Assembly (NCBI GenBank): GCA_015179045.1
Contig: WHUZ01000001.1
Span: forward strand, 744,001-808,000
Direction: 5' to 3'
DNA: 64,000 bases
From: Kalaharituber pfeilii
Lineage: Eukaryota; Ascomycota; Pezizomycetes; Pezizales; Pezizaceae
A model generated the notes under the pieces. It was not told the DNA's origin. It ran no database searches and was given only the letters and a program-made list of their open reading frames with translations. Shown here piece after piece: positions 1 through 64,000 of the stretch. How positions within the stretch are numbered: position 1 is the first letter of the stretch; each line of letters starts with the position of its first letter. A program made the translations under genes and the position numbers.

Positions 1-907
1 GAGTCGTCGAGAAGGTGGCTGCCATCATGGGATGCCGGAAGGCGGGGGCGAGGGGCCCTCCCCGCGGCCGCAGAGGCGGGCACAGGAGGGATATGCTGGC
101 TGGTCGGTTAAACATTTGTATCTGTGCCGGCTCGTGGGCGCAATTGAGCGTTTACTGGGTCAGCTATAATGGGGTTCGAGTTTGGCTGGAGGTTGCGGCG
201 CTTTGTCGCTGCTCGGAACCTTGCGGCTCACAGCTGCACGTGACTCCGCCTGTTGCCCACAACTGCCTGCGCTTACGCGGGGATACCGGTAGTGGGGTGT
301 GCATTCAACACATTTCTCCAGCGTATGATATGACATATGCAGCAAGGGAGCCCAGGGCTTAGTCACCTTCCATGGACCCATCGCGTAGCATATCATATGC
401 AGGTTGCGCCGAGCTGATCTCATCTACGTCCGTAATTGCTCAATCTGATCTTATCATATCTGATTCAGTTCGGTCAGCGTGCTGCAAACACCTGCACAAA
501 GCAGTGATGCACGCGGATCGGTGCGGGCAGGGGTTGCTTGCATTGACACTCTCAAGCCCAACCAAACAATAACAACGAAATTTTGCACCCGCCGTCACGT
601 CAAGCTTACTTAATTGCCAGTGTCGAATTCTCAGCGGGCGAGGTGAACAGAAAAGAGGCACTCCAGAACCTGAACAGAACGATCATTGCTTAGCGTCAAG
701 TAACATACGGACGAAGTGAGAACGTAATTTCGGAGCACTTTTGTGCGTGCGCGTGGGGCAATTCGCGCGGGCTACGGTGCTGTGATGGTACGGGACTACT
801 TTTGACGCGAGAAGCACAGCCTGGAATTGGAGAGCGTGAATTAGAACTGGGGTTCGTAAGCTGATTGGGCCCAGGCACCGACTAGGAAATCGACAGCGGC
901 GCCTGTC
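1..907. other. Non-coding or unassigned left edge
   Basis: No convincing gene is visible. The first 360 bases are GC-rich and contain open frames of biased composition on both strands, none with recognisable motifs. Near 310-410 two similar AT-rich blocks occur (GCGTATGATATG... and GCGTAGCATATC...), each containing CATATGCAG. The last few hundred bases are the probable promoter of the CENP-Q-like gene that starts at 908. Confidence 0.4.
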
Positions 908-3587
908 ATGGCAAAGGCAAAGGGAGCAGGACCAGAGCCTAGGACAGCAATCGCGGCGGCAGCATCTACAGGGAGAAAAGACAGACGGAAATCTACGGCG
1001 TCCGGGATAGGTGCGGCCTCGGCAAAAGCAGTAGCACCAGCGTCGGCATTAAGGAAGCCACTGTCACCACATCCGGGAAATAACATGGGCAAGAAAAACA
1101 CATCATTGTCAACCTCGAAATCAGGAGTACAAAAGGGCGTGGCATCGGGGAGAGTGACGAAGAGGGTCCCTGGATCAGCGGCGCCCACAGCGGGGTCGAT
1201 TGGCACGAGGAGGAAGAGTGGAGGCGCGGCGACGGTTGACAGAAAAAATGCGCGAGGGAAGGAGAAGCAGAGTGGCAAGGGTACGGCGACAAATACTACG
1301 GGGAAGAAGAGGAAGAGTGCGGCAGCCAAGGGTGATGATGAAAAGGGAGACGATATGGAAGTAGATGAGGAGGATGCAGAGATGGACGCTGGAGGTACGA
1401 TTCTCTTCGGCGGCTGGCAGTCCCAAAACAATTAGCCAACGAAATCCTCCTAGGACCTGAAGCTGACTTTGGAACTTTGTCAACAGGAGCGGAAGACGAG
1501 GAGGCAGAAAGGGCACAATCAAATGAACCGAACCAGCCAATACTACAAGCGCGGACCCGCCGAATACCGATACAGACTGTCGAGGATAGCTGGGCCCATA
1601 TCCCTGAAGCGGGTCAGAAGGAGATAACTGAGTTCTTGGATAATATGGAGAAGACGGTCATCAATACATTCACGTCAGACCGACGGAAGCAGGAGGCACA
1701 GGTTGAAATCAGGAAGGTTAAAAAGAGGTATGTTGGTAGTCGAGGCGCCAACCCTATCCGCATATATATATACCTCTTCAATGCGGTCTCTTCTGGGCCG
1801 AGGGATACATGGATACATGCAGATTTTATGGGCATCAACGGGAGAAAGTAGATGCGTATCCTCGATGGTTGAATTATCAACGTGGCGAGCAAGAACTGAT
1901 TCTCAAGTTTCATGAACACTGCAGGTTGATTCTGCAATTACCGAAAATACCTGTGCCCCCAGTTCCCGTCAAGGGTGTATTCAGTCTCGAGAAGTTGCAT
2001 GAACAGAACGTACGTATGGCTCCGTCATATCGTTAGCAATCGCGTTCTTCCAATTGCTATTTCTCAAAGCTAAGTAGAATAGCATGGACGAAGCTTTGTT
2101 GGAGTTATTATGCTAACATAGGTAAACTCAATTTATAGAGGCAAATGGAGTCAATAATACGCCCCGACCTGGAGCAAATTGGAGTGCTAGAGGCAGAAAT
2201 CGAGCGGACCCGGCGGCTGCTACAGGAGCGGCGACAGCAGCTTAGAACGCTTAAAACGAATGCCAACGATGAGGCTGCCATCAGGAGAAAGCGTGCTGGG
2301 CGGGTATGTATTATCTCTCTTCGAACCATCACTGTCATCAAACGGGCTGGCATCTACGCTTGCTTTCAGTTGTATCCTAACACTTCATCCCAATATCACG
2401 ATCATTGCCACAAATTCACTCGAGTAATGAGCATTTATTTCCCTGAAGCGGTTGCCCATCCGTTTCTTGTTTGCACTACTGACTGTGAGGAACATTTTCT
2501 GACGGAATGAAATAAAAAAACAGCTGCACGAAGCTCTTCGCGACCCCCCAGACCAAGAGCTACGGTATTCCGCAGACAACATCAACCTTGCCTCGGCAAA
2601 GCCAACTATCAACACAACTTACGATGTAAGTTCTGTTTTAAATGTCCTTACATCAACTGCCCTGACCCAATCCCCCCACCCACGCATACAAACCTCCCCT
2701 TATTCCTGGCTCTTACCCTGAAACGGCCCCCAATCAAAATTCCGCGCAAATTGGCATGGTTTCGGGACTCATTGCATGCTTGAAAATTAATATGATATCG
2801 TTCATCTTTATTCATCATTTCCAATTCTAGCTCTGCATACCTTATTGCAACCCTTCTTCCCCAGCCCGTTCCTCATCCCCGAGTTATCCAATCTTTTCGT
2901 TGAAATATTATTCGACTTTTGCTAACCCTAAGTTTGTCTTATGGCATTGCCCCCTCGCCCCGCATGCTTACACACACGTCATTGCACTTGAATTTACTCC
3001 ACACAGGGCTCTCACGGCAGCGCCGGATTTTTCATACCTGTTCCCCATCCCTTTTGGCCTCTGCTTGCTGGCATACCAATGCGCTCGCTGCGTTGAGGTG
3101 GATTGGTTGTTTGCTGCGACCTTTGCCCTGTTACCTGCATGAACCTTGCATGTGCGCACCCTGACGCACATTCGATGTGTTATACGCAGCTGCGGATTGT
3201 GTGCATGTGTGCCTGTTTGGACGGGTGCATGTCATATCAAAAAAAAAGCAGGCAGAGCCAAAAGAAAGTCCAAATGAAGTGGGGAATGAGGTTTTGAATT
3301 TCAAGTTGCTCAATAAATGGGGTTGATATTGAGTCCAGTGGACGTGTGTGAGGATTTGCATGGGCGAGATGGCATTGCCTTGACGTTTTCTCAACTTAAA
3401 ACAGCCATCGCAAGACGCTGAGATAGTCGAGCTGAAAACTACGCTCAAGGATCATTTAACGAGCATGGCTGGGAACGCAGCGCAGTTGGAAGGGTTCAGT
3501 GAGCAGCTGAGGAATACAAGGTGTGTGGTGGACGAGGTGCTGTGGAGAATGGGCAGCGGAGTGTACGATACGTTAATGGGGGTTTAG
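908..3587 (+). CDS. Kinetochore protein of the CENP-Q / Fta7 family (six exons)
   Basis: Predicted exons 908-1394, 1487-1727, 1823-2009, 2139-2303, 2524-2625 and 3405-3587 join in frame (phases 1, 2, 0, 0, 0) to about 454 aa ending at TAG. Residues 1-160 are basic, Ala/Ser/Lys-rich and disordered, ending in an acidic patch. Then come a segment with IPIQTVEDSWAHIPEAG and FLDNMEKTVINTF, a VPPVPVKG stretch, and a long charged coiled coil (EAEIERTRRLLQERRQQL) followed by a C-terminal helix ending VVDEVLWRMG. This order (basic tail, helical middle, coiled coil) is that of CENP-Q/Fta7, a COMA/CCAN inner-kinetochore subunit. The identification rests on architecture and partial motif resemblance, so another coiled-coil chromatin protein remains possible. 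The last intron (2626-3404, 779 nt) is unusually long for a fungus. Confidence 0.6.
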
Positions 3588-4320
3588 CAGCGCGGACATG
3601 GCAACGGGATTGAGTAACTATGTACAGATTGGGATGGAAGGTTTAGGTTAAGGCCGGCTACACTGGGAAGGATGGAGGAAAGTACAAGGGTTATACGGGG
3701 AAACAAACTAACACTGAATGTTGGGTTAAATGGGCTGGGTTGGTCGGAGGATTCCTGGAGGAATGCTTTCAATTAGGGAGGATTTTCGCCTTTTCTCTGA
3801 CTGTTTTGATTGGTGTGGGGTTTCATGTTATTTATTACAGCTAGATTGGCGTTTGGGGGCTCGATGAATATTCCTTTTTTTTTTTTTTCCATCAATTGCT
3901 GTAATCATCATACCTGCCTGCATTGCTCACCGTCTGATTATGAGTTCAGCAATATGCATATTGGGTCTGTTGCACTGATTCTGATTCGATGTAAACCGCC
4001 AGGGCGCTCTACCATACTCGGATGCCATGCGTAGTGCGTCTCTGACGACTTGGAGGATATGCACCGCAGAAGTGAAATATCATGCACAGTGGTCAGGTGG
4101 ACTGAATATGCAACTTGAACTGTGGTCATGACGTTTCTGATTTCATGATCGCTTTTCTCTTTGCCGTAATATCCTCTTTACCGCGAGATGCCGCTGCTAT
4201 GCGCAAGCTCATTCCACACCAATGATTGTTCAGTTGGGTACGAGGGTACCTCATGAATTTTGTTGCATAAATACGGTGTTCGTCGTGGGCACGCTTATTA
4301 TAAATGGGGCTGTTTTTAGA
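3588..4320. other. Intergenic, nothing recognised
   Basis: AT-rich sequence with a T13-14 run near 3875-3890. Short open frames lack motifs. It separates the CENP-Q-like gene from the first Copia fragment. The 5' LTR of that fragment must begin somewhere in the last 200 bases, but I cannot fix its start. Confidence 0.4.
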
Positions 4321-4376
4321 CGCTTGTTTTTGAGGTTATACTCAGTATATGAATTAATTAACTGTAGCTCTCAACA

Positions 4377-4390
4377 GGTTACGAGCCCGG
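4377..4390 (+). other. Copia primer binding site, half-tRNA-iMet type
   Basis: GGTTACGAGCCCGG directly follows an LTR-like end (CTCAACA at 4370-4376). Its complement matches the anticodon stem-loop of initiator tRNA-Met (GGGCTCATAACC, one mismatch here), not the tRNA 3' end. Ty5 and Drosophila copia are known to prime from such an internal iMet site. The same signal, with the exact iMet match, occurs on the minus strand at 19685-19698. Confidence 0.6.
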
Positions 4391-4441
4391 CACTCTATTA
4401 TGCATAACCTATTGCCTTCTATAGAATTACTGCCATTGGTA

Positions 4442-5030
4442 ATGAGTTGATCAATGAATTTCTGGGACGATTAATGGCCTATCAAACCGAACTCGCACAT
4501 ACCGACTACGCTGTGACGGACGAGCAGCTCAAAACCCACGCAATGTAGAAATTGACGCCGAAATATGAGTTCTACAAGTGCTACAAACTCGACAGACCTG
4601 CCGATACCAGAACCATTGATTACACGCTGAACCTCCTTCTTGATTTCAAACTCGGTCAAGAAAATGTCACACAGTCTACAGCCATGGTCTCTCAGGATAG
4701 AGGAAGAGGTGGTTATAGGAACGGAAACAACTCACAACTAACATGCTGATACTGCCTAAAGAAGGACACAAAGGTAAGGATTGCAACCTGCAGAAAAAAA
4801 GTGAGGAGCTACGAAATCGATCCAAAAGATCAAAGAAGTCAGAAGAGTCCAATCCTGAATCAAGTCAAGCCAAAATTATCGGAGCATGTGTGCATTTCAC
4901 ACAATTCAAGCAAGCTTCGGGAACTGATCATAGACTCTGGTACATAGGCTCTGGTGCATCCAATCACATGTGCAATACACTTTCCACCTTTTATCACCTC
5001 CAATGCCTGTCGAAACGCTGTCCTGTTTAT
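4442..5030 (+). mobile_element. Copia (Ty1) fragment: gag and start of protease
   Basis: Translating the plus strand in pieces gives a gag region (FLGRLMAYQTEL, LKTHAM, then LDRPADTRTIDYTLNLLLD), an RGRGGYRNG patch, a CCHC knuckle (CLKKGHKGKDC with the first Cys out of frame), and a protease start with a DSGASNHMC-like motif written GSGASNHMC. Stops and a frameshift interrupt it. It shares the knuckle and protease sequence with the minus-strand copy at 19.0-19.6 kb. The reading ends near 5030, where the following protease sequence continues on the opposite strand. Confidence 0.75.
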
Positions 5031-5385
5031 CTGCGGATGAAACGGCAGAAGACGACGACGAAGCGAAGCCTGCAATTGATGCGGATGACAATTTGATAGG
5101 GGTAGCTGATAAAACAAACATCCCCTTCTTGTATGTGGTGGTGAGCGTCGAATTATTGATCTTATCGATTATTTCGCGTCTTTCCCCATCAAGTACCCTC
5201 AACTTTGACTGTGGACACTTCCCCACTGAAACAAGACTGCACTCCAAGTCAGGTATAACTAAGACGTCCTTCAGCATTAACATACTCTCATTTATTTTGA
5301 GCATAATCTGAAGAACGTATATCTTAGAGATTCCACCTAGAGCTTTACTCTCTTCTTTGATACAAGCACTCATCGTGTCTCCAAA
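5030..5385 (-). mobile_element. Copia protease segment, inverted relative to its 5' part
   Basis: The minus strand encodes KALGGISKIYVLQ, MLKDVLVIPDLECSLVSVGK and EIIDKINNSTLTTTYKKG. This is the part of the retropepsin/linker region that should follow the plus-strand DSGASNHMC piece. The homologous minus-strand copy at 19.03-19.38 kb carries both parts in one orientation, so a local inversion near 5030 explains the arrangement. It is non-functional. Confidence 0.7.
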
Positions 5386-5529
5386 GAAAGAACAATATTC
5401 TCCTTAAGAATCCTGTCGGATTCTTAGAAATTAGCATTTCAGCCAAAACTCTGCAGGTGATGTAGCTCCGGCACCTTTCCATACCACGCTTCATATTGTG
5501 TTAGCTTTCTATCGTCTTTATCTGTAACG

Positions 5530-5827
5530 GCTTGTGAGAGTGCAAGATTCAGTGAGTTACTTTGATGACTTGATAAGGATTTATTTCCTAAAGACAAAAT
5601 TGACCACAGAGATATACAAAGTCTTTGAGAGATTCAAGGTATCAGTGGAAAATAAGTGTACTAATATAGACCACTGTATCAAAGAGATTCAGATGTGATA
5701 ATGGCTGTGGCAAATATGACAATGCATAGTTCAAGAGCATACTACAATAGAGCGGAATCACATTTGAGCCATCTGTTTCTTATACTCAACACCAGAATAG
5801 TGTAAGTGAGAGAAAGAATAGTATAAG
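5530..5827 (+). mobile_element. Copia integrase fragment, left arm of inverted repeat
   Basis: Reading around frameshifts gives IYFLKTKLTTEIYKVFERFK, a DNG...YDN motif and YTQHQNSVSERKN, the middle of a Copia integrase catalytic core. The reading resumes after the inserted miniature element at 6713-6810 (RNRTI, EMVVSMLSDSGLGKEF). The same sequence occurs in reverse complement at 6930-7290. Stops make it a pseudogene. Confidence 0.75.
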
Positions 5828-6064
5828 TGTTACGGAGGTGGTAAACGCAGAAAGTTACCGTCCGCCAGGTCAAAAAGACACTTGACTAGCGATACTCGCT
5901 AGTCCTCTGCGTAGCTCATATAGTACTCATTATGCAACTGCGGCGCCTTTCCGGCTGTCGCATGTCGCTCACGTCGCATATGCGCATTTCGTATGCGCTT
6001 GCATTTTTCGCTTTTCACGCGCTCCACCGGCCGCCCACACTACGGTCGCGGTGAACCCGTAACA
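5828..6064 (-). repeat. 3' LTR of miniature element
   Basis: Minus-strand 3' LTR, 237 bp, TG...CA ends. On the minus strand it contains a TATATG box and, 28 nt downstream, TATCGCTAGTCAAG. It also holds a perfect hairpin (GACTAGCGA, 3-nt loop, TCGCTAGTC). It appears identical to the copy at 6471-6707. Confidence 0.85.
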
Positions 6065-6078
6065 GTACCCCCCCTCTT
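6065..6078 (-). other. Polypurine tract of miniature element
   Basis: On the minus strand AAGAGGGGGGGTAC directly precedes the 3' LTR. The Gypsy element has AAAAAGGGGAGTAC in the same place (9220-9233), which suggests the same reverse-transcription machinery. Confidence 0.7.
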
Positions 6079-6456
6079 AGGGGGACTTCTCCGGGTTGCT
6101 ACTATATGAGTCTGCCCCCACCCTGGCCGTCGTGGATTATCCCATGCGCTGTGCTACATGACCCTTCCGACCAGGATGTCAGCCAGGGATTCGATACGTC
6201 ACTTTGTCCTTGCTGCTGCCTCAGACGCATTGCGCAAGCACCACCCATCACTTGGCATGCCGGGATTACACAGCGTCGCCTAATATCAATATTTTGCCGT
6301 CTTACATGGCCTTCCATATTGCTCTTGGCTCTGGCTCTGGCTCGTGGCTCTCGCTCTTTGGCTCTTGGCTCAGGTAAGGTCTTACTTTCTGCGGCTTTAA
6401 TACTTAATACTCAGGGAATTGGCGAGATAAGTTAAGCATCGAACCGGTGACCGGTT

Positions 6457-6470
6457 TATCGCTAGTCAAC
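6457..6470 (-). other. Predicted self-primer binding site
   Basis: Minus strand immediately after the 5' LTR: GTTGACTAGCGATA. Thirteen of these bases (TTGACTAGCGATA) are the reverse complement of TATCGCTAGTCAA in the LTR, placed where transcription should begin, 28 nt after a TATATG box. No TGG start of a tRNA-type primer site is present. Confidence 0.6.
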
Positions 6471-6707
6471 TGTTACGGAGGTGGTAAACGCAGAAAGTTA
6501 CCGTCCGCCAGGTCAAAAAGACACTTGACTAGCGATACTCGCTAGTCCTCTGCGTAGCTCATATAGTACTCATTATGCAACTGCGGCGCCTTTCCGGCTG
6601 TCGCATGTCGCTCACGTCGCATATGCGCATTTCGTATGCGCTTGCATTTTTCGCTTTTCACGCGCTCCACCGGCCGCCCACACTACGGTCGCGGTGAACC
6701 CGTAACA
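6471..6707 (-). repeat. 5' LTR of miniature element
   Basis: Minus-strand 5' LTR, 237 bp, the same sequence by eye as 5828-6064. It is followed on the right by target duplication ATAAG at 6708-6712. Confidence 0.85.
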
Positions 6708-6825
6708 ATAAGGAACAGAACAATCTAAGAGATGGTAGTAAGTATGCTGAGTGACTCAGGACTTGGTAAGGAATTCTAGGTAGACAGCTATGTTTCGTTT
6801 ACTCAATACTATAAGAAACAGAACA

Positions 6826-6918
6826 ATCCAGAGAATAGAACAATCTAGAGAACAGAACAATCTAGAGAACAGAACAATCCAGAGAACAGAACAATCCAGA
6901 GAATAGAACAATTTCTAG
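6826..6918. repeat. Tandem repeat, about 17-bp unit, at the centre of an inverted repeat
   Basis: Six or seven tandem copies of a unit resembling AGAACAGAACAATCCAG (variants with TCTAG and ATAG). The unit derives from the RNRTIQ codons of the Copia integrase region next to it. The block separates the two arms of the Copia inverted repeat (6726-6800 against 6934-7005). Confidence 0.8.
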
Positions 6919-6929
6919 AACGGTTTGAG

Positions 6930-7290
6930 TATACGAAACATAGCTGTCTACCTAGAATTCCTTACCAAGTTCTGAGTTACTCAGCATACTTACTACCATC
7001 TCTTGGAATATTCTATTTCTTATACTATTCTTTCTCTCACTTATACTATTCTGGCATTGAGTATAAGAAACAGATAACTTAAATGTAATTCTGCTCTATT
7101 ATAGTATGCTCTTGAACTATGTATTGTTATATTCCCTACAGCCATTATTACATCTGAATCTCTCTGATATAGTAGTCTATATTAGTATACTCATTCTCCA
7201 CTGATGCCTTGAATCTCTCAAAGACTTTGTATATCTCTGTAGTCAACTTTGTCTTTAGGAAATAAATCGATGTCATGTGCACTGGAAAGG
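6930..7290 (-). mobile_element. Copia integrase fragment, right arm of inverted repeat
   Basis: Reverse complement of the left arm: minus-strand SDSGLGKEF-like region, then YTQ..NSVSERKN and the EIYKVFERFK region up to 7268. It lacks the miniature element, so it keeps the empty target site (AGTATAAGAAATAG). At about 7268 it joins unrelated Copia 3' sequence. Confidence 0.75.
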
Positions 7291-7353
7291 TTTTTATCAA
7301 GGTCAACAATTCTGTATTACATCTGTGTTTGTCTGTGTCTACCTAGAGCATTT

Positions 7354-7546
7354 CGGTTGAGGGAGGAGTGTTAGAGATCTGCAGTAATGTCCAGTCGGAC
7401 ATGATGGTTCGGAGTGTCGGATATTATGGTGTGGGCCATGACGGAGGCTAGTAAGTCCTAAGAGCAACCTCATACTCTATGTATATAGATACCGTACTTT
7501 TGGCTACTTTGTCTAAGGAATAACAGTTCAGCATATCGCTTATTAC
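7354..7546 (+). repeat. Copia 3' LTR with polypurine tract, plus orientation
   Basis: GGTTGAGGGAGGAG (a purine tract) is followed by TGTTAGAGATC at 7368 and ends near TTATTACA at 7546. This matches the 3' junction of Copia elements. The LTR is about 180 bp with a TATATAGATA box near 7480. The right boundary is by eye. Confidence 0.55.
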
Positions 7547-7549
7547 ATT

Positions 7550-7807
7550 AGATACAGGAGCAGAAGTAACATATATAGATAACTTCTAGTAAAAGACGAG
7601 AAATTCTCAGCTTGAACAAAAACCTGTTTTTATTCACATCATAACGACAAGCCGTAATCATACTTTAGTGCATATGTCAATAAATTATCATGGTGAAGTA
7701 GTATGACAGTAACAATAGTGAAGTAGATATGACAATGAACTGTTATAACAGTGAAGTGGATCTCAATAATAAAATAATATGCTACATAGTGAAGCTTCAT
7801 TCTTAAC
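7550..7807 (-). repeat. Copia 3' LTR, minus orientation (approximate)
   Basis: On the minus strand a purine-rich GTGTGAGAGAG is followed by TGTTAAGAATG at 7807, the form of a PPT-LTR junction. The AT-rich body contains imperfect repeats of GTGAAGTAG/ATATGAC. The far end abuts the plus-strand LTR and is not resolved. Confidence 0.45.
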
Positions 7808-8682
7808 ACTCTCTCACACTAGAAAGTATGAACATTATCTTAGAAAATTCAACGATTTCAGAAAATATGCTATGTAGGCAAACTTCAGTGCTTAGTACCT
7901 TGAATAGTTGTACCATTAGTATTCATCTGTATAATTGTTTTCTTTCTCAATACCCACTTGCAGTCAATAAACTTCTTATCCAATGGGCGAGATACAAGAA
8001 CCTATGTCTTATTTGCTAGTAATGCTTGATAATTCTTTATTACAAGCCTTTATCTATTGCTCTTTATTAGAACTATGCATTGCTTGCTCAAACGTAATAG
8101 GTTCAACTCCTTCAGAGTCCTCTTGAGAGGTACTCACAACATTCAATACTCGATTTAGTGTATTATCCTCAAATTCAGATCGCAGAGGTTGCTCAGTTTT
8201 CCAACACTACGTCTCATCAAAAACAATATTCGCTGCCGTAACTGTTCTCTAGCTCTTAGGATCCCATAACTTCCATATTTTGTTTGTTTGCTCAGCATAC
8301 CCCAACATTATATATTGCTTACTTTTGGGTTCTAGCTTCGTTCTTTTAATTTCTGGAATATGAACGTATGCAATGCGATCTTCTGAGATGTGCTAAAGAA
8401 GGTTTTTTATTAGTTCATGCCTCAAAAGGTATACAGAATCTCAACACCACTTTTGAGGATAATCGATTTCTCAAGTAAATGGCTGTGAGTACTGCTTCAG
8501 ACCAAAATACAGATAACAAACCACTATCACTCAACATGCTTCAAACCATCTCAGTTATTATTCTAATTATTCGCTCGGCCACTCCATTTTGATGTTGAGT
8601 ATGTGGTGCACACGGTTCAAATAAGATGCCATATTCTTGAAGAAGATTTTTGAACATGTTATTGTTGTATTCACTGGTATCT
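7808..8682 (-). mobile_element. Copia pol remnant: end of integrase and linker
   Basis: Minus strand: SEYNNNMFKNLLQEYG and APHTQHQNGVAERI (integrase third acidic residue region), SMLSDSGLLSVFWSEAV, then IKRTKLEPKSKQYIMLGY and WDPKS. Multiple stops. Most of the reverse transcriptase and RNase H are missing before the 3' LTR. At 8683 it is interrupted by the Gypsy LTR; the preceding integrase residues (ending RSDN) are found at 18068, so these are probably two halves of one element. Confidence 0.75.
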
Positions 8683-9219
8683 GTTACGGGGTACGGGTAC
8701 TGTAGCCCGTATACTAGATAAATCAATTAAATAGTAAATAAGCGTTATATTCGTTAGGGTCGAGTTCCGGGTTCTTGCCCCTTCAACTCCCGTGGGCCAG
8801 GCCTCTATTTATACAAAAAAGTGTTTTTTCGAAGCAGGTCAACTGAGCCTACTTGAAAGGTTCCTAGGGATCAAGCCAGACCTTGAAAATGCCAAGTAGA
8901 AAAGCCTTATCAACGACCGACCCTATTAAGAAACAAATGAGAAATCCGAAACACCATAATACATGTTGATTTCCGAAAATACATTCATAATTCCAGCCAC
9001 TATGAAAAAGATTTGACAAGTAAAAGATAAGGAAGGTTGTTGCACACACCCGTGGCTGCCTTACGCAACAGGAGCTGCCGACTATAGTCAGTAACTAAGG
9101 TTGTTAATCTTAGTAGTTACCCCAGCCGGCGATGATCCATCGCCCCTAGCCCACTTGTTGGTGTTAGCTGATAACACCATTAAGATGTTGTTATGGCATG
9201 ACAGGTTACTACCATAACA
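8683..9219 (-). repeat. Ty3/Gypsy 3' LTR
   Basis: 537-bp segment that on the minus strand starts TGTTATGG and ends CCGTAACA. It contains a TATAAATA box (minus strand, near 8808-8815). A purine tract AAAAAGGGGAGTAC precedes it on the minus strand. The matching 5' LTR is absent, so LTR divergence cannot be used for dating. Confidence 0.8.
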
Positions 9220-9233
9220 GTACTCCCCTTTTT
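9220..9233 (-). other. Gypsy polypurine tract
   Basis: AAAAAGGGGAGTAC on the minus strand, directly adjacent to the LTR start TGTTATGG. Confidence 0.7.
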
Positions 9234-9235
9234 AG

Positions 9236-12200
9236 AGCACACGTCCCGAGTGCCTGTTAGCTATCACTCTAATTACTTAAGAGCATAAGCTATACAGCTT
9301 CGCGTCTTAGGTCTCTCACCTTGACCTAGCAGTTTCATCTGCTGTGATCCCATTCAAGATGACATCCCGGATAGTCCAGACTAATCGTGACCCTGCATCG
9401 TCTTAGCCTTTGGTATTTGGACCTGCTTAATAGGCGTGGTGAAGGTGTAGACAAGGGTGCTTTACTCTTGTTAATAAGAAGTACCTTCCACCACGAGAGT
9501 TGACTTGGTAACTTCTTGATCTCTTGAACACGTTTTTTTCCTAATCGATAACTTGGCCGTATCGGAGGGAGTGTTAGCACTTCTACATATTTGTAGTTCA
9601 TAGGGCTGGATCCTTGTAATATACCCCTCGTTGACAGATAGTTTTGCCTAGGTAGATACGATTCTCATTCTTGAGTGACTCGAAGCTATGACTTTACTTC
9701 CTTTTCCTTTTCGTGCCTCTTGGTCTGGACTGTGCCTGTTCTTCTTTACCTGGATACCGCTCTCGGAATTCTTTGAGTATATCCACCGGTGTCCCATCTT
9801 CCATTAGTAATTCACTCTGGCGTTCCCATGTTGCTTCTTCAGGTCCATATCCTTCCCACTGGACTAGGTACTCGAGTGTTTTCTTGGTACCATTGTAACG
9901 TATATCCGAAATAGAGGCTATAAAGTATTCTTCTTCGCCTTCTATCCTTAGTGGGTCTGGCTGGTCTGGGAGGGGATTGAGAACGGAGGTTTTGAATGGT
10001 TCAAGTAAGAAGACATAGAAGACGGGGTGTATCTTCAAGTTGTAAGGGAGCTTGAGCTTGAAGGCCCATTGCCCTATTGCCTTTTCGATCGTGAAGGGTC
10101 CGACTAACTTGGCATCAAGTTTCTTAGAGGGTCGCTTCATTGGGATGTTTTTAGCATTGAGCATGACCTTATCTCCTTCCTTAAAGTCCAGTTGCCTGGC
10201 ATGACGTTGGCCATACCACTTGATAGCTCGGTCAATGGCTTTGTTAAGTTCCCTTCGGATCCGTTCCCATTCTCCGGCTAGTTCTTCTGAAGTGACGTCA
10301 AGTGCGTGTTCTGCGTTGATGGTTTCGATGAGTGGGTGGAAGCCGTAGTTAGCAAAAAATGGAGAGGTCTTAGTGGTGCTATGTTGAGCATTATTGTATG
10401 TGAATTCAGCAAGAGGTAGTAGTTGGTTCCAGTTATCTTGGTGGTAGGTGACCTAGTTGCGGAGGTATCCTTCGAGGGTTTGGTTGACTCGTTCGGTTTG
10501 GCTATCGGTTTCCGGGTATGCTGTAGTACTCATATTGAGGTTAACTTTAAGTTGCTTCATGAGTTCTTGCCAGAAGTTGGATATAAACTTTAGGTCCCGG
10601 TCCGAGATGATTGTTTTTGGGAGGCCATGGAGTCGCTATATCTCTCGAAGGAAGGTAGTAGCTAGTTGTTTGGCAGTTTGCTCAGTTAAGGGTATAAAGT
10701 GAGCCATCTTAGTGAACCAATTGACTACTTCCTATATTTATGTGAAGCCATCCGAAGAGGGGAGTTCCATGAAGTTCATACTGATCGAGGACCACGGTTG
10801 GTATGGTATCTCGTGTGGATGGAGTAGGCCGTACTTCTTATGTCGTCGCGCCTTGTTCCTTTGACATTCCAATAAGGCGCCGATATATTCTGAGATGTTG
10901 TTGTGCGCATTAGGCCAGTAGAAGTCCCTGCCGATGAATTCGGTTGTTTTTTCGATTCCGAGGTGTCCGGCTAGGGGGTGATTATGTTTTGTATGTAGGA
11001 TGTCTGGTCTAATGGCTGTTGGTATGATGAATCGGTTGTTATGCAACATAAGATCATCCTGAATGGTGAATCGTTTATCGACGGTGTCTTTCTTTTGCTG
11101 GATATTTTCCTTAAGTTGGGAGTACCATTTATTCTTTTTCCCTTCTTCGATTAGCTTTTTCCTCCATTCATCAGTTAGTGCTACCACTTTTAAGGCATTA
11201 ATAGTCCGTGTGTTCAAGATTTCTTCTTCCTCTCCCCAGGTTCCTTCTTCCCAAAACTTAATACCTTGCTGATCTCGCTGTCCACTCTCCTTCTTAAGGG
11301 CGTGGTCACCACGTCGGGATAAGGCATCAGCTTTTAGGTTTGTCTTTCCTTTTCGATAGATGATTTTATAGTTGAACGGAGCGAGTTTCTCGGCCCATCG
11401 TGCCTGACGGCAAGACAGCTTCTTGATGGTATTGAAGATCCGAAGGTTGTCGTGGTCGGTATATACTGTGATGGTATGTTTTGCTCCTTCACAGTATTCT
11501 CTCCATTGATCTGTCATGCACTCGACCACTACTAACATTTCTTTATCGAATGTCATAGTTGATTTCGGCCGGTGAGAATTTTCGGGAATGGAATGCAACC
11601 GGGTGTAGTTTACCATTCTCCTGCTTCTGGCTTAGGATTCCTCCAAGTGCGAAATCGCTTGCATCCGTCTCAAGTATTATTTCCCTGTCGGGGTGGTAGT
11701 GGGCGAGAATCGGAGCGGTAGTGAAGGCTTCCTTTAATTGTTGGAATGCTTCTTCTTGTGGAGGTCCCCAGACTAGCTTTGCCTCTTTGTTTAGTGATCG
11801 TGTTAATGGTAGACATAGCTTGCTATAGTCTTTGATGAAGCGTCAGTAGAAGTTGGCAAAGCCTAGGAAGGACTGTATGTCTGTCTTTAGGTTAGAGTGT
11901 TCGTTAGTACCAGGGGTCTTCCAATCAAGGATTGCCTGGATTTTGTCAGTGGACATCGAGATTCCTTTGCCTGAGATGTAGTAACCTAGGAATTCCACCT
12001 CTTCTACACACCATTTGCAATTTTCCTCTTGTATTGCCAATCCGTTGTCTTGCAGCCTGCGGAGTACTTCTTCCAGGATCTTATTGTCTTCATTGAGGCT
12101 TTCAGCATAGATGAGCAAGTCGTCGATGTATGCGAGGAGCCCTTAATCAATCATGTCCTTGAAGATGTCGTTCATGAACTCCTGAAAGGTTGCAGGTGCA

Positions 12201-12416
12201 TTGCATAGTCCAAAGGGCATTACTGTATCCTTGAAATGGCCGTACCGGGTTCGGAACACTGTTTTCTATTCATCCCCCTCGGCAATCCGGACTAAGTTGT
12301 AGCCATTTTTAAGGTCGATGGCCGTGAAGTATTTCCCTTTTCTTAGTCGGTCTCTGAGTTCTGCCATGAGGGGTAGTGGATAACGGTTCTTAATGGTTAT
12401 TCGATTGAGGCCTTGG
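9236..12416 (-). mobile_element. Ty3/Gypsy chromovirus pol (RT, RNase H, integrase, chromodomain), decayed
   Basis: In minus-strand order: RT from [14 protein letters not shown] (12416) through [17 protein letters not shown] and YIDDLLIYAES to EFLGYYISGKGI; RNase H with TVYTDHDNL and ADALSRR; integrase zinc region and PLAGHLG; integrase core with IISDRDLKF and ETDSQTERVNQTLE; then a chromodomain (LEYLVQWEGYGPEEATWE, about 9800-9880). The order RT-RNH-IN-chromodomain defines chromoviruses, which target heterochromatin. Several in-frame TAG/TAA codons and frameshifts make it defective; many would be explained by C-to-T changes. The start of RT is displaced to 17881-17977 by a transposon insertion. 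Confidence 0.9.
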
Positions 12417-12602
12417 TGTCATGATGGTATGACATGGCGGTATGCGAGCGTAACCAGAGCAGGGCTAAAATGCAGTGAGCTACGAGTGCATGTGACCGGC
12501 CCACCCCTGCTATGCCTGAAGACCTGGCGCGAACGGTACCAAGAGCCCGTATGCATGGATATTCCTATATATCCCGTACTACCAGCGGTCACCAGTAGTT
12601 CT

Positions 12603-12616
12603 ATGTACCATAAGTT
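12603..12616. repeat. LINE target-site duplication, left copy
   Basis: ATGTACCATAAGTT, identical to 15220-15233. The last two T merge with the poly-T tract, so the duplication is 12-14 bp. Confidence 0.85.
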
Positions 12617-15219
12617 TTTTTTTTTTTTTTTTTTTATATATCACATGACCCCGCGTGCAGCTGTTCGCCAAGGCAGGGCCCCTGGGTCTTCGACCCTCAA
12701 AGCCCGGAGGCAGGCTTTTCTACCTACTTCCTCCCCCGCCATTTCTACAAACGAAATCCTCGACCCCTCCCCGCCCCACCTCCGCGAGGCAATAAAAATA
12801 GCTACAACTTTCTTCCCCCGCCACCTTCGAACAAACGAAAAATCGCCCCCTCCCCTACACCTTCAGCGATCCGAAGAACTCTCCTAGCACGTTCACCACC
12901 TCCCCGTTCTCCTGCTCTACCCTCCATTTCTTATCATCGATATCCTCCCACCTTCCCCATCCTTCCAGGTACTCCACCTCCTCACACCTGAACGCCAGGT
13001 GATCCGCTGTTTGTTTTTCACCACACCCACATACACTCCCCTCCATCGCTTTCCCAATCTTCACTTCCCACTCCTTCCCCATCCCCTTTCCCGTTCTCAA
13101 CCTCGTGAACGCCGTTGCCGCTCCCCTTCTCCACTCCATCACCACGCCCCCCCATACCCCCTTTCTTTCCTCTCCGCCGCGCGCAGTCGTTTCCACTTCT
13201 GCCGCAGCCCCCCTTCTGTCACCACCGACCTTCCTACTCTGTCCGCCGCCTTCTTTGCTTCGACGTCTGCCGCCTCATTCCCGGCGATGCCGATGTGTGC
13301 TTTCACCCATATCAACTTGACGTCCCCCCCTTTCCTCCTCCTTTCTGCTATTTCGTTCACCACCTTCTTCAGGTCCCCGGTTCGTGCTTTCCCCAGTCTC
13401 CCCGCCTTCTTCACCGCCGCGATTGCTGCCTGTGAATCAGTTAGGATGACCACGTTTGCCGGTGCCGGTACTGCCTTTTCTATCCCCTTTCTCATCCCCT
13501 TTATCTCCCCGTCCCACACCGTCGCCCCCGTCCCCATCTCTTCTCCACCCCCGCCATCCCACTTCCAAAAACCCCCTCCTACTCTCCCTTTCTCGTTCAT
13601 ACTCCCGTCTGTGTATACCACTCCCGCCCCCTGTGTCGCCCAAAAGACCGAGGACTCCCACTCCTCCGCCCCCCCTCCTTTGCGACCTTCTCTGTTAACT
13701 TCTTCAACCTCTACCTTGGCACACCTCCCTCCCCATGACACCTCTACCTTGGCACACCTCCCTCCCCATGACACCTCGGCCACTCCCTCCGGCATGACGA
13801 AGCTAACTGTGCTCTGCACCCTCCCTGCCACCGACTCGAAACCGTCCTTCTTCTGCGTCGCCCATCCCACGCTCCAATCCTTCCAGTCTCTGCCCCGCTC
13901 CTCCACATCTCCCTCCCCTCTGAAATCTGCGGTCCATATGTCTCCGCAGCCCTCCGGGTCCCCCATACTTCTTGCCACCAGCCTCGCCTGCGCAGCGTCT
14001 AACGCTGTCTCTGCACTCTCCACTCCGGCAATCCAGTTGACTTTCTGAATTGCTGCCCCGTGGACAGCGCCCGTGGCTTTCTTCAGTACCTGGTACTGAA
14101 TCTTCTCCATCTCCCTTCTCCAGTCTTTCTGTCCCCTCCATCCTATCTCCGACCCCCACATCATCACCGCTCTGATCATCCCCGTGTATAGCTGTCGCCA
14201 GCTCCGTGGGCCCATCCCCCACTGTCCCGCGCCCACCCCCATGGCTCCCGTGAGCTTTCTCGCCTTCTCTATCCTCGCCTTCCAATGGAAGTCGAAGTCT
14301 AGAGTCGAGTCGAAAATTACTCCTAGCCATTTCACTCTCTCCACCTCCTTTCTTCTTCTCTTCCCCTTGCCGAAGACTATATCTTCGTGTTTCGTTTTCT
14401 CCAGCGGTACTCCCCATTTTTCTGCCACTCTCCCCGTTATACCGCCCAACTTCACTCTCAGTCTCTCGTGATCCACCTCCCCCTCCCAGTCCCATGCCGT
14501 TACATTGATGTCGTCTACGTACGACGGGACTTCGCACTCTACCCCCGGGCACTCCCTCCTCAGCGTCTCCTCCAAATCCTCTAACATCGGCGCCAGCCAT
14601 ATCAGGAAAATGACTGGCGACAGTGGCGACCCCTGAGGTACCCCCACGTTCGCTTTCCCTTCCCCCCTGACCACTCCGTCCCACTCTACCGTGAATTTTC
14701 TTTCCTTAAAAAATCCCTTCAACCATCCCGCCCACCTCCCCGCCCCCCTGTCACCCCTCACCCTCTTTAACACCTCTCCCTTCACATTGTTGAAGCCCCC
14801 CCTCACATCGTCGAGGCTCCACACTGACCCCCCCTTTCTTGCCAGGCACCTTTGCGTCTTGGTGACTGCCCTCATCATCGCCTCTGCAGCATTCCGTCCC
14901 TTCCTGCCGCCAAATTGATGCCGGTGGAAAAGTTGATCTGCTTTCTGTAGCTCGTTTGCTACCACCTTCTCTCCCAGCTTCGCCACGCAGTTGATCAAAT
15001 TTATTGGCCTCCAACTCTTCACCTGGGATTTGTCTTTCCCAGGTTTCGGAATCATCACCACTTTGCTCAGCTGCCATTCTCCCGGCGTCCTCCCCCTCGC
15101 CATCTCCTCCGCCATCTGTGTCATTAGCTCCCTTCCTAATGGCGTCTTCATTACCAGCTTCAAGAACTTGTATGAGACTCCATCCGGTCCCGGCGCCGAC
15201 ACGTTGCTCGTCCCCCTAA
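12617..15219 (-). mobile_element. 5'-truncated LINE (Tad1/I-like, with RNase H)
   Basis: Minus-strand non-LTR retrotransposon bounded by a 14-bp target duplication and ending in a poly-A tail (plus-strand T run to about 12635). The ORF encodes RT (APGPDGVSY, PKPGKD, GVPQGSPLSPVIF, SYVDDINVTAW) and RNase H (VVYTDGSM, LTDSQAA, WVKAHIGIAGNEAAD, with catalytic acidic residues present). A C-terminal Cys/His motif (CGCGEKQTADHLAFRC) lies in another frame at 12855-13196. ORF1 and the endonuclease are lost, as in typical 5'-truncated insertions. A frameshift lies at a G7 run (C7 on the plus strand, 13146-13153) between RNase H and the Cys motif. Confidence 0.9.
13713..13778. repeat. 33-bp tandem duplication inside the LINE
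   Basis: Two adjacent 33-bp copies starting ACCTTGGCACACC. They add 11 residues (the protein reads VSWGGRCAKVE twice) just before the RNase H domain without breaking the frame. Confidence 0.85.
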
Positions 15220-15233
15220 ATGTACCATAAGTT
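15220..15233. repeat. LINE target-site duplication, right copy
   Basis: ATGTACCATAAGTT, the partner of 12603-12616, at the truncated 5' end of the LINE. Confidence 0.85.
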
Positions 15234-17533
15234 AATCCTTCACTATATGCATCAATAGACCGTAAACAATGATAATAAAAACGATTAATAGATGCAGAAG
15301 AAACAGAATGTAATGCTAGAGGAAGAGGATCTCGTAAACCATCAAATGAATAAGAACAGTTTTCTCGTAAATAATACTTAACAGAACACCAATAACGCTC
15401 AATAAAATTAAGTTCACAATGAAACTTAGGATAAAAAATTACCTGTTGACCAGCAGCTTCTAATTCTTCTTCTAGCCGGCCTTTTTGCTGTATAAAATCA
15501 GGTTGCTGAGAGAGTAAAGTTCGTGCGCAACAGCCTCCGGCAAGAGTTGGCTTACAGCCAGGACGGTCATGAGAGGTTGGACATTTCAGAAGAAAAGCAA
15601 ACCTATCTGACCGATGGCTTTTCCAAAGCCCTCTTTCTTTCAGCACTTGACGAATACCTTTTGGCTTTCCCCGTAGTAATATATTAGGATAGTTCATAAG
15701 AAATACCAGAGCTTAAGATATTTACTTTACATAAATAAATCCTTCACGCATCAAAGGTTGTTCTCCACCAGGATTGAGATTCATTCGTGCTGCTACAAGT
15801 GCATCTGGAGCAAATGAACAGTGATTTGAAGCATTATCAAATGCAAACAAGGCTTGACAATTAGGAAATGCATACCGGAAGATAGGTAGTGCTGTTCGAA
15901 TAGTATGTTCAACCATTTTGTCACCTGTCCAATAATTCTCCTTTCCATATTCCAATAATTCAAGTGCTTCACGAACTGGCTTGCCAGTTTCCAATATTGG
16001 CCACATAGGATTTCGTAAAAGCTCATCATCTGAAATATGATCAGGAATACGTAGAATTCCACCTGGAGTAAGAAAACCAGAGACCATTATGCCTTTACCC
16101 TTTCCCTTAGGTCGTAATGGTTGTTTTCCATCTTTCATCCAGATCCTACGCTTGCCATCATTAGCATTGAATGTAGACTCATCATGCGTAATTAAAACTA
16201 ATGGTTTTTCTTCATTGAGAACATTAGCTGGTGGCATTTCAAATGATCCATCCTCTTTAAAAATCACAAAGCGGTGTTGAGCTTTCTTCCATTGGGGTAA
16301 AAAAATGGAATTTCGATATGCAATCACATCTTCCCGCTCATGTCCATCGATATAAACTGACTTTGTGACAGTATTATATTGAAATCCCATTCTTTTTAGC
16401 CATCGCCGTGCAGTTCTAGCTCTTATACGAAGTGTACAGGGAGCTGTTGAAGTATTTTCCTCTGTATTGCTGTCGTGGTTTTGTAATGTAGCCGCTATAA
16501 CAGAAACCGCACGCTGTGAATTTAAGTATTCACCAACTGCTTTCGCTAGCCCATAAGCTGTAATCTCTATTTTAACATTAATCATTTATTTTTCTAACTG
16601 CGCATTGATGTATTCTATACTACTTACTTTCACCAGTACCACTTAGCCATTCCCGTACTGCTAATTGAACCCCCTCATCATTAAACCATGACTTGACTTT
16701 ACTAAAGCAGCCCCGGTGCCCTTCTGATATAGTTCGATCCTACGGAGTATATATATTAGTATAAGAAATTCAGATCCTCATATATGCTTTACCTTTTTCC
16801 ATTGCAGTTCCCATGTTATAACCTTTCTTGCAAAATATTTCCCTCTATTATAGCACCGTGCAACAGCAAAAGCCATCTCTTCTCGTGTCTCACCAGGCTT
16901 TCGTAACCGACATGTATAAAGAAGGGAAAGCACTGCCCTATGCCGCATTAAATTCTGCCCTTCAAGCTTTATCTTCTTTGACTGCAGCTTCTTCTCAAGA
17001 TCCTTGATAGCTTGTGTATCTGAATCTAATCCAGTCTCTGCTTCCCTAGTAGTAAAAGCCTCAGGTGTAATAGACTCGGACTGTGCCTTACTGAAGTAGT
17101 ATGTAATACTACGAGATCCATTAGCTGCTGCTGCCAATTCTGCTGCTGTTTGTCGTTTTCTTCGTTGCTGCCTTTCGCTATATTTAGGACCCCGCTGGTA
17201 CCGGATATTTCTGGATGATTCTCCTCTAGATGACATCAAGAGTTCAAATACATCTTGATTGAACTCATCATTCTCTGGCTCATCCTCAGTGAATTCACAA
17301 TCTTCTTCCGAACTAGAGTCAAACTCTTCCCAATGAACTGCTGTTGGCACCTCCGGCTCTCCTGGTCTCCATACATCCTCCTCACTTTCATTATCCAAAT
17401 GTGCTATTAGTTCCGCTTCCAGCTGTGCTTCAGCTAGCCGTGCTCGTTTTGCCTGTCGAACTCTCTCCAGATGCAGCGCCCGCTTGCTTTTCCGTCCCAT
17501 TTTGTGAATCTGTATTAACATTAAGTGAGCCAT
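15220..17533 (-). pseudogene. DDE transposase (IS630/Tc1-like, DDE_3 type), pseudogene
   Basis: N-terminal part MGRKSKRALHLERV with an acidic stretch and RRKRQTAAELAAAANGSRSITYYF. Probable introns near 16790-16740 and 16660-16570 restore the frame into ITAYGLAKAVGEYL. The catalytic core follows: THDESTFNAND (first Asp), FAFDNASNH (second Asp) and FYPKFHCELNFIERYW (Glu), spacing as in IS630/Tc1 DDE_3 enzymes. Between REGFIYVK and MNYPNILLRGKPKG two in-frame TAA codons interrupt the core; CAA-to-TAA and CCT-to-CTT changes would explain most of this. The original stop was ACA-TAG, recoverable from the left target duplication (12601-12616). The LINE inserted inside it. Confidence 0.85.
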
Positions 17534-17880
17534 AGACTAATTAACTCAAGCATAGGAGCGTATTTACCAATTTAATTCTTTGATTCAAGCGACAGGGTGA
17601 CTGAACAGGCCGATATGTGCGACCGATGCAACAGGTATCAAGTTGCAAGTATATGGGTCAACCAGCGGTGGACAGTGGATTGGTGCTGTAGGGCGGTAGG
17701 AAGAAAATCGCATGAAAGAGCGGGGCATCAGTGCATGTAACGACTACATAACTAGTGCTTATAGTGCTTAGTCATCATCGAAGCAAATGTCCGCCCTCCT
17801 CCGCATACAGATGTCCCCACCATACCTTTTGGTGCAACGGTTTGCGAAACGGTCGGTTGCAACCCGTAACACTCGGTTAG

Positions 17881-17977
17881 TCGACACACATTCGGAGTTT
17901 GCCGTTTTTCTTCGGAACGAATAGGATTGGCGCACCAGCTGGGGATTGTGAGGGTCGGATCTTTCCTTCTTTGAGCT
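17881..17977 (-). mobile_element. Gypsy RT N-terminal fragment
   Basis: Minus strand: [20 protein letters not shown] followed by [13 protein letters not shown], the start of the Ty3/Gypsy RT domain. It continues at 12416 once the transposon is removed. Upstream gag and protease are gone, replaced at 17977 by a piece of the miniature-element LTR. The junction shows a GAGCT-GAGCT microhomology. Confidence 0.8.
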
Positions 17978-18067
17978 GAGCTACGCAGAGGACTAGCGAG
18001 TATCGCTAGTCAAGTGTCTTTTTGGCCTGGCGGACGGTAACTCTCTGCGTTTACTACCTCCGTAACA
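17978..18067 (+). repeat. Partial LTR of the miniature element family
   Basis: About 90 bases matching the miniature LTR in opposite orientation to the complete copy, ending CCGTAACA at 18067. It differs at a few positions (GAGAGTTACC, GGCCAAAAAG), so it is an older copy. It sits exactly at a Copia integrase codon (RSDN), so it was probably an independent insertion later truncated by deletion. Confidence 0.75.
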
Positions 18068-18900
18068 ATTATCCGATCTCAACCTCCGTATTTTGCATCC
18101 ATTAGATTGTGCTTCTACCCATGCCTTAAATATGCGAAAAACATTGAGTAATGCGAATAGTAGGCTTATATGGGACGAAGTTGAGTTTATACATGCTCTG
18201 TTCTGCTTGAGCACGTATTTCGAAGCCCTGTGTCGAGAGTAAAACACCCTTGCGTATTCATATTTATCGAAAAACCAACCCGGATTAATTGACTAACTGA
18301 TATAATGTTTGTCCCAAGTTGTGGTGCATAGATGACTCCGTCAAGCTGTAGTGTAAGTTGCCTTTTAGAGATTGATTTTCCTGACAAAATGACTGTCCCA
18401 GACCCATGAGCAGAAATCGTATGGTTACCCCCCATATATAGCTTTTGTTCTTTAGAAGGAAACATGAAAACTTTCGAAAATGCAGATAATTGTGAACAAA
18501 CATGATGAGTTGCTCCGGAATCAATGAACCAAGCCAGAGGAGAGGTGACTGTAACAGAGTGCAACATCAATAATTCCATAGATAAATTTTCATTACTATT
18601 ATTAACAGTATTTGAAAAATCAGTATTTGTTAAGTTATTAATATAAATGATGTAATATTGACTCCCACCAATTGAGGGCATCAAAAAGGTCGCTGAGTCT
18701 GAGTGAATGAATTGCAGCGGGTACTGTGCCCACTCTGATGGAGTTCGATTTATATTCATATGCTGTTTTCCCTCAAGACATGACATACACGGAGAGGTGA
18801 GCTTCAGTGCCGATTTTGATAGTGATTCCAGTTGCAAGGCTCTTTTGACAGTTCTAGTATATATCCATACTTAGTTCAGGTGCCCAAGTCGACGATGCCA
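18068..18900 (-). mobile_element. Copia fragments: pre-integrase, integrase start and an inserted protease piece
   Basis: Minus strand from 18900: WHRRLGHLN (GAG-pre-integrase), CMSCLEGKQH (integrase zinc motif), PLQFIHSDSATFLMPSIGG and YYIIYINNLT (first integrase Asp region). At about 18620 this joins a different Copia protease piece: LAWFIDSGATHHVC and YAPQLGTNIISVSQL, ending near 18240. Then integrase resumes: FKAWVEAQSNGCKIRRLRSDN at 18128-18068. This is a chimera of at least two Copia families, all defective. Confidence 0.75.
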
Positions 18901-18949
18901 TATATCTAAGGACGATGATGACGAAGTAGCAGTAGAAAATGAGGCGGCA

Positions 18950-19620
18950 GTAGACGGAATGGTAGAAAACCAAGCGGTAGGTGACGAAACGACAGGGAAC
19001 GAAGTGGCAGACAAAGTGGCAGACGATCAGGCGAGAGCCGCAATTGATGTGTGTGACAATTTAGTAGGTGTAGCTGATAAGATGAATATTCCTTTCTTAT
19101 ATGTGGCCGTAGTGAGTGTTGAATTGTTGATTTTGTCGATTATTTCACATTTCTCGTCATCGAACATTGCCCTCAGCCTTGCCTGAAGACGCTTCCCAGC
19201 TGAAATAAGGTTGCATCCCAGGTCAAGTACATATAAAACGTCTTTTAACATGAACACACTTCCATCCTTCAAATAAATGGAGCATATTCCATAGGCATAT
19301 ACCACAGTATTATCCCCCAGCGAAACAGGCCGTCGTTTTGACAGGCGGCGGAGATGCGAGAAGGTGGTAAGTATGCTGCACATGTGGTCTGATGCTCCGG
19401 AGTCTATATGCCGTAGTCTGTGCTCAGTCCTCGAAGTTTGCTCAAACTGACGTTTTTAGTTTGACTTGACTCAGTGGGATCTTCAGACTTCTCTGATTTT
19501 GTGGTTCGATGTTGTAATTCCTCACTTTTGTTCTGCAAGTTACAATCCTTGCTCTTGTGTCCCCTTTTCAGGCAGTGCCAGCATGTCAGAAAGAAGGTGC
19601 AAGTAGAGTAAAGGCAGGTA
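18950..19620 (-). mobile_element. Copia fragment: zinc knuckle, protease and linker
   Basis: Minus strand: CCHC knuckle (CWHCLKRGHKSKDC), RHIDSGASDHMC (protease active site), FMLKDVLYVLDLGCNLISAGK and EIIDKINNSTLTTATYKKG, then an acidic linker with repeated short motifs (GNEVAD, DKVADD as read on the plus strand). It is homologous to the plus-strand fragments at 4.7-5.4 kb. Most of gag is deleted between the primer site and the knuckle. Confidence 0.75.
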
Positions 19621-19684
19621 GTAAGATGTATGCGGCAACGGTGTATGCGATAGGCTATATGAAAGGCTGTAGGTCAAGAGAGCG

Positions 19685-19698
19685 CCGGGCTCATAACC
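19685..19698 (-). other. Copia primer binding site, half-tRNA-iMet type
   Basis: Minus strand GGTTATGAGCCCGG directly after the LTR end AACAACA. It is complementary to the anticodon arm of initiator tRNA-Met (CCGGGCTCATAACC). Confidence 0.7.
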
Positions 19699-20038
19699 TG
19701 TTGTTAAAACTACAGATTACGAGCTAATGCGGTGGAATTTGAATAACCTCGAGCAAGCGGCCCAAAAAGGCCCTATTTATACGAGAACTCAGGATATACC
19801 TTCATACGCAACTAGACAATTTGGTGCGGTATGAGGTTGCGCATAACAGCGGATTCAGACGGTAAAGATAGGAACGCCAGTTAGGTTGCGTAAGTATGTT
19901 CGGCACACCTGACCATATGCTGGTTGTGCCAAGATTTCACATTAACGTCCACTCTTGGCACAAATTGTCAGTCATTTGAAATTGCATGTGGAAATTTTTG
20001 GCGATAACTCAAGTCGACATTTCATGAAAGTGCTAACA
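19699..20038 (-). repeat. Copia 5' LTR, upstream of PWP2
   Basis: About 340 bp; on the minus strand it starts TGTTAGCAC and ends TTAACAACA, with a TATAAATAG box near 19777-19785. It is oriented away from PWP2 and its outer end lies 215 bp before the PWP2 start codon. It belongs to the Copia fragment at 18.95-19.6 kb. Confidence 0.7.
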
Positions 20039-20252
20039 GTTGACACCAAAAATCTTGCATATATACCTTCTCATGTTACCACACCAGCTCGGTCGCACTG
20101 AATCTCAAATATCGTATCACCTTCTAATTGAGTCTTCTTATTTTAATCAAAAAGGAACCGTCAATTGTGGCAAGAGTGTGCCTTGGAGCACATCGAGTGG
20201 ACGGGACTGCGACTATTGAGAACCAGACGGCCGCAGCCGACCATCTTCCAAC

Positions 20253-23200
20253 ATGAAAGTCGGTTTTAAGGCATGTATATACTGCCTGTCAATCTAATCT
20301 TCCTACCGCTGACTGAGTGGTTGAGACAGTTCTCGAATCTGCTCGGGACAGTGTACTGCCGGGGGAATCTAGTGTTCACACCCGATGGGACGTGTCTACT
20401 TTCGCCCGTGGGAAACCGGATAACGTGCTTTGATCTAGTAAAGTGTGTCTACCTCATCCTTAGGTCTATTCTTTATACTGATGATCCGTTATCATAGCAA
20501 TAAGTCTTTCACCTTTACCTTCGAACACCGAAAGAACATCGCCCGCATAGCGCTATCGCCGCAAGCTACGCTGCTTCTGTCAGTTGATGAAGGTCACTAT
20601 GCTTCGATGTTCCAATTTTTAGTGCGCGTGCTAAACGATAGAATTTCCAGACGGACGAGCCATTCTTACGAATTTCATCCGTCGAACAACCCTCCACCAC
20701 TTTAACTTCAAGTCGAAAATTCAGGATATACAGTTCTCTCCAGATGGGAAGTACTTCGCTGTCGCAGCTGGGCGGCATGTGGAGGTTTGGAAGACGCCGC
20801 AAGTGAGCGATGAGAGAGAGTTTGCACCATTTGTGCGGCATCGAGTGTATACGGGACATTTTGACGATGTCAATTCTATCACCTGGTCTGGTGATTCGAG
20901 GTTTTTCCTGACAGGGTCCAAGGATTTGACGGCAAAGGTTTTCTCGCTCAATCCCGTTGAAGGGTTTGTTCCTACGTCTCTTGCTGCGCACAAGGGTAGT
21001 GTGATTGGTACATATTTCTCTCACGACCAAGAGACGGTATGATGCTCTGTATTGGCATGAGGCCGACATTAGCTAAACAAGATTAGATATGTACTGTGAG
21101 CAAGGACGGTATTTGCTTTGAGTGGAAATACAAGCGGCGGCCCCGACGAGCGGATGAATCTGATGATGATATGGACGACAGTGAGCATGAACAAGAGGAA
21201 GATCCGACAAAAATGCAATGGCGAATAGAGAGCCGACATTCTTTCAAGCTTGACCAGCGTACTACCATTAGGTGTTGTACATTTCATCCGGAATCAGGCT
21301 TGCTTGTAGCAGGCTTTTCCTCTGGCACATTTGGATTATACGAAATGCCTGATTTCAATATGATACATAAGCTATCGATATCACAAGCCGGTATAGACTT
21401 TGTGACAATCAACAAAACTGGAGAATGGCTGGCATTTGGTGCCTCGAAGCTGGGCCAGTTACTGGTATGGGAATGGCAGTCAGAATCATATATCCTCAAG
21501 CAGCAGGGTCACTACGATGCAATGAACTCAATAGTATATTCTCCAGATGGGCAACGTATTATTACGACTGCAGATGATGGGAAAATCAAAGTCTGGGAGG
21601 CGTCTTCAGGGTTTTGTATTGTTACTTTTACGGAGCATAGCTCGGGGGTCACGGCTTGTGAATTTGCTAAAAGGGGAAATGTCTTGTTCACAGCATCGTT
21701 AGATGGGTCTGTGAGAGCCTGGGATTTGATAAGATACCGAAACTTTCGAACTTTTACAGCCCCTTCCAGGTTATCGTTTTCATCATTGGCGGTTGATCCA
21801 TCAGGGGAGGTTATTTGCGCAGGTTCATTAGAGTCATTCGATATCCATCTGTGGTCTGTGCAAACTGGACAGCTACTGGACCGATTGCAAGGCCATGAAG
21901 CACCTATATCATCCCTATGCTTTGCACCTGATGGCTCAACGCTGGCAAGCGGAAGTTGGGATAAATCAGTGCGGATATGGACATTATTTGGGCGCACTCA
22001 GACGAGCGAGCAACTGCTTCAAACCTCTGATGTGCTTTCTGTTGCATTCCGCCCCGACTCCAAGGAAGTCGCAGTAGCTTCCCTGGACGGCCAGCTTAGC
22101 TTCTGGAACGTTGACCGCTCTGAACAAACTAGCATAATAGACGGCAGACGAGATATCTCCGGGGGTCGAAAATCTACAGACCGTCGTACCGCAGCCAACA
22201 ATGAGGCTACAAAACACTTCACCACAATCACTTACAGCGCTGACGGTACATGTGTCCTTGCAGCAGGTAACTCCAAGTACATCTGTCTGTATGACGTCGC
22301 CTCCGGTTGCCTAATCCGCAAGTTCACCGTCTCAAAGAACTTATCCATCGATGGCACACAGGAGATGCTGAATAGTAAGAATATGACGGAGGCGGGGCCC
22401 CTCGACTTGATTGATACCCAAGGCGAAGCGTCGGACCTGGAGGACCGAATGGATCATACGCTGCCTGGGGCTACAAGAGGTGATTTTTCGGCTCGAAAGG
22501 TCAGACCGGAAATTAGGGTCACGAGTCTGGCATTCTCACCGACGGGTGGGGCATTCACAGCTGCGTCGACGGAGGGGTTGTTGATATATTCGCTGAATGA
22601 TAATGTGGTTTTTGATCCGTTTGATCTGGATATTGATATCACCCCCGCTTCAACATTAGCTGTGCTAAGAGAAGGGCCAAATCCAGACTACCTCAAAGCT
22701 CTTGTGATGTCCCTGCGCCTTAACGAGCGCTACATCATTCACCAAGTTTACGAGGCCATTCCTCAAGTTGATATTCGCCTCGTCGTCAAGGATCTTCCGG
22801 TTGTGTATATACCGAGACTACTTGCTTTTGTCGCTGAAATGAGCGAGACGACACCACATTTGGAGTTTTGCTTGTTGTGGATCGAGGCACTGGTCACGGT
22901 GCATGGAAGGTACCTTCGTGAGAACGCGCAGCAGTTCCAGGCAGAGATGAGGATGGTGCAGAAGGTATTGGGAAGAATTCAAAGTGACTTAACAAAGTTG
23001 TATGTAAATCCATTGCCACCCTCCACTGCTCCACCCACCTCCGTAGTTTTTTTATAGTGGAAGTTCTAACTAGCAGAGGTGCACTGCAGAGCCGATCAAA
23101 ACATCTATACACTGGACTACCTTCTCTCACAACAGGCCGCCGCGCACAGCAAGAAAGCGGCAAGCGCCAAAGTTCCCTTACGAGTCAAGGGGCTAGAGGA

Positions 23201-23327
23201 TGCGGGCGCGGATATAGATGTGGATATGAATGGCAATGGGGATGGGTTCATAAGTCTTGATCCTGATGGGAATGAGGAGGATACGGATGTGAATGTGGAT
23301 GAGGAGTGGCATGGGCTGGGTGATTGA
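20253..23327 (+). CDS. PWP2: Periodic tryptophan protein 2, SSU processome WD40 protein
   Basis: Six predicted exons: 20253-20270, 20330-20442, 20498-20592, 20651-21036, 21087-22999 and 23090-23327, giving about 920 aa (yeast Pwp2 is 923). Pwp2/Utp1 belongs to the UTP-B subcomplex of the 90S pre-ribosome, needed for 18S rRNA processing in the nucleolus. The N-terminus MKVGFK joins FSNLLGTVY and LLSPVGNRI, as in the family. Two WD40 propellers follow (for example GHYDAMNSIVYSPDGQ and GHEAPISSLCFAPDGS), then the Utp12-type C-terminal domain (ending IQSDLTKL, DQNIYTLDYLL) and an acidic tail. The first intron begins with GC, not GT. All introns are 50-90 nt. A Copia LTR lies 215 bp upstream. Confidence 0.95.
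20271..20329 (+). other. GC-AG intron in PWP2
   Basis: Exon 1 (six codons, MKVGFK) ends AAG, followed by GCATGT and ending GAGACAG, 59 nt, with a GCTGACT branch-like motif. The family-wide MK..FKFSNL sequence fixes the junction, so a GC donor is needed. Confidence 0.8.
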
Positions 23328-24520
23328 GCTGGAAGGGTAGGAAATTATATGATAAGGAGGTAGTTATGAGCTTTGAAGGAGGGAGAGGAGGTGTAATGTA
23401 TAAAAAGCGGTTCTCTTGTATTTGTATTTGTATTTTTTTCAGGAGTTGTTCATTATCTTTAGATATCTTGGGTGATGTATCACGAAGGAATGGAGGGAGC
23501 CACGAAGGGGAGTTATTGAGGGCCCATGGCTCAGCCCCAAGTTACTGGAGATGTGTGGGGGGATATTGAAAAGCTGTAGAGGGGGAGATTAAAGACGCCG
23601 CAGAGGAGGGTATTGAGATGCTGCAGAAGGTATTGAAACGTCGCAGAGGGGCGTGGAAGAGGTGGCCGAACGTACAGGGCTTTTGGCTCAGGGTCAGCTT
23701 TCCGTAATTGCGACCTACTGCATACACAGTATTAGAATGCAATTTGTTGATATTAGCTTTAGACTAGATGTGAATAGTATTAATCGATGTTTTGGAACTT
23801 GGCAGGGTAGAATTGCTAATCAGAATTACCATGACGTTTCTCTACACTAGGGAGAAGAACGGTTTGCTCGAGGGTCATAATTATCAACATCACGTGCATG
23901 ACATGGCTGGCAAGGCCACGTGAAGTCTCCATCCCACCAAGCAGAAAGAAATACGAAGTATGCAGAAACAAAACTTGAAGCTGTTTTGGATACTGCACTC
24001 GACGCGATTCTAACGAATGATTCTGCCGCCGCATGCAGGTGTATCGCTGCAATTCCGAGTAATGAGTGAAACATAATTGCATGCATAAATAAGTATACAT
24101 ATATGAACCTTCCGATCTCGTACCCACGGTGTGCTGCTAAGAAATAATAGCACAGGCACCGTCTGCTATTATCTCTCGAGGTTCTCGCAATGTCGACCAC
24201 GGGCAATTCCAGTTGCATGAATGAGAAACATCTCTCTATGCGGCCCTAGAGCATCAGTTGCAAGGTTCGGCGGAAAATTGTTCTATGGGTCAACGCCCCT
24301 CCATTGAAGCGGGGATTGAAGCGCACCCCCGCGCAGTAGGTCCGTTGTGCTACTTGTGCCAGCAAGGTTCTTGTGCAGGGTCCTAGGCCCCTCCCTTGCT
24401 ACATCAAGTATCTCGACAATTGCGAAAGCGCAGAGGAGAAATCTCCTCTTCAAAACCGTTACTTCTAAATTCCCCTTTAAAGGACCTCTGAGTACACATC
24501 GGCACCGCAAAGATCACACA
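23328..24520. other. Intergenic between PWP2 and APRT
   Basis: No gene seen. Two CACGTG palindromes occur near 23893 and 23918, about 600 bp upstream of the APRT start. A frame open to the 5' side of APRT (from about 24347) could extend it but lacks a better start. Confidence 0.4.
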
Positions 24521-25213
24521 ATGTCCACCGACTCTCCAATCGACCTTGGTGAAAGTGGCGGAGAGCTTGCTCTCCTCAAAACGACGCTCAGAGGCGCTCT
24601 TCGCCAATACCCCAACTTCCCCTCATCTGGTATCCTCTTTGAGGACATTCTCCCGCTTTTCTCCAATCCCACCCTACATGATTCTCTCATCCGGGCCCTA
24701 GAGATCCATGTCTTGACTTCTTTCCCACCAGCCCTTACTCCCCCATTCTCCGGAGTAGATGTCGTCGTTGGGCTTGAGGCTCGAGGTTTCTTGTTCGGGC
24801 CGAGTCTGGCTCTGAAGCTAGGTGCTGGGTTTGTTCCCGTACGGAAAGCGGGAAAGCTACCCGGTGAAACCGTGAAGGTCAAATACGTCAAGGAATATGG
24901 CGAGGATTCGTTTGAGATGCAGAAGGATGCTATCAAGGCGGGGCAGAAGGTGATCGTTGTGGATGATATTATCGCTACAGGTCTGTTACTTCACAGCTTG
25001 AAGAAAGGAGAGCACTAATGAGTATGAGATTATGTAGGCGGTTCGGCAGCTGCAGCAGGAGAGCTAGTGAAGATGCTGGGTGGGCAATTACTAGAGTACA
25101 TTTTCATCTTGGAACTCGATTTCTTGAAGGGCAGGGAAAAGCTTGGTGCCCCAGTTTATACACTATTGAGTGGGCAAGAGGAGGGCGGCCTCGGTATAGG
25201 GGAGCGGCGATAA
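24521..25213 (+). CDS. Adenine phosphoribosyltransferase
   Basis: Two exons, 24521-24980 and 25038-25213 (57-nt intron, phase 1), about 211 aa. It converts adenine and PRPP to AMP in purine salvage. Visible family motifs are [18 protein letters not shown] near the N-terminus, [17 protein letters not shown], and the PRPP-binding loop [14 protein letters not shown], which is formed across the splice junction. The C-terminus ([20 protein letters not shown]) is complete. The start ATG at 24521 sits in a good context (CACAATGTCC). An upstream in-frame extension of about 58 codons is open but unsupported. It ends 155 bp from the convergent VPS37 gene. Confidence 0.95.
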
Positions 25214-25368
25214 GGAATCATGTTAGCATAATATAGAAAATCAATATACCAGGCTCCAGTGGAATGCACACTTCTGCATTCGGATTACCTGCAGGCGCAA
25301 GAGGACGTACTATTATATGCGTTCGTTAAATGCTGTCATGATGAGATTTCGTGCTGCAACAGCTGATA

Positions 25369-26080
25369 TTACCTCCATCCTCCTATTCTCCCTTCGTCCC
25401 ATCTTTCTTTCCGCTCTTTTCTAAGATGGTACGTTTTCCGCATAGTCCTGTACTCCTTCACAAACTCACCAATGTCCTTTGCTCCCTCCTTACCCGTCCC
25501 TCTTTCCTCCAAAAAGCTAGCTTCCAGAGCTTCACTCATGCTGTCCGCCTCGGCTACGGCGCTCATGAGTCTATTATATAACGCCGGAGGGCTAAATGGC
25601 TGCAAAGCCACATACATTTCCTTCTCTTTCTCCCTCCATGACCGCTCCATTGCTTTTGCCTCTAGCAGTTTCCTTTCTGCATGCTCCCGTAAGTGAATCA
25701 AGTTGCGCTCCAGAGCTTGTAGCCGTGTGGCAAGGTTGATGTTCTGAGTTAGCGCATCTGAGACTGCGGCACTGCACTGATCAGATGTAGGGTGGGTGCT
25801 GGTGAAGAGGGCGTTCATGAGCTCAGGAGAATGGAGGAGGTACTGCAGGTCCTCTAAACTATAACCCCGCGAAGCAAGTCAGCAGAGCTGCTCAGGGCGT
25901 CAGATGGAGGATACTGTTGTCCGGTACTAACGATTTCGAAGCCAGCATCGGGGGAACGAAGAGAGGGTTATCGGACGGAGGCGACAGCATCTGCGGCGGC
26001 CTCGGAGTGCCTGCCCTGGAGTTGTCGCCCTCCGAGACGGGCTTTGGCGGGAGCGGGGGTGCATCGTGTGGGGAGGACAT
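25369..26080 (-). CDS. ESCRT-I subunit VPS37 (Mod(r) domain)
   Basis: Two exons on the minus strand, 26080-25932 and 25858-25369, with a 73-nt intron (donor GTTAGT, branch CTGAC, acceptor TATAG), giving about 212 aa (yeast Vps37/Srn2 is 213). ESCRT-I sorts ubiquitinated membrane proteins into multivesicular bodies at endosomes. The N-terminus is Pro-rich (PPLPPKP), then LEDLQYLLHSPELMNALF opens the Mod(r) helical hairpin. It continues through a coiled coil (ERNLIHLREHAERKLLEAKAMERSW) to FVKEYRTMRKTYHLRKERKERW, the conserved basic C-terminus. Start chosen at MSSPHD; an upstream in-frame extension is only low-complexity SLSLSL. It is divergent from MoaA. Confidence 0.85.
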
Positions 26081-26833
26081 GCTTATACGACTGGTGTAGG
26101 GGCCAGGCAGTTGGTTCAGGCTCAGGCTCAAGCTCAAGCTCAAGGAGCTCGGGGTCACAACTGTCTCTGGACTGTGTCGCAGATCAGATAGAGGGCCTTG
26201 GCATCATCCACAGGGTGCCTGATGATAGTTCGTCACTTACCCAAGCGCCGTTAGCGCGGGTAGCTGAATCAGTATGATAACCACACTTCCCGGTGCCCGA
26301 AACCTCTCTATCATATGAGACCAGTAATCAGCTTGAGGATGGTCCCATATTAGCTTCACAGGTCCCATATTAGCTTCGCGAGGTGAACCATCTCCGCATG
26401 CACTCCATCATGCTTCCATCCGCAAGCGCCCAGAGAACACAGGAACCGGCGGGCTGCGGAGCTGCATGCAGGCGAATGTAGATGTCGCACAGGCTTCTTG
26501 TGATAGGCCGCCGCCGCAGGGGGGGTGCACTAGGCGCATCCGCCGAAGCTCTTGCTCTCGATACCGATGCCGATAGCAGCGGGGACTGACCACCCCGTTC
26601 GAGGCCGCAGTCGATCCCGCGGAGGCCACCGGCCGCCTCGCCCACGCGGGAGGCACGTTGAGCCAGTCTGCAGCGCAGGACGCTGGTAAGCTGCGCCCGC
26701 CAAGGCCGCGGAGAGCCTTCATAAGGATGCGGCCGCCGCCGGGCGCTGGGGCGCTGCGTGCGCTTCGCATTCTCTCTCGAGCAGCAGCCCCAGCGTCGCG
26801 TCGGCCCGCAAGACTCGAAGCCGCTCGTGAATC
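26081..26833. promoter_or_regulatory. Divergent intergenic region between VPS37 and MoaA
   Basis: 753 bp separate the two start codons. It includes a hexanucleotide array of GGCTCA/AGCTCA type at about 26113-26145 (in the VPS37 5' leader) and a short direct repeat GGTCCCATATTAGCTTC at about 26340-26377. The MoaA-proximal half is GC-rich (CpG-dense). No specific factor site is claimed. Confidence 0.5.
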
Positions 26834-28380
26834 ATGGCAGCCCCGCTACGCAGCGCGGCACGGCAGACATTTGCGCTCCATCCGGCGGCCCTGCGCCGCG
26901 CAGCAGCAGCGTCGGGAGCACCGCGGCGGGGGACTGCCACGGCGGCTGTCGCCAGCGCCGACCCGCCATCGACCCCCCCGCTGCCGCCGAAGGCGCATCC
27001 GCACCCGCACCCGCACCCGCACCCGCATCCGCACCCTCTACCGCTCTCACCGCGGCGAGAGGCCGTCCGGAATGCAAAGCCTTTCTCTGCGTTTCTGACG
27101 GACAATTTCAAGAGGCAGCATACATATCTCCGGATATCTATCACTGAGAAGTGCAATCTAAGATGTACCGCCCCAATCCCCTCTCCTCCTTGTGGCGCAT
27201 CACCAGGCTACGGCGCATCCCAACTCTCCCTTTGCCAAATCAATGTAGCTTCCCAATGAAGCAGGTACTCACATTTCCTCCTTGTAGGTGTTTATTGCAT
27301 GCCAGAGGAGGGCGTTCCCCTCTCGCCAGAGTCCAAACTTCTCACGACCCCGGAAATCCTGCACATCGCCAACCTCTTCGTCTCCCAAGGAGTGACCAAA
27401 ATTCGCCTTACCGGGGGAGAACCTACCATTCGAAAAGACATTGTGGAGCTCGTTGCCGAACTTGGTAAGCTTCGGGCCAAAGGATTGAAGGAAATAGCAA
27501 TCACCAGCAATGGATTGGTGCTTGCACGAAAATTGGAGAAATTGGTAGAAGGGGGCTTGACGGGGGTGAATCTGAGTCTGGATACTCTGGAGCCGTGGAA
27601 GTTTGAAATTATGACGAGGAGGAAAGGGCTGGAGAATGTGTTGAAGACAGTAGACAAGGCTCTGGAGCTGAATGTTTCTTCCTTGAAGCTCAACTGTGTT
27701 GTGATGAAGGGAGTGAATGATTATGAAATTCCGGCATTTGTGGAACTTACGAAGGATAAGCCAATTGAAGTTAGGTTTATAGAATATATGCCATTTGATG
27801 TAAGTTGTTTACCTCCCCCCTCCCCCCCCCCCCAACAACAACAACAAGAAAAAAAAAAAAAAACCTCCAATGGACTTCAAACTGAATGTCTCTACAGGGC
27901 AACAAATGGAACGAGAATAAAATGGTTTCATACGCGGACATGCTTGTCAGAATCAAGCAAGATCATCCTGACCTTGCCCGCGCCCCGGACCCATCCAAAA
28001 ACGAGACATCCAAAACCTACCATATTCCCGGATACATGGGCAAAGTCGGCTTCATTACCAGCATGACGCACAATTTCTGCGGAACCTGCAACCGCCTACG
28101 AATAACAAGCGACGGGAACCTGAAAGTCTGCCTTTTCGGTGACGAGGAGGTCAGCTTGAGGGATATGATGAGGACGAATCCACTGCGGAAACTGATAGTG
28201 GATGGGACCTCTTCAGCGGCCGAAGTGGATGCAGAAGCGTTGGAGATGGAGAGAGCAAAGATGGAGAGGGATATGTTGGAGGTCATCGGAGTGGCGGTAA
28301 AGGGGAAGAAGGAGAAGCACGCGGGAATAGGGGAGCTGGAGCATATGAAAAATAGGCCGATGATATTAATTGGTGGGTAA
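26834..28380 (+). CDS. Molybdenum cofactor biosynthesis protein A (MoaA/MOCS1A), radical SAM
   Basis: Exons 26834-27164, 27288-27799 and 27898-28380 give about 441 aa ending [13 protein letters not shown]. The enzyme makes, with MoaC, cyclic pyranopterin monophosphate from GTP, the first step of Mo-cofactor synthesis. The N-terminal 70 residues are Ala/Arg-rich (mitochondrial presequence-like) with a His-Pro dipeptide run. The radical-SAM cluster CNLRCVYC is assembled across intron 1. [11 protein letters not shown] follows, and the second 4Fe-4S cluster is [14 protein letters not shown]...CLF. The C-terminal Gly-Gly is the conserved functional tail. The stop overlaps a splice donor (GTGGGTAAG), and MoaC follows 0.5 kb downstream on the same strand. 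Confidence 0.93.
26997..27036 (+). repeat. CACCCG microsatellite encoding His-Pro repeats in MoaA
   Basis: Six to seven tandem CACCCG-type hexamers, in frame, coding alternating His and Pro between the presequence and the catalytic domain. Length is likely polymorphic. Confidence 0.85.
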
Positions 28381-28876
28381 GCATCTGGATTTTCCTTGTC
28401 CCTTGATTATTTCCTTTCTGCCGCTATTTTTGCAACTTTTCATTCTCTTAGATATCTACGCCGATTGGGGGGCCTTTAGTTATGAACAAATTTCCGCGCA
28501 TTTTGGATGGGGACGGCACTTTCCATGTATTTTTTTTTTTTTTTTTTTCATGTTATTTCAGCCTTTTTATGTTTTTGTTTCCTTTTTTCCTTTTTTTTTC
28601 TTTTATTTACAGAATGGGTCGGTCCCTGGGGAAATACATTATAAAATGGCGTTTTTTCCTTTTTCTCCCTTCATGTTTTGAGAATTCGTGTATTTTCTTT
28701 TTTTTTTAAAAAAATTAATAAATGTACCAAAACTACAGGCAGAATATTTATTGCTTTGTTATTTTTGATGATTCCCAAGCTGTTGTCCATTATTCTTGCC
28801 CATGTGAAACGCCCGTATACGTGCTTTGTATGGATTGACGATGTAAACACTAATATACTGTCCCTTGGAACAACAG
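28381..28876 (+). other. MoaA-MoaC spacer, probable alternative intron
   Basis: AT- and T-rich sequence with several poly-T tracts and no coding motif. It lies between the MoaA stop and the first usable MoaC acceptor (AACAACAG ending 28876; a second, CCCACAG, ends 28900). If spliced from the donor GTGGGT at 28373 it is an intron of about 504 nt (28373-28876). Confidence 0.55.
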
Positions 28877-29643
28877 ATAACCCCACCCCCAAGCCCACAG
28901 GCAGCACACTCCTACGTCCATGGCGTGCCTCCCTTCTCTCCTCCTCCCCGCTTATTCCCTTCCCCCTCCTCCTCCACCACACTACCCTCTCCTCCCCATT
29001 CCGCCTTTACTCCACATCCACGAAGAGTCCCCCAACCCAACCCCCTTTCCAACCCGCAGACTTCCCCCAAAAGCTAACCCACCTCACCCCCACCGGCACC
29101 GCGCACATGGTCCCATTGACCGCCAAACCCGTCAGCTCTCGCCGCGCCGTCGCCGTCGCCCGAGTCCTCTTCAGCAACCCCACCCCATATCCCCTCATCG
29201 TTTCCAACTCGATGAAGAAGGGCGACGTGCTCGGCGTCGCGCGGATTGCGGGCATCATGGCGGCAAAAAAGACACCGGAGATTGTGCCCCTGTGCCACGG
29301 GGTGATGGTGGAGGGCGTGGAGGTTGTTGTCGAGCTTCTACCGCCAGCTACTGCCACCAAGGTGCAAGGGGAGGAAGAAGGAGGCAAGAGGGAGGTGGCT
29401 GGGGGCGAGTTTGGTGGGGTGAGGATTGAGGCGACGGTGACTTGTGAGGGGAAGACGGGTGTGGAGATGGAGGCGCTCGTAGCAGCCACAGCTGCGGGGC
29501 TGACAGTGTATGATATGTGTAAGGCAGTAGATAGGGGGATGAAGATGGAGGGGGTGAGAGTGGTTGAGAAGACAGGGGGGAAGAGTGGGGACTGGAGGGT
29601 GGTGGACGGAGAGGAGAGGGGCAGCTTGAAAAGGGTCGGGTAA
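28877..29643 (+). CDS. Molybdenum cofactor biosynthesis protein C (MoaC/MOCS1B) domain
   Basis: Open frame to TAA at 29641-29643. MoaC, cyclic pyranopterin monophosphate synthase, acts directly after MoaA. Residues after the possible acceptor look like a presequence (STLLRPWRASLLSSS...FRLYSTS). Then come the MoaC core motifs LTHLTPTGTAHMV, VARIAGIMAAKKTPEIVPLCH, VRIEATVTCEGKTGVEMEALVAA and GLTVYDMCKAVD. No ATG lies in frame between the acceptor and the core. The first in-frame ATG inside the core is too late, and the only earlier one (28768) would add an unconvincing hydrophobic leader. It is therefore probably expressed as a spliced MoaA-MoaC fusion; a separate mRNA is the alternative. Confidence 0.85.
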
Positions 29644-30120
29644 TGGGGGTGGGAATGACAGTGGGTGATATATTCAGCAATCCCTCGAGATTGATTACAA
29701 AGTAGATGAGGGTATCCTTCTGTCACAGCGAGAAGATCGCAATATCTTGCACAAAGCAGATGAGAAATATTTTCTGCAAGCACCCGCCGACTATGACCTC
29801 CGACATGCATGCATAGATGAATCTGTAGCGTAAATCCAGTAGAAAGATCGGGATGTATATAAAAAAAAGAACATATACAACAGGGATTGAACCGCCTAAC
29901 CTACAAAAAAGAAAAAAAAACGACTAGAGTAAGGAAAGTCGACGAATGATGGAACAACCATGAATGTAAGAAAAATTAGCATTCTAGCCAAGGCGCAAAC
30001 CAGGTCGTGAGGGGAACGAAACAAAAAAAAGAAAAGAGGGAAACCTATAATACACTCATCCACCCAGTACCCAAAAACACAAAAACTCGGAATATGGATA
30101 GCATCTTGCCCAAGCACAAT
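29644..30120. other. Convergent intergenic region MoaC / PEX11
   Basis: About 480 bp between the two stop codons, with A-rich tracts near 29860-29930. Nothing else seen; it presumably holds both 3' ends. Confidence 0.5.
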
Positions 30121-31107
30121 CTACTGCGCCGTCTTCTTCCACTGCGCCCTCACCCCCACCAAACTGCTCACAAGGCCTGCCAACCCCACTATTCCCTCAT
30201 CAACGTTGAGCCTTCCCTTGCCACCCACAATCCCCAGCGTATATGCCGGAATTACCCAGTCGCATGCGTCACTTAACAACTGGAGCTTCGTCTCGAAGGT
30301 CTCCTTCTCAATGCGCTTCTCCTCGACTTTACCCTCGCCAGAGAGCTTACTGATCGTGCGCGCCCGCGCGGAAAGCTGGGTAAGAGAGTAGAAGCCCGAG
30401 ACGAGCGAGATTGAGATGCCGCTGAGCCAGGCTTTGTTGGAGAGACGGGTAAGGGTGGGATTGAGGCTCGGGAGGGGGATGATGTTGGAGACGGAGAGGT
30501 AATGGATGGAGTCGATAGTCAGGTAAGTGAAGTAGGAGAGTTGGCGAGCGATGGCGGTGTACCTAATTGAGGATGACGACGAACTATGGTTAATCTCTGA
30601 TCTTGCTCCTCTCTAGGCAGTTATGGTATGGTGGGGGAGAAGGGGAAATTACCGGAGTACAGGATCAAGGTTCTTGGTTCCGGCCAGCCGGCCAGCCTCA
30701 CGAAGATGCTCAATGTTCTTTCCAACACGCAAGAGCTTGCGGGTCATGCCAAACTGGGACTTTAACGCATTCCATGGTGCGAGGGCCTTTGTGCTGTAGC
30801 CCTTACGGAAGAGGTAGAAACTCAAAAAGCGGGCGAGATACTGGAGGGTGCGCAGGAGCTTGTCGCGGCCAACTGTTTTGTTGATAGAGGTTTCGGTATT
30901 AGCCAGTAATTGAGCACATCGTGCCATGTGGTTACGAATCGACCCCGATTATGGAATTTCAGGGGCGAGCGAAGGACAGAGATGGAGCAGACATCGGGGA
31001 TAGCATGGGAAAACGGAGAGTAGAAAAAAGGATGACGCACCGGTAGTATTGACGAAGCGAATGTAATGGTTTATAGACGGATGATAGACAAGTGAGTCAG
31101 CAACCAT
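30121..31107 (-). CDS. Peroxisomal membrane protein PEX11
   Basis: Three exons on the minus strand, 31107-31041, 30872-30653 and 30562-30121, joining in frame to about 242 aa (yeast Pex11 is 236). PEX11 elongates and divides peroxisomes by remodelling the membrane. The start MVADSLVYHPSINHYIRFVNTT and the following GRDKLLRTLQYLARFLSFYL match the conserved N-terminal amphipathic region. Later parts (FGMTRKLLRVGKNIEHL, SYFTYLTIDSIHYL and a C-terminal hydrophobic helix with GIVGLAGLVSSLVGV) fit the family. The first intron is 168 nt. An alternative Met at 30927 would remove the conserved N-terminus and is less likely. Confidence 0.92.
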
Positions 31108-31275
31108 GGTGATGAATGGAAGAAGGGTTGTTGCAATGAGGATTGAAATACGATGAGGGGTGTAAGGTTGCTGGTGAAGTTTCTGTGAAAAATCTTGACC
31201 CAGGGGGAACGAAAGGGAAAGAAAGAGTGGAAGGAAGTATTGTGGGAGGCTGCGGGAGCTGGCAGCTACTCGGTA

Positions 31276-31322
31276 GGAGGGCGGGGTGGGGGGGGAGGGG
31301 GGGGATGGGGGGGGAGAGGGGG
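31276..31322 (+). repeat. G-rich tract (possible G-quadruplex) near PEX11 start
   Basis: Several runs of 7-9 G (GGTGGGGGGG, AGGGGGGGGATGGGGGGGG) about 170-215 bp upstream of the PEX11 ATG; the C-rich strand is the PEX11 sense strand. It can form four-stranded structure in principle and is error-prone in sequencing. Confidence 0.6.
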
Positions 31323-31389
31323 CTGCGGCTGGCATCAAGCTTAGGCACGGAACGTGATGCGCGTGGAAACTGTGGGGAGAGCTGAGCTA

Positions 31390-32103
31390 GTGCAGAACAT
31401 CCTATAATAGCCTCGGACCAGGCTGTCTTGGCGGATGCATCACGGCCAGTGATGCGTATGCAAGCACTTGTGCATACACGTATGCACGCATTGGGGCCTG
31501 TTCACATGCTGCCAGCGTTTGCTATCAATCCAGAGTACAGGGAATGCAGGTAATGGTGGGGCCGCATTGGTTGACTGCCTGGTCATTGAATTCTGTGGTC
31601 GCATTTGAAGTAGTTAGGTTTTGAACCGAAATCGAATTGCAATGTGGGGCGTGCAGAGCCGAGGAACGCGGTAAAAAGAGAGCTGGGAGGGGCTATCTAT
31701 GATTACTTGGCCAAGCGTTGGGCGCAGACAAATTCGCAATGGAGAGGTCACATGATTATCCTCATTTAGTCAGCGCCAGTTGACGGGTGCATAAGGTAGT
31801 TGAGGGTAAATCAGAGTACACAGCATGAATTCAGGCGTAAACGCAATTGGAAGGTAGCTATGTTAGTTAGACTCCCAGGGAGTTGAATTCCACGACAGAG
31901 ACACAGTTTAGGGTAAATTACACGGTGTATGGGTTGAGTTCAGCGGCGGCAATGTAGATAAGGGGAAATGTCACTGCGTACAAGTGGAATTCAGCGCGGA
32001 GAGGCATATGAGCGTTGCAAGTTGAATTGCGGAGCACAGAGGTAAGGGACCCCGAGCGACGGTTATGCACCGGCCGGGTCATCCTATTTCAATTTAAATA
32101 TAA

Positions 32104-32135
<32 letters not shown>

Positions 32136-32786
32136 AGAATTTAAAAGGTTCAAAACGAGTCACTCCGTTCAATTGAATATCACTAGTATCTCTAGCTCCC
32201 AGGAGAACATTGAAAACTGACAGTTATGTTGCCAACTATTTAGGCTGATCAAGAAAGTAAGTATAATGTGCATTGTGGGCAGTAGCCACCCACGGAGCTA
32301 CGAGAACCTTACCTAATTGGGAATGTTACTGATTGGGCGTTGGAAGCTGGGGAGGATATGGGGGATAAGAGGATATGGAGAGAGTCCTCCAGCTCTCGAA
32401 GGAGAGATATGAATAAGTATGACATCTAAGTTATGCAGCAGTAGCATCAGTCTTGTCCCCATATAACATATGTGTACGTTAATATTTATAGAGTTCAAGA
32501 GAATTATTTTTTGAATCTTTTTCATGTTTGAACAGGTCATGATTATGGTATCAAGTTGTACATATAATATTATTAGAGGGACTTTAAACAGCACTGCATA
32601 CTATCATACGGCAAGTAACGGAGCGGCTATCAGCTCTCAAAGATTATCCAACCCTCTAAATTGATATTAAGCTTCTATCTGTCCCCTATTTTCTTGTAGA
32701 CAAAACGTTATATATTCTGTTGCTTTGCTCCTTTACTTTGGTTAACCTTATCCTCCTCTCCATCTCCAACCACACTGCATCCTGAT
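31390..32786. other. Gene-free stretch with degenerate repeat and poly-A run
   Basis: No gene seen. From about 31750 to 32060 there are five diverged copies of a motif around TTGAATTCAGCG. Related sequence occurs inverted at 43003-43260. An A30 run lies at 32105-32134. The rest is AT-rich. Confidence 0.5.
31750..32060 (+). repeat. Degenerate repeat family with GAATTCAGCG motif (copy 1)
   Basis: Motif occurrences near 31826, 31881, 31933, 31983 and 32018 (forms GAATTCAGGCG, TTGAATTCCACG, TTGAGTTCAGCGGCGG, TGGAATTCAGCGCGG, TTGAATTGCGG). AGTTGAGGGTAA lies near 31797. The reverse complement of 43003-43260 contains the same two motifs (AGTTGAGGGTAA and TTGAATTCAGCGGCGG). Confidence 0.5.
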
Positions 32787-34911
32787 TCACATCACCTCTT
32801 TCACTCTCCTTCCCTCCTCCGCCTCGAGCACCCCACCACAAAGTTCCAACATCTCATCGAATACTCGTTCCTCCAGCATACATCCTCTGACTATTCCCTT
32901 CACCAATCCCAGCAATGCGTTCCACACCTTCCATCCCGGGGAGTACAATCTGGGCCCTGCTGGCATGCCTCCACGGGACCTCTCTCGTGGTCCACCTTCT
33001 CCGCCGTTGCACGCATGAGGCCGGAGATCCCGCTGCCCGCGGGGCCGCCTGAGCACCAACCTTCGTTGACTCTCAAGGAGATGAAGCCCCCGCATACCTG
33101 CGCTATGGTCCCAGCCACGGTTACAACCACATGTGTTTCCTCGTCAAACAGCGATGCAAACAAAACCGGCCAGACATTGTTCACTCTTGGCAAATACTCT
33201 TTCTCGTTCTGTCCTAATAGGCCAGAACACATGCCCACGAGTTGCAGTAATTGTAATTTAAACTCTGGGGAGGGATGGATGAGATAGTGTTGTGAAAGGT
33301 TTGTAATCTTCTGAATCAATTGAACGCTGAGCAAGTCTCGGGGGGTTTTCCTTCCTGTGGCGTAATCGGTTTCGGAGTCTCGTCCAATTCCTCGTTCAAG
33401 CACGCTTCAGGATCGATCTTTTGTCTTCCCCCATGGTTGGCGTGGGAACTCCTTCCCCTCTTCGTCTTTCTCCATTTGTTGATGTAACTTCTCCAATCTC
33501 ACCTGCTTCCGTCGTTTCACATCCTCCGACAATCTTAGCATCAGTCCCTTCTTCGACAACCTTTTTAGCCTCGTCTTATTGTTTTCTTCCACATTTCTCC
33601 CCTCAACCCTCTTCCAACCCCTGCCGACATCGTCCTCTATTCCCACTCTCACAATCTCCCTTAGTGCCCCAAATAAGCCTTCACATAATCTCTGATAGCC
33701 GTGGTAACTCGCTAGTGCCGAAACACACTCTCCACCACATCATCCAGAAAGGGTAAAATCTGTTTCCCAACCAACTTGACTACCATCCCCAATACTTGTG
33801 GCACATGTGGTGATATATCAAAAGTATTGAGTTTGAGGGCAAGGGAATTCACAACATTGTCAAGATCATGGCTTGAGAACTGGGATATCCGCAGCGAGGG
33901 TGACCTTGTTGAGGGTAACGATGGAGTAGGATTGGATGGAGTTGCTTAGGGAGCCGAGGAGGTGGATGGGGGGCTAGATCACGTCGACCAGTTCATCCTT
34001 AAACGCTTCTCGCTGCCTCTCGGCGGCCAGGGCAATTGATTCTAAAGCAAGACAAGTACTTGTGGTGGTGAATCAGCGAGATATGCTGTAGAAGCAGTTG
34101 CATCTGTCAATACTCCTTGGGCTTCTGAGAACAGCTCTTGTGTAAGACTTTCTAAGTCAGGTTCTCAAATTGCAGATTAAACCATTCCTCGTCATCCTGT
34201 GTCATACATCGCAACAGGTTCACTGCGACCCACCAAGAAGATGATGATCCTTCTCTCGCCTCTCGAAGATATGTGCGGACCAGTGCATTGGCTTGTTCCA
34301 AAGGCCACTTTCCAATCGTTTTAAGCAACGACCTAAGGCTTTTTGACTGTATCTTTCTGTGTATGATGCACCATTACAAGCTCAGGGTACTCAGTCACCA
34401 CATTTTTCAAAGCCTCTGACTTGTTCGCTACTGTCAGATCAGCTGTACGCGCAGTCTGTGCTTCTATCTAGACTGTCCCGGATATTTTGCGCAATCATAT
34501 CCTGCAGCACATTTGACTCCTTTCCCATCAATCCCAGCAACTTATACCCAGTTCCAATGCGCTTCACAAGGCAAGCTTTCAAATCTTCATCATTTGACCC
34601 CATTATTCGTGGTAATGACAATATCCACCCATGAAACACTCTCCTGTAGTGTATTTCCAATTTCTGGGACTGTGACCGCATATACTTGTCACATTGAGTA
34701 CCAGAGGACCAGTCCGCTTTTCTCGTTCAGCGCACGTAAGTTTGGGCTCCAACAGCTCTGCTGTGCTACATTCTAATATAACGTGTGATAGTATCATTAA
34801 AAACAAAATGAGGAAGTCAAAGTGGGAGAAGTTGCATTCGAAGAATGAGCATTCGTGAAGCACAAAACAGCTTGGCATTCGAATCAACAGAATCAGAGTG
34901 CTACCTGTCAA
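32787..34911 (-). pseudogene. TTI1 (TTT complex HEAT-repeat protein) pseudogene
   Basis: Minus-strand pieces in several frames follow the order of TTI1: WILSLPRIMGSNDEDL and GTGYKLLGLMG (about 34600); KWPLEQANALVRTYLREARE and LLRCMTQDDEEWF (34.3-34.2 kb); IALAAERQREAFKDELVD and LDNVVNSLALKLNTFDISP with PFLDDVVESVF (34.0-33.7 kb); NEKEYLPRVNNVWPVLFASL (33.1-33.2 kb); and LEERVFDEMLELCGGVL (32.85 kb). TTI1 with TEL2 and TTI2 stabilises PIKK kinases such as TOR and ATM. Stops and frameshifts throughout, and absence of the N-terminal third, show it is dead. Introns could explain some shifts but not the in-frame stops. Confidence 0.65.
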
Positions 34912-35099
34912 TAGAATGTTAGATGAAGTGGTGGATCAATCCGGATTACAAGGAAGCAATTGTTTGTGGCTTCATTCTTTACACGATTGATCCCAATAAT
35001 CAATCCTGTATGCAAGATGGGACGCAAGATACGATGAGCAGGGAAAAAGAGATACTTTCCGTGGATAGTGTGACGGGCGGAATAGAGGAAGTTGTGGTG

Positions 35100-35400
35100 G
35101 TTGACCATCAGTAGCCGAGGATAAGTTTGTATTGATTATCGAGGCAAAGAGGAGGATTACTGAACCAGGGGGTGAAGCAGATTTTGCTGTCATTAAGGGT
35201 GCAAAAGATAACAACAACGGTGGGGCCACTGTCTATATGATACGTTTGTTACAACTGGACAGCTTTCGTAAATGCCAGGGTATCGTTTCAGATGACATGC
35301 GAGATTATGGCAATATTTGGCGGGATAAATGAGGATAAAGAGAAGTTGATGAAGAACTGTTCACAATTGGATTGTGTGGTCTTCTCATTAATTCCTGGAG
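35100..35400 (+). pseudogene. Remnant of a fungal EAK-motif (PD-(D/E)xK-like) protein
   Basis: Plus strand: EDKFVLIIEAKR, then KDNNNGGATVY and, one frame over, FQMTCEIMAIFGGINEDKEK. Many fungal genomes carry multicopy proteins with the pattern DKF.L..EAK...A.KD..DNNGG..VYGF...DSWRM...DG..F.MT. The order here fits that pattern with a frameshift in the middle. In those proteins EAK resembles the PD-(D/E)xK nuclease core, but activity is not established. Start and end are not preserved. Confidence 0.4.
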
Positions 35401-35830
35401 GTATTCTGGAGAAACAGATGATCGATAGGTGGGATGAGAGCGGAGGACTCTACCTTGGTTAGTGTGAATACGAGTTTTTTTTAAGAAGTATTCTTAGTTT
35501 TGAGGAAATAAACTTCATTGTTTGAGAAAAGAGATTCTATTATTTTAATGTGTGAGTGCAGCGAACGGGTAGCGCAGCGAAGGGGTGAAGACTGTTCTCG
35601 TGCCCAGCAGTTGATATATGTGGGTACACAAAAAGGACAGTGGGCTCAATAAGTAATGCAAGAGTGATGGAATGTAACAACATCCTAGTGCAAGGCCTAC
35701 CCTTGTATGTCCCAAGGTTGAGTAGCCGTGATACATGTTTGATTATTTTCCATATCCACTGCGCTTTTAAGAATACATGAAAAATTTCGTGCAGTACTTG
35801 TCTCATATGTACAGTACCCATCACTTACGT

Positions 35831-38158
35831 TCACTCCCCATCCTCGTCCACCTTCACAGTCATTAGGCTTAAACCACCCTCCCTCGCTTTCTTGACCGCT
35901 CTATGAAGTGCTTGCTGCTCATCATCAGTCCATTTAACATCCAGTTCATCCCACTTCTTTATCTTGTACTCTTCCCGAAATTTCCTTTGTAAGGCATTTA
36001 GCCTTGCCATTTCCCGGGGATCACCTGTTCCTGAGTATACAATAAATGCTGTGTTTGAGGGCAATGCATTATATATATTTTGCAGTCGAGAAACTGTTTC
36101 CTTCACCTTCTCAGCAAGAACTCTAGGTGGTGGGTCTAGAACAGATGAAGAGGCCTCTGAAATATTTTGTGTGCGATTTGCATTGTCCCATCCACGTAGT
36201 ACTTCCAGCTCCCTTAATCTAGCCCATACAAAGGAGATTTCACCATCTTCCATGAGTAATACTCGAGGATCTGTGTGCTGCTTGTTGTTCACGTCCTGCT
36301 TCCAATTTATGGCATCCTGTATTCCATTGACCACATCATCATCATTTTGACAGGAGACAACTTTTTTCGCCACTTGTCCATATATCATCATCGGATTTCC
36401 ATGATCTACCACCGCACCCCAGCATCGTTTATGTCGAGCCCCTTGAGACTGATGCCCTCTTTCTATTCGCGTAAATATACTTTCAGTCCTAGCGCCTATG
36501 TTGCCAAACGACAACCCCTTCTCAAGTTTCATCTTTACCAGATCGACGCAAGCGCGGGCATCTTCAATACTATCATGGCCAACTTCCATGGTGTTCGTTA
36601 GTGGATTGAGATGTTGGCCTTTCTGTATCTCTCTCTTTAGATATTTCATAGCTAGCCATTTTAGAGAGGGCTTGTACGGTTTTCCCTTTGAATGCTCGAA
36701 AATGACTGAAGTATCAACGACATAAGGATGCACGAGTTTAATCGCTTTGAGATCTGAGTTCAATGACTGACCAACAAGCACAACTTTATGTGCAGGCTGA
36801 AATAACTGTAAGAGGTGAGTTTGAACATCTGAAAGTGTTGTAGTCACAAATTCCAACTTTGACTTTGTTATACCTGAAAAACTACTAACTGTTAGCATGA
36901 GTGAGATTTCTTAAGTATATAGGAGTCAATACTTAGTTAAATAATCTATAATTGGCCGGGAGGGTTTGACCAGTGTGTCATAAACGACATTGCCGTCCCA
37001 CCCTACCACGCTTATCCTGGTCAGCTCAGGTCCAGCCTCTGTATTGCACATTTCACAGTCTACGGAATAAATCTTGCGACCCTCTGTGAGGCTTCCTCCC
37101 TCATTGTTGTCATCTTTTTCCATTCCTGTGACTGGTGTTTCTATCCAACCCTCTGCCTTGCGACGTTCTTCTTCCTCTGGATCATGAATCGAATTCCCCA
37201 GTCCCTGCTCTTGGCGTAATCGATGCAAAACAGAGGAGTGCATAGGATATTCGTTTTCGAATAGTTCTTCCGCAGTCATTAATAGTTCAGTTATACCAAT
37301 TCTAGAGGCTGCTCGGTATTTGCTCGATGCTGAATTTTTATCAATTGGGCAGTTAAGGAAGTGTGAAATAGGTGAATACATTTTATTGTACTTGTCGTCC
37401 CCGTCCATTTTCGTTGGCCATACATGGGTAAACATGTTTCGAAGAGGTACCAAACAGGGCGGAAGAGGCCTTCCAGAGAGCAGGCTTGGGTAGAAAGAAA
37501 AAGGTTTTGCGTCTGGATCCCTCCTATTACCCACTATTGTCCATTCGCTGAATATTTCAGTTTTCTCAGTCTCCATTATTTCCCCTTCCTCTCCTACTTC
37601 AACGCTAGTTCCTGCTCCCAGGCTAGCTTCTTCGACCTCCCATAAAAATGTGGCATCATCCCCGTCACTTCGTTCTATCACCTCCCCAATGTCTTCATCG
37701 CCTGTCTTCCCAGTGGAGCTTGTATCACAAACAAGATCGACGGTACCATCCAGCAGCGCCATATCAAAACCCGGCACCATTACCACAACCACTTTCTTAA
37801 TATCTTGCTTTCTTTTCACCAGCAGCCATTGAGCCGCTACCCCATCCGCTAACAGCCAAAGAACCAACTCCTGCAGGTCAGATACCCTCACTACCCGTTT
37901 CAGTTTCGCAGGAGAAACACAAAATTCTGGTATTTCACGGACACGCTGCTTTTCCTTTTTCGGCTTTTTGGTTGGATGTTTCATCTGTGAGTCATCTGTA
38001 TCATTCGCATTTTCTTCACTCGTCAATTTAAACGCTGGCACGTCAATTTCAGGTAGCGGTGGTGGGGCCGGCATCGAGCCTATAATATTTGACATATGTT
38101 TGTGATGTCCGCCGCCGCCATGCCGGTTCTTTCTTTTCCGTTGACTGCTTCTGCCCAT
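35831..38158 (-). CDS. REX1: RNA exonuclease REX1-like (DEDDh)
   Basis: Two exons on the minus strand, 38158-36933 and 36881-35831, with a 51-nt intron (branch TGCTAAC, acceptor TAG), giving about 758 aa. Rex1/Rnh70-type enzymes trim 3' ends of 5S rRNA, tRNA and other nuclear RNAs. The N-terminal 450 residues are basic then acidic and less conserved (MGRSSQRKRKNRH start; nuclear-localisation-like). The exonuclease domain has IYSVDCEMC (DxE), TRISVVGWDG, VGQSLNSDLKAIKLVHP (second Asp) and VGHDSIEDARACVDLVKMKL (H...D). The intron interrupts DYLTNFSGIT, which is restored by splicing. A coiled, charged C-terminus follows. The start ATG at 38158 is the first in frame. Confidence 0.88.
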
Positions 38159-38791
38159 AACTGCAAGCAAAGGGATGCTAAGCGAAGATAGAAGCGAAAG
38201 AATAAGTGACGGGATAAATTACTGCTCAGCTCCGGGGGCTGGGGTGGAAGGAAGACGCTTGGACGTGAAGGCAGTAGTTGGTCGTGACATTCTGTAAAAG
38301 AGATTATCTGATTTTTACGGCAACAAAGGAAGATTGCTTTTGCTTGGCTTGGCATCTCAGTGGGCCCCTACGAATCATAGACAAGCTTGCGTGATTATTA
38401 TTGGTTACCCTCACACAAGCATAGCATCTGTCTTGCACCCCAAAATTCATCTTAATTTTGTCAGCCCATGTGTCTGCTCCTTTCTCCATTGAGTAACGCG
38501 GCCTCAATAATTACTGAGGAGATAAATCCTTAAATATGTATGCCTAAGTATTTAAAAAACTAGATGGGTATTTCAAGGAAGTCCGTGTTATTTTCAGGGT
38601 ATAAAAATCCTTTTCTCGTCCCTCCGGTCGATCTCTCGGACTGCCAGGGCGCGGCCCATATGCCTTAACTAGTCATGGCTCCCAACAGATTATGTATGCA
38701 TAATATAGATATTGCCAGTCACATGACTCAATATCTTCTGTCACTCAAATCCCCCCAATACACTTCATGAGCCAAGTCTATCAACCCAACC

Positions 38792-40559
38792 ATGAGCCTT
38801 TCACAACTCCTCTTTGGCCGCTTATCAGCGAAACGGTTACCGCATCTGCCATTGCAGTTTACAAGTGCAAAACGAAATGTTCGGCTGCTCAATTACTCTA
38901 CAACAGCTATGGGCAATCTTTACGATGTTGTCGTCATTGGCGGTGGGCCGGTGGGTTTGACACTTACTACCACTTTACGTGGGTCTCAGGTGTTCCAAGC
39001 AGTCTCGGATGGGCGAGGCTGACACAGGATGTATGAGATAGGCTCGTCGAGTGTGACGTCGCACCTCAAAGTGGCATTGGTGGAGGGAATGGATCTTGGG
39101 TTGTCTCGGGGATGGAAGCCTAACGAAGGAGAGTACTCGAATAGGGTGAGCTCGCTGACGCCAGGATCGGTGGGGTTTTTGACAGGTTAATTCTACCATT
39201 ACATATGTATTCTGAATTGCTATTTAGACTTCACTGGAAGTGTGCTGATATGAAGGTGAAACCAAGACATTGGAGCATGGCACCATGTGAACCGTGCTCG
39301 TGTTCAAAGCTACACTGACATGAAAGTCTGGGATGGGATCTCCGGTGCCAGAATTCATTTCGCCTGGGGGGCCTCCCCAACTACTACCACGAGTGGCACA
39401 ATTGCATACATGACCGAGAACATCAACCTTACACATGGGCTTATCTCCCGGCTTGATGAGTTGGGCGGGGTGGAGATACTAGATAAAACTCGGATGCAGG
39501 GCATTACAACTGGGGAGGACAACGGGACGGTGGATTTAAGTGAATGGCCGGTAGTAGAAGTTGGGGGGGCAGGAAGCTCACGGCGAGATTGTTAGTTGGG
39601 GCAGACGGGGCGAACTCGCCTGTGAGGGTGTTTGCAGGCGTGGAGGCACGGGGGTGGGATTATGGTAGGTATGGGGTAGTGGCGACTTTGAGACTGCAGC
39701 CAAACAAGGGGGGTGATGGATTCGAGGATGAGTTAGGGCAAAAGCCTGTGCAGAAGACGGCATATCAGAGGTTTTTACCTACTGGTCCAATCGCGTTCTT
39801 GCCTGTACGTACTGCATCCCTCCCTCACACATATTCCCGCATTCTCTCGTGTACTCACACGCTCTATACCTAGCTTCCTGGGGACTTCGCAACCCTCGTC
39901 TGGTCCACTACCCCCCAAAATGCCGCATTTCTCAAGTCCCTCTCCTCCGCCGAATTTGTCGCCTTGGTTAATGCAGCTTTCCGCCTCACACCCACCGACC
40001 TCAAATACTACGAGACATACCAAGAAGGTCTGGTGGAGGATATTGCCTGGCGAGAGTCCGAAGTATCAGTTGATTCTACTCTTGTGCCTCCGAGGGTCAT
40101 AGGTGTGCAGGAGGGGACTGTTGCATCTTTCCCGCTCAAGATGCGCCATGCGGATACATATATTGGAGAGAGGATAGCGTTGGTTGGGTGAGTATAATAT
40201 AGACCCAACAATAGGTATGACGGTATTATTCTAACCTTCACAGTGATGCTGCACATACTATCCACCCGCTTGCGGGCCAAGGTCTCAATCAGGGTCTCAG
40301 TGATGCACAATCTCTTGTTCGAGCTATTGAGCATGCTGTTCTTCATGGACAAGACATTGGTGCTCGACTTTCCCTGGAGAGTTATGTCTCGGAGCGGTAC
40401 ACTGCCAATCATGTTATGCTCGGCGTGGTGGATAAGCTACATAAACTCTATGGAACGGATACTGCACCTATTGTGGCATTACGATCACTAGGACTAAGTG
40501 TGGTCGATAAACTGGGACCGTTGAAAAGTTTTTTCATGAAGCAAGCAGCAGGAATATAG
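38792..40559 (+). CDS. COQ6: Ubiquinone biosynthesis monooxygenase COQ6 (one apparent frameshift)
   Basis: Five predicted exons: 38792-38989, 39038-39185, 39267-39804, 39874-40187 and 40244-40559. Coq6 is a mitochondrial FAD-dependent hydroxylase of the ubiquinone ring. Visible are a basic presequence ending near RLLNYSTTA, the FAD motif DVVVIGGGPVGLTL, the middle motif ARLLVGADGANSPVR and the second FAD motif ALVGDAAHTIHPLAGQGLNQG, then a complete C-terminus. At 39563-39569 a run of seven G shifts the frame; eight would restore VGGGRKLTARLLVGADG and a protein of about 504 aa. Everything else is intact, so a homopolymer miscall or a very recent mutation is likelier than an old pseudogene. Confidence 0.9.
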
Positions 40560-41812
40560 TCTGGCTTGGTGTGCTTGAGGGATGATTGGATATCGTTTTT
40601 AACGCTTCGTTGTTTTAAAAACTGCGCAAAATCCAAAAGAGTTTTTAAACTTGTCTTGCTCTTGGGGTCGGAACTGTTGCTGCTAACTCCGGCTGCAGAT
40701 TATCAATGCGAAACATCGGTTTCCAGGCCAAAAAAAAACTCCAGAAAGAGAGCCTTCAAGCCCTTTTTAGGATTGTCGAGCTATAGATGATGCAAGGTTC
40801 GAATCGAAGAACTGTGGAGTAAACTTGGCTCAGGAGGAGGCGGCTAGGAGTGGTTTTACTGGGCAATAAGCATTCGTTCGGTTGAATGGATGTAAAGAGA
40901 AGTGCTCGTAAGCTGACTTGTTTTGATCTTGGGGCACTGAAATTCACCGCAGATATAGGTGCCAGAAATTGGCTCATGCCAGAGCATGAACATGGTGGGA
41001 TGGGGCGGGACCGACTACAGTGACGTTTCTTATGGGGAAAATTCAGGTAAAACAGTGTCGCTTGCTCACATCACAGCGCAACCAGATAGGCCTAAGATAG
41101 CCGCCCAGTTTACTGCTAGCAATATCTATACAACTTCAAATTCCCCATGACGCAGTCTCTCGGGCCCATTTGCTACTATTCGTGCGAGCAGAGCGTTGGG
41201 CATAGCATACCATTTTTGATAGACATTCACAATTTAAGGATATACTAGATCCGACGCAGAACATCTATTGCTTGATATTACTGTCGTCTACCTCACAGAC
41301 AGGATGAATATTTGTGGCACTATTTTTCTGAATGTCAGATGAGACCAGTGCAATCGCGGTCACACTCAATGAAGTGTCAAGACGGTTTGACTCCAGAGCT
41401 CTGGAGCAGGAAACGCCATTACAGTGTTGCTAGTAGCTCTCCTACAGCTTTGAACCGCGATAAAAACACAATTCATCTCAGTCTCTATTTGCCGGTCTCA
41501 TAAGGCGTAGGTTTTCCAAACAGGCCAAAGTCACCCAGGTTTGAACAATGCTTTAGCTTTTGCACACACTCCTGTAACATCTATAAGCACCCCTGTTCGA
41601 AGAAACGGTCTAGACCCAATGCAGCCAAAAACTGGTATTACCTACATATTGTAGCCATTATCGGTCGCGACACTTGGGAGGTACGAGAGCACGCTGAAGA
41701 CAGGGTCGAGAATCAGGTATAAAAAGGGGTCCTGTAGTTCACCAATCTAGATAGACAAGATAGAGCTCCCAAAATTCACTGAGCGAGCAAATGTAATCTT
41801 TTTCCCATAAAA
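40560..41812. other. Gene-free stretch downstream of COQ6
   Basis: No coding motif recognised on either strand. A box-B-like GGTTCGAATCG near 40796 has no matching box A or foldable tRNA body. Confidence 0.4.
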
Positions 41813-42745
41813 TATGAACCCAGAGTGGCGCAAAAGCTACAAAGCGAATACAAGTGACCCCTCCGACGAAATACCGCCGAATGCCTACTAAACCTCGACC
41901 CTCTATCAGCCCGAACCGATACACGTGTGCCCACGATGTCCAACTCCTCCACTGCCCAAAATTCGAAGTAGCCAGACGCTACAATAGCGAAGCCGAACTC
42001 GACGAAGCACTCAACGACCGAAAAAATCGCTGAAACACCAAGAGAACCTCACCAATTGGCGAAAGGCCAACAACCGAACATAACGGCCCAATTGGGTTCA
42101 AACCACCCAAGGAACTAGAAAGATTGTTTAGGTCAGAGATTCAGGAAGGATAACTATAGACTGATATACTCCTCACACATAAGATATCAATACCACGAGC
42201 AATCGAAATATTCATTAAAAAGCCCAAGAACAGCCTCATAGAACTGTAGAAAAGCTGCCAGCTCCCATAGAACAGAAACCTCTCGAAATTTCTGAAGAAG
42301 AAGAAGTAGCAGGATCACTCCATGAAGAGGACGATGAAGGAGAAGCATCAGGATCAGGACCACAACAAGAAGATACCCCGAAAATGGCGCCGTCAGACCC
42401 CGCCAAATCAATGACCTCATTCACCATTCTGATCCTAAAGCTAGACCACAAACTCAAGGGTCAAGAAAAACTATGCAGAATGGATTAACTTAATCGAGCA
42501 AATGCTCTCATTATAATGGAGTCAGCTCAACCAAAACTGCATGGGACGTGGTCACCGGTGGGATGGATAAGTACGGAAAGGTAAAAACGGAATTAGGAGG
42601 AGATCAAGAAGAAATCACGGAGACAACATGGAAACGAGCGAATAATTTTGCCGTCGTAACTATGATTAAGAACTGCGAAAGTGACACTGTCTTATCCATA
42701 TAACTGTGTAAGACTGCAAAAGACAAAAGACGCATACGAGTGGTG
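41813..42745 (+). mobile_element. Degenerate retroelement gag-like remnant
   Basis: Pieces of one coding strand appear in shifting frames: RRYNSEAELDEALNDRKNR and FKPPKELERLFRSEIQEG (41.96-42.15 kb), an acidic linker EISEEEEVAGSLHEEDDEGEASG (42.28-42.35 kb), then SMTSFTILILKLD, WINLIEQMLSL, TAWDVVTGGMDKYGK and TWKRANNFAVVTMIKNCES (42.4-42.7 kb). The last part resembles Copia gag (a conserved L.G..Y..W...I...L core), but no pol, LTR or zinc knuckle is seen nearby. Several stops. Confidence 0.4.
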
Positions 42746-43002
42746 AAGGTAACAACAGGAGATATAGAATTGAGGGCATAGTTCGATTCTCACGCCGAGC
42801 GGTGAAAGAGGGTTGCCCAGCATCTTACATGTAAATAAGATGGACTGTAATGCCCCAGTCCCATATGATCCAATTCTAGTGGAAGCAAGGCAACCTGTTT
42901 TTGATTTCACTCCCTTTTTATTAAGAAAAATGTACGGTGAGAAGCAGAGTACGATGGCCTGGCCGCGGTAACTGGTCCTAAAGCAGTAGTGTACTCATTG
43001 GT

Positions 43003-43260
43003 TCGATGCTATTAGTCTGGTTGCAGTTAAACTCACATGCTGTCTCAGTTACCCTCAACTGCTGTACGATTACGCCCTTACCTTGCATCACCGCCGCTGA
43101 ATTCAACACTCTGTCTAATTTCCTCAGCTGCATCCATTCAGTTCCAGAATGTCTAAACTGCATCTATACCTTGAAATCAAACATTCTCGCTATGCAGTTT
43201 ATCCTGAAGTGCATTACAACCGCGGAATGTAACTCGCAGGCCTCAACTGCGTAAATTTCA
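43003..43260 (-). repeat. Degenerate repeat family (copy 2, inverted relative to 31.8 kb)
   Basis: On the minus strand it contains TTGAATTCAGCGGCGG, AGTTGAGGGTAA and several GCAGTT/TGCAGTTTA units, the same elements as the plus strand at 31750-32060. Boundaries are unclear. Confidence 0.45.
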
Positions 43261-43856
43261 CGGGCAAAAGGGGGGGAAAAAAAAACCTTTAAGATATTGC
43301 AGCTGGGTTCGAGATTGATTGCAGCTGCAGGTGAATGTGATGACTTATGTTATGACTAGCGGGTCACGTGAAATTCACATCCTGCTTAACTATAGATGAC
43401 AGGGCAAACACGCCAATAAAGGCGTCGTCTGAGCCTTTGGACATTTTTATTCTGTATAGAAAAAATGTTTGCGCAAAAGGAATTTGATTATGAGTTCAAT
43501 ATTGGCTTCATTAAACCCCCACAAGAGATTCTGTATGAAACTAAGTATGCAGGAGAACACCTCCTGCTACGGTAAAAAGCTCATAATTTCGATGTCATAA
43601 CACTCCACGGGATTTTATCCTATTGACATGATTTTTTGCATTATTAGATAACCGGCCTAAGTAATTTAAGTATTTTCTATAGATTGCATCGTTCAATTGT
43701 ATAGGTTCCATCTATCATCTGTAATTTGTAGTATAAGATCAGGTAAAAATTCTTTGTAGGCAATTATCCTGATATTAGGAAATTGATTAAATAATAAATG
43801 CAGGCTGTAGCAATGCAGAATTACCCTGAATATGAGAGATTGATAATGAATGATAT

Positions 43857-44363
43857 TCATGTGCGGCATGTTCTCGTGCCCAGATAATCAGAAATGGTGT
43901 ATTTGCTATTATTTCTTGGCAGCACACCGTCTCTTAGGCTGGGTACGAGATCAACCGCAGCGGTAACTCTAGCCTTGGTCTCTGCATTTAGGATGGATAT
44001 TTGGCCCTCCGTTTTGCCGTAGTAGCTTGAAGGAAACGAAATCCGCTTCAAAAATGGCACTCTTTCAAGATCAAATTGGGTGAAGTCGTCGTCTCCACAA
44101 AAATCACGGTTCATCCCCACACGGGGGGGGATTTGGGCATATGTAAGTGACTTGGGAGAAGCTTAGCCTGGCACCATGTTCTATTGACAACTCGATAGGC
44201 ATTGCATCATGCACATGTAAACTGAAATAGCTATCTCCGCCTGTTCACCATTATCCATACGTCTGCAGTTTACAATCTCGGGGACCGAGAGGGTCATGCA
44301 AGGAGGACTGTCCATTAAAGCATCTACAGCTGCAGCAGAGAGTCGTAATGCTCTAGCTGCCAC
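43857..44363 (-). other. Possible degenerate coding fragment, unknown
   Basis: Two minus-strand open pieces (AARALRLSAAAVDALMDSPPC... and, after stops, IPPRVGMNRDFCGDDDFTQFDLERVPF...PSLRDG) have protein-like composition and sit in plausible order. No start codon, splice signals or family could be assigned. It could be a pseudogene or chance. Confidence 0.25.
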
Positions 44364-44975
44364 AGGTCTGTAGGGGCATTCTACTTACGCCATTTTGAGA
44401 TCTTTTGACAAATTAGAATTGCCGGCGGACACTGACGGACACTTAAAATTCATCATCAATAGAGTAGAGCTGTAATTAGTATGGGTCATGTGTCAGTACC
44501 ACAATGTTGGGCTCAGCTGCCGTGCTTCGTACGCCAGCCGCCTGCGGCAAGTTGCGGTTGCATGCATGCACGCAATGTACGATGTGATAGCTTGCCACGT
44601 GCTATGTTACGTTGGCGATTCAGGCGTTTGGTACCTGGAGGATGAGCTTTTTTCTAAGAGGAGCACCATAGTTAAACATACTGTAATTATGTACTGTACA
44701 TTTCATATCTTATTAAGTCAATAAACAATCTTATGGAAGACAAGCTTCTCACAGGGGAGATTTTCATATTTGTTGAAGCATGCGGCCGGACAAAGTCCTG
44801 GAGCTTTCAATCTACAAAGACTGCATTCTACACACGATTCCCCAGCCCCTCCAGCTAGACCAAAAATGTACAGACGCTAAAGGGTTTATGTAACTATAGA
44901 GGTACAAGATAATATTGCTTCCTCCTATATTCCATAAGTATACAAGGCCTTCCTTTGGATTTCACAATTTCTCAC

Positions 44976-45701
44976 CTACCTGCCATCCGTTTTCAAGCCT
45001 GCGTCCTCGAGTCCTCGAGACCTTACGCCATACCGTCGCCCTAATGTCGCCAATACCAGGAACTTCGCTAACTCAACGATAGCAGCCTCTTCTTCTAACG
45101 ACCTTCGGGTAGGACCAGGAGTGAAGTTGACCAATGTCTCCTTCAAATCATCTCGAAACTGGTCCAACAACTTTCTTATAGCCTTCTCAGCCTTTCTTAC
45201 CTTTTTCATGTCTCGATTCATACATGCAAGGTTGCCCTCTAACTGGAGGGCAAGCTCACGAAGATCTGGAAGTGCCGGTTCAGAAGATTCACATTGTCTA
45301 GGTTGTTTCTTGTTGGAACAATTTGGTGCATCAGGGACTGGTGGTTGGTTATGGTGAACCTCGGAGTAAAACCAACTGTGACAGTCTTCTTTCGAGGCCG
45401 CAAGGATTTCACGCACAAAGGCTGTATTGTATGCACGCTCTGCTTTCGACCTCCCAAAAAAGACCTTATATGCATATAACTCTTCCTCATCAAGAGATGG
45501 TGCTGAAGAGGACGCCTCAAATTCGGACTCCATTTGTTCAACTGGCGGCACATTTCCAACGGGTTCTCTCAGGTCTTGTGGCAGCGAGAGTTTGGGGGTT
45601 GTAGGGCCGGATCCTGTGTGGGAACTGTTGACGGTATTCTCCCTCCTCGTTTCTTTTCTCTTGTTAGGGTGTTTAGATACCCCTCGATTTGGTCGTAGCA
45701 T
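44976..45701 (-). CDS. Hypothetical protein, 241 aa, coiled-coil C-terminal half
   Basis: A single uninterrupted frame from ATG at 45701 to a stop at 44976. Residues 1-75 are basic then Ser/Pro/Glu-rich and probably disordered. Residues 80-120 (YKVFFGRSKAERAYNTAFVREILAASKEDC) look helical. Residues 145-215 form a charged helical region (LQLEGNLACMNRDMKKVRKAEKAIRKLLDQFRDDLKETL) compatible with a coiled coil. I recognise no family. Composition is unlike the surrounding retroelement debris, and the frame has no stop, which favours a real gene; an upstream exon beyond 45701 is possible. Confidence 0.5.
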   Translation of the reverse strand: MLRPNRGVSKHPNKRKETRRENTVNSSHTGSGPTTPKLSLPQDLREPVGNVPPVEQMESEFEASSSAPSLDEEELYAYKVFFGRSKAERAYNTAFVREILAASKEDCHSWFYSEVHHNQPPVPDAPNCSNKKQPRQCESSEPALPDLRELALQLEGNLACMNRDMKKVRKAEKAIRKLLDQFRDDLKETLVNFTPGPTRRSLEEEAAIVELAKFLVLATLGRRYGVRSRGLEDAGLKTDGR

Positions 45702-47415
45702 TGCGATCTGATTACTGTTGAAAGGCTATTATTTAGAAATCTTATCATAATGATAGTTAAGACATGAGCTGTATACACTAGCTCATGAGGTTATGCATGC
45801 AAGTTATGCCTTACTCTGTTAATTGTGTAAAGCTGGGAGAATCAGTAACAGCGTCCTCAGGAGAATCAGTTGTTAGGTTGTCGTTTCAGTAATATGATAT
45901 GGATTTTGTGGGATGGTTAGATTTGTTTGCTTGATCTCGGTAGTGTTGACTGACTATGATTGCATCAAAAGAATGTCCATTGGAGAGGCCCCATTGAATG
46001 TCAAATCAAAATAAATGGCTTGTATCTCGTTTTCTTGTCTGGAGTTACCCTCTTTCCGCAGGTTTAGGTAAACACTGCTGTTCAGTATGGACCAGACATA
46101 GCAACCAAGCCCAACCAGACTACAACCAAGCCTCAACCGACAGGACAAATACAGTATATCTTTTTAATGCAAAGAAAGAGTTCCCCCCCCCCAAAAAAAA
46201 AAAAAAAAGGATATCGCCCTCAAACAATAGAGTTGGGCTTGAGATTCTATCTTTCAACGGCTTCTGACGAGACATGGCTCACTATCTACAAGTGAGTGCC
46301 ATACTTAAAAAGAGGCATAAGGTCTTCTATAGTGTATTACTCTGAGTATCTCGCTTGACACACATGTTTGCACATTCTAGCCTCGTCCCCTGGCGATCGT
46401 TAGAAGCCTGTGATTAGGTAATCAGCTAGCTACGTGACTTGCCAAGAAATGGAAATATAAAATGGGTTTGATTCTCGCCCAAGATAATTCATTGCTTACT
46501 AAACAGTCTACTAGTGTGTCACGTGCCCAAGGACTAAAAGCACGCCTGAGGACGAGCTACATAACTACATATGAATCGGCATAGCAAGGGAATCATATAT
46601 ATACAAAAGCTAATCGCTAAAATTCACTGCTGTGGTAAGTAATACATACTTGGAACCAAAATACTTATCCATAATCTATTACATCAGTTGACCCAATTCA
46701 AACTCAAGGCTATATCTTTGTCAAAAATCCTTGTCTCGTTAATAGTCTTGAAATCTCCTTCGTAATTATCACATTGACCGTACGCTGAATCATTCCAAAA
46801 GCATTCCGAGCAACTTCCCAGCAAAAAGTCGGCTTCAAAATGGGTTCGTTATACAACTGCCCACCTGCACCAAACTTTATCATTCACATCCCGACTATCA
46901 TCATCGCTCACGTGACTTTATATGCAAGGGCCCACTGTCACAACCAAAGGGGTGATTATCTGGACAGGAAGCATGTTCTGTCCAATGTGCGGACATCTGG
47001 TAATGTAGGCAACCATAATAGATTGAGTATGTAATACAGAAAAAAGATTTATGTTATTTGTTGCGTGGGATATAACATACGAGAAGGAAATTAGGAAGAG
47101 ATATGCTGGCCGAGGAAAGAAGATAGCTATCCGAAGGAAATCTTGCAGAAGTGTAGGGATAAAAGATGCTCGGATGACGGGTAGCATAGATAATTGAGTA
47201 AAAGCCGAGAAGCTCATAGTCTTTTTACAAGCTTACGGGAAATAGTTCTGACAATAAGGCGTTTATATCCTGTTAAGCTGCTTGCAGACCGCTGTCTCTA
47301 TGCCGTTTTCACTCGTTTGTTCGTTTGACAAATTGATATTCCTGTACCACTCCAAAACTTATCTCCTTTCCGTTCACGTCCTCCCTCATTCACCACCACT
47401 CTCTTACAAGCAACA
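45702..47415. other. Gene-poor stretch
   Basis: Mostly AT-rich with an imperfect C/A run at 46180-46208. One minus-strand frame starting ATG at about 47217 (MSFSAFTQLSMLPVIRASF..., hydrophobic) could be a small membrane protein exon, with a donor-like GTATGT about 135 bases in. I cannot complete or identify it. Confidence 0.35.
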
Positions 47416-47826
47416 TTATCCTGTAGCGTGATTCTCTGGAATTTTTGTCCCTAGGTCGTCGGTGTAGAAGAATTCACTTGGAAGTAGAACCTCGTGAAAC
47501 GAATTCATCTTCCGGAATAGTAGCACAAGTGTGACCAAAATCCCTAAGTTCATTCCTACCATCAAGCCCAAAAGTAAGACTTTCAGCATAGCCATGGTAA
47601 GAAAAGGTTTCTTAGAATGTGGCGGGTTGTGATGGTGACAGCAGTTTCTACGGTAGTGTTCGCGATGTGGCGGGGACGGGGGCGGCGGGGACGGGGGCGG
47701 CGGGGATATGGGAGGGGATGTGTATTGAGGAGGAGGAGGGGCGTTGCACTCGAAATGATTGTAGAGATAAACGTTTGCAGGGTGAATGGCTTCAGGATCG
47801 TAATAGACTGTGACAGTTGAGCTCAT
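47416..47826 (-). CDS. Small proline-rich single-pass membrane protein, unknown
   Basis: Single frame, 136 aa from ATG at 47826 (MSSTVTVYY). Residues 25-60 are strongly Pro-rich (PPPPSPPPPSPP), encoded by an 18-bp imperfect G-rich repeat at about 47671-47715. A Cys/His patch (NCCHHH) and a basic stretch (HSKKP) follow. Residues about 82-105 (MLKVLLLGLMVGMNLGILVTLVLLF) form one transmembrane helix, then a short polar tail. The layout suggests an N-terminal cytosolic or lumenal Pro-rich region and one anchor. No family recognised; an intronless gene of this size is tentative. Confidence 0.45.
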   Translation of the reverse strand: MSSTVTVYYDPEAIHPANVYLYNHFECNAPPPPQYTSPPISPPPPSPPPPSPPHREHYRRNCCHHHNPPHSKKPFLTMAMLKVLLLGLMVGMNLGILVTLVLLFRKMNSFHEVLLPSEFFYTDDLGTKIPENHATG

Positions 47827-48399
47827 GGTATGAACCACGGGAGAGACGTTGTGGAGATAGGGAAGAAAGTGACACAGAAATTGAAGGAACGCATACGGTG
47901 GGGAATAACGTCAAGCTAAAAATGAAAAAGGAGGAAGTGCTTCAGGGCTTAGAGACGGGACATTCGATTACCGTTGCATGAGGCCTCGTGATCTTGCATT
48001 AGCTTGTGATTCTTTCATCCGAAGTCAAATCTTCCGAATACTCGCGTTAGCAACTTGCCCACCACATGTTCATTGATCTCACATTAGCCCATGAACAATT
48101 TTACGGCAAAAACAACATGGATGGAGAGATTATCTCGACTGCCTATAGACGCAATTGCTCTAAAAATTCTCATTATATTCATTAAGCCTCTGCTTGGATA
48201 TCTTCCTTTATTGCTTTTCACTTCTTTCAGTTCAAGATTTCATACATCCCAGCTACACCGTACGAATCTATAACTCGTATGGAGTTCGTATTCCAAATGA
48301 GCAGCTTCAGAAATTATGAATGAGAGAATTGGTATTTGCATGCCTCCAACCACATTCTCATTGAAAGTCGAATCTTCTAAGAAAGAGATGAATCATAGC

Positions 48400-48919
48400 T
48401 TATCGCGACTTCTGAGCTGCAGCATTTGCAGCTTCTGTAAGGGAATATAATTGTTAGTCTACGTTGCTATACACAAAGTAGTGACCATACCTCTCCTTGT
48501 AGCATCCTCCAACAGGGCTGTATCAACTGCATTCGCTGGCAGGTGGACATATCTCACAACACTACCTCGAATAAACACATTTTTCACGGCACTCTACCCA
48601 GCATTAGTTCACCTTTCCCATAATTAAACAGGTTTTCAGCTAATCCCCAGCTTCTGCCCATTTCAGATATCCCACGCGGTTCACGCACCAAATGGGGGTA
48701 CTTCGATTCTTCTAGCACCGTTATGTCATCGAGCTTGATATTGAGAAACTGATCAACTGATTTGAGCGTTCCGCGAATAGAGAGATCGTTCTTCAACTCA
48801 ATTGTCACTTCATGGTCGACAAGCGTCTTAAAAAAACTTTAAGCCGGTGGGGGGGTTAGTATTTCAGCGATACGGTGTAGGGTCGGATGCTGGGGAGTTT
48901 AGTACCTGAAGAATAGCAT
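48400..48919 (-). CDS. LSM2: U6 snRNA-associated Sm-like protein LSM2
   Basis: Four exons on the minus strand, 48919-48906, 48836-48689, 48593-48491 and 48434-48400, sum 300 nt, 99 aa (family about 95). LSM2 is part of the Lsm1-7 ring (cytoplasmic mRNA decay) and the Lsm2-8 ring (U6 snRNA, nucleus). MLFFSFFKTLVDHEVTIELKNDLSIRGTLKSVDQFLNIKLDDITV is the Sm1 motif; VKNVFIRGSVVRYVHLP is the Sm2 motif with the IRG signature. The first exon is only 14 nt (MLFF plus two bases). Introns are 69, 95 and 56 nt. It lies downstream of DBP4 on the same strand, 431 bp from the DBP4 stop. Confidence 0.95.
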
Positions 48920-49172
48920 ATTGAGTGAAGGTTTGAGCGATACGATGGATGTACGTTGTGGTTGTTGAATCAGAGAGTTCTTCGTGGGTTGAATTCCGTT
49001 ACAGGTGGATGTGTGCTACAAAAGCCACAAATTATATAAGCCGAGTTACTTCGCCGAGCCACATATGTAGTAGATCTTCATCACATTTGCATACACTACC
49101 GTATTCACTCACTTAAGAGGTAAAACACAAACACGCGCTATGGCGGTCTTGGCAAGCCTCTTAGCGCCAGTG

Positions 49173-49197
49173 CACGTGTATTACGCAAGCGCACGTG
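49173..49197. promoter_or_regulatory. Pair of CACGTG palindromes upstream of LSM2
   Basis: CACGTG at 49173-49178 and 49192-49197, 19 bp apart and about 255-280 bp upstream of the LSM2 ATG. E-boxes of this form bind bHLH factors (Cbf1/Pho4/SREBP type) in fungi. Function here is inferred from position only. Confidence 0.4.
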
Positions 49198-49350
49198 AAT
49201 TACCGCGATGCTAACCTCAATACCCACAGCTTGATCCAGCCCAATACGACAGTCCTAAAACTTGTGTCCAACAATGAACAAGCACACGGCCGAAGGCCGC
49301 CGTCAACGCTTATAATACTATACACAACCCCCTCTCCTCCACATTCACAA

Positions 49351-52068
49351 CTATCCTAACAGCTCCCCCGCCAACTTCTCCAGATCATCCAAGGCCTCTG
49401 GTGCGGTCGTCTTCGTCTTCGCGTTACTCTTCCCGCTACTGCTCTTGGATTTCTTGCTTTTCCGCCTCTTCCTCTCATCTCCGCTCTCGTCTTCATCCAC
49501 GCTCACTTCGTCCTCCTCGTCCCATTTCCGCTTGTGCTTGGCTTCTCTTTCCTCCCGTTCTGGTGGTGTAGCAGTTCCGTCATCACTCCTCTCCTCCTCC
49601 CCTCCATAATCCACAAACGGCACAATCGGCAGCCCTCCCAACAACGGAACCCCTCCCACTCCATCCCCCTTCTCTCCCCTCTCTTCCCTCTCCCTCCTGC
49701 CCCTCTCCTTCCTCTTTTCTCTCTTTTCCCTCCTCTTCTCCCTCGCCACTGCCCTGTCCTCTACATCCGCCACACTTACTCTCTGCTTCTCCTCCTCCAC
49801 GTACCGCCTTCTCTGAGCGTCCGCGTCTCCCTCCTTTTTGAAATCCTCCAAATCCTCCATCTCATAAATCGGGTGTGCGACGCCCTCATCGTCGTACACA
49901 AGCTTCGTGGGCCCAGCTTTGTATTTAGCGAGTTTCTTTTTGGAGGTGAGGAGTTTTAGGCGGCGGTTGGAGTCAATGATAAGCGGGGTAGGACGGCCGG
50001 GGAGGTTGATAGTCTTGGAGGTACTGCTGGGGCCAGGCGAGGCGGAGGCAGAGATGGAGGTGCCAGGTTCGGGAGATGACGTGCGCGAAAGGATGCGCTT
50101 GATGGAAAGGAAGTCAGTATCACCATTGTCAGAATCGTTGGGGTCGTCGTTGGGGATGGTTTTGTCGATGAGTTTGTTGTAGTGCTCGGCAAGGACAGTT
50201 TGGTTTTCTAGTTAAGAAGCAGCATTAGTAGAGGAATATCGCAAAATAACTTAAGTAGTTGAGGGGCATAGGAAGGGTGGAAACTTACTCCTCTCAAACA
50301 TTCTATCATACTTCGTCCTCACCTCCTTCCCCTTCTCCTTCTTCTTCCCCTCGCCCGCCCCCTCCTTGTCCTCTGACGAAGATGACGCATTCTCCACCTC
50401 CTTCAACATCCTCCTATTCCTATTCTTCAACTCTTTCACTTCCCTATTTACATCCTCGGGGTTTTCATGCCTTTTCCTCACAATATTCGGCGCCCCCGGG
50501 AGACCCAGGCTGGCCGCGAACTCTTCTAGCGGTAATTGATCTAGATCGAACGTCTCCTTGTCCTTTTGGATGTATATACTCTTTATGTAGCTTACAAAGG
50601 CCTTCTGGCCTAGATACTTGAGGGTCGGATCCTTAAAGCACATGGCTTGTAGATGGTTCTTGATGGATTGTTTGCGCTTTTCTGTCACTTTGTTTTCAGC
50701 GATTGGGACTTTCTTGGCTTCGAGGCGCTTAACGAATCCATCTTTTTCGCTGGGGCAGAGGAAGAGGACTGCAGAACCGTCCTTGTTCATTCGAGCGGTA
50801 CGGCCCACGCGGTGGATGTACGTTGCTGCATCCTCAGGACAGTCGACCTGGATGACCCAGTCGACGGCGGGAAAGTCTAACCCGCGGGCTACAACGTCAG
50901 TCGCGAACATGCATGACTTTGAGGCCTCGGCGAACCTGGAAGTAATTTCTTGCCGCGCGGTCTGTTTCTGTTTTCCGTGAAGGTGCAGCAGCGGGATGCC
51001 GATGTGAAGCTTGCGAAATGTCTCATAGACATACCGGACTTGTTTACAGCTGCTGAGGAAGACGAGGATTTTCTTGGTGAGGTGTGCGCGGAGGAACGAA
51101 AATAGAATATCTAACTTCTCCGGTAGCGGAGTGACAATGTAAAACTGCTTCAGGGCATTGGGTGTAGCTGCTGCAGCACGGTCATGAACACCGACGTATT
51201 CAGGGTCTTTAAGCGAGAGCCGAGCAAGGTCGGATAAGCTCTGAGTTTGGGTTGCGCTGAAAAGCAGGGTTTGCCGGTCCTTGGGCAGGTTGCTGACGAT
51301 GGCATCCAGGGCTGATTTGAAGCCCATGTCGAGACAGCGGTCGGCTTCGTCCAGCACCAGGACTTGCAGGTTGTCGGCGTCGAACCCGGCGGTCTCGGAC
51401 ATGTGCTGCACCATGCGGCCAGGGGTGCAGACTAATATATTCATTCGAGAAAGCCGTTCCTTCTCCTCCTGGACATTCTTACCACCGATGACTAGACCTG
51501 CGGAGAAGGTATGATACCGTCCGATCTGTCGTAGGACTTCAAATATCTGTGTTGCGAGCTCGCGAGTTGGTGAGACAATAAGTGCACCTAGGCCGTCCAT
51601 GGCGGACCACTTCTTGCGATAGAGAATGTCCAAGACGGGAACGAGAAAGGCGAGGGTCTTTCCGCTGCCGGTTTTAGCTGCGCCCAATACATCGCGGCCT
51701 TTGAGGGCAAGGGGGATCGCTTTTTTCTGAATGTCGGTGAGGACGGTGAAATGGGAGGCTTGCAGGCCACGCGCAGTCTCTTCGCAGAGGGGAAGGTCCT
51801 TGAAGTGGTCGATTTTGTTGAGTTCCTGTTGCAGCTGCTTGTTAGCATGTGACTTTGGAGGACTGGCGGGGGGGGGGGGGGGGGGGGGGGTGGATGAAGG
51901 GGAATATACACATTCGGCAACGGCCTGCTCAAGCTGAGCGATCTTTTGCTCAAAAACCTGCCGCTTGATGAGCCGTGGTTTGCGCTTTTTGCGTTCCTCT
52001 TTCTCTTTGAGCTTCTGCTTCTCCTTCTTGGAGAGGAAGCGTCTGGGGGCTGCGATCTCGGGGGACAT
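49351..52068 (-). CDS. DBP4: DEAD-box ATP-dependent RNA helicase DBP4
   Basis: Predicted exons on the minus strand: 52068-51910, 51834 (or 51837)-50289 and 50207-49351, about 853 aa. Dbp4/Hca4 releases U14 snoRNA during 18S pre-rRNA processing in the nucleolus. The basic N-terminus ([23 protein letters not shown]) is followed by [15 protein letters not shown] and helicase motifs [22 protein letters not shown] ([13 protein letters not shown]), SAT, ARGLDFP and HRVGRTAR. Its C-terminal half has [12 protein letters not shown], then a charged tail with KRxKK stretches. The first predicted intron contains a G23/C23 run and, being a multiple of three, would leave the frame open if retained. Start ATG at 52068; divergent from DBP10. 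Confidence 0.93.
51868..51890 (+). repeat. G23 homopolymer in DBP4
   Basis: Twenty-three G on the plus strand (C23 on the sense strand). It lies inside the first predicted DBP4 intron, between donor GTATAT (51909) and the acceptor after TGCTAAC. If the intron is retained it encodes a Pro run. Length is likely unstable and poorly sequenced. Confidence 0.9.
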
Positions 52069-52386
52069 GTCGGGAGGTATGCGGCTGTACAAGCCTGTCG
52101 GCGGTGACGTATCGGGCGCCAGCTGTGCCTGTGCAATTGGATTGAGACGGGGTATGCGATGGATGCTGGATGCTGGTGATGATGCCCGGTGCTGGTGGTG
52201 AGGATGCCGTGTGGCGCATGGCGGGCTGCGGCTCCAGAAATTGTAAATCTTGGCACGCTTAATTTGAGCCGCAGCACAAAAGTGGCTCTCGGCCAGTGAG
52301 CTGTAGTGCCTGCCCGTCTCTCGCAGCAGCCCCCTCCACCCACACCCAGAGACCACGCTGTTGGCTATCTCGACATCCCAGAAGCC
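52069..52386. promoter_or_regulatory. Bidirectional promoter between DBP4 and DBP10
   Basis: 318 bp separate the start codons of two DEAD-box ribosome-biogenesis helicases transcribed away from each other. It is GC-rich near both starts, with AT-richer sequence (AAATTGTAAATC, TTAATTTG) near 52238-52267. Co-regulation is an inference from the layout. Confidence 0.6.
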
Positions 52387-55300
52387 ATGCCGGCCCGCGC
52401 CCCGTCCCCCGCGGGCAGCGAATTTGAGCTCGATATCTCTTCCGCCCTCGCCGATGCCCCGTTCCAAAGCGACCATTCCGACGACGAGTTCGGCCTCAAT
52501 TCCGTCAGCTTCGACGGGCCAAGGGTAGTCAAGAAGCCCAAGGCCGCCGATCTCAACACGGAAAACATCTTTGGCGATGCGGAGGATGGGAGCGATGATG
52601 AGGAGGCGGAATTCATTGCTGCGCAGCAGCTGGCCAAGAATAGGAAGGGTCATGCGGTGAAGGGGGCGAAGAAGGGAGGGGGTTTCCAATCCATGGGTGG
52701 GCTCATCCCAAGCTACTGTGGTGAACTGACTTGCGGTTGTTTACCGCTGACTCATGTACTTGAATCCAGGTTTGAACCACACCCTCCTCAAAGCAATCGC
52801 CCGAAAAGGCTTCAGTGTCCCCACCCCCATTCAGCGCAAGACGATCCCACTGCTCCTCGAAGGCCTCGATGTCGTCGGCATGGCAAGAACTGGTTCCGGG
52901 AAAACCGCTGCCTTCGTCATCCCAATGATCGAAAAGCTCAAGACGCATAGTGCGAAGATTGGAGCAAGGGCTCTCATCCTCTCACCTAGTCGTGAGCTTG
53001 CACTGCAGACATTAAAAGTCGTCAAGGAGTTTGCGAGGGGTACGGACCTCAAGTGTGTGTTACTGGTGGGAGGAGATAGTTTAGAAGACCAGTTTGGGTT
53101 CATGGCGGGGAATCCGGATATGTGAGATTTGCTTCAACCGAGCCTCTCCTAGGAAGGCAAAGCTAATACTTGGGGCTGGTAGAATAATTGCTACACCGGG
53201 TCGTTTCCTACATTTACAAGTAGAGATGGAGCTCGACCTACGCTCAATACAGTATGTTGTCTTTGACGAAGCCGATCGTCTGTTTGAAATGGGTTTCTCT
53301 GCCCAATTAAGTGAGATCCTCCACGCCCTACCCACAACTCGACAAACCCTCCTCTTCTCCGCCACTCTTCCAAAATCACTGGTCGAGTTCGCCAAAGCGG
53401 GCCTCCAAGAACCGTCTTTAATCCGTCTGGATGCCGACCACAAAATCTCCCAAGAACTCGAATCTGCGTTTTTCAGTGTCAAGTCTTCCGAAAAGGAAGG
53501 AGCTCTCCTCCATATCCTCCAAGATGTCATCAAAGTCCCCAAAGAGCAAGATAACACCAAGGATGACACAGAGGCCCCTGATCCCGACTCCAAGGCTAAA
53601 AATCGCAAAAAAAGTCCTAAACTCACATCAGGCGGCACTGAACTCTCCAGTGTCTCCACCATCATCTTTGCTGCTACAAAACACCACGTAGAGTACCTTT
53701 CCCATCTCATCTCCATGTGCGGATACCCCGTTTCCTTTGTATACGGCTCCCTCGACCAAGTCGCGCGCCGCAACCAGGTCAACAACTTCCGGTCGGGGCT
53801 CACGAAGATATTAGTCGTGACGGACGTCGCGGCAAGAGGTATTGACATCCCCATAATTAGCAACGTCATAAACTACGACTTTCCGCCACAGCCAAAGGTG
53901 TTTGTGCATAGAGTGGGGCGAACAGCGAGAGCGGGGAAAAGGGGATGGGCATATTCGCTTGTGAGGGCAGAGGACTTGCCATATCTGTTGGATTTGCAGC
54001 TATTTTTAGGGAGGAAACTGGTGTTTGCGGAGGAAGGCGTGAAAAAGCCGAGATTAGATTATGATTTTGCGGGAGATGTGATTTTGGGAGGATTAGTGAG
54101 GGATAGTATGGAGCATTATTGTGAGCAGGTGAATAGGCTGCTGGTGGAGGATACTGACCTGGCGTCTACTCATAACGTGGCGATGAAGGGAGAGAAACTG
54201 TATATGAAGACTAAGGTACCTGCTTCCGCGGAGAGCGTCAAGCGTGCGAAGGAGGTTGTGGCAAAGAAATCTTGGACCCTCGTCCATCCACTATTCGCGG
54301 ACCAGATCAATTATCTGGAAGATGAGAGGGCGAAAATGTTGGCACGGGTGTCTAACTTCAGACCACACGAAACAATATTCGAAATTGGTCAGCGAGGGCT
54401 GAATAAGAATGAAGCCGCGGAAGTGATGCGGAGAAGACGAGAAAAGATCCAGACTGGCAAGAAGAGGAAGCGGACATCCGACGATGACGAATTGGACGTA
54501 GATTCTGACGACTCTGATAACGCCGCCGGAGATATTCATGATTATAATAGCGATTCCGCTTCCGATTCCGACTCCGAGGCCGAAGACGGCGCCAGTGTAC
54601 CAGCGAATATGGCCGCTGCAACCGAAGAAGACCTCGCTTCCACCTTTCGCAAGCCCAAATCAAAAAAGCCCGGAAAGTCCCTTGACCCTGAGTCCTTCCA
54701 GGATTCATCGCACTTCATGTCGTACCTTCCAAGCGGTACCTCCCTCGCCGAAGACCGTGCGTACTCCGTCAACGTACCTAGTTTCAGCGAAGCAGCTCGC
54801 ACCGCCACCTTCGACCTGACTAACGACGACGGGCCGCAGAAAGCCTTCGGCGAGCCCTCGAAAGCAAAGGGGATGCGTTGGGACAAGAAATCCAAAAAGT
54901 ACGTCCAGGCCTTCAACGATGAGGACGGGTCCCGCGGTAAGCGCATGATCATTGGCGAGTCCGGCCAGAAAATCGCGGCGTCGTTCCGCTCGGGCAGGTT
55001 CGAAAAGTGGAAGCAGGAGAACCGGATTACACGGCTGCCTCGTGTCGGCGAGGCTGAGGACTCTAAGGTCGCTCGGTTCGTTTCCGGGGGTCCTGGGGGT
55101 TTGGGACGCCCAATGGGCGGGAAGCGGGGAGGGAGAATGTTTCATTCTGAAACGAAGGCGCCGAAGCCGGCGGATAGGTATAGGGATGATTATGATAAAA
55201 GAAAGAAGAGGGTTGAGGAGGCGAAGGAGAAGGGGGTGGTGAAGGAGAAGGGACCAGGGGCCCCGGGGGGGAGGGATCTAAAGAATAAGGATCAGATTAG

Positions 55301-55427
55301 AAAAGAGGTGAAGTTGAAAGCGAGGAGGAAGGAGAAGTCGAATAGGCTGAGTAGAAAGAAGAAGGATGAGCGGAGGCCTTTTAGGCCGAAGGCGAAAGCG
55401 GGAGGAATGAGGAAGGGAAAGAAGTGA
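52387..55427 (+). CDS. DBP10: DEAD-box ATP-dependent RNA helicase DBP10 (DDX54 family)
   Basis: Exons 52387-52696, 52770-53121 and 53183-55427 give about 968 aa (yeast Dbp10 is 995). It works in 60S subunit maturation, around the peptidyl transferase centre. Motifs in order: [22 protein letters not shown] (Q motif), [24 protein letters not shown] (rebuilt across intron 2), [29 protein letters not shown] and [13 protein letters not shown]. Then come the DBP10 C-terminal domain ([20 protein letters not shown]) and a Lys/Arg-rich end ([21 protein letters not shown]). The N-terminus is acidic and Ser-rich. Introns are 73 and 61 nt. The start is the ATG at 52387; an open extension upstream is not needed. 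Confidence 0.95.
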
Positions 55428-56134
55428 GCTGAGGCGAGGATTTTTCTAGTAATGGAGAAAATGTATAATAGTATTCATTTGCAGTATGCCAAAATTGTTC
55501 TTTTTTTGATGTCTATTTACGAATAGATTTACCTGATTTATCTTGATCTTTGACGGAGCTACATCGTACGACCTTTCCTCAATGTTGAGGGTAATTGAAT
55601 TCGTGGAAAAGGGGTTCTCGCCCCGCGCTCCACATGTGAAGTGCCTTTTGCTACTCTATGTAAAACCAAATTTAAAAATGGAACAAACAAATTTTCTAAT
55701 AGTCCTGCGAGCAATTCCTCTTCGCTTCGCTCAAGCGGTCATTTAAGTTAGAAAAATAACCTCAATAATGTAAATTAAAATCTATAATCATTATTAATTT
55801 TTTTTTTTTTTAGTTTATATATTTTTCAAGAACTTATTCATGGCATAAAGTAGCATTTATTAAAGCATTTCCATGATGGTCAGGGTTCTGAATACTCCTC
55901 ACGACCTTCCATTCTGATTATTCTAAGTACTTTGTTGATGATATAGACATTGTAGTATCCAGTAATTATCAGGGCTTGAGCTTGTATAAGAATTATCCTC
56001 ATGACCTTAATAGCATAAAAACGGAAAATATGAAACAATTTCGTGTTCTTGTCCAAAATGGGACGGCATGCACTAAAATATTCTGGAACATTGGTAAACT
56101 GGCTTACTACTGAAACTGATGTTCTTCATAGTTT
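55428..56134. other. Convergent intergenic region DBP10 / GFA protein
   Basis: About 700 bp of AT-rich sequence with a T15 run at 55799-55813. No gene seen. It presumably holds both 3' ends. Confidence 0.45.
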
Positions 56135-56902
56135 TCAGTTTTCGCTGTCGAACGTCTCTTCGATCTGTTCGCTCTCGTCCTTGTGTCCTTCCCATTTTGG
56201 AATTCCGTCAGGAACATCAATTGCTCTCCTCGAGTAGAAGATATGGCAGCTGATTCGTCAATTTATATTTCATCAGTCATATGTCAAGCCTTGTACATAA
56301 TCTCATGGTCTCCTTGTGCAACTTAGACAACAGCAGGACAGGATAGCATAAATCATACCTAGGCCTGAAGTTTAATTTCTGCTTCGTATCCTTAAAATGT
56401 AACAATGTCGGAAACAGCAGCAACATGTTCCTCCCCTCATCCATTATCGGCGCGCGGCAGTGGTTGCAGTAGACTTTGCAGGGCAGGATGTACTCGGTGG
56501 ATTGCTCAGACGAGTTCCAGTATATTAGCTGGTCTTGACCTTCGTAGAAGTGCACGTCGGGTTTTTCGAAAATTGCGGCCTGAAAGACACACATATTAAT
56601 ATATCCACCCATAGCATATGATCAATGCATATTAGTTTCACGATGCTACGGACCCACTGGAAAGGCGCCCCATGCAATACTTGACACCCCTTACAGTGGC
56701 AGTATTTTGCGTCTAGGGGTTTCTCGCGGGATATCTCGAACTTGACTTTTTCGCAGAAGCAGGAGCCGGTGTAGATGCGGTTGAAGGGCTTGCTGGTGTC
56801 TGCGAGAGCGTAGGGGGGGCGATCCATACGGTTACGGTGCACTTGTCGGCGTTCGGAGGGATGGAGGTTGCGTTCGTCCCGGTCGTTTTCCGAGAGGGGC
56901 AT
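56135..56902 (-). CDS. GFA / CENP-V domain zinc protein
   Basis: Exons on the minus strand, 56902-56654, 56579-56359 and 56249-56135, sum 585 nt, 194 aa ending DSEN. GFA-domain proteins bind zinc through conserved cysteines; some were described as glutathione-dependent formaldehyde-activating enzymes, but most fungal members have no proven reaction. Cys motifs: GSCFCEKVKF, YCHCKGCQVLHGAPFQW and CNHC (in PCKVYCNHCRAPIMDEGRNM). The third exon supplies CHIFYSRRAIDVPDGIPKWEGH, the family C-terminus. Retaining intron 1 would also read through but disrupts the FQWAAIF junction. The first 40 residues are polar and variable, so a shorter start at MDRPPYA is possible. Confidence 0.85.
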
Positions 56903-59789
56903 CGTGGGGGTGTTTTTGAAGAAGGAGGGGAGAGTAGGGTAGTGGTAGTGGTGAATGATCTATGTCATAGTAGGCCCAGATTAGATATGATAGGTCGAGA
57001 GAATTGGAAAGCATGGATAGATGTATACCTCCTCGTGCTTGAACCTGTGAAATTAAAATTCCACCTGAGTGCACTTATCCCTCTACTTGCCCTGAGTAGA
57101 GTTCTGTATCCCGCTCCGGCTGCCGTCGGTTTCAAGGTAGCTGGAACAACCGCGTTGCGAGTCAACAATATGGTTCCGAGTCCGAAGTTTGCTTTTCCAA
57201 CCGCTAATAGTACCATCACGGATAAATATAGCTAATTTTATGTAGTGTAAAGTAGTTAAAAAGAAGAAATCTAAGGGAAAGAAAGAAAGAAAGGGCTACA
57301 AAGCAACAGCCTGCAAACACAACGGCAGCTTTCACACCCAGCTTTCTGTAAATTCTTGTGTGGGTAGTGATTTTGTAGTTTACAGATAGTGACTGGAAAA
57401 CCTGGACCAATTGAGGCGGCCCTTTTCTTTCGTTTTCTCGTTTTGTATAATCCAGGAAGAACTAGGAGTACGTAAAGAATAGTAAGGTTTCGAAGATAAA
57501 GAGAAAAGACTCACAAAAAAAGGTCTCAAAACATTAAGAGCACTTCGAGAAGTAATTTTATGGTTTGATTTTTCTTTTTTCTTTTTTTCCTTTTTTGGTT
57601 GCTGTTCCTTTGGTTATGATTATATATCCTTGGGAAACGCCGGAAGAAAGATTATCAGTCTATGAAGTGCTTACGCAAACTAAGAATATGAAAGGATTGG
57701 GTAAAAGGAAAAAACCAAGATGCAGGATAATAAAATTTAACTGTTTATACCAAGTCTTCACACACGCCCCCTGTTACAAAGTTTGGTAGTACGGCATCCT
57801 ATGACGTAGCTGTTTGCGCATCAGTTTGGATCGGAGTCACATTAAGATCGCAAGCGGAGTTTGTTAAGCGAAAGCTTAAATGATCGGGTGTTGCCTATTT
57901 GGGCGTAAGAAATTAAGTCACTGCAGCACCCCACCGCGGCGCCGTAGGCTCTTGAGTTGAAGAAGTATGTACCTATTTTTCGGTATTCACGATGGGTTCA
58001 AGGGAAAAAAAAAAAAAAAAAAAAAAAGAATAGTACATCAGGCAAGAAATTTTCATCTCAAAAAGCTCCCACTTGGCGCCCTGATGCACTTCTTTTGTCC
58101 CAAGCACTATCACTGGCACCCTGGCATCCTGAGTGTCATACACATCCTGGGAGGGGGTGCCAATATGTCTATATGCTGTATAGAGATGTTAGATAGTTGC
58201 ATTGGTATCCATAAATATGACTACTATAACTGTTATGGGGAGGTAAACGGCGGGTATAACAGGTGCTCGTATGTAACTGTCGCTCTGCAACGTCCAATAT
58301 GCTACAGGACAACTTGACACTCATTCGGGAACTCTAAGTGATTGTGAGCGCATATTGACACAGTCTTTTGGTGAGCATATGTGGCCGCTGGTAGCTTAGC
58401 CCACATGTTGCATGTCCTGAGATCCATGGCAATAACTACCGCTCAACAAGTGGCTGCACTGGACGCGGGACAGATGGCCAGAGGCCATGGGGCCGATGAG
58501 CTTGGGCAGCAGCAAGCGGCAGCAGGCAACAGCAGCAGTTACCTTGGGTATCACTAGGGTTAGTAGACAGAGTAGCAGACCGGCTACTTAGTATGCCATT
58601 CGATGGGCTAATCATTGGCTGAGATTAATTGTTACCGGAGATAGTGGTCAGTTGATTTGACTAAGAATACGGATTATTGTCATTTTTTAGATTTGGTGTC
58701 GTTGAAAGCTATGCGAAAAATCAAAACGGGTCTAACCATATATAGTTTGAACTGGAGCCATCTTTAGAAAGATGCTGGACAACCCTCTTCCCTTTCTCAG
58801 AATCGAACCAGGGTTCTCAATTATACCTCCATGGCGTCTGTTGTGAACTTCATCACTAGAGACGATAGACTACCCACCTCACCAAGCTATAGGTTAGTTT
58901 AGAGAGTAAACAATTCCACATCCTCTTGTGCCTACCACCCCCTCTGCCACCCCCTCCTTCCACCTCTTTCTCCCTGGTCACCGTGTTATCGCCACCTATT
59001 TATTTACATAGTTACATTGACTATCATTTCCATCAGAGGAGGATAAGTGGCTGATAGGTATGCGCCCATGGTGCATAGAGCCCTAAGCCATAGCCATTGC
59101 TCTAGGCACTCCAGGTATATTTTCTTGTTGATGGGCTTAGCTACTGCTTGTACCCGTGGAGGTTAATTAAGAGTCACTTGCTGAGCCTTTATGATAGGAG
59201 AAGACATTGTGCGCATAGGCATCTACTGTAGTTACACTAGCTCAACTCAGGCATATGACCCCTGTCTTACTAGTAATCACTCCTGGCTCAAGCAAACCTT
59301 AAACCAACTTCACTGCATCCGTTGCAGGAGACTACTTGAATTTTCAGTACAGTCCTGTTGTCAGGAGAAAATACAGATAGGTCATGATCAATACAGCCAC
59401 TGGCCTTGCCGACTTCATGCTATATAGCTGGTCCGACTAACCGGGATTGTGAGATTGGGGTTGTTGTAAGTTGTTGTAGAGACCTCGTATTGTACTAAAT
59501 TTAAAGTATCACAACTTGCGCTCCGTCATAGCCCTCTCGGATCCTTTTCGCTTGCTTCTCTGCTCACGTGAATATATTTGAATGGCATAATTTGCGAAAG
59601 AATTTATATATTCTACATCTCTATTTTAATTTCCCTGTTAGCAGCTAGCAAAGGACGCTGCGGGAGAATTTCCCATTGGTGTTCGGTCTTTTTTCCTATT
59701 TATTCCTTCTCTCCATCCATCCGCTCCTTAGTTTAACTCGAGCGCGAGGCCTAGTGTACTAGAGGCTACTTACATAGCTATAGATGGAC
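56903..59789. other. Gene-free stretch with poly-A and a tRNA-like element
   Basis: 2.9 kb without a recognisable gene. An A22 run lies at 58006-58027. Open frames near 56930-57410 have no motif. The AT-rich remainder contains no LTR pair I can see. Confidence 0.4.
58790..58885 (-). other. tRNA-like sequence, possible SINE head or tRNA pseudogene
   Basis: The minus strand has a box-A-like TGGGTAGTCTATCG and, about 50 nt later, a box-B match GGTTCGATTCT. The stems around them do not pair as a functional tRNA should. It could be a decayed tRNA gene or the head of a tRNA-derived SINE. Confidence 0.3.
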
Positions 59790-60540
59790 TCATGATAGGC
59801 GACTATGGCGAGCAATAACTAAGTCTAACAGCAGCATTGACAACATGTTGCTCTTCACTTGATTTCTGTAGTATAAAAATTCCTGCTGGATCAAGTTGTC
59901 AGCCATGCCTAGTAGTTGGCCTATATGTGTATAGTTTGGCTCGTCACAGAGTTTGGTATGATGTTTGATAAGTTGCTGCATGATGTGAGTGAAACCAATT
60001 CTCGTAGTCTTTTCAGTAGCCACATTGATCCAGAACACTGATGAATAGTTTCCACAATGTCGGCTAATGCAAGCTGCGTCTTTCTCATACCACCCATCTC
60101 ATATAGTTCTATCTGGTTAATTTCCTTTGTGGCCACACCCTTTTCTTCTCTCGCTTTAGCTGCCCAAGATTCTCTCTTCCAACAAAATCAACATTCCGTC
60201 GAATATCAGGAAGGCTGAAAGGGATATCGAAGGATAGCCTTAATGAGTTCATCTGGGACAGTTTTGGAATAGTAACATTGAGTGGCAATATATTGTAGAG
60301 GTGGTCAATATATTTTTTTTAGCTCAGCAATTAGCTTGTTAAACTTTGCCTTGTCTATGCGTGCCCAACGCAGCTTGCGAAATGTAGGCACTGATTGCTG
60401 CATTATTTGTGCAACTTTATATAGAGAAGATCTCTCCTCTTCTAACCCTGACATGAGTTCTGTATTGGCAAGAGCCTTTGGATTTTCTAGAAGACTAAGA
60501 TCATCAGGATTGAGACTAGGAATAATTGAAGACTGAGGGT
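59790..60540 (-). pseudogene. NLR-like (STAND) pseudogene: helical N-terminal domain plus NB-ARC
   Basis: Minus-strand frames in order: LEEERSSLYKVAQIMQQSVP, FRKLRWARIDKAKFNKLIAELK and YIDHLYNILPL (helical, resembling the end of HeLo-type domains); PFSLPDIRRNVDFVGRE (NB-ARC entry motif); LYEMGGMRKTQLALAD (P-loop with the usual GKT read as RKT); FWINVATEKTTRIGFTHIMQQL. Such proteins are fungal NOD-like receptors involved in heterokaryon incompatibility or immunity-like responses. Frameshifts around 60140-60190 and 60040, the altered P-loop and truncation at both ends make it a pseudogene. The 5' side is cut by a GC-rich minisatellite. Confidence 0.6.
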
Positions 60541-60549
60541 TAGAGCTTG

Positions 60550-60780
60550 TAGCCTGGACTGGCCTGGACCGCGAAATTCTGGACCTGGCCTGGCCTGAAC
60601 AATCAGGCCAGGCCGTGAGGGCCGCCTGGACCGGCCCAGGCAGCCTGAAACAATCGGGCCAACCAGGCCAGTCCAGGCCATTCAGGCCAGTCCAGCCGAT
60701 CCAGGCGAACCAGGCCAGTCCAGACTATTCAGGCCGGTCCAGACCATTCAGGCCAGCCCAGGCCATTCAGGCAGGTTTAA
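60550..60780 (+). repeat. GC-rich minisatellite, CAGGCCAGTCCAG-type
   Basis: Irregular tandem array of 18-28 bp units built from CAGGCC(A/G)GTCCAG and CCATT; the left part contains the same motif inverted (CTGGCCTGG). GC content is far above the flanks. It stays open in one plus-strand frame (PGQSRPFRPVQP...), probably incidental. Confidence 0.8.
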
Positions 60781-61888
60781 GCCAATTGAACGAATCCCTC
60801 TACAGCTATCCAGGTAAATTAAGGCCAGCGTTTACCAGATTATTTGAGTATTTAAATGAGTAGAATCTTCCATATTACTAGAATTTTAAACAGCAGCGGT
60901 CTACGACTTTAGTCAAGTATGTATCACATACCTAAATCCTCACCATAGCCCAAAAAAAAGTATGTATCACACTATATATTCAAGTATATATACTAACAAA
61001 TATTTTAGAAATGACGGACCTTCCAGACAATACAACAGACGGGACTCAATTCTTCAATGATGATACCTAATGGGTGACTGTCAATTACTGATGGTGGAAA
61101 TATCCAGGACTGTTAAAATCTAATAGTCCCCTACTTCAGCACTCAGGCCCTTCATAATATCAGTCTCCGTGCACCGGTTCGAGACTGGCTGTGCACATCT
61201 CTGCGATTTTTACTTCGTCCTTGGCACTTCTACCACCCACATAATGTGTTTAAGGGAGTTTGAGAAGGGAAAAGTAAATAGGTCTCAGGAGCGTATTTAA
61301 TGCTTTTATTTTCGTTTCACCTGCACTGTAACTCTCTCTGGCTCCAAACCATCTCTCTTGCTGCTGGTGGGGGGGCTGCATGCGCCACTCTTGCTCGCCA
61401 CAACAACACTAAGCCACTCGCTCCGTTTGCTGTTCAGCCGGAACAACTATGAGCTTACAGGCTGCTAACGCCAACAAGACGAAAGGTGAGACGAGATCTC
61501 GCAGGGCGACAAGCAAATTATCTCATCTTGATGCACTTACTTGTTATCCCATATCATATGATATTAGAGGGCAGGGAGCGGTGACGGGCGGCTAGCTATG
61601 TTTAGCCAAGTCTGATGAGTCGGACTCAGAGCTTACGCTACACTTCAGTCCACTGCCCCGCCATCGCCCAATGAACTCAACAGCAGAAGAATTCTCCGGC
61701 AATCGCAGAGCAAACTTCCACATCCTCATATCATAGCTCAGTTCTCGGGTCTTTCTTAAGTTTGCGAAGCTTCCCCTGGGCGGGGCCGCTTCTTTCCTGT
61801 CCCTCCCTACCGCAGCATCACCTAGCCGCTTTACCTTCTCAAGCTCGTGCCTTCCGTTCCCCGCGTATCCAGGAACAGCTGCCCTCCC
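60781..61888. other. Intergenic, nothing recognised
   Basis: AT-rich, then more GC-rich toward the following gene. A tiny frame at 61011 (MTDLPDNTTDGTQFFNDDT) is too short to call. Confidence 0.4.
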
Positions 61889-63382
61889 ATGCCTAAAAAG
61901 CACCATCGACGCCTCTACACTAAGCCTCCGTCTACTGCCCCCACCACACTCGCCTCATCCAGCGATATCAACAGCATCCCTCATCATCACCAGAGCCAGC
62001 CGCGATCCGTCAATGACCTTCTTGCACACCTGCGCAGCTCCCAAACCAAACCAGATTCCACCGGACCAACCCTCAGTAACGCTCTCCCTCCGCAGCGTAC
62101 CCTGCACCCCTCTCTCAATGCAATCCTCGGGATCGACTCAACCCCCCTTCCGCTGCGCCCGCGTTCACGGGTGATTGGGTCCCGTGTACTCCCGAGAACT
62201 ACCGCCGGGCCTCCTCCGCCCAGATCATGGCTGTGTCTGGAGCGGTCAGACAATCAAACCGCTTCTGCGTCGAGGACAATATACCCTGTAAGAACCGATG
62301 CGGGAGCTAGGCGTGGTCCACAGAGTGTGTACAGACTCCCAGATATGATCCATGTAGACCCTAGGTCACTGATGCACTATGCACTTGTTGCCCTTGCTCG
62401 CAATTGGGAATGGAATCTCGTCTATGACCAGTATTACCTACCTACGCTTCGACCAACACTTAAGTCACTGCTAGTAGTCTACATTGGATTCTACAGCGAG
62501 CCTGGGAAAGCGATCGGGAAAGATGGTTTACGAGTTTTATTTCCCCAATCCAAGCGGAAAGCTGAGGAATCTGCGGCGGCATCGGGTGACCATGCTGAAA
62601 ACAAGGACGAAATAACCAAAGACGAAGCTCCAGAGAGCTGGGACGCAGCGCTAGACTCCGGTGACCCCGATGAGGTCAACAACGCTGGAGTAACTCACCT
62701 CGATCTATCCTACGCCATTGGTAAAGAACGCAATCTTACCATGTCCTCCCTTGAGCGATTCCTCTTCTCCGGCACCCCCCTACCGCCACCTCCTGACTCG
62801 CTCCCTGCCCTCATAAACCCCCAAATCACCTCCACCATTCCCATAATTCAATCGAACCCGCATTCTACCACCACAATTTCGCCTCCTGTCAGCCTCCTCC
62901 TCCCCTCCCTCACCCATCTCTCCCTAGCCTACCCCTCCGCCTCCCTCTCCACTAGCGCGGCATGGTCCTCAACATCCCTACACAACCTTCCCCACATCCT
63001 CTCGCACATTCCCACTATCACCCACCTTTCCATTGCCGGCTGGCCCGCCCCACCACCATCCACCTCCGGCACCGTCGCGCGCACATTCATCCGGCTCAGT
63101 GCAGCGACATACTGTCTCAAGTGGCTGGACGTCTCAGATTGGGATGCACCTGTACTCCGCGAGGCACTTCTTGGGATTCCAGGAGAGGTGGGGATGGAGG
63201 CGGTGTGGGGCGGGTGGTGGAGAGGAGTAGGTACGATTGTGTGGAGGGTGCAGAAAGAAGGGGAGTATGGGTGGGGGGACGAGGGGATTGAGGAGAGGGT
63301 GGCAGCAAGTTGGGAGAGGGATGTGGCGAGGATTAGGAGGGGAGCAGGGGTGAGTGGAAGGGTAAGGGTTGTGTTAGAGTAG
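61889..63382 (+). CDS. Conserved-looking ascomycete protein of unknown function, 497 aa
   Basis: Intronless frame from the first ATG (MPKKHHRRLYTKPPS) to TAG. The N-terminal third is basic, Ser/Pro-rich and disordered, with SVNDLLAHLRSSQ and a PPPPRSWL motif. The middle (LPDMIHVDPRSLMHYALVALARNWEWNLVYDQYYLPTLRPTLKSLLVVYIG) is helical. From about residue 280, VTHLDLSYAIG, LTHLSLAYPSAS, ITHLSIAGWPAP and LKWLDVSDWD recur at intervals, the L-x-x-L-x-L pattern of leucine-rich repeats. A role as an LRR scaffold (F-box-like) is possible, but no F-box is seen. The acidic low-complexity insert before the repeats (EESAAASGDHAENKDE) is probably a loop. Confidence 0.65.
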   Translation: MPKKHHRRLYTKPPSTAPTTLASSSDINSIPHHHQSQPRSVNDLLAHLRSSQTKPDSTGPTLSNALPPQRTLHPSLNAILGIDSTPLPLRPRSRVIGSRVLPRTTAGPPPPRSWLCLERSDNQTASASRTIYPVRTDAGARRGPQSVYRLPDMIHVDPRSLMHYALVALARNWEWNLVYDQYYLPTLRPTLKSLLVVYIGFYSEPGKAIGKDGLRVLFPQSKRKAEESAAASGDHAENKDEITKDEAPESWDAALDSGDPDEVNNAGVTHLDLSYAIGKERNLTMSSLERFLFSGTPLPPPPDSLPALINPQITSTIPIIQSNPHSTTTISPPVSLLLPSLTHLSLAYPSASLSTSAAWSSTSLHNLPHILSHIPTITHLSIAGWPAPPPSTSGTVARTFIRLSAATYCLKWLDVSDWDAPVLREALLGIPGEVGMEAVWGGWWRGVGTIVWRVQKEGEYGWGDEGIEERVAASWERDVARIRRGAGVSGRVRVVLE

Positions 63383-64000
63383 TTGACGTGAAAATGCAAA
63401 GAGTTGGTGAGTTTAGGTAAGGTAGTTTGGGTTGGCTCTATATAACGATGCGAATGTCTTATGTAAAGACAGCTTGGCAGTTTGGAGATTGTGTTCGGTT
63501 CTTTCTTTTGGGTCTTGCCGTAGACTAGATTGCAATAATCTACTTGTAGTAGTTTTTGTTTCAATACCAAGATTGTCAGATGCAGTATAACTCTCTTGTT
63601 TATCTTGTTCACTAGGGCCATTCTACCGTGCAGCCAGCCAAGTTTGCGCCCACCGGCGGCGGCTGATTGAGGACCGGAATCGATAGCGCTAGCCATCTGG
63701 TGCCGGCTCGCATCAGTGTCGTCGCAAGCTGCGGCCCGCGTTCTCACCCTCCGATCCCAGGGAGCTTCGTCCCAGGCTGTCGCTGAGTCTCAGACCAGAC
63801 TAACGCTTAGGGTTCGAGACTGGATCCCAGGTACTTGTGCAACAATTTGTGCTTCCCTAATTCATGATCTACAGGTATTTTCAGTCACGAATATATGCGT
63901 GCTCCCGCAAGCGTCACCTAAGCTATGATACGAGACAGAAATTCTAAGAAATCTCATTAACATTACGAATTAAACAACCAGACAATCTGTCTAGATGTAT
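63383..64000. other. Right edge, nothing assigned
   Basis: No gene recognised. The minus strand at about 63510-63640 has a protein-like stretch (NKINKRVILHLTILVLKQKLLQV) which might be a transposon or gene fragment, but it has no start, motif or neighbours to support it. Confidence 0.3.

Follow-up and report, generated by a model that had tools for sequence, protein, structure and literature searches.

A TRIM-like element of Kalaharituber pfeilii with a primer-binding site complementary to its own LTR

A miniature LTR element and its local sequence

The window, the whole stretch of 64,000 nucleotides of Kalaharituber pfeilii DNA analysed here, contained a non-autonomous LTR element on the reverse strand (Table 1). 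Terminal-repeat retrotransposons in miniature (TRIMs) are shorter than 1 kb, have LTRs of 100–250 bp and are without coding capacity. The element agreed with this description in size (880 bp), LTR length (237 bp) and non-coding interior (406 bp), with no stop-to-stop frame of at least 150 aa overlapping it, and it had a polypurine tract (PPT) beside the 3' LTR and a target-site duplication, as TRIMs do. A PBS complementary to a tRNA, which is a further TRIM criterion, was not found with the incomplete tRNA set described below, so that 'TRIM-like' refers here to the anatomy of the element, its primer being of another kind. Since the identical LTRs, the ATAAG duplication and the polypurine tract could all be read in the window, the miniature element of the original prediction is real.

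Table 1. Features of the TRIM-like element, in window coordinates
Feature	Position	Strand	Remarks
Whole non-autonomous LTR element, TRIM-like, 880 bp	5828..6707	-	direct repeats, target-site duplication, PBS, PPT
5' LTR, 237 bp, TGTTACGG...CCGTAACA	6471..6707	-	
3' LTR, 237 bp, identical to the 5' LTR throughout	5828..6064	-	
TATATG, TATA-like box	6560..6565	-	
LTR self-primer segment TATCGCTAGTCAA, predicted RNA 5' end	6525..6537	-	
9-bp hairpin GACTAGCGA-GTA-TCGCTAGTC, overlaps the self-primer	6527..6547	-	upstream arm precedes the predicted RNA start
Primer-binding site (PBS) TTGACTAGCGATA	6457..6469	-	
1-nt spacer G between 5' LTR and PBS	6470	-	
AACCGG-TCA-CCGGTT hairpin, abuts the PBS downstream	6442..6456	-	
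Polypurine tract (PPT) AAGAGGGGGGG, then TAC, then 3' LTR	6068..6078	-	same place in TRIM copies
Target-site duplication ATAAG, left	5823..5827		
Target-site duplication ATAAG, right	6708..6712		

The element is located at the edge of one arm of an inverted repeat (5568-5827 / 7019-7278; 260 nt, 89% complementary) that flanks it on both sides. There were also inner inverted-repeat arms (6708-6806/6925-7023), and 17-nt tandem repeats at about 6800-6935. A shortened LTR belonging to the element's family was present at 17978-18067 (+), oppositely oriented and beginning just past the TATA box.

The 13 bases situated one base past the 5' LTR had been predicted to be the reverse complement of a segment inside the LTR. 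Re-reading of the letters in the window bore this out: the PBS was exactly complementary to the LTR segment over 13 nt, with the complementary bases at 6457-6469 and position 6470 being the spacer G. The LTR segment (6537-6525) was located 67 nt ahead of the 5' LTR end and, also as predicted, began 28 nt past the first T of the TATATG box. When the LTR was shuffled 20,000 times (first-order Markov), no run of 13 arose at offsets 0–4 after it. A PBS complementary to an LTR segment that is placed as the predicted RNA 5' end corresponds to the Tf1/sushi criterion for self-priming.

The same LTR segment forms the 9-bp hairpin that had been proposed for it (6547-6527), with an energy of -12.4 kcal/mol versus -18.8 kcal/mol for the pairing of primer and PBS. 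The repeats could consequently be read as a promoter palindrome or as an RNA hairpin with another role, of which the PBS match would be a by-product. Such a reading accommodates the perfect hairpin, but the PBS match extends over 13 nt rather than 9 bp and is found exactly at the PBS. Together with the comparison of families below, this makes a separate role of the repeats very improbable.

Copies in the genome and candidate tRNA primers

In the 78-Mb assembly, at least 40 LTRs of the family had at least 98% identity (40 scored of 876 first-look candidates), and several were solo LTRs with 5-bp duplications. A junction pattern consisting of the LTR end and the PBS, with up to 3 mismatches, was found at 57 sites. 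The counts below refer to 50 of these; the sites left out were C9:23976, which is a TRIM copy seen in L026, and those on C214, C269, C309, C312, C321 and C332. The first 30 junctions comprised 24 full TRIM copies, 5 copies linked to pol sequence and one LTR with leader that was followed by other DNA (L036, at C124:591204). Three of the full copies (L034, L040 and L046) had a common upstream flank at ≥99% identity, so the 24 copies represent at most 22 insertions. The DNA after the L036 leader was unrelated and contained an open frame in which a likeness to ubiquitin-interacting motifs was seen by eye; host sequence may have been captured there.

Seven of the 50 junctions were pol-linked, having the same PBS without an LTR upstream. 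Copies with the TRIM PBS and leader after decayed gypsy pol were L050, L053, L054, L056, L060, L075, L082 and L160; seven pol-linked copies matched L050 upstream at 86–94%. This group was considered as a sign of a common tRNA and set aside, the upstream DNA being decayed gypsy pol and not an LTR; for the same reason the seven junctions were excluded from the pairing count. In L050, a GGCACCGACCGCATACA-type minisatellite followed the leader. Integrase-core-like letters resumed beyond it (domains by eye), and the PBS/leader block therefore seems to lie inside the integrase.

Thirty-five of the 50 junctions had the PBS complement 67 nt ahead of the LTR end. For the 43 junctions left after exclusion of the pol-linked sites, the 120 nt preceding the LTR were searched up to its end for the best placement were counted in 21, 12 in 14, 11 in 5 and 7–8 in 3. 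Thus, at least 11 of the 13 pairs were kept in 40/43 junctions and pairing was imperfect in 22/43; with G–U pairs allowed, all 13 pairs formed in 30/43. The three junctions without a good LTR–PBS match were L078, which seems one base short (by eye), L079, which looks rearranged there, and L081, which keeps only the U5 end. L081 is a mosaic in which integrase-like coding sequence (by eye) is fused to the last U5 bases and the PBS. Only the first ~50 leader bases of L078, L079, L080 and L084 were in common with the TRIM; these four probably represent a different short element whose LTR is related, and further on L078 and L079 resembled the pol-linked copies.

In the relative L084, one T–A pair was replaced by C–G on both sides and another pair was mismatched, and in L073, L074 and L076 the two sides had changed independently. 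When the window copy was compared with 23 other TRIM copies, 719 of 877 substitutions were C>T or G>A, which is RIP-like, and covariation within the family was for this reason rejected as a decisive test. Because the changes in old copies are mostly RIP-like decay after insertion, some of it unmatched, such covariation is weak evidence either way. The low substitution rate of the PBS in the 23 copies is biased and provides no evidence, since the search pattern included the PBS.

Taken from the predicted RNA start, the leader of 118 nt folded in silico at -37.9 kcal/mol into the 13-bp helix and an adjoining AACCGG-UCA-CCGGUU hairpin (z -3.3; 2 of 200 shuffles as good). Five of seven other junction leaders that were folded (L036, L070, L072, L080 and L084) kept all or most of the primer–PBS helix in the prediction. 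A shortened helix was kept by L078, and L086, although fully complementary, was predicted to fold otherwise. The Tf1 leader forms a 'pretzel', in which sequence next to the PBS pairs with the LTR in two additional duplexes (PMC10085805), whereas the TRIM-like element has the AACCGG hairpin after its PBS. The central duplex was part of the minimum-energy fold, and a possible third duplex competed with the local hairpin.

TRIMs are usually described as primed by tRNA (PMC6934838), and a tRNA, through its 3' end or as an internal half-tRNA, might likewise prime here, leaving the LTR match incidental. No TGG occurred in the first 30 nt after the LTR end, so that no CCA end can pair at the PBS. A search with RF00005 gave 63 matches, of which 50 were read; all 50 were called tRNA by ARAGORN and represented 12 isotypes, a set without Leu, Phe, Tyr, Trp, Asp, Glu, His and Pro. 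Among these 50 genes the match to the PBS was at chance level, with 4 mismatches in the best ungapped 13-mer; 500 shuffled PBSs gave 2–5 mismatches and likewise most often 4. The exact 14-mer GTTGACTAGCGATA was present at 35 sites in the assembly. LTR-end-like letters preceded it at 33 (two of these, on C312 and C332, unread), and the remaining two were the TRIM copy L023 and the pol-linked copy L160 (C173), the latter without a tRNA; none of the sites read was a tRNA gene. A tRNA with a better match than the LTR, which would speak against the original prediction, was hence found neither in this incomplete set of 50 genes nor at the 14-mer sites read. The eight missing isotypes, the 13 unread matches and the presence of the same PBS without an LTR in the pol-linked copies leave some room for a tRNA primer, but given the absent TGG, the chance-level 13-mer and the 14-mer sites it is exceedingly improbable.

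Chromodomain retrotransposons of the same genome

The element was compared with seven autonomous families whose 5' LTR and PBS could be read (f1, f3, f4, f5, f6, f10 and f11). Left out were f2, the chromovirus of the window and other PF24626-bearing groups (e.g. L096, L099 and L100). All seven families contained Pfam Chromo, and their sampled copies had open frames of 571–1290 aa; a purine-rich tract was found before the 3' LTR in f1, f3, f4, f5, f6 and f11. For f2, no LTR pair was detected in the stretches fetched, nor was a same-strand pair at element distance among 40 scored of 83 candidates. The chromovirus of the window is a chromodomain gypsy element with PF24626 (8682-10452, reverse strand) and a 538-bp LTR (8682-9219), for which the best other match was partial (88%). 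With a query 5 bases short, no close full-length second copy was found among 40 scored of 164 candidates, and the element therefore gives no PBS. At 13139-17536 (reverse strand), reverse transcriptase and RNase H domains occurred in one open frame whose arrangement is LINE-like; an adjoining frame was weakly DDE_3 transposase-like, below the curated cut-off. A WD40 protein frame, read from 21087-23054, was 100% identical over 97% of its length to a protein of K. pfeilii.

A complement of 8–11 nt to the LTR was found at the PBS position in all seven families, with different letters in each. The longest complement starting 0–3 nt after the LTR was 11 nt in f1, 10 nt in f5, 9 nt in f3, f4 and f6, and 8 nt in f10 and f11 (the f10 value is based on only 335 nt of its LTR). 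The corresponding P values from 4,000 shuffles each were 0.0015 (f1), 0.0032 (f5), 0.0063 (f3), 0.0020 (f4), 0.0022 (f6), 0.0053 (f10) and 0.0092 (f11). In 3' flanks used as controls, the longest runs were 5 (f5), 4 (f3), 6 (f6), 6 (f4), <4 (f11), 5 (f10) and 5 (TRIM); one of the eight control flanks, that of f1, also had a run of 10 nt (P 0.010). The spacer between LTR and PBS was 1 nt in f5 and 2 nt in f1, f3, f4, f6, f10 and f11. The primers lay 37–69 nt past a TATA-like sequence, the boxes of f1 and f6 being loose matches, compared with 28 nt in the TRIM. A hairpin of the 9-bp type was not apparent by eye in the upstream LTR contexts of the seven families; that each has its LTR–PBS match in the corresponding position, in letters of its own and without such an apparent hairpin, argues against a by-product of a hairpin with another role.

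Because f3 and f6 are homologous, as are f10 and f11, the seven families are not seven independent cases. The homologous pairs allowed a comparison of primer and PBS. The f3 and f6 primers (ACGCAACCT vs ACGTAACAA) had three differences, all of which were matched in the PBSs (AGGTTGCGT vs TTGTTACGT), and the single difference between the f10 and f11 primers was also matched in the PBS. Two of the matched f3/f6 changes, like the single f10/f11 change, are transversions, which RIP does not explain. The f4 primer (ACTGGTCAA) and that of the TRIM (GCTAGTCAA) had 7 of 9 bases the same, and both differences were matched in the PBS, a comparison that presupposes no homology between f4 and the TRIM. 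Independent drift of the two segments, which would count against self-priming, was looked for, and between families (f3/f6 and f10/f11) the segments instead changed together. Covariation, which had been proposed as a check across copies and species, was accordingly seen between families of this genome, whereas among copies the RIP-like decay and the unmatched changes left it weak either way.

The families resembled the TRIM in the LTR self-primer, the spacer of 1–2 nt and the arrangement of the PBS. They differed in having chromodomains and open frames and in their primer letters, f4 being the closest. The family nearest to the TRIM is f5 by the LTR ends and the 1-nt spacer and f4 by the primer letters, and no choice was made between them. 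A locus at C358:46122 was rejected as the autonomous partner, the PBS there belonging to a TRIM copy; a nearby open reading frame had a 3' LTR beginning like that of f6.

Predicted self-priming and its relation to known systems

Judged from sequence, Tf1-type self-priming is very probably the best explanation for this TRIM-like element, whose copying would depend on proteins of chromodomain (Tf1/sushi-like) retrotransposons. The matched changes between families, the likeness of all seven families and the lack of a tRNA match in the set searched support this part of the original prediction. By analogy, the RNA of the element would start at or very near the self-primer segment in the LTR (TATCGC). 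The first 13 nt of this RNA would double back onto the PBS, which follows the 5' LTR after one base, and form a perfect duplex with it; the RNase H of a helper would cut after nucleotide 13 and the helper reverse transcriptase would extend the cut 3' end into U5. The proteins would be supplied in trans by chromodomain LTR retrotransposons of the same genome, and these full-size relatives also appear to self-prime.

The primer could itself act in trans, if the PBS paired with the 3' copy of R or with the LTR segment in the RNA of a different copy. Many near-identical LTRs would offer the same 13 nt, and the primer segment is expected at the RNA 3' end as well; proximity and the predicted structure nevertheless favour fold-back within one RNA, and we consider priming in trans improbable. 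Tf1 primes from the 5' end of its own RNA, in cis, which agrees with the pairing of its first 11 nt described below. If the predicted start is right, the 5' RNA copy of the segment cannot form the 9-bp hairpin and the 3' copy can, because the upstream arm precedes the start. It is conceivable, albeit unlikely, that the hairpin distinguishes the RNA ends, with only the 3' LTR segment locked and the 5' copy alone free to prime. If true, the hairpin could stop the 3' copy of the segment from competing as a primer.

Both self-priming and TRIMs are already known. In Tf1, the first 11 nt of the RNA are complementary to the PBS and RNase H cuts between nucleotides 11 and 12 (PMC7175516); the complement in the TRIM is 13 nt. 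Tf1/sushi elements have been described as commonly self-priming (PMC10085805), and self-priming has been proposed for Tj1 (PMC4600332) and for the Tcn1 and TAR lineages of plants (PMC6317226), while neither tRNA priming nor self-priming was found in one Tcn1-like element (PMC2864245). As in the Tf1/sushi chromoviruses Tf1/Tf2 of Schizosaccharomyces pombe and Tj1 of S. japonicus, the PBS after the LTR complements an LTR segment at the RNA 5' end, this end being predicted here. Unlike Tf1, Tf2 and Tj1, the TRIM is without any gag-pol.

With the TRIMs of plants, animals and fungi, the element shares a length below 1 kb, a short non-coding interior, a PBS, a PPT, many copies and solo LTRs, the LTRs here being 237 bp. 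TRIMs have been described with a tRNA-complementary PBS, in contrast to the self-primer without a detected tRNA match here; the same study, on bivalve TRIMs, lists self-priming fungal elements and gives no clear mechanism for its own TRIMs (PMC6934838). Gypsy-type TRIMs have been reported from the fungus Cochliobolus heterostrophus, with no PBS mentioned (PMC4112212), and self-priming TRIMs may exist unnoticed there. No report of a self-priming TRIM was found in titles or the start of abstracts in open PMC text, a search that lies outside most subscription journals.

The reading proposed here would extend Tf1-type self-priming to a TRIM-like element, which would mean that primer and PBS can travel together on an element that is not autonomous. 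Because the element encodes both, the primer/PBS pair can diverge in step. The seven families of this genome, with seven different primer/PBS pairs, constitute a natural data set on what reverse transcriptase needs in helix length, spacer and position.
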